From NCBI RefSeq assembly GCF_020622355.1, contig NZ_WHVL01000003.1, positions 310,001 to 374,000 of the forward strand: DNA of 64,000 bases, given 5' to 3'. Below, piece after piece: positions 1 through 64,000 of this stretch; positions within the stretch are counted from its first letter, which is position 1, and each line of letters begins with the position of its first letter. Source of the DNA: Vreelandella malpeensis (GTDB taxonomy: Bacteria > Pseudomonadota > Gammaproteobacteria > Pseudomonadales > Halomonadaceae). A program made the translations under genes and the position numbers. Under the pieces are notes generated by a model that worked only from the letters and a program-made list of their open reading frames with translations, had not been told where the DNA came from and searched no databases.

Positions 1-612
1 AACCGTTTTCAAAGCGTCGACGCGCTGCCCGACGGCGCGCGCATCGGCACCGCCAGCCTGCGCCGTGGTCTGCAACTGCGCGAACTGCGCCCGGATCTCG
101 AGATACTCAACCTGCGCGGCAACGTGCAGACTCGCCTGGCCAAGCTCGACGCCGACGAGTTCGACGCCATCATCCTCGCCACCTCCGGGCTCAAGCGCCT
201 GGGGCTTGGCGCGCGTATCGCCCAGGAGCTGCCCCCGGAGCTCTGCCTGCCCGCCTGCGGCCAGGGGGCGCTGGGCGTCGAGTGCCGGCTGCACGACCCG
301 GAGCTGATCAGCCTGCTCGCTCCGCTCGATCACGCCGATACCGCCACCCGCGTGCGCGCCGAGCGCGCCATGAACACGCGTCTGGAAGGCGGCTGCCAGG
401 TGCCGATCGCCGGCCACGCGGTGCTCGACAAGGCCAACGAGACGATCTGGCTGCGCGGTCTGGTCGGCAATCCCGAGGGGACCGAGGTGCTGCGCGCCGA
501 AGGGCGCGGCTCGATCCACGAGCCGGAGGCGCTGGGCATTCGCGTGGCCGAGGACCTGCTCGACCAGGGCGCCGGCGAGATTCTCGCCGAGGTGTACGGC
601 GACAACGTATGA
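1..612 (+). CDS. hemC: Porphobilinogen deaminase (hydroxymethylbilane synthase), 5'-truncated
   Basis: The reading frame is open from the first base, so the N-terminus lies outside the window; 203 residues of a roughly 310-residue enzyme remain. The protein polymerises four porphobilinogen units into hydroxymethylbilane in the cytoplasm. Visible family motifs are [11 protein letters not shown] and LRGNVQTRL near the left edge, and [13 protein letters not shown], whose cysteine carries the dipyrromethane cofactor. The stop is followed one base later by the hemD start, so the two genes are one operon. Identification is secure; only the truncation, caused by the window edge, limits it. Confidence 0.97.
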
Positions 613-613
613 G

Positions 614-1408
614 ATGCCCACGGTGAACCAGGCGCCGGTACTGATCGCCCGCCCCGGCGAGCGCGGCGAGACCCTGGCGGGCGCGCTGCGCGACAAGGGT
701 TTCGTGGTCGCGCGTCTCGATGTCATGACCCTCGAGGCGCTCGACGAGGACGCCGCGACGCGAGGCGTGTGGCTCGATCTCGACCACTACCCTAAGATAA
801 TCGTAGCCAGCCCCTTCGCGGCGCTCTGCCTGGGTGAGGCGATCGATCGCTACTGGCCGCAGCTGCCGGTGGGCATCGACTTCTACACCCTGGGGCGCGG
901 CACCGCCGAGGTGCTCGATCAGACGCTTGGCGTGCGTGCCCATACGCCGCCCCCCGGCGCCGGCGAGGAGTCGAGCGAAGCGCTGCTGTCATTGGCCTCG
1001 CTTGCGGACCTATCCCACCAGCGCGTGCTGCTGGTGGCCGGCGAAGGTGGTCGCGCCCTGCTCGGGGAGACGCTTGCCGAGCGTGGCGCCGAGGTGACCC
1101 GGGTCGAGGTCTACCGGCGGCGTTACCAGCCGCCGGAGGCCGAGTTGCAAAGGCAGCTGGCGGCTGGCAGTTTTCATGCATTGGTCGTGACCAGCGGCGA
1201 GCTGCTGCAATATCTGGCAAGATGGTGCCATGAAAAAGCGCTGAACCAACCATTAATCGTCTCCAGCCACCGCTTGGCCCTGCTGGCCGGCCGGCTGGGA
1301 TTTCGTGCCATCAAGGTGGCGTCGGGTGCATCGCCGGCCGCGCTGGCAGCGGCGTTGAACGAGTCCTGCAACGTACGGGGTGCCGATGTCGATGAAAGAA
1401 CTCAATAA
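614..1408 (+). CDS. hemD: Uroporphyrinogen-III synthase
   Basis: A 264-residue protein of normal HemD length. It closes and inverts ring D of hydroxymethylbilane to give uroporphyrinogen III, the branch point to heme, siroheme and cobalamin. HemD sequences diverge strongly; support comes from the N-terminal VLIARPGERGETLAGALRDKGF segment type, the mid-protein LLVAGEGGR, VEVYRRRY and the VVTSGE stretch, plus the position between hemC and hemX. The ATG begins one base after the hemC stop, implying translational coupling. Confidence 0.93.
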   Translation: MPTVNQAPVLIARPGERGETLAGALRDKGFVVARLDVMTLEALDEDAATRGVWLDLDHYPKIIVASPFAALCLGEAIDRYWPQLPVGIDFYTLGRGTAEVLDQTLGVRAHTPPPGAGEESSEALLSLASLADLSHQRVLLVAGEGGRALLGETLAERGAEVTRVEVYRRRYQPPEAELQRQLAAGSFHALVVTSGELLQYLARWCHEKALNQPLIVSSHRLALLAGRLGFRAIKVASGASPAALAAALNESCNVRGADVDERTQ

Positions 1409-1421
1409 GGGCTAGCGACAG

Positions 1422-2843
1422 ATGAGCAAAGAACCATTTGATCAGACCGGCGCCGACAAGTCGTCCGATGCCGCCTCTCAGGACCGCCCGGTGGAAAAGG
1501 CTTCGGGCAGCGATACCGCCAGCACCCCGTCGTCGGCGGACAGCCAGCGCGCTGCCGACGCCTACGTCGCCAAGAACAGCCGCTCGCGACGTCGCAACAA
1601 GGGGGGGAGCGGCGGCAGCACGCCCTCGACGCCGAACGCCTCTGCCAGCGCCGCCTCGACGAGTGATGCGCCCAAGGCCACGACGCCCGCCGCCACTGCC
1701 GCGCCCGCTCCGACGAGCTCCGTCAAGGGCACCGCAGAAACCAAGCCCGGCGCCGCCAAGCCCCCCGGCAGCCCGCCTCCCGCGTCGCCGCCTCCAGGCG
1801 GGCGCGGCGGCAAGGCCGGCACACTTGCCATCGTGCTGGTGCTGATCCTGGCGCTGGTGCTCGGCGTCGTCGCCTGGCAGCTCTGGCAGCGCCTTGAGAG
1901 CCAGCAGGCGCGCCTGGACGAGATCGCCCAGCAAACCGAGGCCAGCGCCACGCAGCAGAGCCTGAATGATCTCGAGTCACGCCTCGAGAGCGGCGAGACC
2001 GAGCGCAACGACACCCTCGAAAGCACCGTCAGCGAACTGCGCGGCGAGCTCGAAAGCGTGCAGTCGAACGTCGACGAGACCATCAACCAGGTGCTCGACC
2101 AGCTCTCGCAGGCCCAAGACACCGATGAGCGCGACTGGCTCCACGCCGAAGCCGCCTACCTCCTGCGCCTGGCCAACCAGCGCCTGCAGCTCGAAGGTGA
2201 TGTCGAGGGCGCCTCTGCTCTGCTGCGCACCGCCGACGCCCGCCTGGTCGACGCCGACAACCCGGCGCTGACGCCGGTACGCCGCGAGATCGCAAGCGAA
2301 CTGGCGGCGCTGGACGCCGTGCCGCGTGTCGACCGCACCGGCCTTTATCTTGCGCTCAACGCCCAGCAGGAGCGCGTGGCAGGCCTGCGTCTCTCCCAAG
2401 AGATCGAGGAGCGTGCCGTGACCTCCGGCATCGAGCAGCCGCCGAGCGGCTCCTTCGAGCGCCAGCTGGCGAAATTCGGCGCCGAGCTGCGTGATCTGGT
2501 GGTGATTCGCCACCACGACGAAGCCCTCGAGACCCTGGTGACACCGGAACAGGAGTCCTACCTGCGCCAGAGCCTGCGCCTGATTCTCGAGCAGGCGCAG
2601 CTCGCCCTGCTCAAGGAGGAGCAGCCGCTTTATGAGGCGAGCCTCGACAAGGCGCTGAGCCTGCTCGACGGCTACTACGATACCGAGCGCGAAGAGACCC
2701 AGAGCGTCATCGCGCGCCTTCAGGAGCTCAAGCAGAGCGACATCGAGCCGGAGCTTCCCGATATCAGCGGCTCGCAGCAGGCCATGGCCGACTTCATCGA
2801 CAACCGCTTCCAGGCGCGGCGCCAGAGCGGAGGTGAGCAATGA
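1422..2843 (+). CDS. hemX: HemX-like membrane-anchored protein of the hem operon
   Basis: A 473-residue protein. The first 125 residues are a low-complexity Ala/Pro/Ser/Thr-rich cytoplasmic segment. One hydrophobic helix follows at about residues 130-155 (GTLAIVLVLILALVLGVVAW). After it come a Gln/Glu-rich probable coiled coil at about 160-225 and a helical C-terminal domain. This is the architecture of proteins long labelled HemX or 'uroporphyrin-III C-methyltransferase'; no SAM-binding methyltransferase motif is visible, so the enzymatic name is doubtful. It starts 13 bases after hemD and overlaps hemY by 4 bases (ATGA). Exact role unknown; it may organise late heme enzymes at the membrane. 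Confidence 0.88.
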   Translation: MSKEPFDQTGADKSSDAASQDRPVEKASGSDTASTPSSADSQRAADAYVAKNSRSRRRNKGGSGGSTPSTPNASASAASTSDAPKATTPAATAAPAPTSSVKGTAETKPGAAKPPGSPPPASPPPGGRGGKAGTLAIVLVLILALVLGVVAWQLWQRLESQQARLDEIAQQTEASATQQSLNDLESRLESGETERNDTLESTVSELRGELESVQSNVDETINQVLDQLSQAQDTDERDWLHAEAAYLLRLANQRLQLEGDVEGASALLRTADARLVDADNPALTPVRREIASELAALDAVPRVDRTGLYLALNAQQERVAGLRLSQEIEERAVTSGIEQPPSGSFERQLAKFGAELRDLVVIRHHDEALETLVTPEQESYLRQSLRLILEQAQLALLKEEQPLYEASLDKALSLLDGYYDTEREETQSVIARLQELKQSDIEPELPDISGSQQAMADFIDNRFQARRQSGGEQ

Positions 2844-4099
2844 GAAAACTCCTTCTGCTGATCGTCGCCGGCCTTGCCGTAGGCGCTCTGTTCGGCCACC
2901 TGATGATGTCGGTGCCCGGCTACTGGCTGATCCGCGTCGGCGATACCTCGGTGCAGACCTCGTTCTGGTTCGGCTTGGTACTGCTGCTCGGCGCCTTCAT
3001 CGTGGTGCATTTCGCGCTGCGCCTGTTGGCTGGCATCATTCGCCCGGTCGGGCGGTTTCGCACCTGGAACGCCCGCGCGCGCAATCGTCGCGCCAGCAAG
3101 CGCACCGTGCGCGGGCTGGTGGCACTGACCGAGGGCCGCTTCAAGCGTGCCGAGCGTACCCTGGCGGGGGCGGCGGAGGATTCCAGCACGCCGATGGTCA
3201 ACCACCTCTCCGCCGCGCTCGCCGCTCACTACCAAGGCCATCACGAGCGCGCCCAGGAGCATCTCAATCAGGCACAGCTCACCACCGACGGTGCCGATAC
3301 CGCCGTGGGCCTGATGCAGGCGCAGCTGATGATTGACCGCCAGCAGCCGGAAGAGGCGCTGGCGATCCTCACCCGTCTCGACCAGAAGCTGCCCAACCAC
3401 CCGCAAGTGCTCAAGATGCTCAAGCAGGTGTACCTCAGCATCAGCGACTGGGAGGGGCTGCGCCATCTGGTGCCGCGCCTGGTGGCCAAGAAGTTGATCA
3501 CCCAGCAGGAGCGTGAGCAGCTCGAGTTCAAGGCCTACCGCGAGCTGATCGTGTTCGAAGCCGGCAATCCGGCCAACATCGAACGGGTACGCGGGCTGTG
3601 GGCGGACATGCCGGACTACCTGCGCGGCAATACCGAGCTGATCGTGCTCTACGTCGAGGCGTTGTTGCAGGCTGGCGAAGAAGCGCTCGCCGAGCGCCTC
3701 TTGAGCCAGTCGCTGGACAGCCACTGGGATGCGCGGCTGGTCAAGCGCTTCGGGCTTTTGGGCGTCGATGCCGCGCGCCAGCGCACTCGCGCCGAGAAGT
3801 GGTTGCAGGAGCGTCCCAACGATCCGGAGCTGCTGCTCGCTTGCGCACGGCTATCGCTGCGTACCGGCCAGTGGGAGAAGGCGCTCGAGTACTTCGAGGC
3901 GAGCCAGCGCCAGCGTCCGAGCGGCGAGGTGTGCGCCGAGCTTGCGCGCCTCTACGCAAGCCTTGGCGAGCATAACAAAAGCCAGCTCTACTATCGTCAA
4001 AGCGTGGAGATGATGGCGCAGTCGCTGCCGTCGCTCCCCCAACCCAGCGACGAACGCGACAGCGATGGCCCCGGCAAGGCCGGCAGAAAACGCCGCTGA
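2840..4099 (+). CDS. hemY: HemY-like membrane protein with TPR repeats
   Basis: A 419-residue inner-membrane protein. Two N-terminal hydrophobic segments (about residues 3-22 and 42-65) precede a helical, TPR-like region; pairs such as LARLYASLGEHNKSQLYYRQ near the C-terminus show the repeat. It belongs to the proteobacterial HemY family, which is associated with heme synthesis but is unrelated to the Bacillus protoporphyrinogen oxidase of the same name. Its start overlaps the hemX stop in an ATGA, and a strong terminator follows, so it is the last gene of hemCDXY. Molecular function unproven. Confidence 0.9.
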   Translation: MRKLLLLIVAGLAVGALFGHLMMSVPGYWLIRVGDTSVQTSFWFGLVLLLGAFIVVHFALRLLAGIIRPVGRFRTWNARARNRRASKRTVRGLVALTEGRFKRAERTLAGAAEDSSTPMVNHLSAALAAHYQGHHERAQEHLNQAQLTTDGADTAVGLMQAQLMIDRQQPEEALAILTRLDQKLPNHPQVLKMLKQVYLSISDWEGLRHLVPRLVAKKLITQQEREQLEFKAYRELIVFEAGNPANIERVRGLWADMPDYLRGNTELIVLYVEALLQAGEEALAERLLSQSLDSHWDARLVKRFGLLGVDAARQRTRAEKWLQERPNDPELLLACARLSLRTGQWEKALEYFEASQRQRPSGEVCAELARLYASLGEHNKSQLYYRQSVEMMAQSLPSLPQPSDERDSDGPGKAGRKRR

Positions 4100-4120
4100 C
4101 AACAGCGTCGCAACGATGAA

Positions 4121-4147
4121 AGGGTGCCCTCTCGGGCACCCTTTTTT
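4121..4147 (+). terminator. Rho-independent terminator of hemCDXY
   Basis: A 9-bp perfect stem (AGGGTGCCC / GGGCACCCT) with a 4-base loop is followed by TTTTT, 21 bases after the hemY stop. Confidence 0.9.
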
Positions 4148-4447
4148 CATGGGCACCTGATCGACGCCCTCGGCTGGCTGTCTGATAAGGCCTATCTGCT
4201 CGCACCCAATCTTCCCGGCCAACCTTATACGCCTTTTCTTGAGGTTGATGGCGCGCTACGCCTTGTCTCTATGAACCGTCAAGATAGATAGCATGAAAAA
4301 TATACAAAATAAGCGAACGGTCTAGTCGATTTTAAGCGCTTTTTATTCTATTTTTTCAATACTACTATAGTCGCATGTTCTCGAGCGGGCACCGCGAAAA
4401 GAACCTTATAACCATATGAAAATACTCAAATGTAAAGGTACGCCACC
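4148..4447. other. 300-bp intergenic stretch: GC-rich left part, AT-rich right part
   Basis: The left 140 bases have coding-like texture (see the separate entry at 4154-4291). The right part (about 4290-4440) is AT-rich, contains TACTATAGT at about 4370 as a possible -10 element, and probably holds the promoter of the small exported protein at 4448. No confident -35 element was found. Confidence 0.4.
4154..4291 (+). pseudogene. Possible 3' remnant of a decayed gene
   Basis: Between the hemY terminator and the next gene there is a stop-terminated open frame of 45 sense codons with no start codon near its left end. It reads like the C-terminus of a normal soluble protein (YLLAPNLPGQPYTPFLEVDG within it). 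Its third positions are less GC-rich than those of the neighbours. No family was recognised. It may be a gene fragment left by a deletion, or an accidental open frame. Confidence 0.25.
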
Positions 4448-4762
4448 ATGAAAAAATTGACCGCTACTGCTGCCATCGCTCTTGCTCTCGTTTCCGGCTC
4501 CGCTTTCGCCGAGCGCGGCTCTGCCGAACTCAACGCCATCAGCCAGCCGAGCTCCACGATCGCGCACCAGAGCACCGGCACTCAGGCCTCCGTCGAGCAG
4601 GTCATCGCGCGCAACAGCGCCTCCGGTGAGCAGATCACTCCCGCTCACTCTCATGTCAAGCGCGACCACGCTCAGAGCGATCGCAAGGCCTCGCTGAGCC
4701 AGCTGACCGCCAAGAACGGTGCCACCGGCGAACAGACCTCCAACGCTGACGCCCAAGGCTGA
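4448..4762 (+). CDS. Small exported protein with a duplicated motif, function unknown
   Basis: A 104-residue protein with a typical Sec signal peptide (MKKLTATAAIALALVSGSAFA, cleavage after AFA predicted at residues 21/22). The mature part is polar and contains an imperfect repeat of about 18 residues: QASVEQVIARNSASGEQI at about 54-71 and KASLSQLTAKNGATGEQT at about 81-98. A weaker third copy may exist just after the signal peptide. AAAGG lies 9 bases before the ATG. It is a monocistronic unit between two terminators. Family not recognised; a periplasmic role is inferred only from the signal peptide. Confidence 0.75.
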   Translation: MKKLTATAAIALALVSGSAFAERGSAELNAISQPSSTIAHQSTGTQASVEQVIARNSASGEQITPAHSHVKRDHAQSDRKASLSQLTAKNGATGEQTSNADAQG

Positions 4763-4804
4763 TCGTGATACGCCCCACTGCGATGGGGCGCTGGAACGCC
4801 AATG

Positions 4805-4836
4805 AAAAAGGGGTACCCGACCGGGTACCCCTTTTT
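4805..4836. terminator. Bidirectional terminator
   Basis: The stem GGGGTACCC / GGGTACCCC has a 4-base loop, is preceded by AAAAA and followed by TTTTT. It can end both the small exported gene (+) and the convergent mscL (-). Confidence 0.92.
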
Positions 4837-4850
4837 CGTGGCTGGTCGGG

Positions 4851-5360
4851 TCATACCGACGAGGTGGGTGAAGCCGTACTCGCAGCCGGAGCGGGTTCCA
4901 CAGGCTCGATCACCGAGGTGCAGTGCCCGCAGCGGGTGGCCTTGATCGGCACGGCCATCAGGCAGTGCGGGCAGGGTTTCTCGACGGGGCTCTTGGGCGC
5001 GACCACCTCCTCGCGCTTGAGCCGGTTGATGCTGCGCACCAGCATGAACACCACGAAGGCGACGATGGTGAAGCTGATCACGGCGTTCAGGAACAGGCCG
5101 ATATTGAGCGTTACCGCCCCCGCCGCCTGGGCGGCGCCCAGGGTCAGATAAGGGCCGGCCACCGCGCCTTCGCGCAACACAATGAAAAAGTTGGAGAAAT
5201 CGATACCGCCCACCAGCAGGCCGATCACCGGGTTCATGACGTCCTTCACCATGCTCTGCACGATCAGCGTGAAGGCCCCACCGATGATGATCCCCACCGC
5301 CATGTCGATCACATTGCCCTTGACGGCAAACTCGCGAAACTCCTTGATAAATTTCGACAT
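4851..5360 (-). CDS. mscL: Large-conductance mechanosensitive channel with C-terminal zinc-ribbon-like tail
   Basis: A 169-residue inner-membrane channel that opens under extreme tension to release solutes during hypo-osmotic shock. It begins [22 protein letters not shown]1 is at about residues 15-43 ([20 protein letters not shown]) and TM2 at about 70-100. The start at 5360 is preferred to an in-frame ATG 15 bases upstream because GGAAGG lies just before it. MscL is usually about 130-140 residues long; here it is extended by PCPHC and RCGHC, two CxxC pairs about 10 residues apart (about 125-142), then an Ala/Pro/Ser tail. The extra module could bind zinc. Confidence 0.95.
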
Positions 5361-5703
5361 CTCACCTTCCCTCATAGAAATGGTTTATTAGCATATAACG
5401 TTTTAAGCTTAATACCAGTCTTGTCAAAGACTTACCAAAGCAACTTGGGGCGTTCAAAAAACATTTTCTTTCTCTCGCCAACGGGAGAAAACCTCATTGA
5501 AGCAACCCCAAGGCGACCTCGAGTGTCTCAATAACGACACGACGTGCATTACGCTCGAGTTTGCTTTGTCAGTATAAGTGGCATTCGTGCCAATATGCAG
5601 AAAGGCAGCGAGCAGCTCAGGCAGGGATTACAACAACACGCCAGCGACAGACGAAAACTACAAGAAGAATACCCATGACGTTCAGGTGATAGAGGTACAG
5701 GCC
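5361..5703. promoter_or_regulatory. Divergent control region between mscL and gbdR
   Basis: This 343-bp AT-richer stretch must hold the promoters of mscL (-) and gbdR (+). A TATAAG at 5573-5578 is a possible -10 for gbdR but no good -35 accompanies it. Immediately after it is a short hairpin TGGCA-TTCG-TGCCA (5579-5592). An in-frame codon upstream of gbdR at 5578 lacks a ribosome binding site, so this part is treated as leader. Confidence 0.45.
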
Positions 5704-6843
5704 ATGACACCCGATCAAGCAACACCCAGCGCGACCACCTCGCGCTCCAGCGCTCCGCAGACCCTCGGTTTTCTTCTGTTGGACAACTTCACCCTGATTT
5801 CCCTTGCCTCGGCAATTGAACCTTTGCGCATGGCCAATCAGCTGGCCGGCCGCGAGCTCTACCGTTGGTACACGCTGACCCAGGACGGCTCGCCGGTGCG
5901 CGCCAGCGACGGGCTCAACGTGACGCCGGACGCTGCCATGCAGGCGCCGCTCGCGCTCGACTGGGTGATCGTCTGCGGCGGCGTCGCCCCGCAGCACAGC
6001 GTCAGCCGCGAGCACATCCACTGGCTGCAGTCCCAGTCGCGCCAGCTGCGCCACCTGGGCGCCATCTGTACCGGCAGCTGGGCGCTGGCCAAGGCGGGGC
6101 TTCTGGATCACTACGAGACCAGCATCCACTGGGAGTGTCTGGCCTCGGTTCAGGAAGCCTTCCCGAAAATCGTGCTCACCACCAAGCTCTTCTCCATCGA
6201 CCGCGACCGTTTCACCGCCTCCGGCGGCACCGCGCCGCTCGACATGATGCTCAACCTGATCGCCCACGACCACGGCAAGGCGCTGTCGGCAGGCATTTCC
6301 GAGATGTTCATCTACGAGCACATGCGCAACGAACAAGACCAGCAGCGCGTGCCGCTCAAGCACGTGCTGGGCACTACCCAGCCCAAGCTTCTGGATATCG
6401 TCGCGCTGATGGAGTCCAACCTCGAGGAGCCTTTGGAGCTCAACGAGCTGGCAAGCTACGTGGACGTCTCCAGGCGCCAGCTCGAGCGGCTCTTCCAACG
6501 CTACCTGCACTGCTCGCCGTCGCGCTACTACCTGAAACTGCGCCTTGTGCGGGCGCGTCAGCTGTTGAAGCAGACCTCGCTCTCGATCATAGAGATCGCC
6601 TCGATCTGCGGCTTCGTCTCCACCCCGCACTTCTCCAAGTGCTACCGCGAGTGCTTCGGCATCCCCCCGCGCGACGAGCGCATGGGCTGCCAGTCGCGCC
6701 AGGCGCCGAAGATCTCGTCTTCGACCCTGATCAAGCACTGGGGCATGGAGCCTGCCAGCGGCGAGCCCGCCTCGAGCGCGCTGCAGGCCCTGGCCTACGC
6801 CCAGGGCGAGCCGACCTTCGCCAGCGTCCCGTTGATCAACTGA
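5704..6843 (+). CDS. gbdR: GbdR-type AraC/GlxA-family activator of glycine betaine catabolism
   Basis: A 379-residue regulator with two domains. An N-terminal DJ-1/PfpI-like (GATase1-like) domain covers about residues 20-195 (LGFLLLDNFTLISLASAIEPLRMANQL; AICTGSWALAKAGLL). A C-terminal AraC helix-turn-helix region covers about 225-325 (ELASYVDVSRRQLERLFQRY; SIIEIASICGFVSTPHFSKCYR). It strongly resembles Pseudomonas GbdR, which senses betaine/dimethylglycine and activates gbc, dgc and sox genes. The start is placed at the ATG with GAGG 8 bases upstream, giving GbdR-like length. Position at the head of the betaine island supports the assignment. Confidence 0.93.
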   Translation: MTPDQATPSATTSRSSAPQTLGFLLLDNFTLISLASAIEPLRMANQLAGRELYRWYTLTQDGSPVRASDGLNVTPDAAMQAPLALDWVIVCGGVAPQHSVSREHIHWLQSQSRQLRHLGAICTGSWALAKAGLLDHYETSIHWECLASVQEAFPKIVLTTKLFSIDRDRFTASGGTAPLDMMLNLIAHDHGKALSAGISEMFIYEHMRNEQDQQRVPLKHVLGTTQPKLLDIVALMESNLEEPLELNELASYVDVSRRQLERLFQRYLHCSPSRYYLKLRLVRARQLLKQTSLSIIEIASICGFVSTPHFSKCYRECFGIPPRDERMGCQSRQAPKISSSTLIKHWGMEPASGEPASSALQALAYAQGEPTFASVPLIN

Positions 6844-6857
6844 GCGTTGCCTCATCC

Positions 6858-6883
6858 AAGAAGCCGCCTGCGGGCGGCTTCTT
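6858..6883 (+). terminator. Hairpin terminator after gbdR
   Basis: An 11-bp perfect stem (AAGAAGCCGCC / GGCGGCTTCTT) with loop TGCG lies 15 bases after the gbdR stop. The T-run is short (CTTCTTG), so termination may be partial. Confidence 0.75.
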
Positions 6884-7055
6884 GCGTTGTGGCCGCAGCC
6901 TTTTGCCTTGTCACGCCTGGCGCGGCGCGTCGCCACTGCCGGACGTCGACGGGTCGCCACGATGACGTTTTTGGAATTTCCGCCGTCGTTTCCAAGCGCA
7001 GAGCGGGGCCATCGCGGCGGTATGCTCCACCCTATGAACAATTATGGAGCCCCCT

Positions 7056-8033
7056 ATGAGTCCTTCTGAACTGCATCAAGACGCCATCGTCATCGACGGC
7101 CTGATCATCGCCAAGTGGAACCGCGAGCTTCTCGAGGACATGCGCCGCGGGGGCTTGACCGCAGCCAACTGCACCGTCTCGGTGTGGGAAGGGTTCAAGG
7201 CCACCGTCGACAACATCGTCGCCTCCAACCAGCTGATGGCCGAGTGCAGCGACCTGGTGCGCCCGGTGCGCACCACGGCCGACATCACCCGCGCCAAGGA
7301 AGAGGGCAAGACCGGCATCATCTTCGGCTTCCAGAACGCCCACGCCTTCGAAGACCAGATCGGCTACGTCGAGATCTTCAAGCAGCTCGGCGTGGGCATC
7401 GTGCAGATGTGCTACAACACCCAGAACCTGGTCGGCACCGGCTGTTACGAGCGCGATGGCGGTCTTTCCGGCTTCGGGCGCGAGATCGTCGCCGAGATGA
7501 ACCGGGTGGGGATGCTGTGTGACCTCTCCCACGTCGGCGCCAAGACCTCCGAGGAGGTCATCCTCGAGTCCAAAAAGCCGGTGTGCTACTCCCACTGCCT
7601 GCCGTCGGGGCTCAAGGAGCACCCGCGCAACAAGTCCGACAAGGAGCTCAAGTTCATCGCCGACCACGGCGGCTTTGTCGGCGTGACCATGTTCACCCCG
7701 TTTCTCAAGAAAGGGGTCGACTCCACCATCGACGACTACGTCGAGGCCATCGAGTACATCATGAACATCGTCGGCGAGGATGCCATCGGCATTGGCACCG
7801 ACTTCACTCAGGGCCACGACCAGAACTTCTTCGAGTGGCTGACCCACGACAAGGGCTACGCCCGCCGTCTGACCAACTTCGGCAAGATCATCAACCCCGA
7901 AGGCATCCGCACCATCGGCGAGTTCCCCAACCTGACCGAGGCGCTGCTGCGGCGCGGCATGAGCGAGCAGCAGGTCAGAAAGATCATGGGCGAGAACTGG
8001 GTGCGCACCCTGAAGGATGTCTGGGGCGAATGA
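7056..8033 (+). CDS. Membrane-dipeptidase-family protein of the betaine (dgc) operon, metal site altered
   Basis: A 325-residue protein of the renal/membrane dipeptidase (M19) fold, like the gene that precedes dgcA in Pseudomonas aeruginosa. The start ATG follows GGAG by 6 bases. Canonical enzymes bind two metals through HxD near the N-terminus, a bridging Glu and two later His. Here the N-terminal motif reads IDGLIIAKWN (no HxD) and the bridging-Glu region reads GFQNAH (Gln). The later histidines CDLSHVG and CYSHC and the GIGTDF aspartate remain. Dipeptide hydrolysis is therefore doubtful; the true substrate within betaine or dimethylglycine catabolism is unknown. First gene of the dipeptidase-dgc-etf operon. 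Confidence 0.88.
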   Translation: MSPSELHQDAIVIDGLIIAKWNRELLEDMRRGGLTAANCTVSVWEGFKATVDNIVASNQLMAECSDLVRPVRTTADITRAKEEGKTGIIFGFQNAHAFEDQIGYVEIFKQLGVGIVQMCYNTQNLVGTGCYERDGGLSGFGREIVAEMNRVGMLCDLSHVGAKTSEEVILESKKPVCYSHCLPSGLKEHPRNKSDKELKFIADHGGFVGVTMFTPFLKKGVDSTIDDYVEAIEYIMNIVGEDAIGIGTDFTQGHDQNFFEWLTHDKGYARRLTNFGKIINPEGIRTIGEFPNLTEALLRRGMSEQQVRKIMGENWVRTLKDVWGE

Positions 8034-8098
8034 ATGACGCTCGCCCCGGCCCCGTGGGCGAACACGCGAGAACAACGATAAGTGGAAGGAATGAAACC

Positions 8099-8632
8099 GT
8101 GACCAAGATGACTCCCGAACTTCCGATCGAAGTCGACAGCGAGACCGGCGTCTGGACGACCGATGCGCTGCCGATGCTGTACGTGCCGCGCCACTTCTTC
8201 GTCAACAACCACATGGCCGTCGAAGATGCCCTGGGGCCGGCGAAGTACGCCGAGATCCTCTACCACGCCGGCTACAAGAGCGCCTGGCACTGGTGCGAGA
8301 AGGAGGCCGAGTTGCACGGCCTCGAAGGCGAGGAAGTGTTCGAGCACTACATGAAGCGGCTTTCACAGCGCGGCTGGGGGGTGTTCATCACCGAAGAGAT
8401 CGACCTCGACGCCGGCACCGCCCGGGTGCGCCTGGAGCATAGCGCCTTCGTCTACCAGATAGGCAAGGTGAACCGCAAGATCGAGTACATGTTCACCGGC
8501 TGGTTCGCCGGCGCCATGGACCAGATCCTGAGCGCGCGGGGCAGCTCGCGGCGCACGGTGGCAAAGCAGACCCAAAGCGGTGCCGAAGAGGGCCATGATC
8601 ACGGCCTGTTCGTCGTCACGCCCCTGAACTGA
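8099..8632 (+). CDS. Conserved protein of the dgc operon, function unknown (DUF5943-like)
   Basis: A 177-residue soluble protein. The GTG start is preferred because GGAAGGA lies 8 bases upstream; an ATG three codons later is the alternative. It has no signal peptide. The central part (LYVPRHFFVNNHMAVEDALG; YHAGYKSAWHWCEKEAELHG; FVYQIGKVNRKIEYMFTGWF) resembles the V4R/hydrocarbon-binding style of small-molecule domains, but I am not certain of that. It is the conserved partner found between the dipeptidase-like gene and dgcA in Pseudomonas, so a role in dimethylglycine breakdown is inferred. Confidence 0.8.
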   Translation: MTKMTPELPIEVDSETGVWTTDALPMLYVPRHFFVNNHMAVEDALGPAKYAEILYHAGYKSAWHWCEKEAELHGLEGEEVFEHYMKRLSQRGWGVFITEEIDLDAGTARVRLEHSAFVYQIGKVNRKIEYMFTGWFAGAMDQILSARGSSRRTVAKQTQSGAEEGHDHGLFVVTPLN

Positions 8633-8642
8633 GGATCGCGCC

Positions 8643-10715
8643 ATGGCATTCGAGGCACTGTTCAAGCCGATCCAGATCGGCAAGCAGACGATTCGTAACC
8701 GCGTGGTGAGCACGGCGCATGCCGAGGTGTACGCCACCGACGGCGGCATGACCACCGAGCGCTACGTCAAGTACTACGAGGAGAAAGCCAAGGGGGGCTG
8801 CGGGCTGTGCATCTGCGGCGGCTCGTCGATTGTCTCGATCGACAGCCCCCAGGGCTGGTGGAGCTCGGTGAATCTTTCCACCGACCGCATCATCCCCCAC
8901 TTCCAGAACCTGGCGGATGCCGTGCACAAGCACGGTGGCAAGATCATGATCCAGATCACCCACATGGGGCGGCGCTCGCGTTGGGACGGCTACGACTGGT
9001 CGACGCTGCTCTCGCCCTCCGGCATCCGCGAGCCGGTCCACCGCTCGACCTGCAAGACCATCGAGGTCGAGGAGATCTGGCGCATCATCAAAGACTTCGC
9101 CCAGGCCGCGCGCCGGGCGAAGGAAGGCGGTCTCGACGGCGTCGAGCTCTCCGCCGTGCACCAGCACCTGATCGACCAGTTCTGGAGCCCGCGGGTCAAC
9201 AAGCGCACCGACGAATGGGGCGGCAGCTTCGAGAACCGCATGCGCTTCGGCATGGAAGTGCTCAAGGCGGTGCGCGCCGAGGTCGGCGACGACTTCGTGG
9301 TGGGCATGCGCATCACCGGCGACGAGTTCCACCCGGACGGCCTCGACCACGAGGAAATGAAGCGCATCGCCGCCTACTATGACGCCACCGGCAAGGTCGA
9401 CTACTTCGGCGTGGTGGGCTCGGGCTGCGATACCCACAACACCCTGGCCAACGTCATTCCCAACATGTCCTACCCGCCGGAGCCGTTTCTGCACCTGGCA
9501 GCGGGTATCAAGGAAGTGGTCAGCGTGCCGGTCATTCACGCCCAGAACATCAAGGACCCCAACCAGGCCCAGCGGATTCTGGAAGGCGGCTACGTGGACC
9601 TGGTCGGCATGACCCGTGCCCACATCGCCGACCCCCACATCATCGCCAAGATCAAGAACAACCAGGTCGACCAGATCAAGCAGTGCGTGGGTGCCAACTA
9701 CTGCATCGACCGCCAGTACCAGGGCCTGGATGTGCTGTGCATCCAGAACGCCGCGACCTCCCGGGAGTACATGGGGCTTCCGCATATCATCGAGAAGAGC
9801 GACGGGCCCAAGCGCAAGGTGGTCATCGTCGGCGGTGGCCCTGCGGGCATGGAGGCGGCCAGGGTGTGCGCCGAGCGTGGCCACGACGTCACGCTGTTCG
9901 AAGCCAAGGAGCAGATCGGCGGGCAGATCACCATCGCCTCCAAGGCGCCTCAGCGCGACCAGATCGCGGGCATCACTCGCTGGTACCAGCTCGAACTCGC
10001 GCGCCTGAACGTCGACCTGCGTCTGGGCACCAGGGCGGACGAAGCGACCATTACTGACCTGCGTCCAAACGTGGTGATCCTCGCCACCGGCGGCCAGCCG
10101 TTTCTCTCCCAGGTACCCGAGTGGGGCTATGACGCCGAGTCCGACAAGAGCCTGGTCGTCAGCACCTGGGACATCCTCGAGGGCCGCGTCGCGCCCGGCA
10201 ATAACGTGCTGGTCTTCGACACCATCTGTGAGTTTTCCGGTGTCTCGGCGGCGGACTTCCTGGCGGACAAGGGTGCCAAGGTCGAGATCGTCACCGACGA
10301 CATCAAGCCCGGTGCGGCGGTGGGCGGCACCACCTTCCCGACCTACTACCGAAGCCTCTACGAGAAGGAGGTCATCATGACCTCGGATCTCGCCCTGCAT
10401 AAGGTGTATCGCGAAGGCGACTCCCTGGTCGCGGTGCTCGAGAACGAGTACACGGGTGCCCTGGAGGAGCGCGTGGTCGACCAGGTCGTGGTCGAGAACG
10501 GCGTGCGCCCGGACGAAACCCTCTATTACGCGCTCAAGGAGCAGTCGCGCAACAAGGGCCAGATGGACCTGGAAGCGCTCTATGCGATCGCGCCCCAGCC
10601 CTGCCTGCAAGAGAGCGGCGACGGCTTCGCACTGTTCCGCCTGGGGGATTGCACCGCGCCACGCAACACGCATGCGGCCATCTATGATGCGCTGCGGTTG
10701 TGCAAGGACTTCTGA
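8643..10715 (+). CDS. dgcA: Dimethylglycine demethylase subunit DgcA
   Basis: A 690-residue protein of the trimethylamine-dehydrogenase/old-yellow-enzyme family. The N-terminal FMN barrel spans about residues 1-345 (HMGRRSRWDGYDW; GLDGVELSAVHQHLIDQFWSP). A Cys-rich linker for Fe-S binding lies at about 347-370, and a C-terminal FAD/NAD-type domain starts at VVIVGGGPAGMEAARV (about 397). Together with DgcB and the ETF pair it demethylates dimethylglycine to sarcosine. The Fe-S motif is C-x2-A-x2-C-x11-C, so one of the four cysteines of trimethylamine dehydrogenase is Ala. GAGGATCGCGCC precedes the ATG. Confidence 0.93.
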   Translation: MAFEALFKPIQIGKQTIRNRVVSTAHAEVYATDGGMTTERYVKYYEEKAKGGCGLCICGGSSIVSIDSPQGWWSSVNLSTDRIIPHFQNLADAVHKHGGKIMIQITHMGRRSRWDGYDWSTLLSPSGIREPVHRSTCKTIEVEEIWRIIKDFAQAARRAKEGGLDGVELSAVHQHLIDQFWSPRVNKRTDEWGGSFENRMRFGMEVLKAVRAEVGDDFVVGMRITGDEFHPDGLDHEEMKRIAAYYDATGKVDYFGVVGSGCDTHNTLANVIPNMSYPPEPFLHLAAGIKEVVSVPVIHAQNIKDPNQAQRILEGGYVDLVGMTRAHIADPHIIAKIKNNQVDQIKQCVGANYCIDRQYQGLDVLCIQNAATSREYMGLPHIIEKSDGPKRKVVIVGGGPAGMEAARVCAERGHDVTLFEAKEQIGGQITIASKAPQRDQIAGITRWYQLELARLNVDLRLGTRADEATITDLRPNVVILATGGQPFLSQVPEWGYDAESDKSLVVSTWDILEGRVAPGNNVLVFDTICEFSGVSAADFLADKGAKVEIVTDDIKPGAAVGGTTFPTYYRSLYEKEVIMTSDLALHKVYREGDSLVAVLENEYTGALEERVVDQVVVENGVRPDETLYYALKEQSRNKGQMDLEALYAIAPQPCLQESGDGFALFRLGDCTAPRNTHAAIYDALRLCKDF

Positions 10716-10738
10716 CACAATAACGCTGTAAGCCGACC

Positions 10739-10762
10739 GCCGCGGGCCCTTTGGCCCGCGGC
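10739..10762 (+). other. Perfect hairpin between dgcA and dgcB
   Basis: A 10-bp GC-only stem (GCCGCGGGCC / GGCCCGCGGC) with loop CTTT stands 23 bases after the dgcA stop and has no T-run. It is more likely an mRNA-stabilising or processing hairpin than a terminator, since dgcB follows with its own AGAGGAG ribosome binding site. Confidence 0.75.
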
Positions 10763-10797
10763 AAAGTCCTTACGGTGTCTCCGAGAGGAGAGACGCC

Positions 10798-12810
10798 ATG
10801 CTCGATACGCTTCTACCCGTTCTGCTGTTCACCGCGCTCGCGCTCGCCGCCCTCGGCGCGGTGCGCCGCGTGCGCCTGTGGCGCCAGGGCCGGTCCTCGT
10901 CCGTGCCCGTGCTCAAGGGGCTCTTGCGGGTGCCCCGGCGCTATCTGGTCGACCTGCACCACGTCGTCGAACGCGACAAGTACATCTCCCACACCCACGT
11001 CGCCACCGCCGGCGGCTTCGTGCTGGCGGCTTTGCTTGCCATCGTGGTTCACGGCTTTGGCCTGCAAAGCGCGATGCTCGGCTGGGTGCTGCTGGCAGCG
11101 ACCACCAGCATGTTCATCGGCAGCCTGCTGGTCGCCAAGCGCCGCCGCCCGCCGCCCTCGCGGCTCTCCAAGGGCCCGTGGATGCGCCTGCCGAAAAGCC
11201 TGATGGCGTTCTCGATCGGCATGTTCGTGGTCACGCTGCCCACCGCCGGCATTCTGCCGGAGGGCGTTTTCCAGCAAGGACTGGGGTGGATCGCGGCACT
11301 CGTGCTCGCGGCGATCATCGTCTGGGGCCTGGGCGAGATGTTCTTCGGCATGACCTGGGGCGGGCCGATGAAGCACGCCTTCGCCGGTGCCCTGCACCTG
11401 GCCTGGCACCGCCGCCCGGAGCGCTTCTCGGATAAAACCGGCGGTGAGCACCGCTCGACCGGTCTGAAAGCGCTCAGACTCGATGAGCCCGACGCCAAGC
11501 TCGGCGTCGAGACGCCTGCGGACTTCACCTGGAACCAGCTGCTCGGCTTCGATGCCTGCGTGCAGTGCGGGCGCTGCGAGGCGATGTGCCCGGCATTTGC
11601 CGCCGGCCAGCCGCTCAACCCGAAAAAGCTGATTCAGGACATGGTCGTCGGCATGGCCGGCGGCAGCGATGCCAGATACTACGGCTCGCCCTACCCCGGC
11701 AAGCCGGTGGGCGAGCACGCGGGCTCACCCTTCGGGCCGATCGTCGCCCGCGAAGGCACCTCACTCGTGGATGCCGAGACGCTCTGGTCCTGCACCACGT
11801 GCCGCGCCTGCGTCGAGGAGTGCCCGATGATGATCGAGCATGTCGACGCCATCGTCGACATGCGCCGCTTTCTGACCCTGGAGCACGGCAACACCCCCAA
11901 CAAGGGCGCCGAGGTGCTCGACAACCTGATCGCCACCGACAACCCCGGCGGCTTCGACCCCGGCTCGCGCCTGCACTGGGCGGCGGATTTGAACCTGCCG
12001 CTGATGGCGGACAAGAAAGAGGCCGACGTGCTCTTGTGGCTCGGCGACGGCGTGTTCGACATGCGCAACCAGCGCACCCTGCGCGCCTTCATCAGCGTGA
12101 TGCGCGCGGCAGGCGTCGACTTCGCCGTGCTGGGTAATGAGGAGCGCGACAGCGGCGACGTGGCGCGGCGCCTGGGCGACGAGGCCACCTTTCAGACGCT
12201 GGCCCGCCGCAACATCAAGACGCTTGCTCAATACCGCTTCTCGCGCATCGTGACCTGCGACCCGCACAGTTTCCACGTGCTCAAGAACGAGTACGGCGAG
12301 CTGGGCACCAGCGAGACTCCGGCGACCTATCACGTGCAGCACCACAGTACCTACATCAGCGAACTGGTCAGCGCCAACAAGCTCAGCTTCAAGGCGTGGA
12401 AAGGCGGCAGCGTCACCTACCACGACCCGTGCTATCTGGGCCGTTACAACGGCGAGTACGAGGCACCGCGCGACGTGTTGAAGGCACTCGGTATCGAGAT
12501 CAAGGAAATGGCTCGCTCCGGCTACCGCTCGCGCTGCTGCGGCGGTGGCGGCGGCGCGCCGATCACCGATATTCCCGGCAAGCAGCGGATTCCTGATATG
12601 CGCATGGAAGACGTGCGCGACACCGGCGCGGACCTGGTCGCCGTGGGCTGCCCGCAGTGTACCGCCATGCTCGAAGGCGTGGTGGAGCCGCGCGCCGAGA
12701 TCAAGGACATCGCCGAGCTGGTCGCCGACGCGCTGGTCATCGACGCCCCCGTCGGGAAAGCCGACTCGACCCGGGCCGCCCCCGCCCTCGCGCTGGAGGA
12801 AACCTCATGA
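10798..12810 (+). CDS. dgcB: Dimethylglycine demethylase subunit DgcB (membrane Fe-S protein)
   Basis: A 670-residue integral membrane ferredoxin-like protein. N-terminal membrane helices occur at about residues 3-22, 68-110 and 140-190. Two 4Fe-4S motifs follow (CVQCGRCEAMC at about 257 and CTTCRACVEEC at about 332), then paired CCG domains (HDPCYLGRYNG, CCGGGGG, GCPQC) typical of heterodisulfide-reductase-like or glycolate-oxidase FeS subunits. It probably passes electrons from DgcA/ETF to the quinone pool. It overlaps the following gene by ATGA. Confidence 0.92.
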   Translation: MLDTLLPVLLFTALALAALGAVRRVRLWRQGRSSSVPVLKGLLRVPRRYLVDLHHVVERDKYISHTHVATAGGFVLAALLAIVVHGFGLQSAMLGWVLLAATTSMFIGSLLVAKRRRPPPSRLSKGPWMRLPKSLMAFSIGMFVVTLPTAGILPEGVFQQGLGWIAALVLAAIIVWGLGEMFFGMTWGGPMKHAFAGALHLAWHRRPERFSDKTGGEHRSTGLKALRLDEPDAKLGVETPADFTWNQLLGFDACVQCGRCEAMCPAFAAGQPLNPKKLIQDMVVGMAGGSDARYYGSPYPGKPVGEHAGSPFGPIVAREGTSLVDAETLWSCTTCRACVEECPMMIEHVDAIVDMRRFLTLEHGNTPNKGAEVLDNLIATDNPGGFDPGSRLHWAADLNLPLMADKKEADVLLWLGDGVFDMRNQRTLRAFISVMRAAGVDFAVLGNEERDSGDVARRLGDEATFQTLARRNIKTLAQYRFSRIVTCDPHSFHVLKNEYGELGTSETPATYHVQHHSTYISELVSANKLSFKAWKGGSVTYHDPCYLGRYNGEYEAPRDVLKALGIEIKEMARSGYRSRCCGGGGGAPITDIPGKQRIPDMRMEDVRDTGADLVAVGCPQCTAMLEGVVEPRAEIKDIAELVADALVIDAPVGKADSTRAAPALALEETS

Positions 12811-14087
12811 GCGACATTCTGCGCCGCGATCCCCGCAAGGAGTGGGTCGCCCGTAACCGCCTGCACCCTCAGCACCTGAGCGTGATGGCCGAACTCGGCG
12901 GCGGTGCAAAAGCCACCGAGTGGATGGGCCCCAACGGCGTGATGCGCCGCGACCCGCGCGCGGTCGGCTTCCTCGGCCCGAGCGGCATACGCCGTATCGA
13001 TAGAAGCGGCGTCCAGCAGGCCGCTCAGGCCCCGGCGCACAGCGCGGCGACCAAGGATACCCGCCAGAACGTCACCATCGACGCCCCGGCCTTCATCGTG
13101 GCCGTGGTGCCGGACATGTCCGGCGGACGCCTGTCGGCCCACGACCGTGATCTGCTGGGCCTGGCCCGCCAGCTCGCCGACGCCGACCCGGCAAGCCCGG
13201 GCGCGGTGCTGGCGGTGGTGTTCGGCGAGCACAAGGAGAGCGCCTTCGGTGAGGCCGGCATCGACCGCCTCCTGCACCTGGAGGACGAGCGCCTCGCAGG
13301 CTACACGCCGGAGCGCAGGGTGGCGGTGCTGCAGAGCGTGGAGCGCGAGCTCGACCCGCGCTTCTGGCTGCTGCCCGACTCGGTCATCGGCGGCGGCGAG
13401 CTCGGCCGGCGCCTGGCGGCGCGCCTGGGCGAGCGCCCGGCGACACAGGTCTGGCAGGTGGAAGCCGACGCCCAAAGTGCGACGGGCTGGCGCGCCACCG
13501 CCCGGGCCGGAGCGGGCCGCCAGGACGTGCAGCGCGCTCTGCCGCGCGTCGTGCTGGCGCTGGCGGAGTGTGCCGATCCGGTCAGCGAGACACGCCACGC
13601 CGCCGAAGCCATTACCCTTGCCCAGCCGAGCCTGGACGTGCTCGGGCGCATCGAGGACCTGGGCGAGGTAGCGGTGGACCCGGCCGGCGTGTCGCTTGCC
13701 GAGGCCGAGTTCATCCTCTCCGCCGGCAACGGCGTCAAGGATTGGGACGGCTATCATCACGCCGCCGAGGTGCTCGGCGCGACCAAGGGCGCCTCGCGCG
13801 TGGCGGTGGACGACGGCTTCATGCCGCGTGATCGCCAGGTCGGCGCCACCGGCACCTGGGTCTGTGCCAAGGTGTACGTGGCAGTGGGCATTTCCGGCGC
13901 CATCCAGCACCTTCAGGGTATCCAGAGCTGCGAGAAGGTGGTGGCCATCAACCTCGACCCGGGCTGCGACATGGCCAAGCGGGCCGATCTGACCGTGATC
14001 GGCGATGCCAGCGCCGTGCTCGCTGCCCTGGTGGCGCGCGTCGAGCAATACCGTCTTGAACAGCAGGAGAACCGCGATGCCGCATGA
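12807..14087 (+). CDS. Electron transfer flavoprotein alpha-like subunit of the dgc operon
   Basis: A 426-residue protein. The C-terminal ETF-alpha FAD domain is clear (about residues 300-415: [52 protein letters not shown]). The first 85 residues are an extra N-terminal segment ([19 protein letters not shown]) not found in ordinary EtfA, and seen in ETF paralogues of betaine clusters. Its start overlaps the dgcB stop. It likely takes electrons from DgcA (and perhaps sarcosine oxidation) to the membrane. Equivalent to PA5400 of P. aeruginosa by order and sequence type. Confidence 0.88.
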
Positions 14088-14886
14088 TGCCAACGCACGG
14101 GCGAATGCCGGACTGAACGTGGCCGTTCTGGTGTCCGTCGGCCGCCATCCACTCACCGCGGGCACGCGCCGCGCCGACCAGGATGCTCGGGCGGTGGAGA
14201 TGGCGCTGACGCTCGAGAACGCCGCGATCAGCCTGCTTCACGCAGGCCCCGCCGATCCCGAGCGCCAGCAGGCGCTGCGCGGCTACCTGGGCATGGGGCT
14301 CGACACACTCGACCTGCTCGAGCAGAGCGCCGACGCCGACGTGATCTCGGTGCTGGAGGAGGAGGTTCGCCACCGCGCGCCTCAATTGATTCTGACCGGC
14401 AGCCGCGCCGAGGCCGGCGAGGCGTCCGGCGCGCTGCCGTTTCTGCTCGCCGAGGCGCTGGGCTGGCCGATCGTCACCAGCCTGGCGGCGGTGGAAAAGG
14501 TGGAGAACGGCACGGCGGTGATGCTCCAGGCGCTGCCGCGCGGCAAGCGTCGACGCCTGCGCGTTCGCCTGCCGGCGCTGGCCACGGTGGATGCCAGCGC
14601 CCCGCCCGCCCGCCAGAGCGCCTTCGGCCCGGCCCGGCGCGGCAAGTTCGAGCACCAGACGCGGCCGAGCGAGGTGGACGAACCCTTGAGCGGCTGGCAG
14701 TTCCAGGAGGCGCGCAAGCGTCCCAAACGCCTCAAGATCGTCAAGGCGTCCTCGGCGCGGGATCGCTTCAAGGCCGCCGCCGCCAAGGCGGAAGGCGGCG
14801 GCGGGCAGACGCTTGCTGACGTCACCCCCGAACAGGGCGCCGAGGCGATCTTCAAGCTGCTCAAGGAGGAAGGCGTGCTGCGCTAG
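14077..14886 (+). CDS. Electron transfer flavoprotein beta-like subunit of the dgc operon
   Basis: A 269-residue protein partnering the preceding alpha-like subunit, whose last 11 bases it overlaps. It shows the ETF-beta pattern: NVAVLVSVGRHPL at the start, ENAAISLLHAG, then ILTGSRAE, LLAEALGWPIVTSLAAVEKV and a basic stretch at GKRRRLRVRLPA. The C-terminus has an Ala/Lys-rich linker. It probably forms a heterodimer binding FAD and AMP. It is the last gene of the dipeptidase-dgcAB-etf operon. Confidence 0.87.
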   Translation: MPHDANARANAGLNVAVLVSVGRHPLTAGTRRADQDARAVEMALTLENAAISLLHAGPADPERQQALRGYLGMGLDTLDLLEQSADADVISVLEEEVRHRAPQLILTGSRAEAGEASGALPFLLAEALGWPIVTSLAAVEKVENGTAVMLQALPRGKRRRLRVRLPALATVDASAPPARQSAFGPARRGKFEHQTRPSEVDEPLSGWQFQEARKRPKRLKIVKASSARDRFKAAAAKAEGGGGQTLADVTPEQGAEAIFKLLKEEGVLR

Positions 14887-14908
14887 GGCACCTGCTGGCC
14901 AACAGCCC

Positions 14909-14929
14909 GACCCGCCCATGTGGCGGGTC
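14909..14929. terminator. Weak hairpin terminator between convergent genes
   Basis: An 8-bp stem (GACCCGCC / GGCGGGTC) with a 5-base loop separates the etf gene (+) from the permease gene (-). The downstream T content is poor (GTTGCGTTG), so efficiency is uncertain. Confidence 0.55.
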
Positions 14930-14944
14930 GTTGCGTTGAGCGGT

Positions 14945-15829
14945 CTAACGCACGATACCGGGGTAGAGCCGCAAACGCTGGCGCTCCAGATGCAGCCCGC
15001 GCCAGGCGTGCAGCACCAGCACCGCGATCACGATCGCGCCGCCGACGAGCGTCGAGACGCCCGGCTGCTCACCCAGAAGCCACCACACCCAGAGCGTGCC
15101 CAGCGCCGTCTCCACGAGATAGAAAAGCGCCACCTCGGTGGAGGGCAGGTAGCGGGTCGCGGTGTTGATCAACACGGTGGCCAGAGGCATCTGCACGAGC
15201 CCCATCAGCGCCAGGGTCGCGAAGCGCGGCGCATCCAGCGCCAGGGGGGCGGCCAAAGGCAGCGCGATGGCCGCCGACAGCAGCCCGCCGCCAGCGATCA
15301 CGCTGACGCGATCGATGCGGGGATAGCGGCGCAGCAGGGTCAGATTGGCGCCGATGGCGGCGGCGGCGGCGAGCGCGTAGAGGTTGCCCTCCAGCATGCC
15401 GAGTGCCCCCTTGCCCAGAAAGACCAGACTCATGCCGAACGTGCAGAGCACGATGGCCACGAGCGTGCGAAGCGCAACCTGCTCGCCGAGAAACAGCCGC
15501 GACAAAAGCGCTGCGAACATGGGGGCGGTGCTCAGGATGACCACCACGTTGGCCACGCTTGCCTTCATCACCGCCAGCACGAACAGTGCCGACGTCAGCC
15601 CCAGCATCATCGCCGAGCCCAGCGAGGCCACGGGATGCAGGCGTACCAGCCTCAACCGCCGGCGGCTGGCGGCGACCGCCCCCAGCACACAGAACATCAG
15701 GAAACCGCGCCAGAAGACGATCGTCCAGCCGTCGGTATCCGCCAGACGGATCAACAGCCCGTCGAAGCTGAGAAACACCACGCCGAGCAGCACGATCACC
15801 AGACCGCGTTGGTAAGTACTGAGCTGCAT
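14945..15829 (-). CDS. DMT-superfamily (EamA) permease
   Basis: A 294-residue inner-membrane protein with about ten hydrophobic helices in two EamA-like halves (for example VIVLLGVVFLSFDGLLIRLA at the N-terminus and TEVALFYLVETALGTLWVWW in the second half). The start at 15829 has GGAG 8 bases upstream; a longer in-frame extension to 15922 is polar-basic and lacks a ribosome binding site. The family exports or imports varied metabolites, so the substrate is unknown. Its place inside the betaine island is suggestive only. Confidence 0.85.
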   Translation of the reverse strand: MQLSTYQRGLVIVLLGVVFLSFDGLLIRLADTDGWTIVFWRGFLMFCVLGAVAASRRRLRLVRLHPVASLGSAMMLGLTSALFVLAVMKASVANVVVILSTAPMFAALLSRLFLGEQVALRTLVAIVLCTFGMSLVFLGKGALGMLEGNLYALAAAAAIGANLTLLRRYPRIDRVSVIAGGGLLSAAIALPLAAPLALDAPRFATLALMGLVQMPLATVLINTATRYLPSTEVALFYLVETALGTLWVWWLLGEQPGVSTLVGGAIVIAVLVLHAWRGLHLERQRLRLYPGIVR

Positions 15830-15949
15830 GTATTGACTCCTGATCGATGAACGCAAGACACCCGCCAGCGGGCGGGTAACCAAGCATACCAGCCAAACGC
15901 GAAGGGGCGCCTTCCAGAGCATCCCTGCGCTGTCACGATCATTCCCAGC

Positions 15950-17527
15950 TCATCGGGCCAGGCCAGGCACCGCGCTGAGCTCGCGCCACTCCCGTTGCAG
16001 CCCCAGAAAGAGGCTTGCGCACATCAATAGCAGCACCAAGGTGAAGGGCAAGCCCGTGGCCACCGCTCCGGCCTGCAGGGCGCCGAGCGCGGCACTGCCG
16101 CCGCCGTAGAGCAAAGCGCCCGCGATCACGCCTTCGAGCGCGGCCCAGAACACTCGCTGGCCCTTCGGCGCGTCGGTCTTGCCGCCGGCGGTGATGCTGT
16201 CGATCACCAAGGAGCCGGAGTCGGATGAGGTGATGAAGAACACCAGCACCAGCACGATGGCGAGCGTGGAGGTGATACCGGTCAGCGGCAGCTGCTCGAG
16301 CATGTGGAACATGGCAAGCGAGACGTCCGAAATACCATTGGAGAGCTCGCCTATGCCGTTTTCGGTCTGGAACAGCGCCGCACCGCCGAAGGCGCTCATC
16401 CATACCAGCGTGACCAGCGTCGGTACCAGCAGGACCGCGACCAGGAATTCACGCACCGTGCGCCCCCTGGAGACCCGGGCGATGAACATGCCGACGAAGG
16501 GTGACCAGGAGATCCACCAGGCCCAGTAGAAGATGGTCCAGCCGTGGTACCAGGTATCGTCGTCGCGGCCGATCCAGTTCGACAGCGGCAACAGGTGGCT
16601 GGCGTAATCCATCGCCGTGGTGCCGATGCCGGCCAGAATCAGCAGCGACGGCCCGGCGGCGATCACGAAGATCAGGAGGATGGCGGCGAGCACCATATTG
16701 ATGTTCGAAAACAGCTTCACCCCGCCGTCGAGCCCGCGCCAGACCGAGATCAGCGCGATCACCGTCACCACCACGATGATGGCGAGCTGGGTGCCGATGG
16801 TATTGGGCGTATCGAACAGGTAGGCCATGCCGCTGGCCGCCTGGGTGGCGCCAAGGCCAAGCGAGGTGGCAAGGCCGAAGATGGTCGCCAACACCGCCAG
16901 GATATCGATGATGTGCCCCGCCCAGCCGCGGGTGCGCTCGCCAAGGACCGGGTAGAACGCCGAGCGCAGCGTCAGCGGCAGCCCCCGGTTGTAGGCGAAG
17001 AACGAAAGCGACAGCCCGACCACCGCGTAGATCGCCCAGGGGTGGAGCCCCCAGTGGAACATGGTCGCGCCCATCGCGGCACTCGCGCCCTCCGGCGTGT
17101 TGGCCGGCGTATTCAGAGGCGTGCCGTACCAGTCGGTGTAGTAGGCCACCGGCTCCGCCACGCTCCAGAACATAAGCCCGATGCCCATGCCCGCCGCGAA
17201 CAGCATCGCGAACCAGGAGGTGCGCGAGTACTCGGGCCGGGCATCACTGCCCCCCAGCCGGATCCGGCCCATCGGCAGGCAGATCAGCACCAGACAGAAG
17301 ACCACGAACACGTTGCCCGCGATCATGAACAGCCAGTCGAAGTGCTCGATCGACCAGTTCTTGGCTAGGTTCAGCTGGGTGTTGGCCGCGTCCGGGTAGA
17401 CCAGCGCGTAGAGAATGAACAGCAAGATAGCGAGTGCAGAGAGGGGGAAAACGGGGTTATGAAAATCCAGCCCCATGACCTGCTTGTTATCCTGGCCCGG
17501 GGTCAGGATAGGATCCTCGTGGTCCAT
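15950..17527 (-). CDS. BCCT-family betaine/choline/carnitine-type transporter
   Basis: A 525-residue, twelve-helix secondary transporter. The signature AAGMGIGLMFWSVAEP (TM3, about residue 93) and the aromatic-rich substrate region FYWAWWISWSPFVGMFIARV (TM8) are intact. GMGIG is the form seen in betaine carriers such as BetP, and suggests sodium coupling. The C-terminal tail is short, without the long osmosensory tail of BetP, so it may serve catabolic uptake rather than osmoprotection. It lies between the dgc and gbc operons; glycine betaine is the most likely substrate. Confidence 0.9.
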   Translation of the reverse strand: MDHEDPILTPGQDNKQVMGLDFHNPVFPLSALAILLFILYALVYPDAANTQLNLAKNWSIEHFDWLFMIAGNVFVVFCLVLICLPMGRIRLGGSDARPEYSRTSWFAMLFAAGMGIGLMFWSVAEPVAYYTDWYGTPLNTPANTPEGASAAMGATMFHWGLHPWAIYAVVGLSLSFFAYNRGLPLTLRSAFYPVLGERTRGWAGHIIDILAVLATIFGLATSLGLGATQAASGMAYLFDTPNTIGTQLAIIVVVTVIALISVWRGLDGGVKLFSNINMVLAAILLIFVIAAGPSLLILAGIGTTAMDYASHLLPLSNWIGRDDDTWYHGWTIFYWAWWISWSPFVGMFIARVSRGRTVREFLVAVLLVPTLVTLVWMSAFGGAALFQTENGIGELSNGISDVSLAMFHMLEQLPLTGITSTLAIVLVLVFFITSSDSGSLVIDSITAGGKTDAPKGQRVFWAALEGVIAGALLYGGGSAALGALQAGAVATGLPFTLVLLLMCASLFLGLQREWRELSAVPGLAR

Positions 17528-17722
17528 AGGTTGTCCTCGTTGTTTTTTTAGACGCGACGTGCCGAAAGAACGGACACGGCCTCTGAAATTCTTAGGCGAG
17601 TCGTGTCGCGGCAGTTGCTTGAAACCGACACCCGCATAGCTATCGCCGCGTCGATGGGCGTATCGTCACGCGGTTATGGATACACTGAGCGCTTCTGGAT
17701 CCACACGAGAGAGGATGCCGTC

Positions 17723-17962
17723 ATGATGATCGTCGAACTGGTCGATGGAGACGATTTTCGCGCCGGGCTGCGCGGGCTGGGTATCGAGATCGCGGAGGGG
17801 GCAACGCCGGACGAGTGCGCTTGCCGCGCCTTGGAAGCCCACCGCGCGCGCCCGGTCGAAGGGCTCGAAGCGTACCTTCGCGAGCTCGACCGCCAGGATG
17901 TGGTGCTGCCCGAGGTTCGCCAGGCGATCGCCCGGCATCTGGGCGGCGTGATTCCAGCCTGA
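17723..17962 (+). CDS. Small conserved-looking protein in the betaine island, function unknown
   Basis: A 79-residue soluble acidic protein beginning MMIVELVDGDDFRAGLRGLG, with GAGG 8 bases before the first ATG. A longer version from a GTG at 17603 is possible but has no ribosome binding site. No family was recognised. It is alone on the + strand between the divergent transporter gene and the convergent gbcA, and could share a promoter region with the transporter. Confidence 0.65.
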   Translation: MMIVELVDGDDFRAGLRGLGIEIAEGATPDECACRALEAHRARPVEGLEAYLRELDRQDVVLPEVRQAIARHLGGVIPA

Positions 17963-17966
17963 AAAT

Positions 17967-18003
17967 GCCGCCGCCCCGGCGAGCGAATCGACGGGGCGGC
18001 GGC
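17967..18003. terminator. Large GC-rich hairpin between convergent genes
   Basis: A perfect 12-bp stem (GCCGCCGCCCCG / CGGGGCGGCGGC) with a 13-base loop sits between the small gene (+) and gbcA (-). No T-run is present on either side, so it may be a processing or insulating hairpin rather than a classic terminator. Confidence 0.6.
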
Positions 18004-18017
18004 CCGGGAGCGGCGAA

Positions 18018-19310
18018 CTACCCCTGGGAGGAGGCCAGGGAGAGCGACACGCCCTCGCCTTCGAGGTTTTGCAGCATGCGCTCGGCGTACCAGTCGATGA
18101 AGTCGATCACGCCGAACTCGTAGGTTTTGGAGTACGGCCCCGGCTGGTAGGCCTTGGAGTTGATGCCGCGCTGGTTCTCCTCGGCCAGGCGACGGTCCTG
18201 GTCGTTGGTGGCGTCCCACACCAGGCGCATGTTCTCGGTGTCGTAATCCACACCTTCCACCGCATCCTTGTGCACCAGCCACTTGGTGGTCACCACGGTC
18301 TGCTGCGGGCCCAGCGGCAGCACCCGGAACACGATGGCGTGATCGCCCATGAAGTGGTTCCAGGAGTTGGGCAGGTGAAGAATGCGCAGCGACCCCATGT
18401 CCGGGCTGGTCAGCCGGCCCATCAGCTTGTTGCAGGCGGGCTTGCCGTCCATGGTCATGGAGACCACGCCATCGAGCAGCGGCGTGCGGGTCACGCGGTT
18501 GCGCTTGCCGAAGCGCTTGAGCTGCCACGGCACCTGCTCGCCGTTCCAATCCGACTGCTTGCGCGCGACCAGGTCCTTGTACTTGTCGGTAGCGCGCGGA
18601 TCCTCGGTGTCGTCGAACTCCATCAGCGAGTTCAGAAGCTCCGGATGCGAGCCGTTGCAGTGATAGCACTCGCGGTTGTTCTCGATCACCAGCTTCCAGT
18701 TCGCCTGCTCGACGATGCTCGACTCCACCGCGACCTTGACGTTGTCCATCTGGTAGGGCTCGAGGTAGTGCTCGAGCGTGACCAGAAAGTCGTCGATGGC
18801 CGGCGGGTTGTCGGCGAGGTTGATGAACATGAAGCCGCCGGCGGTGCGCACGTGCACCGGCTTCAGGCCGAACTGGTTGAGATCGAAGTCGGTGCCCATG
18901 TCGCTGCCGGCGAACAAGAGCCGTCCGTCGAGCTCGTAGGTCCACTGGTGGTAGGGGCAGACGAGCTTGGCGACCTTGCCCTTGCCGGTGGTGCAGAGCC
19001 GTGACCCGCGGTGGCGGCAGACGTTGTGGAAGGCGTGGATCTGGCCTTCGCCACCGCGCACGATCACCACCGGGTTGTCACCGATCTCCAGGGTCATGAA
19101 GTTGCCCTTGGCCGGGATCTCGCAGCTCATGCCGGCGAACAGCCACTCCTTCTCGAAGATCTCTTCCATGTCCAGCGCGAACAGCCGCGCATCGTTGTAG
19201 AACGGCTGCGGCAGGGAGTAGGTGCGCGCCCGGGACTGGAGCATCTGAAGCGTCTCTTCACGCATGGCGGCCAGGGGATCGTTGCAGGGGTAGTCCGACG
19301 TCTTGTTCAT
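18018..19310 (-). CDS. gbcA: Glycine betaine monooxygenase, Rieske oxygenase subunit
   Basis: A 430-residue Rieske non-heme iron oxygenase that, with GbcB, converts glycine betaine to dimethylglycine and formaldehyde. The Rieske motif is C98-x-H100 (NVCRHRG) and C118-x2-H121 (CPYHQWTY). The mononuclear iron site includes NNRECYHCNGSH (H217, H222). The start at 19310 has AAGGA 8 bases upstream and gives the length of Pseudomonas GbcA; a longer frame to 19388 lacks support. It is divergent from gbcB. Confidence 0.96.
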   Translation of the reverse strand: MNKTSDYPCNDPLAAMREETLQMLQSRARTYSLPQPFYNDARLFALDMEEIFEKEWLFAGMSCEIPAKGNFMTLEIGDNPVVIVRGGEGQIHAFHNVCRHRGSRLCTTGKGKVAKLVCPYHQWTYELDGRLLFAGSDMGTDFDLNQFGLKPVHVRTAGGFMFINLADNPPAIDDFLVTLEHYLEPYQMDNVKVAVESSIVEQANWKLVIENNRECYHCNGSHPELLNSLMEFDDTEDPRATDKYKDLVARKQSDWNGEQVPWQLKRFGKRNRVTRTPLLDGVVSMTMDGKPACNKLMGRLTSPDMGSLRILHLPNSWNHFMGDHAIVFRVLPLGPQQTVVTTKWLVHKDAVEGVDYDTENMRLVWDATNDQDRRLAEENQRGINSKAYQPGPYSKTYEFGVIDFIDWYAERMLQNLEGEGVSLSLASSQG

Positions 19311-19675
19311 ACCAGATATCCTTTTAAACCCGCCCTCCCGAGACGAGACGGCGACACAGTCAGTGACCAAACGAGATTGTCTTGTCATCGATTTGCATGA
19401 CCTGGCGACTGGCAGGCGCGCAGCGCGTGCTTGTAGTGGATGGATTGTGGTCCAGGGGGGGCGCCCTCAATTGTCTACCGGCGACACCGGATAACGCATC
19501 GACGACGCAAGAAGGGATTTGCGCGCCGCAGGAGGTGGCGCAAGACAAGCGCGTGTCGCTGACAGGTAAGTCGCCGCCATAGCGCGTACCCAGAATGCAG
19601 GTAACGGTGCTGGACCGACCAGGCAAGCGGCGGACCGGTGAGGGCAACGCGAGCACGGCCATAAAAGAGACAACG
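19311..19675. promoter_or_regulatory. Divergent gbcA-gbcB control region
   Basis: This 365-bp stretch must hold both promoters. The octamer TGTCGCYG occurs three times: on the minus strand at 19349-19356 and 19479-19486, and on the plus strand at 19554-19561 (TGTCGCTGACAGG). A similar TGTCGCCGGACAGG is found upstream of fdhA/glyA. These are candidate GbdR sites (inference). An open frame running into gbcB from 19595 is not accepted because its start lacks a ribosome binding site. Confidence 0.5.
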
Positions 19676-20782
19676 ATGACCACGAACTTCTTCAACCCCG
19701 TCACGACCCAGACCTGGACCAACGGCCGCCACCACGTGCGTTGCGTCAAGGTGATCCAGGAGACCTGGGACGTTCGCACTTTCTGCTTCATGGCGGAGCA
19801 GCCGGTGATGTTCTTCTTCAAGCCGGGCCAGTTCGTGACCCTGGAGCTCGAGATAGACGGCCAGCCAATGATGCGCTCCTACACCATCTCGAGCTCGCCC
19901 TCGATCCCATACAGCTTCTCGATCACGGTCAAGCAGGTCCCCGGCGGCCAGGTCTCCAACTGGCTGCACGCCAACCTGAAGGTGGGTGACGAGCTGGTGG
20001 TTCACGGCCCGGTGGGCAACTTCAACTCCATCGACTTTCCCGCCGAGAAGGTGCTGTTTCTCTCCGGGGGCGTGGGCATCACGCCCTTGATGTCGATGAC
20101 GCGCTGGTTCTTCGACACCAATGCAAGCGTCGACGTCGAGTTCATCCACAGCGCCCGGGCGCCGCGCGACGTCATCTACCACCGCGAACTCGTGCACATG
20201 TTCTCGCGCATCCCCGAGTTCAAGCTGCACATCGTCTGCGAGAAGAAGGACGACATCGGCGAGGCCTGGGCAGGCTATCGCGGCTTTCTGACCCAGCCCA
20301 TGCTCGAGATGATGGCCCCGGACTTCCTCGAGCGGGAAATCTTCTGCTGTGGCCCGGTGCCCTACATGAACGCCATCAAGGCGATCCTCAAGGCCAACGG
20401 CTTCAACATGGATCACTACCATGAAGAGCTGTTCGGGGCGACGCCGGTGGAGGTGCGTGAGGACGTGCTGGAGCTGGCCGAGCAGGCCGAAGTGGAGGCG
20501 GAGCTCGCCGAGCCCGAAGAGCTGCTCAACATCGAGTTCGCCCAGTCGAACAAGAGCGTGCGCATCCAGGCTGGCGAAACCGTGCACGCCGCGGCCGCCA
20601 AACTCGGTCTGCACATTCCCAAGGCCTGCGGCATGGGCATCTGCGGCACCTGCCGGGTGGCGCTGAAATCCGGCGAAGTGGAAATGGAGCACAACGGCGG
20701 CATCACCGACGAGGATATCGAAGAGGGCTACATCCTGACCTGCTGCAGCCGGCCCAAGAGTAGCCTGGTGGTCGATTTCTAG
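19676..20782 (+). CDS. gbcB: Glycine betaine monooxygenase, reductase subunit
   Basis: A 368-residue flavodoxin-reductase-like protein that feeds electrons from NAD(P)H to GbcA. Order: FAD domain with RSYTIS at residues 67-72, NAD(P) domain with LFLSGGVGITPLMSM at about 125 and the CCGPVPYM stretch at about 222, an acidic linker (VEAELAEPEELL), and a plant-type 2Fe-2S domain with C318-x4-C323-x2-C326 and a final cysteine near 356. Start chosen at the ATG after AAAGAGA. Divergent from gbcA. Confidence 0.95.
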   Translation: MTTNFFNPVTTQTWTNGRHHVRCVKVIQETWDVRTFCFMAEQPVMFFFKPGQFVTLELEIDGQPMMRSYTISSSPSIPYSFSITVKQVPGGQVSNWLHANLKVGDELVVHGPVGNFNSIDFPAEKVLFLSGGVGITPLMSMTRWFFDTNASVDVEFIHSARAPRDVIYHRELVHMFSRIPEFKLHIVCEKKDDIGEAWAGYRGFLTQPMLEMMAPDFLEREIFCCGPVPYMNAIKAILKANGFNMDHYHEELFGATPVEVREDVLELAEQAEVEAELAEPEELLNIEFAQSNKSVRIQAGETVHAAAAKLGLHIPKACGMGICGTCRVALKSGEVEMEHNGGITDEDIEEGYILTCCSRPKSSLVVDF

Positions 20783-20806
20783 ACATTGACCGGACCGGCC
20801 TTTCGA

Positions 20807-20836
20807 GCGGATACCGCCACGCGGTATCCGCTTTTT
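20807..20836 (+). terminator. Rho-independent terminator of gbcB
   Basis: A perfect 11-bp stem (GCGGATACCGC / GCGGTATCCGC) with a 3-base loop followed by TTTTT, 24 bases after the gbcB stop. The 140 bases between it and the fdhA stop show no further gene. Confidence 0.93.
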
Positions 20837-20979
20837 CGTGTCGCATTTCCGGCCCCTCTTTCAACCCCGGACTCTTTCAAACCCGGACGCTGTCCGAAAA
20901 CGCGTCAACGCAGCGAAAAAACGCCCGGGGCGAAAGCCCTGGGCGTCGTTGGCATCGCGTGTTCACGCGGGCGGGCGCA

Positions 20980-22167
20980 TCAGGCGGCGCCGAGCAGCCC
21001 GTGCGGATCGAGGACGAACTTGCTCGCCACGCCCTGATCGAACTGCTCGTACCCTGTCGGGGCGTCCTCGAGCGAGATCACCTGGGCGTTGACGATCTCG
21101 GCGATGTTCAGCCGCCCGTGCAGGATCGCCTGCATCAGCTGGCGGTTGTACTGCACCACCGGGGTCTGGCCGGTGTGAAAGGAGAGCCCCTTCGCCCAGC
21201 CCTTGCCAAAGCGCAGGCTGAGACTGCCGGTCTGCGCCGCTTTTTCCGCCGCCCCCGGGTCCTCGGTGACGTAAAGGCCGGGAATGCCGATCGAGCCACC
21301 TTCGCGGGTGATGTCCATCATCTGGTTGAGCACCACCGCCGGCTGCTCCTTGCCGCCGTGACCGATCGCCTCGAAGCCCACCGCGTCGATGGCGCTGTCC
21401 ACGCTCGGCTCGCCCACCACGGCGGCGATCATCTCGCCCAGGCGGTCATGCTGGGAGAGATCGATTGGCACGAACCCCATCTTGCGGGCGTGCTCGAGGC
21501 GCGCCTGGTTGAAGTCGCCGATCATCACGACCGCCGCGCCGAGCAGGCGTGCCGAGGCCGCCGCCGCCAGGCCCACCGGGCCGGCACCGGCGACGTAGAC
21601 CGTGGAGCCCGCGCCGACGCCGGCTTTCAGCGCGCCGTGAAAGCCCGTGGGCAGGATGTCGCTCAGCATGGTCAGATCGCGAATCTGGCTCATCGCCTGG
21701 TCGCGGTCCGGGAACTTCAGCAGGTTGAAGTCGGCGTAAGGCACCATGACGTAGTGCGCCTGACCGCCGACCCAGCCGCCCATGTCGACGTAGCCGTAGG
21801 CGCCGCCGGCGCGGTCGTCGTTGACGTGCAGGCAAAGGCCGGTGTGGCCCTCCTTGCAGGTACGGCAGCGCCCGCAGGCGACGTTGAACGGCACCGAGAC
21901 GATGTCACCGATCTGCAGGAACTCGACGCCCTTGCCCTTCTCGATCACCTCGCCGGTGATCTCGTGTCCCAGCACCATGCCGGTGGGCGCCGTGGTGCGA
22001 CCGCGCACCATGTGCTGGTCGGAGCCGCAGATGTTGGTGGAGACCACCTTCAGGATCACGCCGTGATCGATGGGCTTGCCATTGGGCGTTTCCATTTTCG
22101 GGTAGGCGATGTCCTGAACCTCGACCTTGCCGTCACCGATGTATACGACACCACGATTGTTTGACAT
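20980..22167 (-). CDS. fdhA: Glutathione-independent formaldehyde dehydrogenase
   Basis: A 395-residue zinc-dependent medium-chain dehydrogenase that oxidises formaldehyde to formate with NAD+, removing the aldehyde released by betaine and sarcosine demethylation. The catalytic zinc site is C47 (STNICGSDQH) and H68-E69 (VLGHEITGEV). The structural zinc lobe is NVACGRCRTCKEGHTGLC. The nucleotide site is YVAGAGPVGLAAA. The start at 22167 has GAGG 8 bases upstream; upstream in-frame sequence is not protein-like. It matches Pseudomonas FdhA in length and is divergent from glyA. Confidence 0.95.
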   Translation of the reverse strand: MSNNRGVVYIGDGKVEVQDIAYPKMETPNGKPIDHGVILKVVSTNICGSDQHMVRGRTTAPTGMVLGHEITGEVIEKGKGVEFLQIGDIVSVPFNVACGRCRTCKEGHTGLCLHVNDDRAGGAYGYVDMGGWVGGQAHYVMVPYADFNLLKFPDRDQAMSQIRDLTMLSDILPTGFHGALKAGVGAGSTVYVAGAGPVGLAAAASARLLGAAVVMIGDFNQARLEHARKMGFVPIDLSQHDRLGEMIAAVVGEPSVDSAIDAVGFEAIGHGGKEQPAVVLNQMMDITREGGSIGIPGLYVTEDPGAAEKAAQTGSLSLRFGKGWAKGLSFHTGQTPVVQYNRQLMQAILHGRLNIAEIVNAQVISLEDAPTGYEQFDQGVASKFVLDPHGLLGAA

Positions 22168-22544
22168 GCGACATCCTCTCTGGCTGGCGGCGTGACCCGG
22201 CGGGTCGCGCCGCGTCGTTATTCTTGAATGAACTGGCGCGAGCGGGCGCTCGATAGAGGCGCTGCCCGGCAAGCGATGTCGCCGGACAGGCATAGACCCG
22301 CTGCCCAGCATGGTCGATAACGCGCGCATGAAATTGCCCATGGGCGACACCCAACAGTAAAGGAGCGACCTGTTTGACGGAGCGAGACGAATCGCCATCG
22401 GATGTCGCAAATACGCCGAGCGATGACGCCAGCAAGCATCTTGGGGGGCAGGCACGGCGATACTATCGCGACAAGATAGCGTCCATTCCGTAGTGCGACC
22501 GGCGCTCGAAGACATCCAACAACGCGACTAGCCTGGAGAAGCAG
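22168..22544. promoter_or_regulatory. Divergent fdhA-glyA control region
   Basis: This 377-bp stretch holds the promoters of fdhA (-) and glyA-soxBDAG (+). It contains TGTCGCCGGACAGG at 22277-22290, close to the motif upstream of gbcB, and a partly palindromic CTATCGCGACAAGATAG at about 22461-22477. I saw no glycine-riboswitch-like fold, though that cannot be excluded by eye. Confidence 0.45.
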
Positions 22545-23870
22545 ATGGCTCACAACAATTTTTCATCCAACGCCCGCCTGGCCGACTACGACACGGCGCT
22601 CGCCTCGGCCATCGCCGAGGAAACCACGCGCCAGGAAGCCCACATCGAGCTGATCGCCTCGGAGAACTACACCAGTCAACTGGTGATGGAAGCCCAGGGG
22701 TCGCAACTGACCAACAAGTACGCCGAAGGCTACCCGGGCAAGCGCTACTATGGCGGCTGCGAATTCGTCGACAAGGTCGAGGCACTCGCCATCGAGCGCG
22801 CCTGCAGCCTGTTCGGCGCCAACTACGCCAACGTGCAGCCGCACTCCGGCGCCCAGGCCAACGCGGCGGTGTTCATGGCGCTGGTCCGCCCCGGCGATAC
22901 CATTCTCGGCATGAGCCTGGCCCACGGCGGCCACCTGACCCATGGTGCGGCGCCGAACTTCTCCGGCAAGCACTACAACGCCGTTCAGTACGGCCTGGTG
23001 GAGGACACCGGCGAGATCGACTACGAGGAAGTCGAGCGGCTGGCCCGCGAGCACAAGCCGAAGATAATCATCGCCGGCTTCTCCGCCTACTCGCGGGTGG
23101 TCGACTGGCGGCGCTTTCGTACCATCGCCGACGAAGTGGGCGCCTACTTCATGGTCGATATGGCCCACGTCGCGGGGCTGGTCGCCGCCGGCCTCTACCC
23201 GAGCCCGCTGCCCTACGCCCACGTGGTCACCACCACTACCCACAAGACCCTGCGCGGACCTAGAGGCGGCCTGATCCTTTCCGCCGATGGCGACGAGACG
23301 CTCTACAAGAAGCTCAACGGCGCGGTGTTCCCGGGCCAGCAGGGTGGCCCCTTGATGCACGTCATCGCCGCCAAGGCCGTGGCCTTCAAGGAAGCGATGA
23401 ACCAGGACTTCGTCAACTACCAGCGCCAGGTGATCGCGAACGCGCGCGCCATGGCAAGCGTGTTCGTCGAGCGAGGCTTCGACGTTGTCTCCGGCGGCAC
23501 CGACGACCATTTGTTCCTGCTCTCCCTGATCAAGCAAGGCGTGACCGGCAAGGATGCGGATGCCGCCCTTGGCCGCGCTCACATCACGGTCAACAAGAAC
23601 AGCGTGCCCAACGACCCGCAGAGCCCGTTCGTCACCTCTGGCCTTCGCATCGGCACCCCGGCGGTAACCACGCGCGGGCTGGTCGAGGCGGACTGCGAGC
23701 AGCTCGCCGGCTGGATCTGCGACATTCTCGACGTGCTGGCCGATAAGCAGGACACCACCGAGATCGAAAACCGGGTGCGCGACCACGTCGCTGATCTGTG
23801 TGCGCACTACCCGGTTTACGGTCAGGCCCACACCCAGGCCACGCCAGTCGAAAACGCCACCGTCGCGTAA
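22545..23870 (+). CDS. glyA: Serine hydroxymethyltransferase
   Basis: A 441-residue PLP enzyme that interconverts glycine and serine using methylene-tetrahydrofolate. The PLP lysine is K234 in [14 protein letters not shown]. Other signatures are [25 protein letters not shown] and [12 protein letters not shown]. Heading the sox operon, it converts glycine formed by sarcosine oxidase, together with its methylene-THF product, into serine. The C-terminus is about 20 residues longer than E. coli GlyA. It is probably the catabolic copy; a housekeeping paralogue may exist elsewhere. Confidence 0.97.
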
Positions 23871-23916
23871 CCAGCGCCGCCTGCGGGCTTTGCGGCGCCG
23901 ATTCAGGAGAGATTTC

Positions 23917-25167
23917 ATGCAACGTTATTCCGGCTTCGGACTGGTCAAACACGCGCTCGGGCATCACGAGAACTGGGAGCGCCAGTGGCGCAATCCCACG
24001 CCCAAGAAGCGCTACGACGTCATCATCGTCGGCGGCGGCGGCCACGGGCTCGCCACCGCCTACTATCTGGCCAAGGAGTTTGGCGTCAAGAACGTCGCCG
24101 TGGTCGAGAAGGGCTGGCTCGGCGGCGGCAACACGGCGCGCAACACCACCATCGTGCGCTCCAACTACCTGTGGGACGAGGCTGCTCGCCTTTACAACCA
24201 CTCGCTGGACCTGTGGAAGGGGCTCTCACAGGATCTGAACTACAACGTCATGTTCTCCCAGCGCGGCGTATTGAATCTGGGCCACACGCTGCAGGACATG
24301 CGCGACATCCAGCGCCGCGTTCACGCCAACCGCCTGAACGGCATCGACAGCGAAGTGGTCACGCCGCAGCAGATCAAGGCGATCGAGCCGGCGCTGGATA
24401 TCTCCAGCCGCGCGCGCTATCCGATCATGGGCGCTTCCTGGCAGAAGAGCGCCGGTGTGGCCCGCCACGACGCGGTGGCCTGGGGCTTTGCCCGCGGCGC
24501 TGACGCCCTCGGCGTCGACCTTCTGCAGAACACCGAGGTCACCGGCTTCAAGATTCGCGACGGCAAGGTGCTTGGCGTTCACACCAACCGTGGTGACATC
24601 GAAGCCAATACGGTGGGTTGCGTGGCGGCAGGCAACTCCGGGGTGCTGGCGAAGATGGCGGGTATCCGGCTTCCGCTCGAGTCCCACCCCCTGCAGGCGC
24701 TCGTCTCCGAGCCGCTCAAGCCGGTACTCAACACCGTCACCATGTCCAACCACGTGCACGGCTACATCAGCCAGTCCGACAAGGGTGACCTGGTCATCGG
24801 CGCGGGCATCGACGGTTATCTGGGCTACGGCCAGCGCGGCAGCTACCCGACCATCGAGCACACGCTGCAGGCGATCGTCGAGATGTTCCCGATGTTCTCG
24901 CGGGTGCGCATGAACCGCCAGTGGGGCGGCATCGTCGATACCTGCCCGGACGCCTGCCCGATCCTCTCGAAAACGAAGGTCAAGGGCCTTTACTTCAACT
25001 GCGGCTGGGGCACCGGCGGCTTCAAGGCCACCCCGGGCTCCGGCCACGTGTTCGCGGCGAGTCTGGCCAAGGGCGAGATGCACCCGATCGCCGCGCCGTT
25101 CTCCATCGACCGTTTCCACACCGGTGCGCTGATCGACGAACACGGCGCCGCCGGCGTTGCGCACTGA
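23917..25167 (+). CDS. soxB: Sarcosine oxidase beta subunit
   Basis: A 416-residue FAD flavoprotein of the heterotetrameric sarcosine oxidase, which converts sarcosine to glycine, producing methylene-THF (or formaldehyde) and hydrogen peroxide. It has the dinucleotide motif [18 protein letters not shown] at about residues 34-51, [14 protein letters not shown], and [11 protein letters not shown], whose His matches the covalent FMN site. The start has AGGAGA 8 bases upstream. The C-terminal [17 protein letters not shown] is conserved in the family. Confidence 0.95.
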
Positions 25168-25178
25168 GGAGAGCTGAC

Positions 25179-25568
25179 ATGTTCTATATCCACTGCCCCT
25201 ACTGCCAGGAGCACCGCGAGGAAGAGGAGTTCCATCCGCGCGGCGAGGCTCACCTGATGCGCCCGACCGATCCGGACAACGCCACCGACGAGGAGTGGGG
25301 CGACTACCTGTTCTTTCGCCAGAACCCGCGCGGTATCCACCACGAGCTGTGGGTCCACTCCGTGGGTTGTCGCAAGTTCTTCAACATCACCCGCAACACG
25401 GTGACCTACGAAATCCTCGAAACCTACCGGATGGGCGAGCAGCCGAGCATCACCGCCGAAACGGAGAAGCTTCGCAAGGAACAGGGCGTACAAACCGCCG
25501 ACGGCGGCTGGCAGACCATCGGTGCCCAGCCGGACTCCAGAGCCTTGAACGAGGAGACCTCGTCATGA
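25179..25568 (+). CDS. soxD: Sarcosine oxidase delta subunit
   Basis: A 129-residue zinc-binding subunit. The likely zinc ligands C6, C9 (HCPYCQ), H60 and C64 (WVHSVGCRKFF) match the SoxD pattern. It holds the alpha and beta subunits together. It starts 11 bases after soxB, with GAGGAGAGCTGAC upstream, and ends in an ATGA overlap with soxA. The C-terminal 30 residues are polar and probably disordered. Confidence 0.93.
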   Translation: MFYIHCPYCQEHREEEEFHPRGEAHLMRPTDPDNATDEEWGDYLFFRQNPRGIHHELWVHSVGCRKFFNITRNTVTYEILETYRMGEQPSITAETEKLRKEQGVQTADGGWQTIGAQPDSRALNEETSS

Positions 25569-28500
25569 CGCAGACCCATCGTATCAATGCCGGCGGACAT
25601 GTCGATCGCTCTCAGACGCTCGAATTCACCTTCAACGGTCAGCGCTACCAGGGCTTCAAGGGCGATACCCTGGCCTCGGCTCTGCTTGCCAACGGCGTGG
25701 ACATCGTCAACCGCAGCTTCAAGTACTCGCGCGCCCGCGGCATCGTCGCCGCCGGCGCCGAGGAACCCAACGCGGTGGTCCAGCTCGGCGCCCGGGAAGA
25801 GACCCAGGTGCCCAACGTGCGCGCCACCCAGCAGGCGCTCTACAAGGGCCTGGTCGCGCGCAGCACCAACGGCTGGCCGAACGTTCAGCGCGACGTGATG
25901 AGCTGGGTCGGCCGGCTGGGTGGCGGCTTCATGCCGCCAGGCTTCTACTACAAGACCTTCATGGCCCCGGCCTCGATGTGGATGACGTATGAGAAATACA
26001 TCCGCAAGGGCGCGGGTCTTGGCCGCGCCCCCCACGAGTCCGACCCGGACATCTACGACCACATGCACCACCACTGCGATGTGATGGTCGTGGGCGCGGG
26101 TCCGGCGGGCCTGGCTGCCGCGCTGTCGGCGGCCCGCGCCGGCGCCCGCGTGATCCTCTGCGACGAACAGGAAGAGATGGGCGGGTCGCTGCTCGACAGC
26201 CGCGAGACGCTGGACGGCGTCTTGGCGGCGCGCTGGGTCGAGGCGAGCGTCAAGGAGCTTGCAAGCCTTGAAAACGTGACGCTTCTGCCGCGCACCACCG
26301 CCAACGGCTACCACGATCACAACTTCGTCACCCTGCACGAACGCCGCACCGAGCACCTGGCCGATACCGCCAGTGAGGCCGGCTTTGCCGGTCAGGCGCG
26401 GGCGCGGCTGCACCGCGTGCGCGCAGGCACCGTGATTCTCGCCAGCGGCACCCACGAGCGCCCGCTGGTCTACGCCAACAACGACCTTCCGGGCAACATG
26501 CTCGCCGGGGCGGTCTCGACCTATATCCGCCGCTACGCGGTGGTGCCGGGCAAGAAGCTGGTGCTCTCCCCCAGCAACGACCATGCCTACCGCGCTGCGC
26601 TTGACTGGAAAGAGGCCGGCCGTGAAGTGATCGCCATCGTCGATGCGCGCGCCAACCCGGACGGTGACCTGGTGCGTCAGGCCCGCGACAGCGGCATTCG
26701 CGTGATCACGGGTAGCGCCGTGGTCGAAGCGCGCGGCGGCCAGCGCGTCACCGGTGCCCGGGTCTGCGCGATCGACCTCGAGCGCTTCGTGGTCACCGGC
26801 AAGACCGAGGAGCTCGAGTGCGACACCATCGCAAGCTCCGGCGGCTACAGCCCGGTGGTGCATCTTTCTTCGCACACCGGCACGCGGCCGCAGTGGAACG
26901 AGGAGCTGCTGTGCTTTCTGCCCGGCGAGGTGAAAGGCATGATCTCGGCCGGCGGTGTGGCCGGTCATTTCGGGCTTGATGAGACGCTGGCCGACGGCGA
27001 ACGCGCCGGCCGCCAGGCCGCCAAGGCCACGGGTTTCGAGAACGCCCAGGCGATCACCCTGCCCGCCACCCGCGCTCGCCGCGACGGCAAGGCTTGCGCG
27101 CTTTACCAGGTACCGCACGAAAAAACCGCGCTGCGCGCACCGAAGCAGTTCGTCGATTTGCAAAACGACGTGACCGCCGCCGGTATCGAACTCGCCACTC
27201 GCGAGGGCTTCGAGTCCATCGAGCATGTCAAGCGCTACACCGCGCTCGGTTTCGGTACCGACCAGGGCAAGCTTGGCAACATCAACGGCATGGCCATCGC
27301 CGCGCGCTGCCTCGACCGCTCGATTCCGGACGTCGGCACCACGGTGTTCCGCCCCAACTACACGCCGATCACCTTTGGCGCCATCGTTGGCCGCCACTGC
27401 GGCGAGCTGTTCGACCCGAAACGCTACACCGCGCTTCACCAGTGGCACATGGAAAACGGCGCCGAGTTCGAGGACGTGGGTCAGTGGAAGCGCCCCTGGT
27501 ACTTTCCAAAAAAGCGCCGCGACAATGGTCAAGAGCGTATGGAGACGATGCATGAAGCCGTCGCCCGCGAGTGTCTGGCAGTGCGCGAGAAGGTCGGCAT
27601 TCTGGACGCCTCGACGCTGGGCAAGATCGACATTCAGGGGCCGGATGCGCGGGAGTTTCTGGGCCGCGTCTACACCAACAAGTGGGCCCAGCTCGCCCCG
27701 GGCCGCGTGCGTTATGGGCTGATGTGCAAGGACGACGGCATGCTGATGGACGACGGCACGACCAGTTGCCTCGCCGACAACCACTTCTTGATGACCACCA
27801 CCACCGGCGGTGCGGCGGGCGTGCTGGAATGGCTGGAGCTTTGGCACCAGACCGAGTGGCCGGAGCTTCAGGTCTACTTCAACTCCGTGACCGATCACTG
27901 GGCGACCATGACCGTGACCGGCCCGGACGCGCGCAAGCTGTTGTCCGAGCTGACCGACCTGGATCTGGATAAAGAGTCGTTCAAGTTCATGGACTGGCGC
28001 GACGCCACCGTGGCTGACGTGCCGGCGCGCATCTTCCGCATCTCGTTCACCGGGGAGCTTGCCTTCGAGATCAACGTGCAGGCCAACTACGCGCTGCACG
28101 TCTGGAAAAAGCTCTTCGAGCACGGCGAGAAGTACGATCTCACGCCCTACGGCACCGAAACCATGCACGTGCTGCGCGCCGAGAAGGGTCTGATCATCGT
28201 CGGTCAGGACACCGACGGTTCGGTCACCCCGGAAGATCTGGGCATGCAGTGGGCGATCGGCTACGACAAGCCCTTCCCGTGGATCGGCAAGCGCGCGCTG
28301 AGCCGCCCCGACACCCTGCGTGGCGATCGCAAGCAGTTCGTTGGCCTCAAGCCGAAGGACCCGAGCGTCGTGCTGGAAGAGGGCGCGCAGATCGTCTTCG
28401 ACAAGGAGCAGAGCATCCCGATGGACATGAAGGGCCACGTGACCTCGAGCTACTACAGCCCGTCGCTTGGCCACGGCTTCGCCCTCGCGGTGGTGGTCGA

Positions 28501-28618
28501 AGGCCGCGATCGCATGGGTCAGACCGTCTACCTGCCGATGGCCGACGGCACGGTGCACGAGGCCGAGATCGTCAGTCCCGTCTTCATCGATCCGAAAGGA
28601 GAGCGCCAGAATGTCTAA
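25565..28618 (+). CDS. soxA: Sarcosine oxidase alpha subunit
   Basis: A 1017-residue subunit. Order: an N-terminal ferredoxin-like domain without iron-sulfur cysteines (about 20-90, YQGFKGDTLASALLANGVD), an NAD/FAD-type domain (VMVVGAGPAGLAAALSAARAG at about 175), and a C-terminal aminomethyltransferase (GcvT-like) folate-binding domain from about 640 (DASTLGKIDIQGPDAREFLG). The folate domain captures the methyl carbon of sarcosine as methylene-THF. It overlaps soxD by 4 bases and soxG by 8. Confidence 0.96.
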   Translation: MTQTHRINAGGHVDRSQTLEFTFNGQRYQGFKGDTLASALLANGVDIVNRSFKYSRARGIVAAGAEEPNAVVQLGAREETQVPNVRATQQALYKGLVARSTNGWPNVQRDVMSWVGRLGGGFMPPGFYYKTFMAPASMWMTYEKYIRKGAGLGRAPHESDPDIYDHMHHHCDVMVVGAGPAGLAAALSAARAGARVILCDEQEEMGGSLLDSRETLDGVLAARWVEASVKELASLENVTLLPRTTANGYHDHNFVTLHERRTEHLADTASEAGFAGQARARLHRVRAGTVILASGTHERPLVYANNDLPGNMLAGAVSTYIRRYAVVPGKKLVLSPSNDHAYRAALDWKEAGREVIAIVDARANPDGDLVRQARDSGIRVITGSAVVEARGGQRVTGARVCAIDLERFVVTGKTEELECDTIASSGGYSPVVHLSSHTGTRPQWNEELLCFLPGEVKGMISAGGVAGHFGLDETLADGERAGRQAAKATGFENAQAITLPATRARRDGKACALYQVPHEKTALRAPKQFVDLQNDVTAAGIELATREGFESIEHVKRYTALGFGTDQGKLGNINGMAIAARCLDRSIPDVGTTVFRPNYTPITFGAIVGRHCGELFDPKRYTALHQWHMENGAEFEDVGQWKRPWYFPKKRRDNGQERMETMHEAVARECLAVREKVGILDASTLGKIDIQGPDAREFLGRVYTNKWAQLAPGRVRYGLMCKDDGMLMDDGTTSCLADNHFLMTTTTGGAAGVLEWLELWHQTEWPELQVYFNSVTDHWATMTVTGPDARKLLSELTDLDLDKESFKFMDWRDATVADVPARIFRISFTGELAFEINVQANYALHVWKKLFEHGEKYDLTPYGTETMHVLRAEKGLIIVGQDTDGSVTPEDLGMQWAIGYDKPFPWIGKRALSRPDTLRGDRKQFVGLKPKDPSVVLEEGAQIVFDKEQSIPMDMKGHVTSSYYSPSLGHGFALAVVVEGRDRMGQTVYLPMADGTVHEAEIVSPVFIDPKGERQNV

Positions 28619-29246
28619 CGTGAGCGCCAAGCAGTTCAACACCGTGCCCGCCGGTAATCCGGCGGTCGAGTCGCCGCTTCACTGGAGCTACCAGCAGCAA
28701 AAGAGCACCCCCAGCGCCAATGCCGGCGTAGTGCTGCGCGAGAAAGCGCTGCTGGGTCACGTGGTGCTGCGCGGCGGCGCCATCGTGATGGATGAAGCGG
28801 TGCGCCAGGTACTGGGCATGAGCCTGCCGGCCAAGCCCAACACCGTCACCCGTGACGAGGCCGGCGAGCGCTCGATTCAGTGGATCTCGCCGGACGAGTG
28901 GCTCGTGATCGTGCCCGGCGGCGAGGAGTGCGATCTTGAGCGACGCCTTCGCGAGGCGCTGGGCGATGCGCACGTCAGCATCGTCAACGTCAGCGGCGGC
29001 CAGACCGTGCTGACGCTTGCCGGCGAAAACGCGCGCGAGGTGCTGATGAAGACGGTCGCCTTCGACGTGCATCCCCAGGCGTTTCCGGTCGGCAAGGGCG
29101 TGACCACCGTGTTCGCCAAGGCGACCGTGGTGCTGCGCCGCGCAAGCGAGACCGAGTGGGAGCTGGTGGTGCGGCGCAGCTTTGCCGACTACTGCTACCG
29201 CTGGCTGCTCGATGCATCGAAAGAATACGGTATCGATACACAATAA
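28611..29246 (+). CDS. soxG: Sarcosine oxidase gamma subunit
   Basis: A 211-residue SoxG-family subunit, also of GcvT-like fold. Typical segments are QWISPDEWLVIVPGGEE, VNVSGGQTVLTLAGENAREVL and RRSFADYCYRWLLDA. It overlaps the soxA stop by 8 bases, and GAAAGGAGAGC supplies the ribosome binding site. It completes glyA-soxBDAG. Confidence 0.94.
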   Translation: MSNVSAKQFNTVPAGNPAVESPLHWSYQQQKSTPSANAGVVLREKALLGHVVLRGGAIVMDEAVRQVLGMSLPAKPNTVTRDEAGERSIQWISPDEWLVIVPGGEECDLERRLREALGDAHVSIVNVSGGQTVLTLAGENAREVLMKTVAFDVHPQAFPVGKGVTTVFAKATVVLRRASETEWELVVRRSFADYCYRWLLDASKEYGIDTQ

Positions 29247-29284
29247 AAGCAGGGCGGCCGGACTTCCCCGACCGTCCTGACCGC

Positions 29285-29320
29285 GATGAACTGACCTTGA
29301 TGAACTGAACTTGATGAATG
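29285..29320 (+). repeat. 14-bp tandem repeat upstream of purU
   Basis: GATGAACTGACCTT (29285-29298) and GATGAACTGAACTT (29299-29312), then a partial copy GATGAATG (29313-29320). It occupies the soxG-purU gap just before the purU start. Confidence 0.8.
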
Positions 29321-29329
29321 AGAAGCGCC

Positions 29330-30196
29330 ATGAGCCGACTAACGGATACCTGGATCATCACCGCCCAGTGCCCCAGCATTCTGGGCACGGTCGATGTCGT
29401 CACCCGGTTTTTAAAAGAGCAGCACTGCTATATCACCGAGCTCAGCTCCTTCGATGACCGGCTGGGGGAACGCTTCTTCATTCGTGCGGAGTTTCGCCCG
29501 GAGCGCGACGCGTTCGACCAGAAGGCGTTCGAGGAAAGCTTTCTGCCACGGGCTGCGGACTTCGACATGAGCTTCGAGCTGACGCCGCCGGCCAAGCGCA
29601 CCGGCGCGGTCATTCTGGTCTCCAAGGCAGACCACTGCCTGAACGATATGCTCTACCGCTACCGTACCGGGCAGCTGGCGCTTGATATCAAGGCGATCGT
29701 CTCCAACCACCCGGACCTGGAACCCTTGGCGCGCTGGCACGACCTGCCCTACCATCATCTGCCGATCACCCCGGACACCAAGGTCGAGCAGGAAGCGCAG
29801 GTGCTCGAGATCATCGAGCAGACAGGCGCGGAGCTGGTCATCCTGGCGCGCTACATGCAGGTGCTCTCACCGCGCATGTGCGAGCTGCTGGACGGGCGGG
29901 CAATCAATATCCATCACTCGTTGCTGCCCGGCTTCAAGGGCGCCAAACCCTACCACCAGGCCTACGACAAGGGTGTGAAGCTGGTGGGTGCCACCGCCCA
30001 CTACATCAACAACGACCTGGACGAAGGTCCGATCATTGCCCAGGGCGTCGAGCCGGTAGATCATGCCCATTATCCCGAGGATCTGGTGGCCAAGGGGCGC
30101 GACATCGAGTGCCTGACGCTGGCCCGGGCCATCGGCTACCACCTGGAGCGGCGAGTGTTCCTGCACGGCGGACGCACGGTCGTGTTCGGCAACTGA
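29330..30196 (+). CDS. purU: Formyltetrahydrofolate deformylase
   Basis: A 288-residue enzyme that hydrolyses 10-formyl-THF to formate and THF, recycling folate loaded by sarcosine oxidase. It has an N-terminal ACT-like domain (TWIITAQCPSILGTVDVVTRFL) and a C-terminal formyltransferase-like domain with INIHHSLLPGFKGAKPYHQA and a later Asp (NNDLDEGPIIAQG). An ATG at 29318, inside the tandem repeat, is an alternative start adding four residues; neither has a strong ribosome binding site. Confidence 0.93.
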   Translation: MSRLTDTWIITAQCPSILGTVDVVTRFLKEQHCYITELSSFDDRLGERFFIRAEFRPERDAFDQKAFEESFLPRAADFDMSFELTPPAKRTGAVILVSKADHCLNDMLYRYRTGQLALDIKAIVSNHPDLEPLARWHDLPYHHLPITPDTKVEQEAQVLEIIEQTGAELVILARYMQVLSPRMCELLDGRAINIHHSLLPGFKGAKPYHQAYDKGVKLVGATAHYINNDLDEGPIIAQGVEPVDHAHYPEDLVAKGRDIECLTLARAIGYHLERRVFLHGGRTVVFGN

Positions 30197-30318
30197 CCGC
30201 CTTGCATTACCCCCGCAGGCCTTGGCTACAGTAAGTACAATAAACGACGTCGACTCACCTGCTTGCGACCTTGCCCGCTGCCGGTGAGCCGGCGCGGCAT
30301 TCTCATCAGAGGTCTTCC

Positions 30319-31701
30319 ATGCCTATCAGTGTCTTCGACCTTTTCAAGATCGGCGTCGGGCCCTCCAGCTCGCACACGGTCGGCCCCATGATGGCGGCCT
30401 TCAAGTTCGCCGCGGCGGTGGAGGACGCCGGCGTACTCGACCGGACCAGCCGGGTGGAGGTGCACCTTTACGGCTCGCTCTCTGCCACCGGCGTGGGCCA
30501 CGGCACCGACCACGCCATCATCATGGGCCTGCTCGGCGAGCGCCCGGACCGGATCGATCCGTCGATCATCGGCCCCGCGATCGCAGCGCTCAAGCAGACC
30601 CAGGCGCTGTCACTGGGTCGCCAGCAGGATGTCACCTTCGTCTGGGAGCGCGACATGCGCTTTCACGATGAAAGCCTCCCCCACCACCCCAACGCCATGA
30701 AGCTCTGCGCTTTTGACGAGGCCGGCCAGACGCTGCTGGCCAACACCTACTACTCGGTCGGTGGCGGCTTCGTCGTCGACCAGCACCAGGTGGACGCGAA
30801 GCTCGAGGACATGGACAGCGCCGAGATCCCCTTCGACTTCAACTCCGCCGAGGAGCTCTTGCAGCTTTGCCGGCGCGAGAAGATGAGCGTCAGCCAGCTG
30901 ATGATGGCCAACGAGACGACCTGGCGGCCCGAGCAGGAAGTGCGTGACGAGCTGTGGCGCATCTGGCGGGTGATGTGCGAGTGCGTCGACAACGGCCTCA
31001 CCCACGAAGGCGTGCTGCCTGGCGGGCTCAACGTCAAACGGCGCGCCAAATTGCTGCACCAACGCCTGCAGGCCGCAGAAAAAAACCCGTGCCTGATCGC
31101 GACCACGTTTTCGGCCATGGAGTGGGTCAACATCTTCGCACTCGCCGTCAACGAGGAGAACGCCGCCGGCGGGCGCATGGTCACCGCACCGACCAACGGC
31201 GCGGCGGGCATCATCCCGGCGGTGCTGCACTACTACATGAAGTTCCAGGCCGGTTCCAGCGAGCGTAACGTGGTCGACTTCCTGCTCGCCGCAGGCGCCA
31301 TCGGCATCCTGTGCAAGAAAAACGCCTCCATTTCTGGGGCCGAGGTGGGCTGCCAGGGCGAGGTCGGCTCCGCCTGCGCCATGGCCGCCGCGGGGCTGGC
31401 CGAGGTGATGGGCGCAACGCCGGAGCAGGTCGAACACGCTGCGGAAATCGGCCTGGAGCACAACCTGGGGCTGACCTGCGACCCAGTCGGCGGCCTCGTT
31501 CAGGTGCCCTGCATCGAGCGCAACGCCATCGCCACGATCAAGGCGATCAATGCAGCGCAAATGGCACTGCACGGCGACGGCACCCACTTCATCTCGCTGG
31601 ATAAAGTGATCCGCACCATGCGCGACACCGGCCGCGACATGCTCGACAAGTACAAGGAGACGTCAAAAGGCGGGCTCGCGGTGAATGCCATCGAATGTTG
31701 A
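30319..31701 (+). CDS. sdaB: L-serine dehydratase (4Fe-4S, single chain)
   Basis: A 460-residue iron-sulfur enzyme that deaminates L-serine to pyruvate and ammonia, the last step of betaine catabolism here. It begins with the small-domain motif [20 protein letters not shown]. Cluster cysteines are in [19 protein letters not shown] and [22 protein letters not shown] lies 8 bases before the ATG. It follows purU by 120 bases and probably belongs to the same catabolic regulon, as in Pseudomonas, where sdaB neighbours gbdR. No clear terminator follows; a weak GC-rich element with TTTTT lies near 31730. Confidence 0.95.
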
Positions 31702-31932
31702 TCGACGCACCTCCTGCCAAGCAATGGCGCCGGGCTTTTTCAAGGCAGGGCGCCGTAAAACGCGAAAGTCCTTGAGATTAGCAGTGTAACGACTAGGCTT
31801 AGGGTTTGGTCTCGTAACGGTTCGGCTATTCTCGCCTTTCTCGCTGCTCCCGCAATGCTTGGAGCCACGCTTTGACCATTCTCGTCCATCACGATCCAGG
31901 CCTCGTCCTGGCGTGGCTTATTAGGTTTTCTC

Positions 31933-32634
31933 ATGCGCAAAAGGTTGCAGCGCTTTCGCTTCGTTCATGGGGCAAGCTGGTATTGGGTCAAGTCGCCCCA
32001 GTCGAGGACTCGCCTGGACACGGAGCCGCTGACGTCACTGCCCGAACTGGACCTTCGGAGTAGTAGCCACTTCTATTTCCAAGCGCGTTCGAGCACCTTG
32101 TTCAAGTTGGTTCGGGATAAGTACTCCCCCAAGGAGCACTTCTGGCGCTGGCTGGGACGCGACATCATCTCCAAGCGCCTGACCGGCTCTTACGACGCCT
32201 ACAAGGAGTTCACCAGCCGCCGCATTCTGCAGAAAGTGGGGCAGAACACCGTCGATGTGCGCTGCTATGGCGTGGCGCTCAACTTTCTGAACCCGCTCGG
32301 CTCGCTCTACGCCATGGAGCGGCTGGACGGCTGCGTGACGGGTAGCGCCCACTTCGAGGCGCTCGACGAGCCGGGCCGTACGGCATTCATCGACACTCTG
32401 GCAAATCAAGTGATCGAACTCGCCCAGGCGGGCTACTACCACCGTGACCTGCACCTGGACAACCTGCTGATCGACGCTCAAGGTCACCTTGTCTGGATCG
32501 ATACGCACGTCAAAGCGCTACCGAGCTCGGCAAAAAAGCGTGGCGCGCTGCTGGACCGCATGTTGGCCAACAGTCGTATCAACGACGCTGCCTATCGCAC
32601 CCGGTTACGGGTCAAGCTGGCACCTTGTTTCTGA
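31933..32634 (+). CDS. Small LPS-kinase-like (Kdo/InaA-type) protein
   Basis: A 233-residue protein-kinase-fold protein. The catalytic loop is YYHRDLHLDNLLID (Asp and Asn present) and the metal-binding motif reads VWIDTH instead of DFG, as in lipopolysaccharide core kinases such as KdkA or InaA. The N-terminus is basic (MRKRLQRFRF). Base composition is less GC-rich than its neighbours. AGG lies 7 bases before the ATG. It stands alone between the betaine island and the convergent pcaD, and phosphorylation of LPS inner-core sugar is plausible but unproven. Confidence 0.72.
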   Translation: MRKRLQRFRFVHGASWYWVKSPQSRTRLDTEPLTSLPELDLRSSSHFYFQARSSTLFKLVRDKYSPKEHFWRWLGRDIISKRLTGSYDAYKEFTSRRILQKVGQNTVDVRCYGVALNFLNPLGSLYAMERLDGCVTGSAHFEALDEPGRTAFIDTLANQVIELAQAGYYHRDLHLDNLLIDAQGHLVWIDTHVKALPSSAKKRGALLDRMLANSRINDAAYRTRLRVKLAPCF

Positions 32635-32668
32635 CCTTCCTGTACTCTCGCTTGAATCTCGTCCGCCG

Positions 32669-33454
32669 TTACTGCTTCGACATCTCGTGAACCTTGTACA
32701 GCAGCTTTTCGGGAGCTTCGATGGACGGCACGTGCCCCACGTCGTTGAAGATCGTCAGCGGCGCACCGTCGAGCTCCTTGGCCAGCGCTGCAAGAGTGTC
32801 CGGCGGCGTGGCCAGATCGTCGCTACCGCCAAGCAGCTGAACCTTTACTCTCTTGCCGGAAAGCTTACCGGTGAAGGTAGCGCGGCCCAGCATCTCGCAG
32901 AGCTGAGCATAGGACTCATCGTCGCTGCGGCCCATCTGCACACACCAGCCCGCTTTAAGCCCGGGGCTCGCCTCGAGCGCTTTCGGCCCAAACCAGCGCG
33001 GCACGATCTCCCCGGCCATCGCCTCGAGTCCTTCGTCACGCACCCGCGCGGCACGGGTGTTCCAGAGATCGGGATTGCCGATGACCGCGCCGGTATTGGT
33101 CAGCGTGGCCGATAGTAGCCGGTCGCTGTGGGCTTCGATCAGCCGCTGCCCGATCACCCCGCCGATGGACGTACCCACGAAGTGAAAACGTGCGTCGCCA
33201 GCCTGAGCTATCAGCGCGAGCGCTTCGTCGGCGAGATCCGCCGGCGTGACGCGCTCACCGTTCACGCTTTCGCTTGCACCGTGGCCGGGCAGGTCCCAGG
33301 TCAGCACACGATAGCGCGGCAACAACGCCGGCAGCATGTCGTCCCAGACGGCCTGGCTCATGCCCAGCGGATGCGCCAGGACCACCAGCGGGTTGGTCTG
33401 GGCGCCGAGCAACCGGTAGGCGACGCTGCGGCCGTTGAACTCCAGATATGCCAT
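32669..33454 (-). CDS. pcaD: 3-oxoadipate enol-lactonase
   Basis: A 261-residue alpha/beta hydrolase that opens 3-oxoadipate enol-lactone to 3-oxoadipate. The nucleophile is S96 in FVGTSIGGV. The oxyanion-side motif is LAHPLGMS, and the acid and His are in LLGGSDDLATPP and FNDVGHVPSIEAP. It lies 10 bases downstream of pcaF and is the last gene of catI-catJ-pcaF-pcaD. PcaC is not fused to it, unlike some actinobacterial PcaL proteins. Confidence 0.92.
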   Translation of the reverse strand: MAYLEFNGRSVAYRLLGAQTNPLVVLAHPLGMSQAVWDDMLPALLPRYRVLTWDLPGHGASESVNGERVTPADLADEALALIAQAGDARFHFVGTSIGGVIGQRLIEAHSDRLLSATLTNTGAVIGNPDLWNTRAARVRDEGLEAMAGEIVPRWFGPKALEASPGLKAGWCVQMGRSDDESYAQLCEMLGRATFTGKLSGKRVKVQLLGGSDDLATPPDTLAALAKELDGAPLTIFNDVGHVPSIEAPEKLLYKVHEMSKQ

Positions 33455-33464
33455 GCAACCTCCC

Positions 33465-34667
<1,203 letters not shown>

Positions 34668-34677
34668 GGTGGACTCC

Positions 34678-35451
34678 TTACTGGCCGGCGTGGGCGCGAT
34701 CGGTGCGCGCTTTCAGCTCGCGCAGAATGGTCAGCTCGTTCTCGCCGGGCTCGGGCGTGATCTCCAGCTGCTCGGCGAAACGGATCTCCCAGCCGGTGGC
34801 CTCCTGCACCTGCTCGCGGGAAACACCCGGGTGCAGCGAGACGACGACCAGCTCCCTGGTCTCCGGGTCCGGCTTCATAACGCACAGGTCGGTAATCACC
34901 CGGGTCGGCCCCTTGCCGATGTTGGGCACGTTATCGCGGCCCTTGCCGTCCCGGCCAAAGCCGAGAGTGGTGACGAAGTCGACCTTCTCCACGAACGCAC
35001 GGCTGGAGTGCTTCAGGGTAATGAACACTTCGCCGGCGTTGGTGGCGATCTCGGGCGCCCCGCCGCCGCCGGGCAGGCGCACTTTTGGTGAGCGGTAGTC
35101 GCCGATCAGCGTGGTGTTGAGGTTGCAGTACTTGTCGATCTGAGCGGTGCCCAGAAAGCCGACATCGATCTTGCCGCCCTGCAGCCAGTAGCGAAACATC
35201 TCCGGCACCGCCACGGTGGTCAGCGCGGTTTCGGCAAGCTCCCCGTCGCCGATGGAAAGCGGCAGCACATTGGGCTTGGTCTGCAGCGTGCCGGACTCGT
35301 AGATCAGCACCACGTCCGGGGCGTAGGTCAGCCGCGCCAGGTTGGCGGCTTCCGAGGGCAAGCCGATGCCCACGAAGCAGGTCGAGCCGTTCTCCAGCGC
35401 CCGGGCGGCGGTGACGGTCATCATTTCGGAAGAGGTGTATTCGAGACTCAT
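34678..35451 (-). CDS. catJ: 3-oxoadipate CoA-transferase subunit B (CatJ type)
   Basis: A 257-residue beta subunit. With subunit A it moves CoA from succinyl-CoA to 3-oxoadipate. The likely catalytic Glu lies in VLIYESGTLQT. LPGGGGAPEIATNAGE and GFGRDGKGRDN resemble CatJ from Pseudomonas knackmussii rather than PcaJ. Its ATG shares one base with the catI stop (TGATG). Confidence 0.9.
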   Translation of the reverse strand: MSLEYTSSEMMTVTAARALENGSTCFVGIGLPSEAANLARLTYAPDVVLIYESGTLQTKPNVLPLSIGDGELAETALTTVAVPEMFRYWLQGGKIDVGFLGTAQIDKYCNLNTTLIGDYRSPKVRLPGGGGAPEIATNAGEVFITLKHSSRAFVEKVDFVTTLGFGRDGKGRDNVPNIGKGPTRVITDLCVMKPDPETRELVVVSLHPGVSREQVQEATGWEIRFAEQLEITPEPGENELTILRELKARTDRAHAGQ

Positions 35452-36269
35452 CAGGCGCTCTCCCCTGTTTGATGCACGTTGTTGTCAAGCCACTGGGTGA
35501 AGGTATCGCGATCGCGGGCGATGGCGTCCCACTCCTTGTAGAAACGGTTGCTGCGCCCGTAGTAGCCGTGGGTGTAGGACGGCAGCGCGCCTTTCTCGGC
35601 GACGGCGATGGCGCTGATCGCCCAGCCGGGAATCACGCAGGCATTGGGGTGGGTGTCCAGATCGTCGACAACCTCCTCGACCGTGACGATGCTGTGCCTG
35701 GCGGCCAATACGGCCTCTTTCTGTACGCCGACGATGCCTTCGACCAGCACGTTACCCTGGCGGTCTGCCCGCTGGGCGTGAATGATCGAGACGTCCGGAC
35801 GCACCGACGGCACCGCCGCCAGCCGCTCGCCGGTGAACGGGCACTCGATGAACTTGATCTGGTCGTTGACGCTGGGCAATTCGCTTCCCACGTAGCCGCG
35901 CAGCACCGCCAGCGGTAGGCCCGCCGCTCCCGCCTCGAACGCGCAGGCCATGGCGGCGTGGCTGTGCTCGAGAATCTCGACCTTGTGCGGCCAGCCCTTC
36001 TCGACGGCGTCGCGCAGGCGGTGAAGCGAGCCCACGCCCGGGTTGCCGCCCCAGGAAAAGATCACCTTTTTCGCGCAGCCGGCGCCGATCAACTGATCAT
36101 AGATGATGTCCGGCGTCATGCGGATCAGGGTGAGATCACGCTTTTGCTGACGAATCACTTCGTGGCCCGCCGCGAACGGGATGAGATGGGTAAAGCCTTC
36201 CATGGCCACGGTCGCGCCGTCTTCGACGAAACGGGCTACCGCGTCATGCAGGCTAAGGAACTCGGCCAT
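35451..36269 (-). CDS. catI: 3-oxoadipate CoA-transferase subunit A (CatI type)
   Basis: A 272-residue alpha subunit, beginning MAEFLSLHDAVARFVEDGAT. The segments EGFTHLIPFAAGHEVIRQ, FSWGGNPGVGSLHRLRDAV and PSVRPDVSIIHAQRADRQGN are characteristic of CatI; PcaI has a different N-terminus. It heads catI-catJ-pcaF-pcaD, and a perfect GTTCG-N5-CGAAC palindrome lies 34 bases upstream of its start codon, so regulation by the PcaR-type protein at 45998 is likely. Confidence 0.9.
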   Translation of the reverse strand: MAEFLSLHDAVARFVEDGATVAMEGFTHLIPFAAGHEVIRQQKRDLTLIRMTPDIIYDQLIGAGCAKKVIFSWGGNPGVGSLHRLRDAVEKGWPHKVEILEHSHAAMACAFEAGAAGLPLAVLRGYVGSELPSVNDQIKFIECPFTGERLAAVPSVRPDVSIIHAQRADRQGNVLVEGIVGVQKEAVLAARHSIVTVEEVVDDLDTHPNACVIPGWAISAIAVAEKGALPSYTHGYYGRSNRFYKEWDAIARDRDTFTQWLDNNVHQTGESA

Positions 36270-36300
36270 TTGATTGCCTCTTGACTGATCACCGACACTG

Positions 36301-36339
36301 TTGTTCGCAATACGAACACTGATTTGTTATACGAACAAA
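36301..36339. promoter_or_regulatory. PcaR-type operator(s) upstream of catI
   Basis: GTTCGCAATACGAAC (36303-36317) is a perfect 5-5-5 palindrome. Eight bases beyond, TTTGTT-ATACG-AACAAA (36323-36339) is a second palindrome with the same 5-base spacer. The 15-bp form agrees with the known PcaR site of Pseudomonas putida in length and left half. Both lie in the promoter region of catI. Confidence 0.75.
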
Positions 36340-36514
36340 ATAATGAGGTTAGTCGTTTGCGTCAAATGCCGGAGACGGTAGGGTGGACGTCACCCTAGAT
36401 TCGGCGTCTTTGTAAATAACTGACTTATCAACCTCATAGGTCGTAAAAAGGCATCGGGCAGAAACGCCAGGCGAGCAAAAATCACGACAAAAGTATGACG
36501 AGCGCTGCTAGCAG

Positions 36515-37555
36515 TTAGACCGTCGCGACCGGCGTAACGGGAGAGCCGATCGCGCCCGGCAGGCGCAAGGGAGGTGCCGTGAGCATGAAACGTGATCGTC
36601 CATGAGCGGCTAACCAGTTCGCCAGAGGTCCTAGATACCAAAGCTCGGCCAAGGGCAAACCAAGCTTGAAAAGGCAGTGATGGTGAAGCGGCAGCTTGCA
36701 GCACTCGGTCCCATCGAGTTCGTGATCGGCGTTCTCGACGGCGTAGTTGTCCGCGCACAGCGTTGCGATCTGGCTATCTCCGATCCACTCGAGCAGTGCA
36801 TCGTCCCGCCCGTCCAGGACTGCGCCGGTGCGCTTGAGAAGGGTCGTATCGGGCCGGCCTCCCATGCGCATCACCTCCTCGGCGAACCCGGTGCGCAGCA
36901 CCAGCATGTCGCCTGCCTCGACCGTGACGTCGAGCGTTTTCATGGCGTGCATCAGCTCTGCGTACCCGACGAGGGTTCGACCGGTCCCGAACACGCGCGC
37001 CAGGTCGACGAGGACGCCGCGCCCCTGCATGCCGTGTACGGCCATGTGCTCGATCCCGAGTCGACGTGCGCGAGAGGCGCTGGCTTCACCATCGACGGCG
37101 CTCAGGTGCTGAATATCCGCCTTGGCCCGATAGCCGTTGTAGTAACAACGCTCGGCATGCCCGTCGCCATCGGCGTCGAAGAGGGCACCGACATGGGCGA
37201 GCGAATCCCACTGGGACGAGTACTGAAGCGAGAGCACCACCTCATCGTCGCTGATGACATCGAGAAGCCCTTCATGCACCCTGGAAAGCGGAAAATTGAC
37301 ATAGTCGTTACCGTCCAGGCGCGTCGGCGAGAGGCGGGGCGGGAAGCGCCTTGGATTGAGCGCGTTGCCTCCAGGCAGATCCAGCGGTAGCGAAAGGCTG
37401 AACACGTTTCCGGTCAATACCTCCCGGGCTCCTTTGAGTACCTGTTCTGCCGTGAGCAGATTGACCCTGCCCAACTGATCGTCCGTTCCGAAATCACCCC
37501 AGTTGGCGCCCTCGGGCCGTTGTTGCCAACGCTTGTTGTCACTTTGATGCGTCAT
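36515..37555 (-). CDS. Cyclase-family metal-dependent hydrolase
   Basis: A 346-residue protein of the 'cyclase' (kynurenine-formamidase-like) family. The family histidine region reads SSQWDSLAHVGALF at about residue 110; a second conserved area is HGMQGRGVLVDLARVFG. Members hydrolyse formamides, lactones or similar bonds. It overlaps the upstream dehydrogenase gene by 17 bases, so the two form an operon. Its start at 37555 removes an unlikely N-terminal extension that would lie antiparallel to nothing but the dehydrogenase gene. Possible role: lactone opening. Substrate unknown. Confidence 0.82.
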   Translation of the reverse strand: MTHQSDNKRWQQRPEGANWGDFGTDDQLGRVNLLTAEQVLKGAREVLTGNVFSLSLPLDLPGGNALNPRRFPPRLSPTRLDGNDYVNFPLSRVHEGLLDVISDDEVVLSLQYSSQWDSLAHVGALFDADGDGHAERCYYNGYRAKADIQHLSAVDGEASASRARRLGIEHMAVHGMQGRGVLVDLARVFGTGRTLVGYAELMHAMKTLDVTVEAGDMLVLRTGFAEEVMRMGGRPDTTLLKRTGAVLDGRDDALLEWIGDSQIATLCADNYAVENADHELDGTECCKLPLHHHCLFKLGLPLAELWYLGPLANWLAAHGRSRFMLTAPPLRLPGAIGSPVTPVATV

Positions 37556-38492
37556 GATCGCTGCCCTTTTCCTCGTGGGTGTGCTGCATCGCCACGGCGA
37601 TGACGCGCTCCAGACCTTCTCGGGTGCGGCGTTGCCTGCCCTCGATACGCTGATCATCCCAGCGATAGAACCCTTGCCCTGACTTCGCCCCCAGCCAACC
37701 CTGGGCCACGCGTTCTTCGAGAAGCCGCGACGGTTCACGTGTACGCTCGAGATCCTCGTACAGGTAGCGAGCGATGTTGAGATGCGTATCGAGGCCATTG
37801 AGATCACGCTGCAGCAGCGGTCCACTCAAGGCCAGACGCACGCCGATGGAAAACTGAACGATATCGTCCAGAGCCTCGATATCGACGACGCCCTTCTCCA
37901 GCAGCGACAGACATTCGCGCATGATGGCGTGCTGTATACGGTTGGCGACGAAACCGGGTACCGCCTGCTTCAATACTGCCGGGCGCTTGCCGAGGCGTTC
38001 GAGAAAGGTGCAGGTCCGATGAAGGGCGGCCTTCGTCGTGACCGCGCCCGGGATGACTTCCACGGCCGGGATGAGATCCGCCGGGTTGAAGAAATGCGCT
38101 CCCGCAAGACGTTCGGGATGGCGCATATCCCGGCCGATGGCATCGATCGAGAGTCCGGACGTATTGGTGACGATTAGAGTGGCCGGATCACAATACGCCT
38201 CGGCTCGGGACATCACGGCACGCTTGATCTCCAGATTCTCCGGCACGCTCTCGATGACGATGCTGCTCTCGTCTTCCCGGGACCAGTGCGTTTGCAGGGC
38301 GAGCCGCGTCGTATCGACATCCGTGCCGGCAAACGCCTGATCCATCTTCTGTCGGCAGGTTTCCAGAGCCGCTGCACGGCTATCGATGACGCATACCGAC
38401 AGGCGATTGGCCAGCATCAGCTTGGCGAGGGTGGTGCCCATGGTGCCTGCACCGATGACCACGGCGCGCTCGATAGGGGGTGTCATTTCCAT
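37539..38492 (-). CDS. 3-hydroxyacyl-CoA dehydrogenase family protein
   Basis: A 317-residue NAD-dependent dehydrogenase. The N-terminal Rossmann motif is AVVIGAGTMGTTLAKLML (about residues 10-27). Catalytic-region segments are SIVIESVPENLEIKRAV, TNTSGLSIDAIG, AGAHFFNPADLIPAVEVI and VPGFVANRIQHAIMRE; the His of HFFNP is the usual catalytic base. It lacks a fused crotonase. It starts 150 bases from the divergent atoE gene. Likely oxidises a 3-hydroxyacyl-CoA; a free 3-hydroxy acid cannot be excluded. Confidence 0.88.
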   Translation of the reverse strand: MEMTPPIERAVVIGAGTMGTTLAKLMLANRLSVCVIDSRAAALETCRQKMDQAFAGTDVDTTRLALQTHWSREDESSIVIESVPENLEIKRAVMSRAEAYCDPATLIVTNTSGLSIDAIGRDMRHPERLAGAHFFNPADLIPAVEVIPGAVTTKAALHRTCTFLERLGKRPAVLKQAVPGFVANRIQHAIMRECLSLLEKGVVDIEALDDIVQFSIGVRLALSGPLLQRDLNGLDTHLNIARYLYEDLERTREPSRLLEERVAQGWLGAKSGQGFYRWDDQRIEGRQRRTREGLERVIAVAMQHTHEEKGSDHDASK

Positions 38493-38642
38493 ACCCGCTT
38501 TCCTCGTTGCTTTTGAACTTTCAATATCGCTGCGACCAACGTCGCATTGTTAGCCAGCTCAATACGCTCAATCATTGACCATATAGCGAACATTAGTGCG
38601 CCATGCGTACGAACAAAGTATCTCAACTTCTGGAGAATCGCC
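38493..38642. promoter_or_regulatory. Divergent promoter region with two operator half-sites
   Basis: This 150-bp AT-richer gap separates the dehydrogenase-cyclase pair (-) from the atoE operon (+). It contains GCGAACATTAG (38586-38596) and ACGAACAAAG (38610-38619), each matching one half of the GTTCG-N5-CGAAC palindrome. No full palindrome is present. Confidence 0.45.
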
Positions 38643-39977
38643 ATGCAGGCTATGGCCAATTTCTTTACCCGGCTGGTCAATCGTTACATGCCGGACCCAC
38701 TGGTCATCGCGATCCTCCTGACCGCCTTGACGATTCTGCTCGCCATGCTGGTCGAGGGCACGTCGCCGCTGGCGGCCACGCGCTTCTGGGGAGACGGCTT
38801 CTGGGGACTACTGGCGTTCAGCATGCAGATGACCGTCATCTTGCTGGCCGGCTACATCCTGGCAAAGACGCCGTTGGTCGACCGCCTTCTCGACCGAATC
38901 GCCAGCCGCGTCAAGACACCGTTCATGGCCATCGTGGTCGCCACGCTGGTCGGCGGCATCGGCAGCTGGCTCAACTGGGGTTTTGGTCTCGTGATCGGCG
39001 GCATCGTTGCCCAGAAGCTGGCGCTCAACGTGCGGGGTCTGCACTATCCTCTGGTCATCGCGGCCGCCTACTCGGGCTTTGCACTCTACGGGATCGGGCT
39101 TTCTGGAAGCGTGCCGCTGTTGATCGCGACACCAGGCCACTTTCTCGAGCAGACGATGGGCCTGGTTCCGCTGTCCGAAACGATCTTTTCCCCCATCATG
39201 CTGGCGACCAGCCTCTTCATCATCGTGACACTGCCGCTGTTCAATGCGTGGCTGCATCCCAGGCGCTCCGAGGACATCATCGAGCTCGATCCCGCCACCG
39301 TGGTCAAGCCCGTTGCGCCGCCGCTGGTCGATGCCAGAAACGCCACCCTGGCCGAACGACTTAACCATAGCCGTATCATCGGTATCGGCATCGGGTTGCT
39401 GGGCATGCTGTACGTCGCCCTCTACAGCCTCGATGGCGGGTCGCTGAACCTCAACACGGTCAACTTTACCTTCGTGTTCCTCGGCATACTGCTGTTCGCC
39501 TCTCCTGCTCAGTACCTCGCCGCGCTGAACGATGGCGTACGCATCGTTTCCGGCATCATCATCCAGTACCCCTTCTATGCCGGCATTATGGGCATACTCG
39601 TCGGATCGGGGCTGATGGTGAGCTTTGCCGGGCTGTTCGTGGATATCTCGAGCGCCAGTACGCTGCCTATCTGGTCGTTCATCAGTGGCGGTGTGATCAA
39701 CATTCTCGCGCCTTCCGGCGGCGGGCAATGGGCGGTACAGGGCCCGGTGATGATCGAAGCGGCCAATGCCCTCGGGGCTTCCCATGCCGCTACCGCCCTG
39801 GCGGTTCAGATCGGCGATCAGTGGACCAACATGGTCCAGCCCTTCTGGATTCTACCCGTGCTCGCCATCTCGGGGCTGAAGCTGCGCGATGTGATGGGCT
39901 ACATGGTGCTGATCTTGATGTATCTCGGGCTTGTCTTCGGTGCCGCTGTCTGGCTCTGGGGTTACCTGGCCGTCTGA
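38643..39977 (+). CDS. AtoE-family short-chain fatty acid transporter
   Basis: A 444-residue membrane protein with about ten to twelve helices, similar in length and pattern to E. coli AtoE (FTRLVNRYMPDPLVIAILLT at the N-terminus; PSGGGQWAVQGPVMIEAA and GDQWTNMVQPFW near the C-terminus). The start is the ATG with GGAG 7 bases upstream; an in-frame extension to 38547 covers the promoter. It heads an operon with the YciI-like, isomerase-like and SDR genes. It may import a short organic acid. Confidence 0.88.
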   Translation: MQAMANFFTRLVNRYMPDPLVIAILLTALTILLAMLVEGTSPLAATRFWGDGFWGLLAFSMQMTVILLAGYILAKTPLVDRLLDRIASRVKTPFMAIVVATLVGGIGSWLNWGFGLVIGGIVAQKLALNVRGLHYPLVIAAAYSGFALYGIGLSGSVPLLIATPGHFLEQTMGLVPLSETIFSPIMLATSLFIIVTLPLFNAWLHPRRSEDIIELDPATVVKPVAPPLVDARNATLAERLNHSRIIGIGIGLLGMLYVALYSLDGGSLNLNTVNFTFVFLGILLFASPAQYLAALNDGVRIVSGIIIQYPFYAGIMGILVGSGLMVSFAGLFVDISSASTLPIWSFISGGVINILAPSGGGQWAVQGPVMIEAANALGASHAATALAVQIGDQWTNMVQPFWILPVLAISGLKLRDVMGYMVLILMYLGLVFGAAVWLWGYLAV

Positions 39978-40016
39978 TGCCTGTTTCTTTTCATGTCACC
40001 CATTCTGGAGAGTACG

Positions 40017-40313
40017 ATGCCTTACATGATCGAGACCTTCGACAAGCCCGGTGAGCACGACCTGCGCCTTGCAACGCGCGACGAGCATCTGGCTTATCTG
40101 GAGGCCCACAAGAAGCGACTGCTGGCCTGTGGTGCCAAGCTGTCGGAAGACGGCCAACGCGCGTCCGGCGGGGTCTATCTGGTCGACTACGAGACGCGCG
40201 AAGAAGCCCAGGCATTCATCGATGGTGACCCCTTCAGCCGGGTCGCGCTGTTCGAGCGCGTCGTGATCTGTCGCTGGCGCAAGGCGTACCTGGACGGCGC
40301 CTGCCATCTGTAA
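40017..40313 (+). CDS. YciI-like protein
   Basis: A 98-residue single-domain protein of the YciI family (dimeric ferredoxin-like barrel). KRLLACGAKLSEDG and GGVYLVDYETREEAQAFIDG, followed by DPF, match the family. GGAG lies 6 bases before the ATG. YciI relatives include dehalogenating muconolactone-isomerase-like enzymes, so a role beside the next gene in lactone chemistry is possible (inference). Confidence 0.85.
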   Translation: MPYMIETFDKPGEHDLRLATRDEHLAYLEAHKKRLLACGAKLSEDGQRASGGVYLVDYETREEAQAFIDGDPFSRVALFERVVICRWRKAYLDGACHL

Positions 40314-40348
40314 CGTCCTCCGACCCTTTTCAACGCTGGAGATACGAG

Positions 40349-40639
40349 ATGCTTTTTCATGTGAAAATGGTCGTCAATCTGCCCCAGGATATGCCTAGCG
40401 AGGTTGCCGACGACATCAAGACACGCGAGCGCGAGTACGCCCAGGCGCTGCAACAACGGGGCACGTGGCGCCACTTGTGGCGTATTGCCGGCAGCTACGC
40501 CAATGTCAGCATCTTCGATGTCGAAGACAATGCCGAGCTGCACGAAATTCTCTCCGGGCTCCCCCTGTTTCCCTACATGGCGATCTCGGTGACACCCCTT
40601 TGTCGCCACCCCTCCTCCATCCGAGACGACGACCGCTGA
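40349..40639 (+). CDS. catC: Muconolactone delta-isomerase-like protein
   Basis: A 96-residue protein with strong CatC resemblance: MLFHVKMVVNLPQDMP at the start, TWRHLWRIAGSYANVSIFDV in the centre and LPLFPYMAISVTPLCRHPSS near the end. CatC converts muconolactone to 3-oxoadipate enol-lactone, the PcaD substrate. No catA or catB is present here, so its natural substrate may be a related lactone. It lies 35 bases after the YciI-like gene. Confidence 0.85.
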   Translation: MLFHVKMVVNLPQDMPSEVADDIKTREREYAQALQQRGTWRHLWRIAGSYANVSIFDVEDNAELHEILSGLPLFPYMAISVTPLCRHPSSIRDDDR

Positions 40640-40677
40640 GTCGCCCGCTCGGCGACCCCTCTTTTCAGGAGCGCTTC

Positions 40678-41391
40678 ATGACCACTTCCTATGCCGTCGT
40701 GACCGGCGGTGCCCGCAACATCGGCCAGGCCATCGCCTTGCGTCTACAGCAAGACGGTTACCGTGTCATCGTTCTCGACATCGTCGAACCGGAAGCCGAA
40801 TCGCTCAAGGGCCACGCCTACCGGGTGGATCTCTCGGACGTGGAGGCCACGCGGCAACGACTCGAGGAAATCACCCGCGATCTTGACGTCAGCTGTCTGG
40901 TCAATAACGTCGGTATCGTCGCCCCCGCACTGCTCGACGACACCGATATCGCTGACTTCGATACCCTGATGCATCTTAACGTGCGCGCGGCGCTGGTCTG
41001 CACTCAGGCCTTGCTGCCCAAGCTGCGTGAAAGCAAGCACGGGCGCATCGTTTTCAACGCCAGTCGCGTGGTGCTGGGCAAGGAGGCAAGGACGCTTTAC
41101 AGCGCCACCAAGGGCGCGGTGCAGGCCATGTCGCGTACCTGGGCGCTGGAGCTTGCCAAGGACGGCATTACCGTCAACTGCGTTGCGCCGGGTCCTATCG
41201 CCACGACGGCCTTCTGGGAAAACAATCCGCCGGACTCCGAGCGGGCGCGGCGCATCATCGACAACATCCCGGTACAGCGCATGGGCCAGCCGGACGAAGT
41301 GGCCCATGCGGTCAGTTTTTTCTGTGATCGACGCAGCGGCTTCGTGACCGGCCAGACCCTGTTCGTATGTGGTGGCGTCACCGTCGGATGA
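40678..41391 (+). CDS. Short-chain dehydrogenase/reductase
   Basis: A 237-residue classical SDR. It has TGGARNIGQAIA at about residues 9-20 for nucleotide binding, NNVG, and the catalytic Ser and Tyr-x3-Lys in NASR and YSATKGAVQAM. The aspartate at the end of beta-2 (VIVLDIV) favours NAD(H). CAGGAG lies 8 bases before the ATG. It is the last gene of the atoE operon and ends 4 bases before the convergent CoA-transferase gene. Confidence 0.9.
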   Translation: MTTSYAVVTGGARNIGQAIALRLQQDGYRVIVLDIVEPEAESLKGHAYRVDLSDVEATRQRLEEITRDLDVSCLVNNVGIVAPALLDDTDIADFDTLMHLNVRAALVCTQALLPKLRESKHGRIVFNASRVVLGKEARTLYSATKGAVQAMSRTWALELAKDGITVNCVAPGPIATTAFWENNPPDSERARRIIDNIPVQRMGQPDEVAHAVSFFCDRRSGFVTGQTLFVCGGVTVG

Positions 41392-41395
41392 GCCC

Positions 41396-42616
41396 TTAGA
41401 CGACGCCCGCCGCCTGCAGGCGGGCAATCTCCTCTTCGTCCTTGCCCAGCAGCCGTGCAAGCACGTCCTGAGTATCCTCTCCCAGCACCGGTGGCGCCTT
41501 GGCATACTCGATCGCGGTCCTGGAATACTTGATGGGATTGGCCACCCCAGGCACCCTGCCCGACGCTCCCGGCATCTCGATCTTCATGCCGCGCGCCTTG
41601 ACCTGTTCGTCCTCGAAGACCTGAGCGATGTTCTGAATCGGGCCACACGGCACGCCGATCGATTGCAACAGCGCCATCAGGGCGCCGCTTTCATAACCGC
41701 GTGTCACATCGTTGATCAGCGCCACCAGCGCGACCCGGTGCTTGACGCGTTGCGGGTTGGTGACAAAGCGCGCGTCACTCGCCACGTTCTCCATGCCGAC
41801 GGCGCTGCAGAAACGACGAAACTGACCATCGTTGCCGATGGCAATGATCACCTTCTCGCCGCTGGCCGTCACGAAAGGCTGGTAAGGCACCAGATTGGGA
41901 TGATACTCACCGGTACGCGTCGGCGCCGTGCCGCTGCAGAAGTAATTGAGCGCCTGGTTGGCAAGCCAGCTTACCTGAACATCGAGCAGTGCCATGTCGA
42001 TATGCTGACCTTCGCCTGTCCGGTGTCGGTGGTGCAAGGCGCCGAGAATGGCCACGACCGCATTCATCCCCGTGGTCAGATCGGCCACGGCCATGCCGAC
42101 GCGCTGAGGCCCTTCACCGGGCAAGCCGTCGGGTACACCGGTGATGCTCATGAGCCCGGCCTGGGCCTGGACGAGATAGTCGTACCCCGCCATCGCCGCC
42201 ATGGGCCCGGTTTGACCAAATCCGGTGATCGAGCAATAGATGAGGGCGGGGTTGATCGTAGACAGAGTGGCATAGTCCAGGCGCTTCTCGGCCAGACCGC
42301 CGGTCTTGAAATTCTCGACCACGATATCGCTTTGGGCAGCCAGCTCATGGATCAACGCCTGCCCATCGGGATGGGCGATATCGACGGTGACCGAGTGCTT
42401 GCCGCGATTCGCCGATAGGAAATACGCCGACTGTGGCACCTGGGAGCTCTCTCCCTGCCACCAGGGTGGCCCCCAATGACGCGTGTCGTCACCCAGGCCC
42501 GGCCGCTCTATCTTGATCACCTCCGCCCCCATGTCCGCCAGCATCTGGGTGCACCACGGGCCTGCCATTACCCTGCTCAAGTCAAGTACACGCAATCCTT
42601 GCAAGGGTCCCGGCAT
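41396..42616 (-). CDS. CaiB/BaiF-type (class III) CoA-transferase
   Basis: A 406-residue protein: LRVLDLSRVMAGPWCTQMLADMGAEVIKIE at the N-terminus is diagnostic (split here as LRVLDLSRVMAGP and GAEVIKIERP). The catalytic Asp is in VADLTTGMNAV. GGAG lies 7 bases before the ATG at 42616; a GTG six bases further up is less well placed. It probably activates the acid imported by the Tct or AtoE carrier. It is the last gene of tctC-tctB-tctA-caiB-like. Confidence 0.9.
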   Translation of the reverse strand: MPGPLQGLRVLDLSRVMAGPWCTQMLADMGAEVIKIERPGLGDDTRHWGPPWWQGESSQVPQSAYFLSANRGKHSVTVDIAHPDGQALIHELAAQSDIVVENFKTGGLAEKRLDYATLSTINPALIYCSITGFGQTGPMAAMAGYDYLVQAQAGLMSITGVPDGLPGEGPQRVGMAVADLTTGMNAVVAILGALHHRHRTGEGQHIDMALLDVQVSWLANQALNYFCSGTAPTRTGEYHPNLVPYQPFVTASGEKVIIAIGNDGQFRRFCSAVGMENVASDARFVTNPQRVKHRVALVALINDVTRGYESGALMALLQSIGVPCGPIQNIAQVFEDEQVKARGMKIEMPGASGRVPGVANPIKYSRTAIEYAKAPPVLGEDTQDVLARLLGKDEEEIARLQAAGVV

Positions 42617-42673
42617 GGTCACTCTCCTTTATTCGTCATCAACGATGGTTGTCGTATCAAGGTCCCTCGGCGA

Positions 42674-44179
42674 TCAAGCACTCTGATTATCGGGGCTGGA
42701 CCCGGTCTTCTCCTTGCGGGACTGGAAGAACCGATACAGCGCGAGCGCAATGGAGCCAAAGGTAATGACGATGAAGAACCACGTAATCGGACCCCGCACG
42801 AAGATCGAGAGATCGCCATTGCCGATCAGCAAGGAGCGCCTCAGATTGTCCTCGAACATCGGCCCCAGAATGAAACCAATGAGAAACGGGGCTGCCGGAA
42901 TGCCGGTGCGATTGAACACGTAGCCCACCACGCCGAAAGCGAGCATCACCCAGATATCGAAGGTCGTGTTGTTGACGGCGTAGGCGCCGTAGACGCAGAA
43001 CATCAAGACGATGGGAAACAGAATGGACTTGGGAATGTCCGCAATCAGCGAGAAATACTTGATGGCGGCATTGCCGACCACCAGCAGGATGACCGAGCTG
43101 AGCATGATACCCAGGAAAAGCGCATAGATGAGCGATAGATTTTCCTGGAACATGATGGGGCCCGGGGTTAGGCCATGAACCATGAAGGCCCCCAGAATGA
43201 TGGCCGTGATGACATCGCCGGGAATCCCCAGGGATAGAAGCGGGATCAAGGTTGCACCGGCCACCCCGTTGTTACCGGCCTCCGCCGCAGCGACCCCCTC
43301 GACCTCACCCTTGCCGAAATTCTCCTTGTTGGGCGAACGCCGACGCGCCTCGCTGTATGAAATGAAGGCGGCAGCCGTGGCGCCGGTGCCGGGAATGGCG
43401 CCGATGATGACGCCGATCAGGCTTCCGCGCACGATACTCTTCATGCAGCGTTTCAACTCGACGAGGGTCATGCCGACACCGCTGGCCTTTGCCTTCAGGT
43501 GGGGCATGGCTTTCTTGCGATAGAACTCCATGATTTCCGGTATGGCGAACAGCCCGATCAGCAACGGAATGAAGGAAATCGAGTCCATCAGGTTGTAGTT
43601 GCCGAAGGTGAAGCGCTGGGAGCCGAAAACCGAGTCCAGCCCCACCAGCGATAGCATGATGCCCATGAAGGCGGCCAGCAGCCCTTTCACCATCGAACCA
43701 CTGGAAAGGGAAATGATGATGGTCAGTGAAAAGCAGATCAGCCAGAAGAACTCCGGCGCCCCGAAATTCAGCGCGATCTTGGCCAGGTAGGCGGCGAAGA
43801 AGATCAGCGCGATGTTCGAGATGAAGTCCGCGATGACCGAGGAGAACAGGGCAGTCTTGAGCGCCTTCTTGGCATGTCCTTGCTGCGCCATCGGATAGCC
43901 GTCGAGCAAGGTACAGGCAGAGGCAGGCGATCCGGGAGTGCGGATCAGAATGGCGGTTATCGAGCCACCGTACATGCCCCCTTTGTAGATACCGACCAGC
44001 AGCAGAATGGCCGCGACGGGCTGCATGGAAAAGGTGAAGGGAAGGGCCAGAGCAACCGCCATGGTCGCGGTCAAGCCGGGAATGGAGCCGACGGTGACGC
44101 CGATGACCACTCCCAGAGCGATCGCGATGAAATTGTCGATGCTCAAGAACAGCTGGAGCACTTCTGCAAGATTATCCAT
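42674..44179 (-). CDS. tctA: Tripartite tricarboxylate transporter, large permease TctA
   Basis: A 501-residue membrane protein with about twelve helices. Family segments are GVTVGSIPGLTATMAVALAL, IYKGGMYGGSITAILIRTPG, AEAGNNGVAGATLIPLLSLG and IPGTGATAAAFI. It is the main translocation subunit of the TTT system, which takes up carboxylates with sodium or protons. It follows tctB by 26 bases. Confidence 0.95.
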   Translation of the reverse strand: MDNLAEVLQLFLSIDNFIAIALGVVIGVTVGSIPGLTATMAVALALPFTFSMQPVAAILLLVGIYKGGMYGGSITAILIRTPGSPASACTLLDGYPMAQQGHAKKALKTALFSSVIADFISNIALIFFAAYLAKIALNFGAPEFFWLICFSLTIIISLSSGSMVKGLLAAFMGIMLSLVGLDSVFGSQRFTFGNYNLMDSISFIPLLIGLFAIPEIMEFYRKKAMPHLKAKASGVGMTLVELKRCMKSIVRGSLIGVIIGAIPGTGATAAAFISYSEARRRSPNKENFGKGEVEGVAAAEAGNNGVAGATLIPLLSLGIPGDVITAIILGAFMVHGLTPGPIMFQENLSLIYALFLGIMLSSVILLVVGNAAIKYFSLIADIPKSILFPIVLMFCVYGAYAVNNTTFDIWVMLAFGVVGYVFNRTGIPAAPFLIGFILGPMFEDNLRRSLLIGNGDLSIFVRGPITWFFIVITFGSIALALYRFFQSRKEKTGSSPDNQSA

Positions 44180-44205
44180 ATATCACCTTATCAAGAGGAT
44201 AATGT

Positions 44206-44706
44206 TTAAAACGGCATCAACGGCAGAGGGACGTTCATGACATTGACGAACAATAAGGTGACCCCGACAGGGAGAGCGATTGCGAACCCGTAGGCCCACC
44301 AGGTCCTGACGGGATGAGCCAAAAAGAGCAGCACCGTTGCCAAGACGCCAGACAGGATGGCCCCCAGCATCTCGAAGAAGAAAACGTAGACCAGGATGCC
44401 CGCGATCATGACGAGAAAGCGCCGGACAGGGCCCTTTACCAGTTTTCGTTCATCGCCTTCCTTAGCGGTTTTAGTGAGTACTCCTTGCGCCACGAGCAGC
44501 AGTGCAAACGCCAGCATCAACCAGCTGACGATGTTGGGCAGCCACCGAGGGGACATCATCGGGTTCTGAAGTATCGGTGGTTCGCCGATATAGTTGGGTA
44601 TCAAATAGAACGCGAGCACTAACGACAGGACCAATAGCACGAGGCCGGTCACGATATCGATCGTGTCTTTGGCGCTGTTCGCTGCGCTGGATCTTGAAAG
44701 GGACAT
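44206..44706 (-). CDS. tctB: Tripartite tricarboxylate transporter, small permease TctB
   Basis: A 166-residue membrane protein with four predicted helices (TGLVLLVLSLVLAFYLIP, LPNIVSWLMLAFALLLVAQG, FLVMIAGILVYVFFFEMLGA and YGFAIALPVGVTLLFVNVMN). The start at 44706 follows GAGAGG closely; a longer in-frame extension to 44844 runs through the tctC-tctB hairpin and is rejected. Confidence 0.9.
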   Translation of the reverse strand: MSLSRSSAANSAKDTIDIVTGLVLLVLSLVLAFYLIPNYIGEPPILQNPMMSPRWLPNIVSWLMLAFALLLVAQGVLTKTAKEGDERKLVKGPVRRFLVMIAGILVYVFFFEMLGAILSGVLATVLLFLAHPVRTWWAYGFAIALPVGVTLLFVNVMNVPLPLMPF

Positions 44707-44745
44707 AGGTGCCTCTCCGCGAGGACTCGCTCTTAAAATCGTGAA

Positions 44746-44775
44746 AAGACGAAGGTTGTCTCCAACCTTCGTCTT
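44746..44775 (-). terminator. Attenuating hairpin between tctC and tctB
   Basis: A perfect 13-bp stem (AAGACGAAGGTTG / CAACCTTCGTCTT) with a 4-base loop begins 17 bases after the tctC stop, followed on the minus strand by TTCACGATTTT. It could partly end transcription after tctC or protect its mRNA, raising binding protein over permease. Confidence 0.75.
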
Positions 44776-44791
44776 CATCGTTATTCGTCGT

Positions 44792-45775
44792 TTACTGACG
44801 AATACCCGCCTGCTCGGCCACTTCCTGCCAGCGAGCGAGATCATCGATCACGAACTGCTTGAAGGCTTCCCCCTCCACCTGGCCTGGCTCCGCACCGAGC
44901 TGTTCGGCAAAATCCAGGAACTCCTCGCGCTCCATCACTTCATCCAGCGCAGCTTGCATGGCGTCATACCCTTCTTCGGGGAAAGAGTTATGAGCGATGA
45001 GACCGAACCAGGCGGTCGTCACGAACTGATCGAGATTGTCGACGCCGATTTCGGAGAGCGTGGGTACGTCGGGCAGGTACGGCGAGCGTTCCTGAGAGGT
45101 CACCGCCAGAGCGCGCAAGTCACCCGACTGAATATGCGAATACACCGTCGGCATGTTTTCAAACGAGACGTCGACATCGCCTCCAAGCAGCGCCGGCAAG
45201 GCCGCACCGCTACCCGCGAAAGGCACCGCCGTCATGTTCGATCCGGTCAGCGTCTTGAACAGTTCGCCCGACATGTGAATGGAGCTGCCGACACCGCTAT
45301 GACTGAACGCCATGTTTTCTTCTCGAGCGGCTTCGATGAACTCCTCGACGGACTGATAGGGGCTACTGGTAGGTACCACCATGACGTTGGGGATATCGAT
45401 GACGTTCTGAATGAAGACGAAGTCTTCGACCGGATCGTAAGGCAGGTCTGGATAGATCGCCGCACCGATGGTATGTCCCGGAGATGCCATCAGCAGCGTA
45501 TGGTCGGCATCGCGACCACCCCGAGCCAGACGACCGGTACCTACCGTCGACCCGGCGCCAGGGCGGTTCTCGACGATCACGTTGGCGCCCAAGGCGTCTT
45601 GCAGCAGATCGGCAACGCGTCGAGACAGGACATCGGTCGTGCCACCGGGTGCGTAGGGAACGACCAGATGGACGTCCTTGGTTGGCCAGTCGGCAGAAGC
45701 CGTGGTAACGCCGACAGAGAGAAACACAGCGGTGCCACCCAAGGCTAGACAGGCAGTGCTTAAAAGCTTGTTCAT
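44792..45775 (-). CDS. tctC: Tripartite tricarboxylate transporter binding protein TctC
   Basis: A 327-residue exported binding protein. The Sec signal peptide is about residues 1-28 (ends TTASA/DWP). VPYAPGGTTDVLSRRVADLL and VIVENRPGAGSTVGT are hallmark segments. The aspartate-rich ligand loop (DLPYDPVEDFV) is present. The start follows AAGGA by 9 bases; the upstream in-frame codons lie in the operator region. It heads the tct operon. Confidence 0.93.
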   Translation of the reverse strand: MNKLLSTACLALGGTAVFLSVGVTTASADWPTKDVHLVVPYAPGGTTDVLSRRVADLLQDALGANVIVENRPGAGSTVGTGRLARGGRDADHTLLMASPGHTIGAAIYPDLPYDPVEDFVFIQNVIDIPNVMVVPTSSPYQSVEEFIEAAREENMAFSHSGVGSSIHMSGELFKTLTGSNMTAVPFAGSGAALPALLGGDVDVSFENMPTVYSHIQSGDLRALAVTSQERSPYLPDVPTLSEIGVDNLDQFVTTAWFGLIAHNSFPEEGYDAMQAALDEVMEREEFLDFAEQLGAEPGQVEGEAFKQFVIDDLARWQEVAEQAGIRQ

Positions 45776-45804
45776 TTTATTTTTCCTTATATATGTCGTA
45801 TTTT

Positions 45805-45823
45805 TTGTTCGCCTTACGAACAA
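45805..45823. promoter_or_regulatory. PcaR-type operator upstream of tctC
   Basis: GTTCGCCTTACGAAC (45807-45821) is a perfect 5-5-5 palindrome flanked by TT/AA, 30 bases before the tctC start. It has the same half-sites as those upstream of catI and the regulator gene. Confidence 0.75.
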
Positions 45824-45926
45824 TTATTCGCGATACATACATAAAGATTACTGTTCTCTTGAATCATTCCCAACACAACTTTAGTCTGATAGAAGAAAGG
45901 TAGGCGATTACACTTATCAAAAACAA

Positions 45927-45953
45927 ATATTAGTTCGCATAACGAACTAATAT
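45927..45953. promoter_or_regulatory. PcaR-type operator upstream of the regulator gene
   Basis: GTTCGCATAACGAAC (45933-45947) is extended to 11-bp perfect arms (ATATTAGTTCG / CGAACTAATAT). It lies 45 bases before the regulator start and is the likely autoregulatory site. Confidence 0.78.
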
Positions 45954-45997
45954 GCATTAAATTCGAGTGCACATTGAAATTCGAATCAGGAGTGGCA

Positions 45998-46783
45998 ATG
46001 CTCGAGGAAGAAACCCTTAGCCCGGATAGCCGCGATTTCGTGACTGCTCTGGCCAGTGGATTGGAAGTCATCCGGGCATTCGATCAAGAACATCCGCGCA
46101 TGACGTTGAGCGAGGTCGCTCAACGCACCGGCATGAACCGCGCCAAGGCAAGGCGCTTTCTATTGACGCTGCACGCGCTGGGCTACATTCGTAAACAGCA
46201 GCGCTATTTCGAGCTTGCTCCGCCGGTGCTCAATCTCGGTTACGCCTTTCTATCCGCCAACAACTACCGAGGTGTCATACAGCAATGCCTCGAGGCCATC
46301 ACGGCACAGACCGGCGAATCATCGTCGCTTGGCTTGCTCGAAGGGAACGACGTCATCTACGTTGCCCGTTCGGCGGCACGCCACCGACTCATGGCCATTA
46401 CTCTTTCGGTGGGCACGCGCCTGCCTGCGGCCTACACCTCCATGGGCCGCATCCTGCTTGCTCAGAAGACCGTGAGCGATCTTGATGCCTATCTCGATCA
46501 GGTCGACTTGCACCGCCATACGGACAAGACGATCGTCACGGTCAGCAGACTCAAGGACGAGATCATACAAGCGCGCCAGCAGGGTTATGCCATCGTGGAT
46601 CAAGAGCTCGACCCAGGACTTCGTTCACTGGCAGTCCCCGCCTTCGATGCACAGGGCAAGCTCTTGGGCGCCATCAACATCAGTACCAACGTGGCACGCG
46701 TCGATCTCGATACGCTCCTGAAAGAGCACTTACCGCTTCTGCAGGAAATGGCACGCTTGATCAGAACGACGGTCAGCGGCTAA
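45998..46783 (+). CDS. pcaR: IclR-family regulator of PcaR/PcaU/PobR type
   Basis: A 261-residue regulator. The N-terminal winged helix-turn-helix (about 15-75) contains [20 protein letters not shown] and [23 protein letters not shown], the pattern of beta-ketoadipate pathway regulators. The C-terminal effector domain (about 90-255) contains [19 protein letters not shown] and [25 protein letters not shown] precedes the ATG at 45998. PcaR proteins usually respond to 3-oxoadipate. Its stop overlaps the convergent aroQ stop by 3-4 bases. The exact effector here is unknown. Confidence 0.87.
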
Positions 46784-47226
46784 GCCGCAAACCGGGCGAT
46801 CACCGCATCCAGCGCTGCGATATACCCCTGGCTGCCCAACCCGGCAATAATGCCATCAGCGCGCTGCGATACGTAGGAGTGGTGGCGAAACGCTTCTCGC
46901 TTGTGAATATTGGAAAGATGAACTTCTATCACCATGCCCTCGTAGGCATTGAGGGCATCGAGCAGTGCAACCGAGGTATGCGAATAGGCGGCAGGATTGA
47001 CAATGATCGCCCGCGTTCCATCCAATCTTGCGGCTTGCACTGCGTCGATGAGATCGCCTTCGTGGTTGCTTTGAAAATCCTTGAGCTCCCACTGCGCTTT
47101 TACTGCCTGGGTACGTAGTCGGCTCACGATGTCGTCGAGCGTTTCCTTGCCGTAGATATCCGGTTGCCGCCCCCCCAGCAGATTGAGATTCGGGCCGTTG
47201 AGAAGCAGTACGCGGGAAATGGTCAT
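46780..47226 (-). CDS. aroQ: 3-dehydroquinate dehydratase, type II
   Basis: A 148-residue enzyme that interconverts 3-dehydroquinate and 3-dehydroshikimate. The active site is visible: [12 protein letters not shown]25 in YGKETL, N77 and H83 in NPAAYSHTS, and [14 protein letters not shown] with H103. The type II enzyme serves either aromatic biosynthesis or quinate breakdown; its contact with the PcaR-type regulator gene favours the latter, but this is an inference. Confidence 0.95.
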
Positions 47227-47316
47227 GATTGAGCGCCTTGGTTCGCCAGGAGTTGTCGACACCTCGAAAGAGGTGATGCTACCTTATTACGCCTTTCGAA
47301 CCCATCAAGTGCCCTC

Positions 47317-48171
47317 ATGACCCTCCCTCTCTACCTGGGCCTACCCATGTGGGCCAATCCGGACTGGCAGGGCACGCTCTATCCGCCCCATGCGAAGACC
47401 GATCTGCTCAGCGACTACGCCACGGTGTTCTCGAGCGTCGAGGGCAATACCACTTTCTACAGCGGCGCGCCGAAGCCTGCGACCATCGCCGCCTGGGCGC
47501 GTCAAACGCCACGGGATTTCCGGTTTTGTCTGAAGCTTCCCGCCCGGGTCACTCACGAGCAGCGCCTGGCCCGGCTGGATGAAGCGTGGGCGTTTCTGGA
47601 GGCGTTCGCGCCGCTTCACAACCGGATGGGGCCGACCATGGTGCAACTGCCGCGGGACTTCGGGCCGGATGAGCTGCCTCGGTTAGAGGCGCTGCTGCGC
47701 CAGTGGCCGAACGAGCTCCCGTGCGCGGTCGAGGTGCGCCACCCGACATTCTTTGCCAAGGACGCGGCCGAGAAGGCGCTCAACCAATTGTTGATAACTC
47801 ACGGCGTAGACCGGGTCATGCTCGACGTTCGCCCGGTGTTCTCGACCCCGGCCGGCCATCATGAAGGGCTCATCAAGGCGCAGGGCGAAAAGCCGAGACT
47901 CCCGCTGCACGTGCTCTCGACGGCGAATCGGCCGATCGTGCGCTTCATCGGGCATATTGACAAGGCCATCAACAGCGGCTATTTCGAACCCTGGATCAAG
48001 CGGCTCGCCTTGTGGATAAGTCAGGGGAAAACCCCTTTCTTATTTGTGCATACCGCCGACAATCGTGAATCCCCGCTGATGGCGAGACTACTTTACGAGG
48101 CGCTGCGTGAGCGTGTCGTCCTGCCCCCGCTTGACGATTTCCCCGGGGAAAGCCAGGCGTCGCTCTTTTGA
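47317..48171 (+). CDS. DUF72-family protein
   Basis: A 284-residue TIM-barrel-like protein of the YecE/DUF72 family. Family segments are GLPMWANPDWQGTLYPP, FSSVEGNTTFYS, FRFCLKLPARVTH, LPRDFGPDELPRLEALL and KTPFLFVHTADNRESP. No enzymatic activity is established for the family. It is divergent from aroQ with a 90-bp gap. Confidence 0.9.
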   Translation: MTLPLYLGLPMWANPDWQGTLYPPHAKTDLLSDYATVFSSVEGNTTFYSGAPKPATIAAWARQTPRDFRFCLKLPARVTHEQRLARLDEAWAFLEAFAPLHNRMGPTMVQLPRDFGPDELPRLEALLRQWPNELPCAVEVRHPTFFAKDAAEKALNQLLITHGVDRVMLDVRPVFSTPAGHHEGLIKAQGEKPRLPLHVLSTANRPIVRFIGHIDKAINSGYFEPWIKRLALWISQGKTPFLFVHTADNRESPLMARLLYEALRERVVLPPLDDFPGESQASLF

Positions 48172-48334
48172 TACGTCTCGGCTTTTACGCTCAACCTCAC
48201 TCGACCTAGCCAAAGTGTCACTGGCAAGGCGTGGAGCGTTCATATAAATTGCGCGTACTTTCGCCGCCGCGTCTTGTAGCGAAGGGCGTGCAGCGGCGTA
48301 CGGCGCATGACAATCCGAAAACTTTAGGTGATGT

Positions 48335-49678
48335 ATGGCAAAACTGGCACACGCACAGTGGTCCTCGCGTATGGGCTTCGTGCTGGCGGCAGCGGGCTCG
48401 GCGGTCGGCCTGGGCAATATCTGGCGCTTTTCCTATCTGACCGGCGAGAGCGGCGGCGCCGCCTTCGTGCTGGTCTACCTGGCGTGCGTGGCGCTGGTGG
48501 GCCTGCCGATTCTGGTCGCCGAGTGGATGATCGGCCGGCGCGGCCAGAAGAACCCGATCAATACCATGGCGGACCTCGCCACGCGCCATGGCCGCAGCCG
48601 CAGCTGGGCGCTGGTGGGCATCAGCGGCGTACTGGCGGCGTTCTTGATTCTCTCCTTCTATAGCGTGATCGGCGGCTGGTCGCTCAACTATACCCTGGGC
48701 TCGGTGATGGGTTCGTTCACCGCTCAGGACGCCGACGCCAGCGGCGCCGCCTTCGAGGGCCTGCTGGGCGATCCCGAGACGCTTCTGATCTGGCACACGC
48801 TGTTCATGGTGCTGGTCGTGGGCATCGTCGCGCGCGGGGTGACCAAGGGGCTCGAAGCCGCCGCACGCGTGCTGATGCCGCTGCTGGTCGTGCTGCTGCT
48901 GATACTGGTGGGCTACGGCGCGACGAGCGGCTTCTTCGGCGAGGCGTTCTCCTTCATGTTCAGCCCGGACTGGGGCGCGCTCGACGGTGGTGTCATGCTG
49001 GCCGCCATGGGGCAGGCCTTCTTCACGCTGTCGCTCGGCATGGGCATCATGATGGCCTACGGCTCGTACCTGGGCGAGGACGTGAACCTCTTGAGCACCG
49101 CGCGCACGGTCATCGTGCTGGATACCGTCATCGCGCTGCTGGCGGGGCTGGCGATCTTCCCGATCGTCTTCGCCAACGGGCTCGATGCGTCCAGTGGTCC
49201 GGGGCTGATCTTCGTGACGCTGCCGATCGCCTTCGGCAACATGGTCGGCGGAAGCCTGCTGGGCCTGGCGTTCTTCCTGCTGCTGACCTTCGCCGCGCTC
49301 ACCTCGGCGATCTCGCTGCTGGAGCCGGTGGTGGAAACCCTGGAAGAGCGTACGCCGCTGAGCCGTCTGGGCTCGACGCTGGTGGGCGCTGTGGCGGTGT
49401 GGCTGGTCGGTATCGCAGCTCTTCTATCGTTCAACGTCTGGGCGGACGTCTCGATCCTCGGCCTGAACATCTTCGACTTCCTGGACACCTTCACCGGCAA
49501 GGTACTGCTGCCGCTGACCGGCCTGGGCGCCATCGTCTTCTACTCGCGCTGCCTGGAAAAAGAAGAGGCGCGTCGCGAGCTCGCCATGGACGTCTACGAC
49601 TACAGCCTGTGGAACCTGCTCACCAAGTACGTGGCACCGCTGGGTGTGATCGTCGTCTTCCTGGCCGGCTTCCTGTAA
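48335..49678 (+). CDS. Neurotransmitter:sodium symporter (NSS/SNF) family transporter
   Basis: A 447-residue LeuT-fold transporter with about eleven helices. TM1 holds AAAGSAVGLGNIWRFSYLTG, the sodium/substrate motif (Ser in place of the usual Pro after RF). AMGQAFFTLSLGMGIMMAYG is TM6. Bacterial members carry amino acids. TATAAA at 48243-48248 may be a -10 element, but no clear -35 was found. An out-of-frame ATG lies 4 bases before the chosen start. Confidence 0.92.
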   Translation: MAKLAHAQWSSRMGFVLAAAGSAVGLGNIWRFSYLTGESGGAAFVLVYLACVALVGLPILVAEWMIGRRGQKNPINTMADLATRHGRSRSWALVGISGVLAAFLILSFYSVIGGWSLNYTLGSVMGSFTAQDADASGAAFEGLLGDPETLLIWHTLFMVLVVGIVARGVTKGLEAAARVLMPLLVVLLLILVGYGATSGFFGEAFSFMFSPDWGALDGGVMLAAMGQAFFTLSLGMGIMMAYGSYLGEDVNLLSTARTVIVLDTVIALLAGLAIFPIVFANGLDASSGPGLIFVTLPIAFGNMVGGSLLGLAFFLLLTFAALTSAISLLEPVVETLEERTPLSRLGSTLVGAVAVWLVGIAALLSFNVWADVSILGLNIFDFLDTFTGKVLLPLTGLGAIVFYSRCLEKEEARRELAMDVYDYSLWNLLTKYVAPLGVIVVFLAGFL

Positions 49679-49699
49679 GCCGTCGCCTCTCAGACCCTG

Positions 49700-49724
49700 G
49701 CCCTGCCTATGTGCAGGGCTTTTT
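49700..49724 (+). terminator. Rho-independent terminator of the NSS transporter gene
   Basis: A 7-bp stem (GCCCTGC / GCAGGGC) with a 6-base loop followed by TTTTT, 22 bases after the stop. Confidence 0.9.
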
Positions 49725-49734
49725 CGTTCAAGGG

Positions 49735-49953
49735 CTAGTGGAGTTCGCCTTCCGGCGTCTCCTCGTCCTCCGCGAGCCAGGCGATGTCCCGGGAAAGCTT
49801 CAGGGACTCGCGGTGGCGCTCGATACCGCGCCGCGCTCGCAGGCTACGCTGGGCGGCGCTGCGCTGGCGCTGGGAGTGTTCGGTGACCTCGATGCCCATG
49901 AGGATATCGAGCAGCTCGCTTTTAACCGAAGTCAATCGTTCGACGTTTTTCAT
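49735..49953 (-). CDS. Small charged protein, function unknown
   Basis: A 72-residue, highly charged, probably helical protein beginning MKNVERLTSVKSELLDILMG. Its Arg/Glu-rich centre (RSLRARRGIERHRESLKLSR) loosely resembles small PA3496-like proteins, but that similarity is not firm. GGAGGGG lies 9 bases before the ATG. It is divergent from hexR and convergent with the NSS transporter gene. Confidence 0.6.
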   Translation of the reverse strand: MKNVERLTSVKSELLDILMGIEVTEHSQRQRSAAQRSLRARRGIERHRESLKLSRDIAWLAEDEETPEGELH

Positions 49954-50049
49954 GATCGACGCCCCTCCAGGTGGCAGGTTGACCCCGCCTGCAGCCATGA
50001 CGCCTGTCATATGATGCAGTGCGGCACGTCATTTCTTACTATAACCTAC

Positions 50050-50101
50050 TTGACAAAATGATGACGGCCCGGCCGTGAAAACCTAAACGGCGTTTAAACG
50101 C
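50050..50101. promoter_or_regulatory. Palindrome-rich hexR upstream region
   Basis: TTGACA at 50050-50055 is a possible -35. ACGGCC-C-GGCCGT (50064-50076) and the perfect palindrome GCGTTTAAACGC (50090-50101) follow within 50 bases. No convincing -10 was found at the expected spacing. One of the palindromes may be an operator. Confidence 0.4.
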
Positions 50102-50215
50102 TGGTGCCGCGCGGCATATCATCCGTTGATCGGCGGCGCAATACGCCCGTCACTCAGGCATACTGGTTCAAAACGCTGCGTGCATGACCCCGCACCCCAT
50201 TCGAAGGAGCTCACC

Positions 50216-51070
50216 GTGAGTCGCGCCCTGTTCGATGAAATGAGACGCCGCATGGAGCACTTTCGCCGCTCCGAGCAAAAAGTCGCCCGCTTCGTGCTGC
50301 GAAACCCGGACGAAGTGATCCACATGCGCATCGTCGATCTCGCCACCGAAGCCGGCGTCAGCGAGCCTACGGTGGTGCGCTTTTGCCGGGCACTGGGCTG
50401 CAACGGCTTTCAGGACTTCAAGCTGCAGCTTGCCCAGATGCTGGCCTCGGGCAGCCAGTTCGCCCAGTTCTCGATGAACGATAGCGACTCGGTCGCCGAG
50501 TTCTCTCACAGCATCTTCGACTCCACCGTGGGCACTCTGCTGTCGGTGCGCGACCGGCTCGACAACGATGCGCTGGGGCGCGCGGTCAACGCCCTGGCGA
50601 TGGCCAACCGGGTCGAGTTCTACGGTTTCGGCGCCTCCGGGGCGGTGGCCTTTGATGCCCAGCACAAGTTCTTTCGTCTGCAGATCTCGACTTCCGCCTA
50701 CGCCGACCCACACATGCAGAACATGTCGGCGGTCACACTCCAGGAGGGCGACGTGGTGGTGGCGATCTCCCAGACCGGGCGCACCCGGGCGCTGGTGGCG
50801 AGCGTGCGCCTGGCGCGAGAAGCCGGTGCCACGGTGATCGGGCTCTGTCCGAGCGAGTCGCCGCTGGCCGACGAGGTGAGCCTGCCGCTCTACATCGACG
50901 TGCACGAGGACACCGAAATCTACACGCCCTTGAGCTCGCGCATCGCGCATCTGGTGCTGATCGACGTGCTGGCGGTGGGCGTGGCCAAGACGCGCGGGCC
51001 GAAGCTCGCCGAACAGTTGAAGGCCGTCAAGAAGAGCCTCAACACGCTGCGCTACCCCGACGAGCGCTGA
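50216..51070 (+). CDS. hexR: HexR-type RpiR-family regulator of central carbon metabolism
   Basis: A 284-residue regulator with GTG start, AAGGAG 7-8 bases upstream. The N-terminal HTH region (about 1-77) has MRRRMEHFRRSEQKVARFVL and IVDLATEAGVSEPTVVRFCR. The SIS sugar-phosphate-binding domain is about 125-255 (EFYGFGASGAVAFDAQHKFF; VAISQTGRTRALVASVRLA). HexR proteins sense 2-keto-3-deoxy-6-phosphogluconate. Its usual targets, zwf-pgl-eda, are not in the window. Confidence 0.9.
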   Translation: MSRALFDEMRRRMEHFRRSEQKVARFVLRNPDEVIHMRIVDLATEAGVSEPTVVRFCRALGCNGFQDFKLQLAQMLASGSQFAQFSMNDSDSVAEFSHSIFDSTVGTLLSVRDRLDNDALGRAVNALAMANRVEFYGFGASGAVAFDAQHKFFRLQISTSAYADPHMQNMSAVTLQEGDVVVAISQTGRTRALVASVRLAREAGATVIGLCPSESPLADEVSLPLYIDVHEDTEIYTPLSSRIAHLVLIDVLAVGVAKTRGPKLAEQLKAVKKSLNTLRYPDER

Positions 51071-51077
51071 ACCGCCC

Positions 51078-51093
51078 CTGTATGGTCGTCCAG
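51078..51093 (+). promoter_or_regulatory. LexA-box-like site upstream of uvrD
   Basis: CTGTATGGTCGTCCAG fits the SOS pattern CTGT-N8-ACAG with one mismatch, and shares both ends (CTGTAT, CCAG) with the E. coli uvrD LexA box. TAGACT at 51108-51113 is a possible -10. Confidence 0.6.
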
Positions 51094-51145
51094 TGGCGGG
51101 CGTGTGCTAGACTGTCGGCCCCTTTGCAAACCGGCAGCGGCGACC

Positions 51146-53344
51146 ATGGATGACGTAACGGCGATTCTCGACCAGCTCAATACCGCCCAGCGCGAGGCGG
51201 TCAGCGCCCCCCAAGGCAACCTTCTGGTGCTCGCCGGGGCGGGCTCGGGCAAAACCCGGGTGCTGGTGCACCGCATCGCCTGGCTGATGCAGGCCGAAGG
51301 CCTGTCGCCCTACGCACTGCTCGCCGTCACCTTCACCAACAAGGCCGCGCGCGAAATGCGCACCCGCCTGGAGGCACTGCTGGGCATCTCGATGCGCCAT
51401 GTCTGGGTGGGCACCTTTCACTCCATCGCCCATCGGCTTTTGCGCACTCACTGGCAGGACGCCAAACTTCCCCAGAACTTCCAGATCATCGACTCCGACG
51501 ACCAGCTCCGCCTGATCAAGCGCCTGATCAAGGATTACAACGTCGACGACGAGCGCTACCCGCCGCGCCAGGTGCAGGGTTTCATCTCCGGCTGCAAGGA
51601 AGAGGGACTACGCCCGCACCAGGTCAACGTCGATGGCGACGGCTATCTCGCCCAGATGGTCGAGCTCTACGAGCGCTACCAGTTCACCTGCGAGCGCGGC
51701 GGCCTGGTTGATTTCGGCGAGCTGCTGCTCAGGAGTCTCGAGCTTCTGCGCGACACCCCGGCGCTTTTGAAGCACTACCGCGAGCGCTTCGGCCATGTGC
51801 TGGTGGACGAGTTTCAGGACACCAACACCCTGCAGTACGCCTGGCTGAAGCTTCTGACCGGCCTTGAAACCCCGATGACCGCCGTGGGCGACGACGACCA
51901 GTCGATCTACGGCTGGCGCGGAGCGAAGATCGAGAATATCCGCCGCTTCGAAGAGGAGTTCCCGAACACCAGAACCGTGCGCCTGGAACAGAACTACCGC
52001 TCCACCAGCGCGATTCTCGACGCCGCCAACGCCCTGATCAGCCACAACAGCGAGCGCATGGGCAAGAATCTCTGGACCGACGGCGCCGAAGGCGAACCGA
52101 TCTCGGTCTACGCCGGCTTCAACGATCTCGAAGAGGCGCGCTACATCGTCGATACCATCAAGGAGAAGGTCGACGAGGGCATCAACCGCCGAGACGTGGC
52201 GATTCTGTACCGCTCCAACGCCCAGTCGCGGCTGATCGAGGAGACGCTGATTCGCCAGGGCATGCCGTACCGTATCTATGGCGGCCACCGCTTCTACGAG
52301 CGTCTGGAGATCAAGAACGCGCTGGCCTACCTGCGGCTTCTGCTCAACCGCGACGACGACGCCTCACTGGAGCGGGTGATCAACGTGCCCACCCGGGGCA
52401 TCGGCACGCGCACCGTCGAGATCGTGCGCCACCGCGCGCGCCTGGAAAGCATATCGCTCTGGCAGGCGCTGCACGATGCCCTCGGTGACGGCACGCTCAA
52501 GGGCCGGGCGGGCAACGCGGTACAGGCATTCACCAACCTGATCGAGCAGCTCGACAACGACGCAGCGGGCTTGGCGCTGCACGAGATCATCGATCACGTC
52601 ATCGAACACACCGGACTGATCGAGCACCACAAGAGCGAGCGCGGCGAGAAGGGCCAGGCGCGGGTCGAGAACCTGGAGGAGCTGGTCACCGCGGCGCGGG
52701 CCTTCACCCAGGGCGACGCGTTCGAGACCCCGGAGGCCGGCGAGGGCATGGTGGCGCTCGAGGCGTTCTTGTCGGAAGCCGCGCTCAACGCCGGCGACCA
52801 CGAGGCCGAGGAGTTCGAGGACAGCGTGCAGCTGATGACCCTGCACTCCGCCAAGGGCCTCGAGTTCCCGGTGGTGTTCATCGCCGGCGTGGAAGAGGGT
52901 CTTTTTCCGCACAAGATGTCGGTGGAGGAGCCGGGCCGGCTCGAGGAGGAGCGCAGGCTCTGCTACGTCGGCGTGACCCGCGCCATGCAGAAGCTCTACC
53001 TCACCCACGCCGAAACCCGGCGGCTGCACGGCAAGGAGGTGTTTCCGCGCCCGTCGCGCTTTCTGCGCGAACTGCCGGCGCACCTGCTGGAAGAGGTGCG
53101 CCTGCGCGGCCACGTCTCGCGCCCGGTGACCGCTTCGCGGCCAAGCTACGCGCAAACCTCCGTCGAGGCGCATGACGACCTTCCCGCCCTGCACGTGGGC
53201 CAGCGCGTCAGCCATCCGGTGTTCGGCGAGGGCATGATCCTCAACGCCGAGGGCGAGGGCGCACGCGCCCGGGTACAGGTCAGCTTCGAAGGCGAAGGCG
53301 TGAAGTGGCTGGTACTCGGGTTTGCCAAGCTCACTCCACTTTAG
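51146..53344 (+). CDS. uvrD: DNA helicase II UvrD
   Basis: A 732-residue superfamily 1A helicase for nucleotide excision and mismatch repair. Walker A is AGAGSGKTR (residues 30-38). Other helicase motifs are VTFTNKAAREM, VDEFQDTN, GDDDQSIYGWRGA, LEQNYRSTSAIL, MTLHSAKGLEFPVVF and CYVGVTRAM. The C-terminal Tudor-like module (VGQRVSHPVFGEGMIL) distinguishes it from Rep. Start at the ATG giving UvrD-like length; it has its own SOS-like promoter in the 75-bp gap after hexR. Confidence 0.96.
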   Translation: MDDVTAILDQLNTAQREAVSAPQGNLLVLAGAGSGKTRVLVHRIAWLMQAEGLSPYALLAVTFTNKAAREMRTRLEALLGISMRHVWVGTFHSIAHRLLRTHWQDAKLPQNFQIIDSDDQLRLIKRLIKDYNVDDERYPPRQVQGFISGCKEEGLRPHQVNVDGDGYLAQMVELYERYQFTCERGGLVDFGELLLRSLELLRDTPALLKHYRERFGHVLVDEFQDTNTLQYAWLKLLTGLETPMTAVGDDDQSIYGWRGAKIENIRRFEEEFPNTRTVRLEQNYRSTSAILDAANALISHNSERMGKNLWTDGAEGEPISVYAGFNDLEEARYIVDTIKEKVDEGINRRDVAILYRSNAQSRLIEETLIRQGMPYRIYGGHRFYERLEIKNALAYLRLLLNRDDDASLERVINVPTRGIGTRTVEIVRHRARLESISLWQALHDALGDGTLKGRAGNAVQAFTNLIEQLDNDAAGLALHEIIDHVIEHTGLIEHHKSERGEKGQARVENLEELVTAARAFTQGDAFETPEAGEGMVALEAFLSEAALNAGDHEAEEFEDSVQLMTLHSAKGLEFPVVFIAGVEEGLFPHKMSVEEPGRLEEERRLCYVGVTRAMQKLYLTHAETRRLHGKEVFPRPSRFLRELPAHLLEEVRLRGHVSRPVTASRPSYAQTSVEAHDDLPALHVGQRVSHPVFGEGMILNAEGEGARARVQVSFEGEGVKWLVLGFAKLTPL

Positions 53345-53443
53345 GCCAGCTTGCCCAATAAAACCCAACTGACGCATACTGCTCGGCGGACGCTGAACCA
53401 CGCACACTTCTATAAAAAACTTCCTGCTGGAGTAGAACCCGCC

Positions 53444-54532
53444 ATGCAACGCCGCCAATTTCTGAAAACCGCCGGCTTCGGCGCCGCCGGTGTCGCCGCC
53501 GCGCCCTTCGTCGCCACGGCCCACGCCCAGGAAACCTACACCTGGGACATGGTCACCTCCTGGCCGAAGAACTTCCCGGCGCTCGGTACCGGTGCCAACG
53601 ACTTCGCTCGCCGGGTCGAGGAGCTTTCCAACGGTCGCATGCGCATCCGCGTGCACGGCGCCGGCGAGCTGGTGCCGGCCCTCGAGGTGTTCGACGCGGT
53701 CGCCGCCGGTACCGCCGAAATGGGTCACTCCACGCCCTACTACTGGCGCGGCAAGGTCGCGGCGTCGCAGTTCTTCTCTGCCGTGCCGTTTGGCATGACC
53801 ACCACCGAGATGAACGCCTGGATCTACCACGGCGGCGGCCAGGAGCTGTGGGACGAGGTCTACGCCAACCACAACCTCAAGCCCTTCGCGGTGGGCAACA
53901 CCGGCCCGCAGATGGCCGGCTGGTTCAAGAAGGAGATCAACTCGCTGGCCGATATGCAGGGCCTGCGCCTGCGCCTGCCGGGTCTTGCCGGCGAGGCAAT
54001 GAACGCCATCGGCGTGAGCACCGTGAACCTGCCGGGTTCCGAGATCTTCACCTCCCTTCAGACCGGCGTGCTCGACGCCGCGGACTGGGTCGGTCCCTAC
54101 AACGACATGGCCTTCGGCCTGCATCAGGTGGCGGACTACTACTACACCTCGGTGTGGAACGAGCCCTGCGCGCTGGTCGAGACCATGATCAACCTGGATG
54201 TCTGGAACGAGCTGCCGGAAGACCTGCAGGCGGTGATCCGCGAGGCAGCGCGGGCCTCGAATCTGGCCATGTTCACCGAGTTCGCCTTCCATAACGCCCA
54301 GGCGCTGGAAACCCTGGTCGACGAGCACGGCGTACAGCTTCGCACCTTCCCGGACGACGTCATGCAGGCGCTGTTCGAGGCTTCTCAGCAGGTGATCCAG
54401 ACCCAGACCGAGAACGACGAAGAGTCGCGCCGGGTCTACGAGTCCTACTCGTCGTTCCAGCAGTTGATGCGTCCGTTCAGCGACATCGGCGAGTACGCCT
54501 ACTTCAAGGGCCGCGACGCCATCGGCGCCTGA
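53444..54532 (+). CDS. TRAP transporter binding protein (DctP/TakP type), Tat-exported
   Basis: A 362-residue periplasmic binding protein. The twin-arginine signal peptide starts MQRRQFLKTAGFGAAG and ends AHA/QE at about residue 28. The DctP fold is shown by TWDMVTSWPKNFPALGTGAN, GAGELVPALEVFDAVAAGTAEM and GLRLRLPGLAGEAMNAIG. It resembles the alpha-keto-acid-binding TakP group. No DctQ or DctM permease gene is adjacent, so partners must be encoded elsewhere. The start follows GGAG by 11 bases. Confidence 0.9.
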   Translation: MQRRQFLKTAGFGAAGVAAAPFVATAHAQETYTWDMVTSWPKNFPALGTGANDFARRVEELSNGRMRIRVHGAGELVPALEVFDAVAAGTAEMGHSTPYYWRGKVAASQFFSAVPFGMTTTEMNAWIYHGGGQELWDEVYANHNLKPFAVGNTGPQMAGWFKKEINSLADMQGLRLRLPGLAGEAMNAIGVSTVNLPGSEIFTSLQTGVLDAADWVGPYNDMAFGLHQVADYYYTSVWNEPCALVETMINLDVWNELPEDLQAVIREAARASNLAMFTEFAFHNAQALETLVDEHGVQLRTFPDDVMQALFEASQQVIQTQTENDEESRRVYESYSSFQQLMRPFSDIGEYAYFKGRDAIGA

Positions 54533-54550
54533 CAAGACCCAGGGATCGAC

Positions 54551-54575
54551 AAGGGCGCGCAAGCGCCCTTTTTTT
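54551..54575 (+). terminator. Rho-independent terminator after the TRAP binding protein gene
   Basis: An 8-bp stem (AAGGGCGC / GCGCCCTT) with loop GCAA followed by a T-run to 54575. Confidence 0.92.
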
Positions 54576-54598
54576 ACGCCCTTTTTTTGCCCGGCGAA

Positions 54599-55015
54599 TC
54601 AGTCGCCGTGCACCGCGCGAATGCGCCCGTTGTCGTCGAGGGCCACCACCACGAAGCGCGCCTCGGTCACTTTCTGGCGCTCTTCGAAATGGCGCCCCAG
54701 CGGCGGGCGCACCCACACCTCGACATCGAGCTTGATCGAGCTGTGACCGATTTCACGCACCTGGGTATAGACGCTCACCACCGACCCGACCCGCACCGGG
54801 CTCAGAAAGTCCATCGACTCGATCGCCACCGTCGCGGTGCGCCCGCCCGCCTCGCGCCCGGCGGCCAGCTCCGCCGCCTGGTCCATGCGATTCACCAGCC
54901 AGCCGCCGGGAATGTCGCCGTAAAGGTTGGTATCCTGACGCGAAGCCAGTAATTTGAGCGTGAGCTGCCCCTGCGGGGCGGGCACGTCGTCCAGGTCGTT
55001 GTCGAGCGGTGTCAT
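54599..55015 (-). CDS. Acyl-CoA thioesterase (YciA-like hotdog)
   Basis: A 138-residue hotdog-fold thioesterase. RQDTNLYGDIPGGWLVNRMD (about 26-45) carries the catalytic Asp-region motif, and DFLSPVRVGSVVSVYTQV is typical of the family. It hydrolyses acyl-CoA to free acid plus CoA. Monocistronic; divergent from pstS. Confidence 0.9.
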   Translation of the reverse strand: MTPLDNDLDDVPAPQGQLTLKLLASRQDTNLYGDIPGGWLVNRMDQAAELAAGREAGGRTATVAIESMDFLSPVRVGSVVSVYTQVREIGHSSIKLDVEVWVRPPLGRHFEERQKVTEARFVVVALDDNGRIRAVHGD

Positions 55016-55116
55016 GAGATAGTCACTTCATTGGGTTGTTGTTGTACACGAACCCGGCGGTGGCGCGTCGCCAGCGCCGTCGAGCGGGCGCCAGTTAACC
55101 ACAAGAGGAATAGCGT

Positions 55117-56049
55117 TTGAAGCGTTGCATTAGGCCCGATCGCCCCTGCGCCCACCTGGCACTCTGGCTGCTTTTATGGCTCGCCGCGCCCGCCTGGGCA
55201 GCCGCTCCGGTCAGCGGCACGCTGGGCGCGACCGGCTCGGACACCATGGCGAGCCTGGTGCTGCGTTGGGGCGAGGCGCTGACCGCTCGCCATCCCGGCA
55301 TCAACGTGCAGTTCCAGGCCGGCGGCTCGTCGATCGCGCCCTCGGCGCTGGTGGCAGGCACCACGCGCCTGGCGCCCATGTCGCGCCCCATGAGCCCGGA
55401 GGAGCGCGAGCAGTTTCAGCGCCGCTACGGTTACGCGCCCGTGGAGCTGCGCGTCGCTCGCGACGCCCTGGTGGTGGTGGTCCATCGCCATAATCCGCTG
55501 AAGGCGCTGACGCTTTCGACACTCGACGCGATCTTCTCCACCACCCGGGCCTGCGGCGCGCCGGCCCCCGTGAGCCGCTGGGAGGAGCTTCTGCCGACTG
55601 GCGACTGGCCTTACGGTCGAATCGCGCTGCACGGGCGCAATCTGGCCTCCGGTACTCATGATCTCTTTCGCCAGCGGGCGCTTTGCGGGGGGCACTTTCG
55701 CGACGACATCAGCGAATACCCCGGCTCCGCCGCCGTGGTCGCCGCCGTCGGCGAATCACCCCGGGCGATGGGCTACACTGGCTATCATCACCTGACGCCG
55801 ATGGTGCAGCCGCTCGGACTGATCGATGCCGCCGGCGAGACCATCATGCCCACGCCGGAAACGATTCAGAACGGCGAGTACCCGCTGTCGCGCTATCTCT
55901 ATCTCTACGTGAACGTGGCGCCCGGTGAGGCGCTGCCGCCGGCGGAGCGTGCCTTCATCGAGCTGATCATGTCCGAGCAGGGCCAGCGAATCGTGCGCGC
56001 GGCGGGGTTCGTGCCGCTGCCTGCCGACGAGCTCGAGCCGCTGTCATGA
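55117..56049 (+). CDS. pstS: Phosphate-binding protein PstS (exported)
   Basis: A 310-residue periplasmic binding protein with TTG start; AGAGGA lies 7 bases upstream. The signal peptide is about residues 1-29 (LALWLLLWLAAPAWA/A). The ligand segments are GATGSDTMASL, FQAGGSSIAPSALVAGTTRLAPMSRPM and RNLASGTHDLF, which suit phosphate. It heads pstS-pstC-pstA-pstB-phoU. No Pho box was seen in its 100-bp upstream gap. Confidence 0.9.
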   Translation: MKRCIRPDRPCAHLALWLLLWLAAPAWAAAPVSGTLGATGSDTMASLVLRWGEALTARHPGINVQFQAGGSSIAPSALVAGTTRLAPMSRPMSPEEREQFQRRYGYAPVELRVARDALVVVVHRHNPLKALTLSTLDAIFSTTRACGAPAPVSRWEELLPTGDWPYGRIALHGRNLASGTHDLFRQRALCGGHFRDDISEYPGSAAVVAAVGESPRAMGYTGYHHLTPMVQPLGLIDAAGETIMPTPETIQNGEYPLSRYLYLYVNVAPGEALPPAERAFIELIMSEQGQRIVRAAGFVPLPADELEPLS

Positions 56050-56073
56050 AAATGACACGAAACTGACGTAACG
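56041..56073 (+). promoter_or_regulatory. Pho-box-like repeats and hairpin at the pstS end
   Basis: Three 11-base units read CTGTCATGAAA, ATGACACGAAA and CTGACGTAACG, the first matching the Pho-box unit CTGTCATAAAA. The same bases form an RNA hairpin TGTCAT-GAAA-ATGACA (56042-56057) across the pstS stop codon. It may be an internal PhoB site for pstCAB, an mRNA-stabilising hairpin, or both. Confidence 0.5.
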
Positions 56074-56085
56074 TGAGGAGATACC

Positions 56086-56133
56086 ATGCGCCTTCGCCGT
56101 GATCCAACGCTCCCTCTCTTGATGTCGATATGA
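56086..56133 (+). CDS. Leader peptide translationally coupled to pstC
   Basis: A 15-codon frame (MRLRRDPTLPLLMSI) with a strong GAGGAG ribosome binding site 5 bases before its ATG. Its TGA overlaps the pstC ATG in ATGA, while pstC itself has no Shine-Dalgarno sequence. Ribosomes probably reach pstC by reinitiating after the leader. An N-terminal extension of pstC in another frame is excluded by the frame change. Confidence 0.6.
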   Translation: MRLRRDPTLPLLMSI

Positions 56134-57242
56134 CGCGACCCGCCCTGCCCGCCCGGACGCCCTGGCGCCAGCTTCAAGACCGCATCGCCACCGGGCTGAT
56201 CACCGCCGCAGGCATCGGCGTGCTGCTCGCCATTCTCGCCATCGGCGTCTTTTTGTTCTGGGAGACGCTGCCGCTGCTGACCCGGTTCGAGACGCTGTCG
56301 CTGGAAAGGCTCTCGCCGCTTGCCTGGGGCACACTCAAGGCGGCCATCGCCGCGCTGGTGGTGGCGCTGCCGCTGGCGCTGGGCGGGGCGATCTATTCAG
56401 CGCTGTTCATGTCCGAGCGGCTGCGCGCGCGCATCAAGCCGATCCTGGAACTGATGGAGGCGGTGCCCGGCGTGGTGGTGGGGTTCGTCGCCGGCCTGGT
56501 GTTGGCCCCCTGGGTCGAGCGCCACCTGGCGAGCGCCCTGGCACTGGTCGTGTGGCTACCGCTGTGCGCCGTGCTGGCCGGGCTTCTCTGGCACGCTACC
56601 CCGGCTCGGCTTCGCGGCTGGCTGCCGCTGGGCCGCGCCGGCCTGTGGCTGCTGCCGTGGATGGCGGCGATGGCCGTCCTGGCGCTGTGGGCCGCGCCGA
56701 TGATCGAACAGCGGTGGCTGGGGGACGACCTGGTGACGCTGCTCGATCGACGCTTCGGCCTCGACTACACCACGCGCAACACGCTGATCGTCGGGCTCGC
56801 CATGGGCTTCGCCGTGATTCCCGGCGTCTATTCGCTCGCCGAGGATGCGCTGCATGACGTTCCCCGCTCATTGATGGAAGGCGCTCAGGCGCTCGGCGCC
56901 AGCCGCTGGCAGGCGTTGTGGAAGGTGGCGCTGCCCATGGCGGGCCCGGGCATCTTCTCGGCGGCGATGATCGGCGCCGGGCGCGCCGTGGGCGAGACCA
57001 TGATCGTGCTGATGGCCAGCAGCAACGCCGCCCTGATCAGCCTGAGCCCTTTCGAGGGGCTGCGCTCGTTCTCGGCGGCCATCGCTATCGAGCTGCCCGA
57101 GGCCCCGCCGGGCGGGCTGACCTATCATCTCTTGATCCTCGCGGCGCTGGTGCTTTTCCTGTTTACCTTCCTGGTCAACACCCTGGCCGAAACGGTGCGT
57201 CAGCGTTTGCGGCGTCGCTACCGGTCGGGAGGCGGCCGATGA
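56130..57242 (+). CDS. pstC: Phosphate ABC transporter permease PstC (short form)
   Basis: A 370-residue membrane protein with about seven hydrophobic segments. The ABC-permease EAA loop is MEGAQALGASRWQALWKVALPMAGPG (given here as EGAQALGASRWQALWKVALP). LELMEAVPGVVVGFVAGLVL is typical of PstC. Related marine and Pseudomonas PstC proteins are about 680-770 residues; the large N-terminal periplasmic region is absent here. It overlaps pstA by ATGA. Confidence 0.9.
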   Translation: MTRPALPARTPWRQLQDRIATGLITAAGIGVLLAILAIGVFLFWETLPLLTRFETLSLERLSPLAWGTLKAAIAALVVALPLALGGAIYSALFMSERLRARIKPILELMEAVPGVVVGFVAGLVLAPWVERHLASALALVVWLPLCAVLAGLLWHATPARLRGWLPLGRAGLWLLPWMAAMAVLALWAAPMIEQRWLGDDLVTLLDRRFGLDYTTRNTLIVGLAMGFAVIPGVYSLAEDALHDVPRSLMEGAQALGASRWQALWKVALPMAGPGIFSAAMIGAGRAVGETMIVLMASSNAALISLSPFEGLRSFSAAIAIELPEAPPGGLTYHLLILAALVLFLFTFLVNTLAETVRQRLRRRYRSGGGR

Positions 57243-58651
57243 AGCGTCTCGACCGCCGCCGCTGGCCCGGCGATGCGCTGTGGACCTGGCTGTGTGCCGG
57301 GTGCGTGGCGCTGTCGCTGTTCATGCTGATCACGCTGCTCACACTGCTGGTGGCCCGGGGGCTCGGCCACTTCTGGCCGGCGCCGCTCGAAGCGCTCACC
57401 CTGCACTCCGGCGAGCAGGTGATCGGCCAGCCCGTGCGCGAGGCGCCCCTGCCGCACGGCGCAGGGAGCGAGCGGCTCTACTTCACCGGCAACCGCGAGC
57501 TCAATGGCGCCGACTGGCGCTGGGTGGCGCTCGACGATATCGCCGCCGTCAACGAGCCCGAGGATGCGATCCGTCTGGAGCGAAGCCCCTGGGGCGACGT
57601 CACGGGCCGCCTGGCCGCCCTGGAGGTGGAAGGTGAGCGCCTGACCGGCGCGCCAGCGCGCGCGCGCCTTCAGAGCCTGTTGGCGCTACCGGCCGGGCAG
57701 CGCCCAAGGGGTGAACTGGTACTGACCACCGCCCAAGGGTCCCCCCTGGTCCAGCCGCTTGCGACGATCACCGCTTTCCAGGCCCCCAATGCGCTCTCGA
57801 CGCTGGAGAAGGCGGGGGTGTGGGGCCAGGGGGTGTGGCGTTTTCTCAGCGAAGGGCCGCGGGCGGCCAATACCGGCGGCGGGGTGTGGCCGGCGATCTT
57901 CGGCACGCTGTTGATGGTGATCGTGATGTCGGTGATCGTCACGCCCTTTGGCGTGCTGGCGGCGATCTATCTCAACGAGATCGCCCACCAGAACCGGCTG
58001 ACGCGGCTGGTGCGCATCGGCGTGCGCAACCTCGCCGGCGTCCCGTCGATCGTCTACGGCGTGTTCGGGCTGGGGGTGTTCGTCTACGGCATCGGCGGCT
58101 CGATCGACACCTGGTTTTTCGATGAGGCGCTACCCTCGCCCACCTTCGGCACCGGGGGGCTTCTGTGGGCCTCGCTGACGCTGGCACTGCTGACCCTGCC
58201 GGTGGTGATCGTGGCTACCGAAGAGGGACTGGCGCGCATTCCCGATGCCCAGCGCGAAGGGGCGCTGGCGCTCGGCGCGACACGCCTGGAAATGCTCACC
58301 CGGGTGGTGCTGCCCATGGCGACCCCGGCCATGCTGACCGGGGTGATCCTGGCCGTTGCCCGGGCCGCCGGCGAAGTGGCGCCGCTGATGCTGGTGGGCG
58401 TGGCCAAGCTTGCGCCGCAGATGCCGCTGGACGGGGAGTTTCCCTACCTGCATCTCGAGCGCAAGTTCATGCACCTTGGCTATCATCTGTTCGATACCGC
58501 CTTTCACGGCGACGACGTCGAGGCGGCGATTCCGCTGGTCTACGCCACGGCGCTTTTGCTGGTGCTGATCGTGCTGGTGCTTAACCTAACTGCCATATTT
58601 CTGCGTCATCATCTAAGGCGCCAACAAGGAGGCTCATGGTCGCGTTCCTGA
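57239..58651 (+). CDS. pstA: Phosphate ABC transporter permease PstA (long form)
   Basis: A 470-residue membrane protein. TM1 is at about residues 17-42. A periplasmic insert spans about 45-215 and contains [20 protein letters not shown]. The conserved permease region starts at about 220 ([59 protein letters not shown]). E. coli PstA is about 296 residues; the long form is common in Pseudomonas-like bacteria. It overlaps pstB by 16 bases. Confidence 0.92.
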
Positions 58652-59442
58652 ACGACGAACCGGCACCGGTGATGACGTTTCCCGCCGGAGAGCGCTGCCT
58701 GAGCGTTCGCGATTTCAGCCTGGCCTACGGCGACAAGCCGGCGCTCAAGGCGCTGACCCTCGAGGTGCCGCGTCATCGGGTGACCGCCTTCATCGGCCCT
58801 TCGGGTTGCGGCAAGTCGACGCTCTTGCGCTCGTTCAACCGGCTGCACGATCTGAACGAGTCCGCCGTGCACCAGGGGCGCATCGAGCTCGAAGGGCGCG
58901 ATATCTTCGCCCGGGATCTCAACGTCAGCGAGCTGCGGCGTCGGGTGGGCATGGTGTTCCAGAGCCCCAACCCCTTCCCGATGTCGATCTATGAGAACGT
59001 GGCGTTCGGGCTGCGCCTGGAGCGCCGGCTCCCCAAGCGCAAGCGCGACGACATCATCGAGTGGGCGCTGAGATCCGCAGCGCTCTGGGACGAGGTCAAG
59101 GATCGTCTGCACCGCTCGGCCTGGCAGCTCTCGGGCGGCCAGCAACAGCGGCTGGTGATCGCCCGTACGCTGGCGGTCAAGCCCGACGTGCTGCTGCTCG
59201 ACGAGCCGGCCTCGGCCCTGGACCCGATCTCCACGCTCAAGATCGAGGAGCTGATCCGCAACCTGAAGAACGAACTGACCCTGGTGCTCGTCACCCACAA
59301 CATGCAGCAGGCCGCGCGGGTTTCCGACTACACCGCCTTTCTTCAGCAAGGCGAGCTCGTCGAGTACGGCCCGACCGACCAGGTCTTCACCAACCCCAAA
59401 CGACAGCGTACCGAAAACTACATCACCGGCCGGGTCATCTAG
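58636..59442 (+). CDS. pstB: Phosphate ABC transporter ATPase PstB
   Basis: A 268-residue ATPase. Walker A is GPSGCGKST (residues 54-62), the Q-loop is [19 protein letters not shown], the signature is LSGGQQQR, Walker B is [11 protein letters not shown] and the H-loop is [15 protein letters not shown] lies 4 bases before the ATG, inside pstA. Confidence 0.96.
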
Positions 59443-59473
59443 CCCCGCCCCCGACGCCTTGCAGGAGCGTTCG

Positions 59474-60199
59474 ATGGACATTACCAGCGATACCCACAGC
59501 CAGCATATCTCGCGCCAGTTCAACCAGGAGCTGGAGGAGCTCAAGACCCACCTGATGGCCATGGGCGGCCTGGTGGAGAAGCAGGTCCAGAACGCCGTGC
59601 ATGCGCTGCTCGAAAACGACAGCCGCCTGGCCGAGCAGGTGCGTGACAACGACCGCCAGGTCAACGACCTGCAGCTGCAGATCGACGAGGAGTGTACCCG
59701 AGTGCTGGCCAGGCGCCAGCCCGCCGCCTCGGACTTGCGACTGGTGCTGGCGGTGATCCGCGCTACCTCGGATCTCGAGCGTATCGGTGACGAGGCCAGC
59801 AAGATCGCCCGCAACGCGCTGTCGCTCTCCGACAGCAGCGGCACGGTGCGCGGACTGGTGGAGGTGCGCCATATCAGCGAGCACGTGCGCAAGATGCTGC
59901 GCGATGCGCTGACCGCCTTCGCCCGCTTCGATACCGAGCTTGCCATGCAGGTGGTGCGCGAGGACGAATCCGTCGACGACGAGTACGGCAGCGCCATGCG
60001 CTCGCTGATGACCTTCATGATGGAGGACTCGCGCTCGATCACCTCGGTGCTGAGCATCATGTGGATACTGCGCGCTCTCGAGCGTGTCGGCGATCACGCC
60101 AACAATCTGGCGGAGTACGTGGTCTACCTGGTCAAGGGGCTGGACATTCGCCACAGCGCGCCGGAGCGCATCAGCGAGCAGGTACAGAAAAAGCCTTGA
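59474..60199 (+). CDS. phoU: Phosphate signalling protein PhoU
   Basis: A 241-residue helical protein with two PhoU repeats; metal-binding motifs are DLERIGDEASKIA (about 101-113) and ALERVGDHANNLAEYVVYL (about 202-220). It couples PstSCAB activity to PhoR, keeping the regulon off in high phosphate. GGAG lies 7 bases before the ATG. Last gene of the pst operon. Confidence 0.95.
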   Translation: MDITSDTHSQHISRQFNQELEELKTHLMAMGGLVEKQVQNAVHALLENDSRLAEQVRDNDRQVNDLQLQIDEECTRVLARRQPAASDLRLVLAVIRATSDLERIGDEASKIARNALSLSDSSGTVRGLVEVRHISEHVRKMLRDALTAFARFDTELAMQVVREDESVDDEYGSAMRSLMTFMMEDSRSITSVLSIMWILRALERVGDHANNLAEYVVYLVKGLDIRHSAPERISEQVQKKP

Positions 60200-60224
60200 C
60201 CTTGGAAGGCGGGCCCCTTGCAAT

Positions 60225-60254
60225 ACGCCCAGGCATATCGCCTGGGCGTCTTTT
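60225..60254 (+). terminator. Terminator of the pst operon, joined to the cysZ leader
   Basis: A 10-bp stem (ACGCCCAGGC / GCCTGGGCGT) with a 5-base loop is followed by CTTTTC. The T-run directly precedes GAGGAG, the ribosome binding site of the next gene, so any read-through transcript would be translated. Confidence 0.85.
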
Positions 60255-60266
60255 CGAGGAGTACCG

Positions 60267-61016
60267 ATGCTGACTGCAGTTTCCGCCCTGAGTCGAGGCA
60301 TTCGCCTGGTGTATCGCAAAGGGCTCAAGCGCTATATCTTTGTGCCCATCCTGATCAACCTCGGCGTCTATGCCGGTCTGATCACGTTCACCGCCCGGCG
60401 CTTTTCCGGCTGGGTCGATCACGCCATGGCGAGCATCCCGAGTTGGCTCGACTGGCTGTCATGGTTGATCTGGCCGCTGTTCGTCATGAGTCTGCTGGTG
60501 GCGATCTTTTTCACCTTCACCCTGGTGACCCACCTGATCGCCGCGCCGTTCTACGGGTTTCTCGCTGCCCGCGTCGAGCGCAGCGCCACCGGCGTCGAGC
60601 CGCTCGACGACCGGGGCCTAGCCAAGACCGCCGTCGATGCCGTGGGCCGCGAGCTGGTCAAACTTCGCTACATCCTGCCGCGCGCGGCGCTGCTGCTGGT
60701 AATGAGCTGGATACCGGGGCTCAACCTGTTCGCTCCCTTCCTGTGGGCGCTGTTTTCCGCCTGGGTGATGGCCATCACCTACCTGGACTACCCCATGGAC
60801 AACAACAAGGTGAGCTTCAAGGAGATGCGCTGGCGGCTGGCCAATCGCTGGTGGCCGAGCCTGAGCTACGGAGGGCTGGTCACGCTGATCACCTGGATAC
60901 CACTGGCTAATCTCTTCCTTCTGCCAGGAGCAGTGGCAGGGGCAGTACTGATGTGGGAAGCACACTACCGAGACCTGAAGCGCCTGCCCGCGCCCGCGGT
61001 TCAAGAAAACCGATAG
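60267..61016 (+). CDS. cysZ: CysZ-like (EI24 family) membrane protein
   Basis: A 249-residue membrane protein with about four to five hydrophobic regions. SALSRGIRLVYRKGLKRYIFVPI at the N-terminus (shown as RGIRLVYRKGLKRYIFVPI), AAPFYGFLAARVE and FLWALFSAWVMAITYLDYPMDNN match CysZ, which imports sulfate for cysteine synthesis in E. coli. No cys gene lies nearby, so sulfate transport is inferred from family alone. Confidence 0.88.
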   Translation: MLTAVSALSRGIRLVYRKGLKRYIFVPILINLGVYAGLITFTARRFSGWVDHAMASIPSWLDWLSWLIWPLFVMSLLVAIFFTFTLVTHLIAAPFYGFLAARVERSATGVEPLDDRGLAKTAVDAVGRELVKLRYILPRAALLLVMSWIPGLNLFAPFLWALFSAWVMAITYLDYPMDNNKVSFKEMRWRLANRWWPSLSYGGLVTLITWIPLANLFLLPGAVAGAVLMWEAHYRDLKRLPAPAVQENR

Positions 61017-61028
61017 GTACAAAAAACT

Positions 61029-61050
61029 AGACCCCGCTTGTGCGGGGTCT
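61029..61050 (+). terminator. Terminator after cysZ
   Basis: A 9-bp stem (AGACCCCGC / GCGGGGTCT) with loop TTGT followed by TCATCTT, 13 bases after the stop. The T-run is imperfect. Confidence 0.75.
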
Positions 61051-61089
61051 TCATCTTGCTCGGTGCGTGCGATACGTAACGAAAGCTTC

Positions 61090-61215
61090 CTATCCTTTTG
61101 CGGGACTCCAACCTTGGAATTTACCCTGACTCACGTTCTTGATCGTCGCTAGATCCAATCCTTGAATCGCTGAGCATCCATGCAGTAGGACATCCTTGTC
61201 CCTTATAATGCTCAT
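61090..61215 (-). CDS. Short open frame, possible gene remnant
   Basis: A 41-codon frame (MSIIRDKDVLLHGCSAIQGL at its start, then TIKNVSQGKFQGWSPAKG) of ordinary protein-like composition. It is open further upstream in the same frame back to the stop of the next gene at 61261. No good ribosome binding site is visible. It lies in a lower-GC stretch and may be the tail of a decayed gene. Family not recognised. Confidence 0.3.
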   Translation of the reverse strand: MSIIRDKDVLLHGCSAIQGLDLATIKNVSQGKFQGWSPAKG

Positions 61216-61260
61216 TCCATAAGCGTAATACTTTGTTGCAAAATTGCAACTAAACGTTAA

Positions 61261-61593
61261 TTACGAATCGGAATTTTTCTCGACGACTTCTTCCGGTGAA
61301 GTCTCGGAACCCGATCCTGCAGTAGTACCCATGGAATCCGGCTCACCGATGGTTTCGGAGTTCGGGCCTTGGGTGTGATGATCAGTGGTCAACTCTTCCT
61401 GAGTATAGTTCGCACTGTCATTGGTGTTCATGTTGACGCCTTGGTCCTGTGTACCGTCCTGTTCGACCATGCTGTCCTGGTTCTCATCGATAGACGGATG
61501 ATCGGTCGTGTTGGCAAAGGCAAGAGGGCTTGCCAGCAGACCAAATGAAACGCCTAAAATGCCAGCTTTCTTGAGTAATTCCTTGGACATCAT
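61261..61593 (-). CDS. Small acidic exported protein, function unknown
   Basis: A 110-residue protein with AGGAGG 6 bases before its ATG. The signal peptide is about residues 1-27 (ELLKKAGILGVSFGLLASPL, cleavage after AFA). The mature part is strongly acidic and rich in Ser, Thr, Asn, Gln and Gly, without cysteine, as expected for a disordered periplasmic or secreted protein of a halophile. It lies downstream of phoR on the same strand with its own leader. No family was recognised. Confidence 0.7.
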   Translation of the reverse strand: MMSKELLKKAGILGVSFGLLASPLAFANTTDHPSIDENQDSMVEQDGTQDQGVNMNTNDSANYTQEELTTDHHTQGPNSETIGEPDSMGTTAGSGSETSPEEVVEKNSDS

Positions 61594-61879
61594 ATTCCAC
61601 CTCCTAGATCGCTGTGGTTACCGCTCATTCAAGAAAGATTGCCTTGCGGCATACCACTTCCTGCGGTTTCTTTCTTGTTAAAACCTTTGCAGCGCTCATG
61701 CCAATATTTATAAAAAAATAGATATTTTCATAAAATCAAGTGCTTAAATTAATACACAAGTTGTACAGCAAGTATCTGACTGAGTCAGATTGGCGGTATC
61801 AAGTGGCTAAAAATGACACATGCGCACAGATTAACCCGCCTACCTTGTCAACTCGACACACCGTAATGCTAACAAGATG
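61594..61879. promoter_or_regulatory. AT-rich region upstream of the acidic exported protein gene
   Basis: This 286-bp stretch separates phoR from the acidic protein gene. It contains an inverted repeat CAAGAAAGA (61630-61638) / TCTTTCTTG (61669-61677) in the probable 5' leader and a very AT-rich segment at about 61700-61760 that may hold the promoter. No gene was found in it. Confidence 0.45.
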
Positions 61880-63184
61880 TCAGGTCGGATGCAGACGAGT
61901 TGCAGGAAAGACGCAGCGAAAGCGCGCTCCCTGCTCCGGGAGGGAATCGATCACGAGTCGAGCGTCGTGACGCAGTAGAACGTGCTTGACGATGGCAAGT
62001 CCGAGTCCGGTTCCACCGGTGGCGGTACTGCGGCCCTTGTCCACGCGATAGAAGCGCTCGGTAAGGCGGGGAATGTGAATAGGGTCAATGCCATGACCGT
62101 TATCCTGGACTTCGACATACCCCTCGCCGGTCGGCAGCACGCCGCACCGCAAGATGATGTGACTGCCGGCGGGCGCATAGCGCACGGCATTGAAGACTAG
62201 ATTGGAAATGGCGCTGCGCAGCTCCTGCTCGCTGCCCATCAGGCGAAGATCGCCTTCGAGGTCGAGTTCGATGCGCTGGGGCGTCTTGTGCTGCTGGGCG
62301 GAGAGCGCGCGGGCGTCCTGGCAGATGCTGTCGAGAAGCGGCGCCAATGACAATGATTGATGGTCCTTCCCGCCCTGGTCGATCTCCAACCGAGAAAGCA
62401 GCAGCAGATCGTTGACCAGGTTCTCCATCCGACGGGTCTGCGACTGCATCTGCAGGATGCCTCGCCCGAGGCGCGGCGGCAGCTGATCGCTCAGGTCGCC
62501 GTAGGTTTCGAGATACCCCGACAGCACCGTCAAGGGCGTGCGTAGCTCGTGGGAGACGTTGGCGACGAAGTCCTGGCGCATCTGCTCGAGGCGATGCAGG
62601 CGAGTGATGTCGCGCGCCATGAGCAGGCGTTCGTCATCGCCGTAGAGGGTGATCTGGTACTGGAGAATGCGCCGCTCGTCGATGGGCGAGGTCAACGTCA
62701 AGGGCTCCCTGTACTCGCGTGAGGCGAAGTAGCGCACGAACCCCGGGTCGCGCAGCAGGTTGGTGATGTGCTGGCCCCGATCATGAGCGGTCTTCAGTCC
62801 GAGCATCTCGGTGGCGGCGCTGTTCCACCACTCGAGATCACCGTGGCGGTCGAGCATCACCACGCTGTCGCGCATCGCCTCGGAAGACTCCTGAATGCGT
62901 GCAAGCATGGCCCGCAGGCGCCCTTGGGTGATGCGCTGGCTTTTCTGGTAGCGATACAGGCGATCGAGCAGATCGCCCCACAGCCCCTTGGCGGCGGGCG
63001 GCTCTTCGCTGGGCTCGAGAGTGAGCCACTGGTAGAGCGCGCGCAGCTGGCGCAGGTGGTGGAAAAGGCACGCCGCCAAACCGAGGGCGAGCCCGAAGCC
63101 CGGGGCGCCGAAGAGCCAGCCCAGCACGACGCCGAGCGTGCCCAGCCACGCGATGCGCCAAAGCTCCCGGCTCCACAGGTGCAT
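61880..63184 (-). CDS. phoR: Phosphate regulon sensor kinase PhoR
   Basis: A 434-residue membrane histidine kinase. Two N-terminal hydrophobic segments (about 8-40) lack a large periplasmic loop, as in PhoR. A PAS domain spans about 100-195 (DSVVMLDRHGDLEWWNSAAT). The phosphoacceptor is H212 (FVANVSHELRTPL). ATP-binding boxes are SNLVFNAVRYAP (N), VQDNGHGI (G1) and GGTGLGLAIVKHV (G2). It phosphorylates PhoB when phosphate is scarce. It starts 3 bases after the phoB stop. Confidence 0.96.
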   Translation of the reverse strand: MHLWSRELWRIAWLGTLGVVLGWLFGAPGFGLALGLAACLFHHLRQLRALYQWLTLEPSEEPPAAKGLWGDLLDRLYRYQKSQRITQGRLRAMLARIQESSEAMRDSVVMLDRHGDLEWWNSAATEMLGLKTAHDRGQHITNLLRDPGFVRYFASREYREPLTLTSPIDERRILQYQITLYGDDERLLMARDITRLHRLEQMRQDFVANVSHELRTPLTVLSGYLETYGDLSDQLPPRLGRGILQMQSQTRRMENLVNDLLLLSRLEIDQGGKDHQSLSLAPLLDSICQDARALSAQQHKTPQRIELDLEGDLRLMGSEQELRSAISNLVFNAVRYAPAGSHIILRCGVLPTGEGYVEVQDNGHGIDPIHIPRLTERFYRVDKGRSTATGGTGLGLAIVKHVLLRHDARLVIDSLPEQGARFRCVFPATRLHPT

Positions 63185-63187
63185 GCG

Positions 63188-63877
63188 TTACACCCGGGCG
63201 GAGAAGCGATACCCCGTGCCGCGTACCGTCTGGATCAGGTTCTGGTGCGCCTCGCCGAGCGCCTTGCGCAGCCGACGGATATGCACGTCGACGGTGCGCT
63301 CCTCCACGTAGACGTTGCCACCCCACACCTGGTCCAGCAGTTGGCTGCGCGTGTAGGCGCGCTCCTGGTGGGTCATGAAGAACTGCAGAAGACGATACTC
63401 GGTCGGGCCCATCTCGAGGGCCTTGCCATGCGCGCTCACCCGGTGGCTCACCGGGTCGAGCAAAAGGCCGTTGATCTCGACCGGGTCTTCCATGCCGCGC
63501 GGCGTGGTGCGGCGCAGCACGGCCTTCAGCCGCGCCACCAGCTCGCGCGGCGAGAAGGGCTTGGTGATGTAGTCGTCGGCACCGGCTTCGAGCCCCTGGA
63601 TCTTGTTGTCCTCCTCACCCTTGGCGGTGAGCATGATGATGGGCAACTCTGCGGTCGCCTCTTCACGCTTGAGGCGACGGGCAAGCTCGATGCCGCTGGT
63701 GCCGGGCATCATCCAGTCGAGCAGCAGAAGATCCGGTTGGTGATCGACCACCAGGGCGTGGGCATCCTGGGCGTTGTCCGCTTCCAGCACGCGGTAGTCC
63801 GCCATTTCCAGCGCCACGGCGATCATCTCGCGAATCGGCGCCTCATCGTCGACGATCAAAACGGTCTTGGCGGTCAT
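63188..63877 (-). CDS. phoB: Phosphate regulon response regulator PhoB
   Basis: A 229-residue response regulator, equal in length to E. coli PhoB. The receiver domain starts [15 protein letters not shown] with phosphoacceptor D54 (LLLDWMMPG) and K in [10 protein letters not shown]. The C-terminal winged helix covers about 130-229 ([32 protein letters not shown]). The start at 63877 has GAGG 8 bases upstream; a longer in-frame version overlaps the Pho box region. It heads phoB-phoR. Confidence 0.97.
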
Positions 63878-63911
63878 GGGCGGGCCTCGGGGTTCCGGCA
63901 AAGGGGGTCGA

Positions 63912-63970
63912 TGACATAGCGGTGACAATCACACCATGGCCGGGTGACATTTTTATGACAAACGTTACAT
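63912..63970 (-). promoter_or_regulatory. Tandem Pho boxes upstream of phoB
   Basis: On the plus strand, TGACATTTTTATGACA (63945-63960) and TGACATAGCGGTGACA (63912-63927) each contain two TGACA/TGTCA-type units 11 bases apart when read toward phoB. A further unit, GTTACAT, follows at 63964-63970. This is the layout of PhoB-binding direct repeats, indicating autoregulation. Confidence 0.78.
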
Positions 63971-64000
63971 TAGCTCGCCACCGGCCAATAGCTCAAGGCG

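Follow-up and report, generated by a model that had tools for sequence, protein, structure and literature searches.

A conserved PcaR-type gene module of Vreelandella malpeensis as a candidate non-aromatic entry into the β-ketoadipate pathway

Several described systems resemble the gene module presented here. The catechol branch of the β-ketoadipate pathway (catBCA, pcaD, catIJ, and pcaF) shares CatC, PcaD, the CoA-transferase, PcaF, and a PcaR-type regulator with it; catC, pcaD, pcaF, and catIJ are commonly taken as signs of aromatic degradation. The mml methylmuconolactone cluster likewise combines two small isomerase-type proteins, a hydrolase, a CoA-transferase, and a thiolase with a transporter for preformed lactones, and its methylisomerase MmlI has a Pfam family of its own. 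The ccaBARCD cluster of Pseudomonas reinekei MT1 has in common a PF04199 lactone hydrolase with a modified metal motif (accessible part of PMC5341072) and an IclR-type regulator (accessible part of PMC3975901). The PGR-DPGC-TfD phloroglucinol cluster of Clostridium scatologenes groups an SDR, a PF04199-type cyclase, and a CoA-free 3HCDH-family dehydrogenase, according to the accessible portion of its description (PMC10470551). Halomonas organivorans carries an ordinary catRBCA cluster (PMC3112211, available excerpt).

Compared with the catechol branch, the module adds CYC, YciI, HCDH, SDR, and AtoE, and the genome of the halophilic V. malpeensis contains neither an intradiol dioxygenase nor a CatB above cut-off. 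Compared with the mml cluster, its YciI matches PF03795 only in a Pfam scan, and CYC, HCDH, and SDR are additional. The cca cluster includes a catechol dioxygenase, a cycloisomerase, and a maleylacetate reductase, whereas the module has none of the three. It differs from the phloroglucinol cluster by its metal motif, by the presence of CatC and PcaD, and by a 3-oxoadipate–type cleavage enzyme in one module. A literature search, for which subscription papers were mostly out of reach, found no described pathway with this gene set, in agreement with the earlier note on this DNA.

The window, to which all coordinates refer, is a stretch of 64,000 nucleotides (contig NZ_WHVL01000003.1, positions 310,001 to 374,000). 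Profile matches place CYC, 3HCDH, AtoE, YciI, CatC, SDR, the class III CoA-transferase, TctABC, and the IclR regulator where the earlier note had put them; its left edge (36515–46783) was set too far inward. The locus is widened to 32669–46783 because pcaD-pcaF-catJ-catI (32669–36269) has the same operator type. On the minus strand, the module begins with a PcaD-type 3-oxoadipate enol-lactonase (32669..33454; TIGR02427, 186.4 bits, below the cut-off of 255.85), which directly follows pcaF and adjoins pcaF/catIJ in halomonad relatives (e.g. L002, L004–L008, and L018). PcaF, the 3-oxoadipyl-CoA thiolase (33465..34667, minus), reaches 676.1 bits with TIGR02430 (cut-off 597). Two CoA-transferase subunits are also encoded on this strand, subunit B (34678..35451; PF01144, 152.2 bits) and subunit A (35451..36269; PF01144), the latter with glutaconate CoA-transferase as its best solved relative (1poi, 3.3e-30). 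We take the former to be CatJ, a name that no family model gives, and the latter is presumably CatI.

CYC (36515..37555, minus) is a PF04199 hydrolase (29.8 bits, cut-off 23.1) with a Q-x3-Q-x-D-x3-H metal motif of the trans-dienelactone-hydrolase type. Its start is probably the ATG at 37555, within the end of the gene of HCDH (37539..38492, minus), a 3HCDH-family dehydrogenase that is probably CoA-free; the two overlap by 17 nt. An overlap of 1 to 17 nt is possible in the window, in 10 halomonads, and in L086, with the start choice uncertain in a few, and does not occur in L088 or L106. The plus strand encodes the AtoE/TIGR00366 short-chain acid permease (38643..39977; PF02667, 437.8 bits), a TftG-related YciI-like protein (40017..40313; NF009503, 155.9 bits, cut-off 145), the muconolactone delta-isomerase CatC (40349..40639; TIGR03221, 156.3 bits, cut-off 130.6; 1mli, 1.6e-35), and an SDR oxidoreductase (40678..41391; profile matches). 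Back on the minus strand are an accessory class III CoA-transferase of the succinate-glutarate type (41396..42622; NF052585, 486.3 bits, cut-off 750), TctA (42674..44179; PF01970), TctB (44206..44844; PF07331; start uncertain, its ORF overlapping tctC), and the solute-binding protein TctC (44792..45775; PF03401; ATG at 45775). The PcaR/PcaU/PobR-type IclR regulator (45974..46783, plus, with a possible ATG at 45998) lies barely above its cut-off (TIGR02431, 286.7 bits vs 284.75).

The genome-neighborhood search proposed in the earlier note finds 58 loci, spread over gamma-, beta-, and alphaproteobacteria, in which CYC, YciI, and CatC co-occur; many of these loci are from close relatives (Achromobacter, Bordetella). 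Among these 58 CYC+YciI loci, CatC is present in 58, AtoE in 56, SDR and the PcaD type in 53 each, and HCDH in 50. On this comparison of sequences, the module is no chance neighborhood. L108 and L109 exhibit a near-complete set in one stretch (PcaR, then CoA-transferase-PcaF-PcaD-CYC-YciI-SDR-AtoE-CatC-TctC), and L091 and L107 the minimal set AtoE-YciI-CYC-CatC-PcaD. Cupriavidus metallidurans CH34 is a carrier of this minimal set of five genes. HCDH is absent from 8 of the 58 loci and SDR from 5; therefore, neither seems essential. In L092, HCDH is only 28% identical. TctABC and the class III CoA-transferase, present as the earlier note had described, adjoin the module in halomonads and in few others (TctC in L108/L109), and thus look like an add-on. 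No additional upstream enzyme that would name the substrate was noticed among the annotated neighbors of the module loci.

Searches with YciI matched 13 genomes of 398 Pseudomonadota, 23 of 399 Burkholderiales, and 5 of 390 Rhodobacterales. Contexts cover six of the 13 Pseudomonadota genomes, the remaining seven matches being 35 to 42% identical; YciI lies within the module in G000 (V. malpeensis), G386, G255, G225, and G389, and outside it in G356 (58% identical). Seventeen new contexts were inspected in the Burkholderiales and Rhodobacterales. In 13 of the 23 Burkholderiales, the module was found in two, a reduced module in one (L158, with only HCDH, SDR, PcaR, CoA-transferase–sized ORFs, and YciI), and none in ten; in four of the 5 Rhodobacterales, it was found in all four, with CatC and PcaD missing from the locus in L171. 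In a CYC tree of 72 of 93 rows, from which most Achromobacter module rows were left out, the label "module" needs four changes, of which at least three are forced by well-supported branches. Either repeated recruitment or a loss of partners would fit this tree.

The PcaR/PcaU/PobR operator consensus is GTNCG-N5-6-CGNAC, with an outer direct half-site in some cases (PMC8222616, accessible part). A scan of the window for the N5 form, GTNCG-N5-CGNAC, gives four matches, all inside the three promoters of the module, a number that is unremarkable as a count alone (4 seen vs 2.31 expected). Putative operators are GTTCGCAATACGAAC (36303..36317) upstream of catI, the variant GTGCGCCATGCGTAC (38596..38610) in the divergent HCDH/AtoE promoter, which has a further CGAAC half-site outside it, and GTTCGCCTTACGAAC (45807..45821) and GTTCGCATAACGAAC (45933..45947) in the pcaR/tctC gap. 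The 3.6-Mb genome holds the exact form GTTCG-N5-CGAAC three times, in each case at the module. Sites recur upstream of catI in 9/9 halomonad loci showing catI and in the pcaR/tctC gap in 7/7 showing that gap; the GTGCGCCATGCGTAC-type variant with its outer CGAAC has the same form and place in the window and in 10/10 halomonad loci. Beyond halomonads, the exact operator is scarce (3 of 47 module loci). The module genes are apparently regulated jointly, and the PcaR-type control suggested earlier is supported by the TIGR02431 score together with operator-like sites in three promoters.

The genome of V. malpeensis, rated 100% complete, yields no match to intradiol dioxygenases (PF00775) and no CatB above cut-off (best 119.9 bits vs 334.95). 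Hence, the earlier statement that a ring-cleavage dioxygenase and catB are missing holds genome-wide for intradiol enzymes and for CatB over the cut-off. Among 30 congeners without PF00775, CatI is present in 6/6 with the module and in 3/24 without it (Fisher p 1.4e-4, in a test that ignores kinship among congeners); of the three exceptions, two are draft genomes that are incomplete and the third is a partial match. CatC is present in 6/6 and 0/24, respectively. However, 14 of the 21 module-bearing genomes searched do carry intradiol dioxygenases.

The Q-x3-Q-x-D-x3-H motif of CYC is found in 93/93 homologues including that of the window, and its best PDB relative is 5ibz (5.6e-42). Trans-dienelactone hydrolase is a PF04199 protein with this modified metal motif, which also occurs in an esterase, according to the accessible part of PMC5341072. 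Because the motif is common to that esterase and to 35 CYCs outside the module, it marks a subfamily and not a substrate. In L089, a 57% identical CYC has an intradiol dioxygenase on one side and a cycloisomerase on the other, ahead of a maleylacetate reductase. By these likenesses, CYC is somewhat more probably a lactone hydrolase than not. The HCDH count covers 49 homologues, with L068 and L092 (28% identical) excluded. The catalytic Ser, His, Glu, and Asn are retained in 49/49, and at the CoA-contact positions there is no lysine and Asn221 is replaced by Arg, again in 49/49; the lysine stretch aligns with gaps. Lys50 and Lys54 were checked as what we take to be further contact positions; Lys56 and Asn221 are the CoA-contact residues of the clostridial enzyme in the accessible text of PMC10470551. 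Since these residues are lost, the label "3-hydroxyacyl-CoA dehydrogenase" is doubtful; its literal reading is rejected, and the acyl-CoA role that had been assumed for this dehydrogenase is not supported.

PcaD of L108 exceeds its cut-off (287.8 vs 255.85), and the module of L087 contains an enzyme above the cut-off for 3-oxoadipate:acetyl-CoA acetyltransferase (468.4 vs 350). The conserved set, the shared operator-like sites, the absent intradiol dioxygenase and CatB, the retention of CatI, and the cleaving enzyme of L087 therefore make 3-oxoadipate the very probable product and a preformed lactone or β-hydroxy acid the probable entry. Entry at 3-oxoadipate, as proposed in the earlier note, is thus supported by the L108 and L087 enzymes and by CatI retention, and its combination of acid import with lactone chemistry stands as the likeliest reading. 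In its full form, to which we give roughly even weight, the PcaR-controlled module would turn an imported preformed C6 γ-lactone or β-hydroxy acid of the muconolactone type into 3-oxoadipate with no aromatic ring opening. A two-arm scheme is offered more tentatively. Herein, AtoE, and in halomonads perhaps also TctABC, would import the acid. In the first arm, CatC would convert muconolactone to the enol-lactone and PcaD the enol-lactone to 3-oxoadipate; in the second, the metal-dependent CYC would open a carboxymethyl-butan(en)olide, freeing a β-hydroxy acid that HCDH would oxidize to the β-oxo acid. YciI, by a probable elimination or isomerization, and SDR, by a probable hydroxyl/keto step, would bring the true substrate toward the lactones. 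CatIJ and PcaF would finish the route, replaced in one relative by the 3-oxoadipate–cleaving enzyme.

In an unlikely alternative, other microbes would leak cis,cis-muconate or muconolactone for the strain to scavenge, and the missing muconate cycloisomerase would be replaced by YciI or CYC. It would suit a genome that has CatC, PcaD, CatIJ, and PcaF yet neither a CatA-type dioxygenase nor CatB, and YciI and CatC are indeed small proteins from adjacent genes. However, we know of no precedent for a YciI or PF04199 cycloisomerase, SDR and HCDH would stay unused, and six congeners have the module alongside a second CatC copy in a cat operon. Less probable still is a triad like that of phloroglucinol degradation, in which SDR, cyclase, and CoA-free hydroxy acid dehydrogenase would act on a cyclic 1,3-diketone and open its ring through a retro-Claisen hydrolysis of a C-C bond. 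The same three families are grouped in the characterized C. scatologenes cluster, whose dehydrogenase likewise is without CoA-contact residues, but DPGC keeps the isatin-hydrolase metal site, in contrast to the Q-Q-D-H variant of CYC (accessible part of PMC10470551 for all three points). Moreover, the cleavage enzyme found in one module scores as a 3-oxoadipate type (468 vs 350) and not as a 3,5-dioxohexanoate type (165 vs 430), and CatC and PcaD would be left without a role.

The earlier note had taken YciI and CatC to suggest two successive lactone steps, which the comparison with solved relatives does not establish: the best solved relative of YciI is the dehydrochlorinase TftG, and CatC, with 1mli as its closest solved relative, looks like an ordinary muconolactone isomerase in its predicted activity. 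Kin of YciI, CatC (chloromuconolactone dehalogenase), and CYC (trans-dienelactone hydrolase) all act in chloroaromatic pathways, and each might act here on a halogenated compound; this is very unlikely, since CatC scores 124 bits with the ordinary isomerase against 98 or less with the dehalogenases, and the intradiol search of the genome turns up no chlorocatechol dioxygenase. A separate origin of CatC in the module was sought with a tree of 59 rows from 97 loci; the short alignment has too few columns to resolve it, and module and cat-type CatC are not cleanly separated. That the module is a remnant of an ordinary catechol pathway with unrelated neighbors, as the lack of a clean split and the 68 to 75% identity of its CatC to that of 30 cat-type loci might suggest, is highly improbable given the same set in three proteobacterial classes, the shared operator-like sites, the alternative endings, and both CatC copies in six congeners. 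Quinate/shikimate degradation was also considered and rejected: AroQ, single-copy in V. malpeensis and 10 other congeners searched, is hence read as housekeeping, and a QuiC-like protein scores 617 vs 1200.

The preferred reading, lactone or hydroxy acid import toward 3-oxoadipate, would amount to a patchily distributed pathway, not described before, by which bacteria feed on a natural C6 lactone or hydroxy-diacid of non-aromatic nature via the lower β-ketoadipate pathway; in some genomes, this one included, the lower pathway may serve that route alone. We put this forward with a little less than even confidence. If true, the β-ketoadipate pathway has a second, non-aromatic door, and the presence of catC/pcaDF/catIJ is no evidence of aromatic degradation. 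Three poorly understood families, YciI, the Q-Q-D-H–type PF04199 hydrolases, and the CoA-free 3HCDH enzymes, would also gain a working context, and their substrates would become directly testable.

Two minor observations concern the surroundings of the module. In the window, AroQ (46780–47262) adjoins PcaR, and in L085, AroQ, shikimate dehydrogenase, and a QuiC-like gene adjoin the module.

The gene set is read as a new variant of the β-ketoadipate pathway; no description of it was found in the literature searched. All genes listed in the earlier note are present in the window, the DNA of which is of halomonad origin as judged by its closest loci. Immediately to their left, at 32669–36269, lie the lower pathway genes pcaD–pcaF–catJ–catI. 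Of these, the thiolase PcaF (676 bits) exceeds its cut-off of 597, whereas the enol-lactonase PcaD (186 bits) stays below its own, 255.85. The genes of the PF04199 hydrolase (CYC) and the 3HCDH-family dehydrogenase (HCDH) overlap by 17 nt, provided that CYC starts at ATG 37555. The class III CoA-transferase is of the succinate-glutarate type, with a score below the equivalog cut-off.

The set forms a conserved module. A CYC search gave 309 related places, of which the best 80 were combined with further plasmid and genome loci, the window included. CYC and the small protein YciI occur together in 58 of these loci, accompanied by the muconolactone isomerase CatC in 58/58, the permease AtoE in 56, the oxidoreductase SDR and a PcaD-type protein in 53 each, and HCDH in 50. 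This count contains many close relatives, two loci that are short or truncated at a contig end (L065 and L043), and weak matches for the L043 SDR (32% identical) and the L092 HCDH (28%). In halomonads, HCDH–CYC is divergent from AtoE–YciI–CatC–SDR; Bordetella and Achromobacter show HCDH–AtoE–SDR, IclR, CoA-transferase and CatC–YciI–PcaD–CYC, and Rhodobacterales differ from both. Loci L108 and L109 carry a near-complete single stretch without HCDH, in which PcaR is divergent from CoA-transferase–PcaF–PcaD–CYC–YciI–SDR–AtoE–CatC–TctC; the CoA-transferase A subunit matches CatI at 28%, and the B subunit is predicted from an ORF. AtoE–YciI–CYC–CatC–PcaD is found in L107 and in Cupriavidus metallidurans (L091), where unrelated genes lie on either flank. 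Seven further loci are outside this count: the module is present in L156, L157, L169, L170 (HCDH not seen in the 14.5 kb in view) and L172. L171 reads SDR–YciI–AtoE–HCDH–CYC, with neither CatC nor PcaD seen in 19 kb, and L158 (5018–9581) has a reduced module of HCDH, SDR, PcaR, YciI and CoA-transferase-sized ORFs, without CYC, CatC and AtoE.

CatC scores as an ordinary muconolactone isomerase and shares 68–75% identity with the CatC proteins from 30 cat-type loci. YciI is related to TftG (2.7e-10), its His24 and Asp71 being near-invariant in the alignment, and the comparison run returned no telling relative of SDR. The closest PDB relative of CYC is 5ibz (5.6e-42), judging from its sequence motif probably the MGS0169 esterase described in PMC5341072. 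That paper describes the variant Q-x3-Q-x-D-x3-H for MGS0169 and the trans-dienelactone hydrolase of P. reinekei; it occurs in 93/93 CYCs examined, 35 of them outside the module. In a chlorocatechol-like operon of Caballeronia (L089, 8127–12291), a CYC homologue (57% identical) replaces dienelactone hydrolase and occupies its slot: it lies after an intradiol dioxygenase that scores under its equivalog cut-offs, overlaps a cycloisomerase gene (332.6 versus 334.95) and precedes an annotated maleylacetate reductase. CYC without YciI and CatC is seen in Achromobacter, Pollutimonas and Cupriavidus (L045, L063, L075 and L078, ∼8–17 kb). Solute-binding proteins are encoded nearby, joined in some loci by an SDR, an AMP-dependent ligase or a succinyl-CoA-ligase-like protein; these are probably other pathways with the same hydrolase.

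HCDH had been read as a 3-hydroxyacyl-CoA dehydrogenase, a role not supported by the alignment: the catalytic residues are intact, and in 49/49 sequences the CoA-contact lysines are gone and Arg replaces Asn221. PMC10470551 describes a comparable loss in the hydroxy acid dehydrogenase encoded by the phloroglucinol cluster. The top PDB match is 4om8, 5-formyl-3-hydroxy-2-methylpyridine 4-carboxylate 5-dehydrogenase, the substrate of which, following its name, is CoA-free.

We infer a mechanism with two arms. By chemistry, opening of a lactone with the muconolactone skeleton would give a 3-hydroxy diacid, the type of substrate expected for a CoA-free β-hydroxy acid dehydrogenase. That HCDH and CYC have overlapping genes is in keeping with two consecutive steps. 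For an unsaturated lactone, CatC and PcaD would be the known alternative, and both arms would end at the level of 3-oxoadipate. From muconolactone itself, the CYC–HCDH arm would yield an unsaturated 3-oxo acid and hence require an extra reduction, for which SDR is a possible candidate.

The module is not tied to a lack of ring cleavage. In a survey of 82 genomes of the genus, the intradiol dioxygenase family PF00775 is absent from 30. CYC occurs in 18, with CatC less than 4 kb away in 16, including G443, whose CYC (G443:C1:4848942–4849960) is divided between two separate matches, with a CatC match nearby; the CYCs of the two exceptions, G442 and G480, are only 56% identical. PF00775 is present in 10 of the 16 module-bearing congeners, six of which have a second CatC beside the intradiol gene, and in 14/21 of a chosen subset of module-bearing genomes. 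The module is therefore an additional pathway entry, and the sole entry found in some genomes, including the window's own. All six module-bearing congeners among the 30 intradiol-negative ones have CatI and CatC; the 24 module-free ones have CatI in three (G435, 80% complete; G463, 66% complete; G481, a partial match) and CatC in none. With kinship ignored, Fisher p for CatI versus module is 1.4e-4, and 6.9e-5 in genomes at least 90% complete (6/6 versus 1/17). CatB, searched in nine genomes, exceeds its cut-off in none of these six (best 223.3 versus 334.95, G475) and does so in both cat-operon controls (499 bits).

The product is very probably 3-oxoadipate, because CatI is retained, no CatB exceeds its cut-off, PcaD of the L108 module exceeds its family cut-off and the endings vary: CatIJ and PcaF in the window, PcaF with another CoA-transferase in L108/L109, and one enzyme alone in L087, which scores above the cut-off for 3-oxoadipate:acetyl-CoA acetyltransferase (468.4 versus 350). 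In L085–L087, the PcaD-type protein of the module also carries this name in the annotation. The earlier interpretation is partly supported: entry at 3-oxoadipate is upheld as very probable, and the acyl-CoA role for HCDH is not supported.

The exact palindrome GTTCG-N5-CGAAC occurs three times in the window (0.08 expected), with one site preceding catI and two in the tctC–pcaR gap, and nowhere else in the genome, where the reversed control pattern occurs eight times. For PcaR, PcaU, PobR and kin, PMC8222616 gives the consensus GTNCG-N5-6-CGNAC, in some cases with an outer direct half-site. Its N5 form has four matches in the window (2.31 expected; at least four in 24/100 shuffles), all inside the three promoter gaps of the locus, 608 bases in total. 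The fourth match, a putative site between HCDH and AtoE, is conserved together with an outer CGAAC across the window and 10/10 halomonad loci and is absent from both alphaproteobacterial loci tested (L086 and L106); it is two mismatches from the exact form, as equalled by 193/2000 shuffles of this stretch in the window. Among halomonad loci showing the respective gap, the exact form is found between pcaR and tctC in 7/7 and before catI in 9/9; L001, in which no pcaR is visible next to tctC, has no exact site. Outside halomonads, it is found in only 3/47 module loci (L016, L019 and L109).

AroQ adjoins PcaR in the window (46780–47262) and in several halomonads, and AroQ and shikimate dehydrogenase adjoin the module in Haematobacter (L085, 10871–11311). 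Since AroQ is single-copy in the window's genome, its position beside PcaR is probably coincidence. Farther left, 8643–31701 resembles a region for the catabolism of glycine betaine and sarcosine, with a flavin oxidoreductase, a DUF3483/4Fe-4S protein, a BCCT transporter, a Rieske oxygenase, sarcosine oxidase gamma and serine dehydratase.
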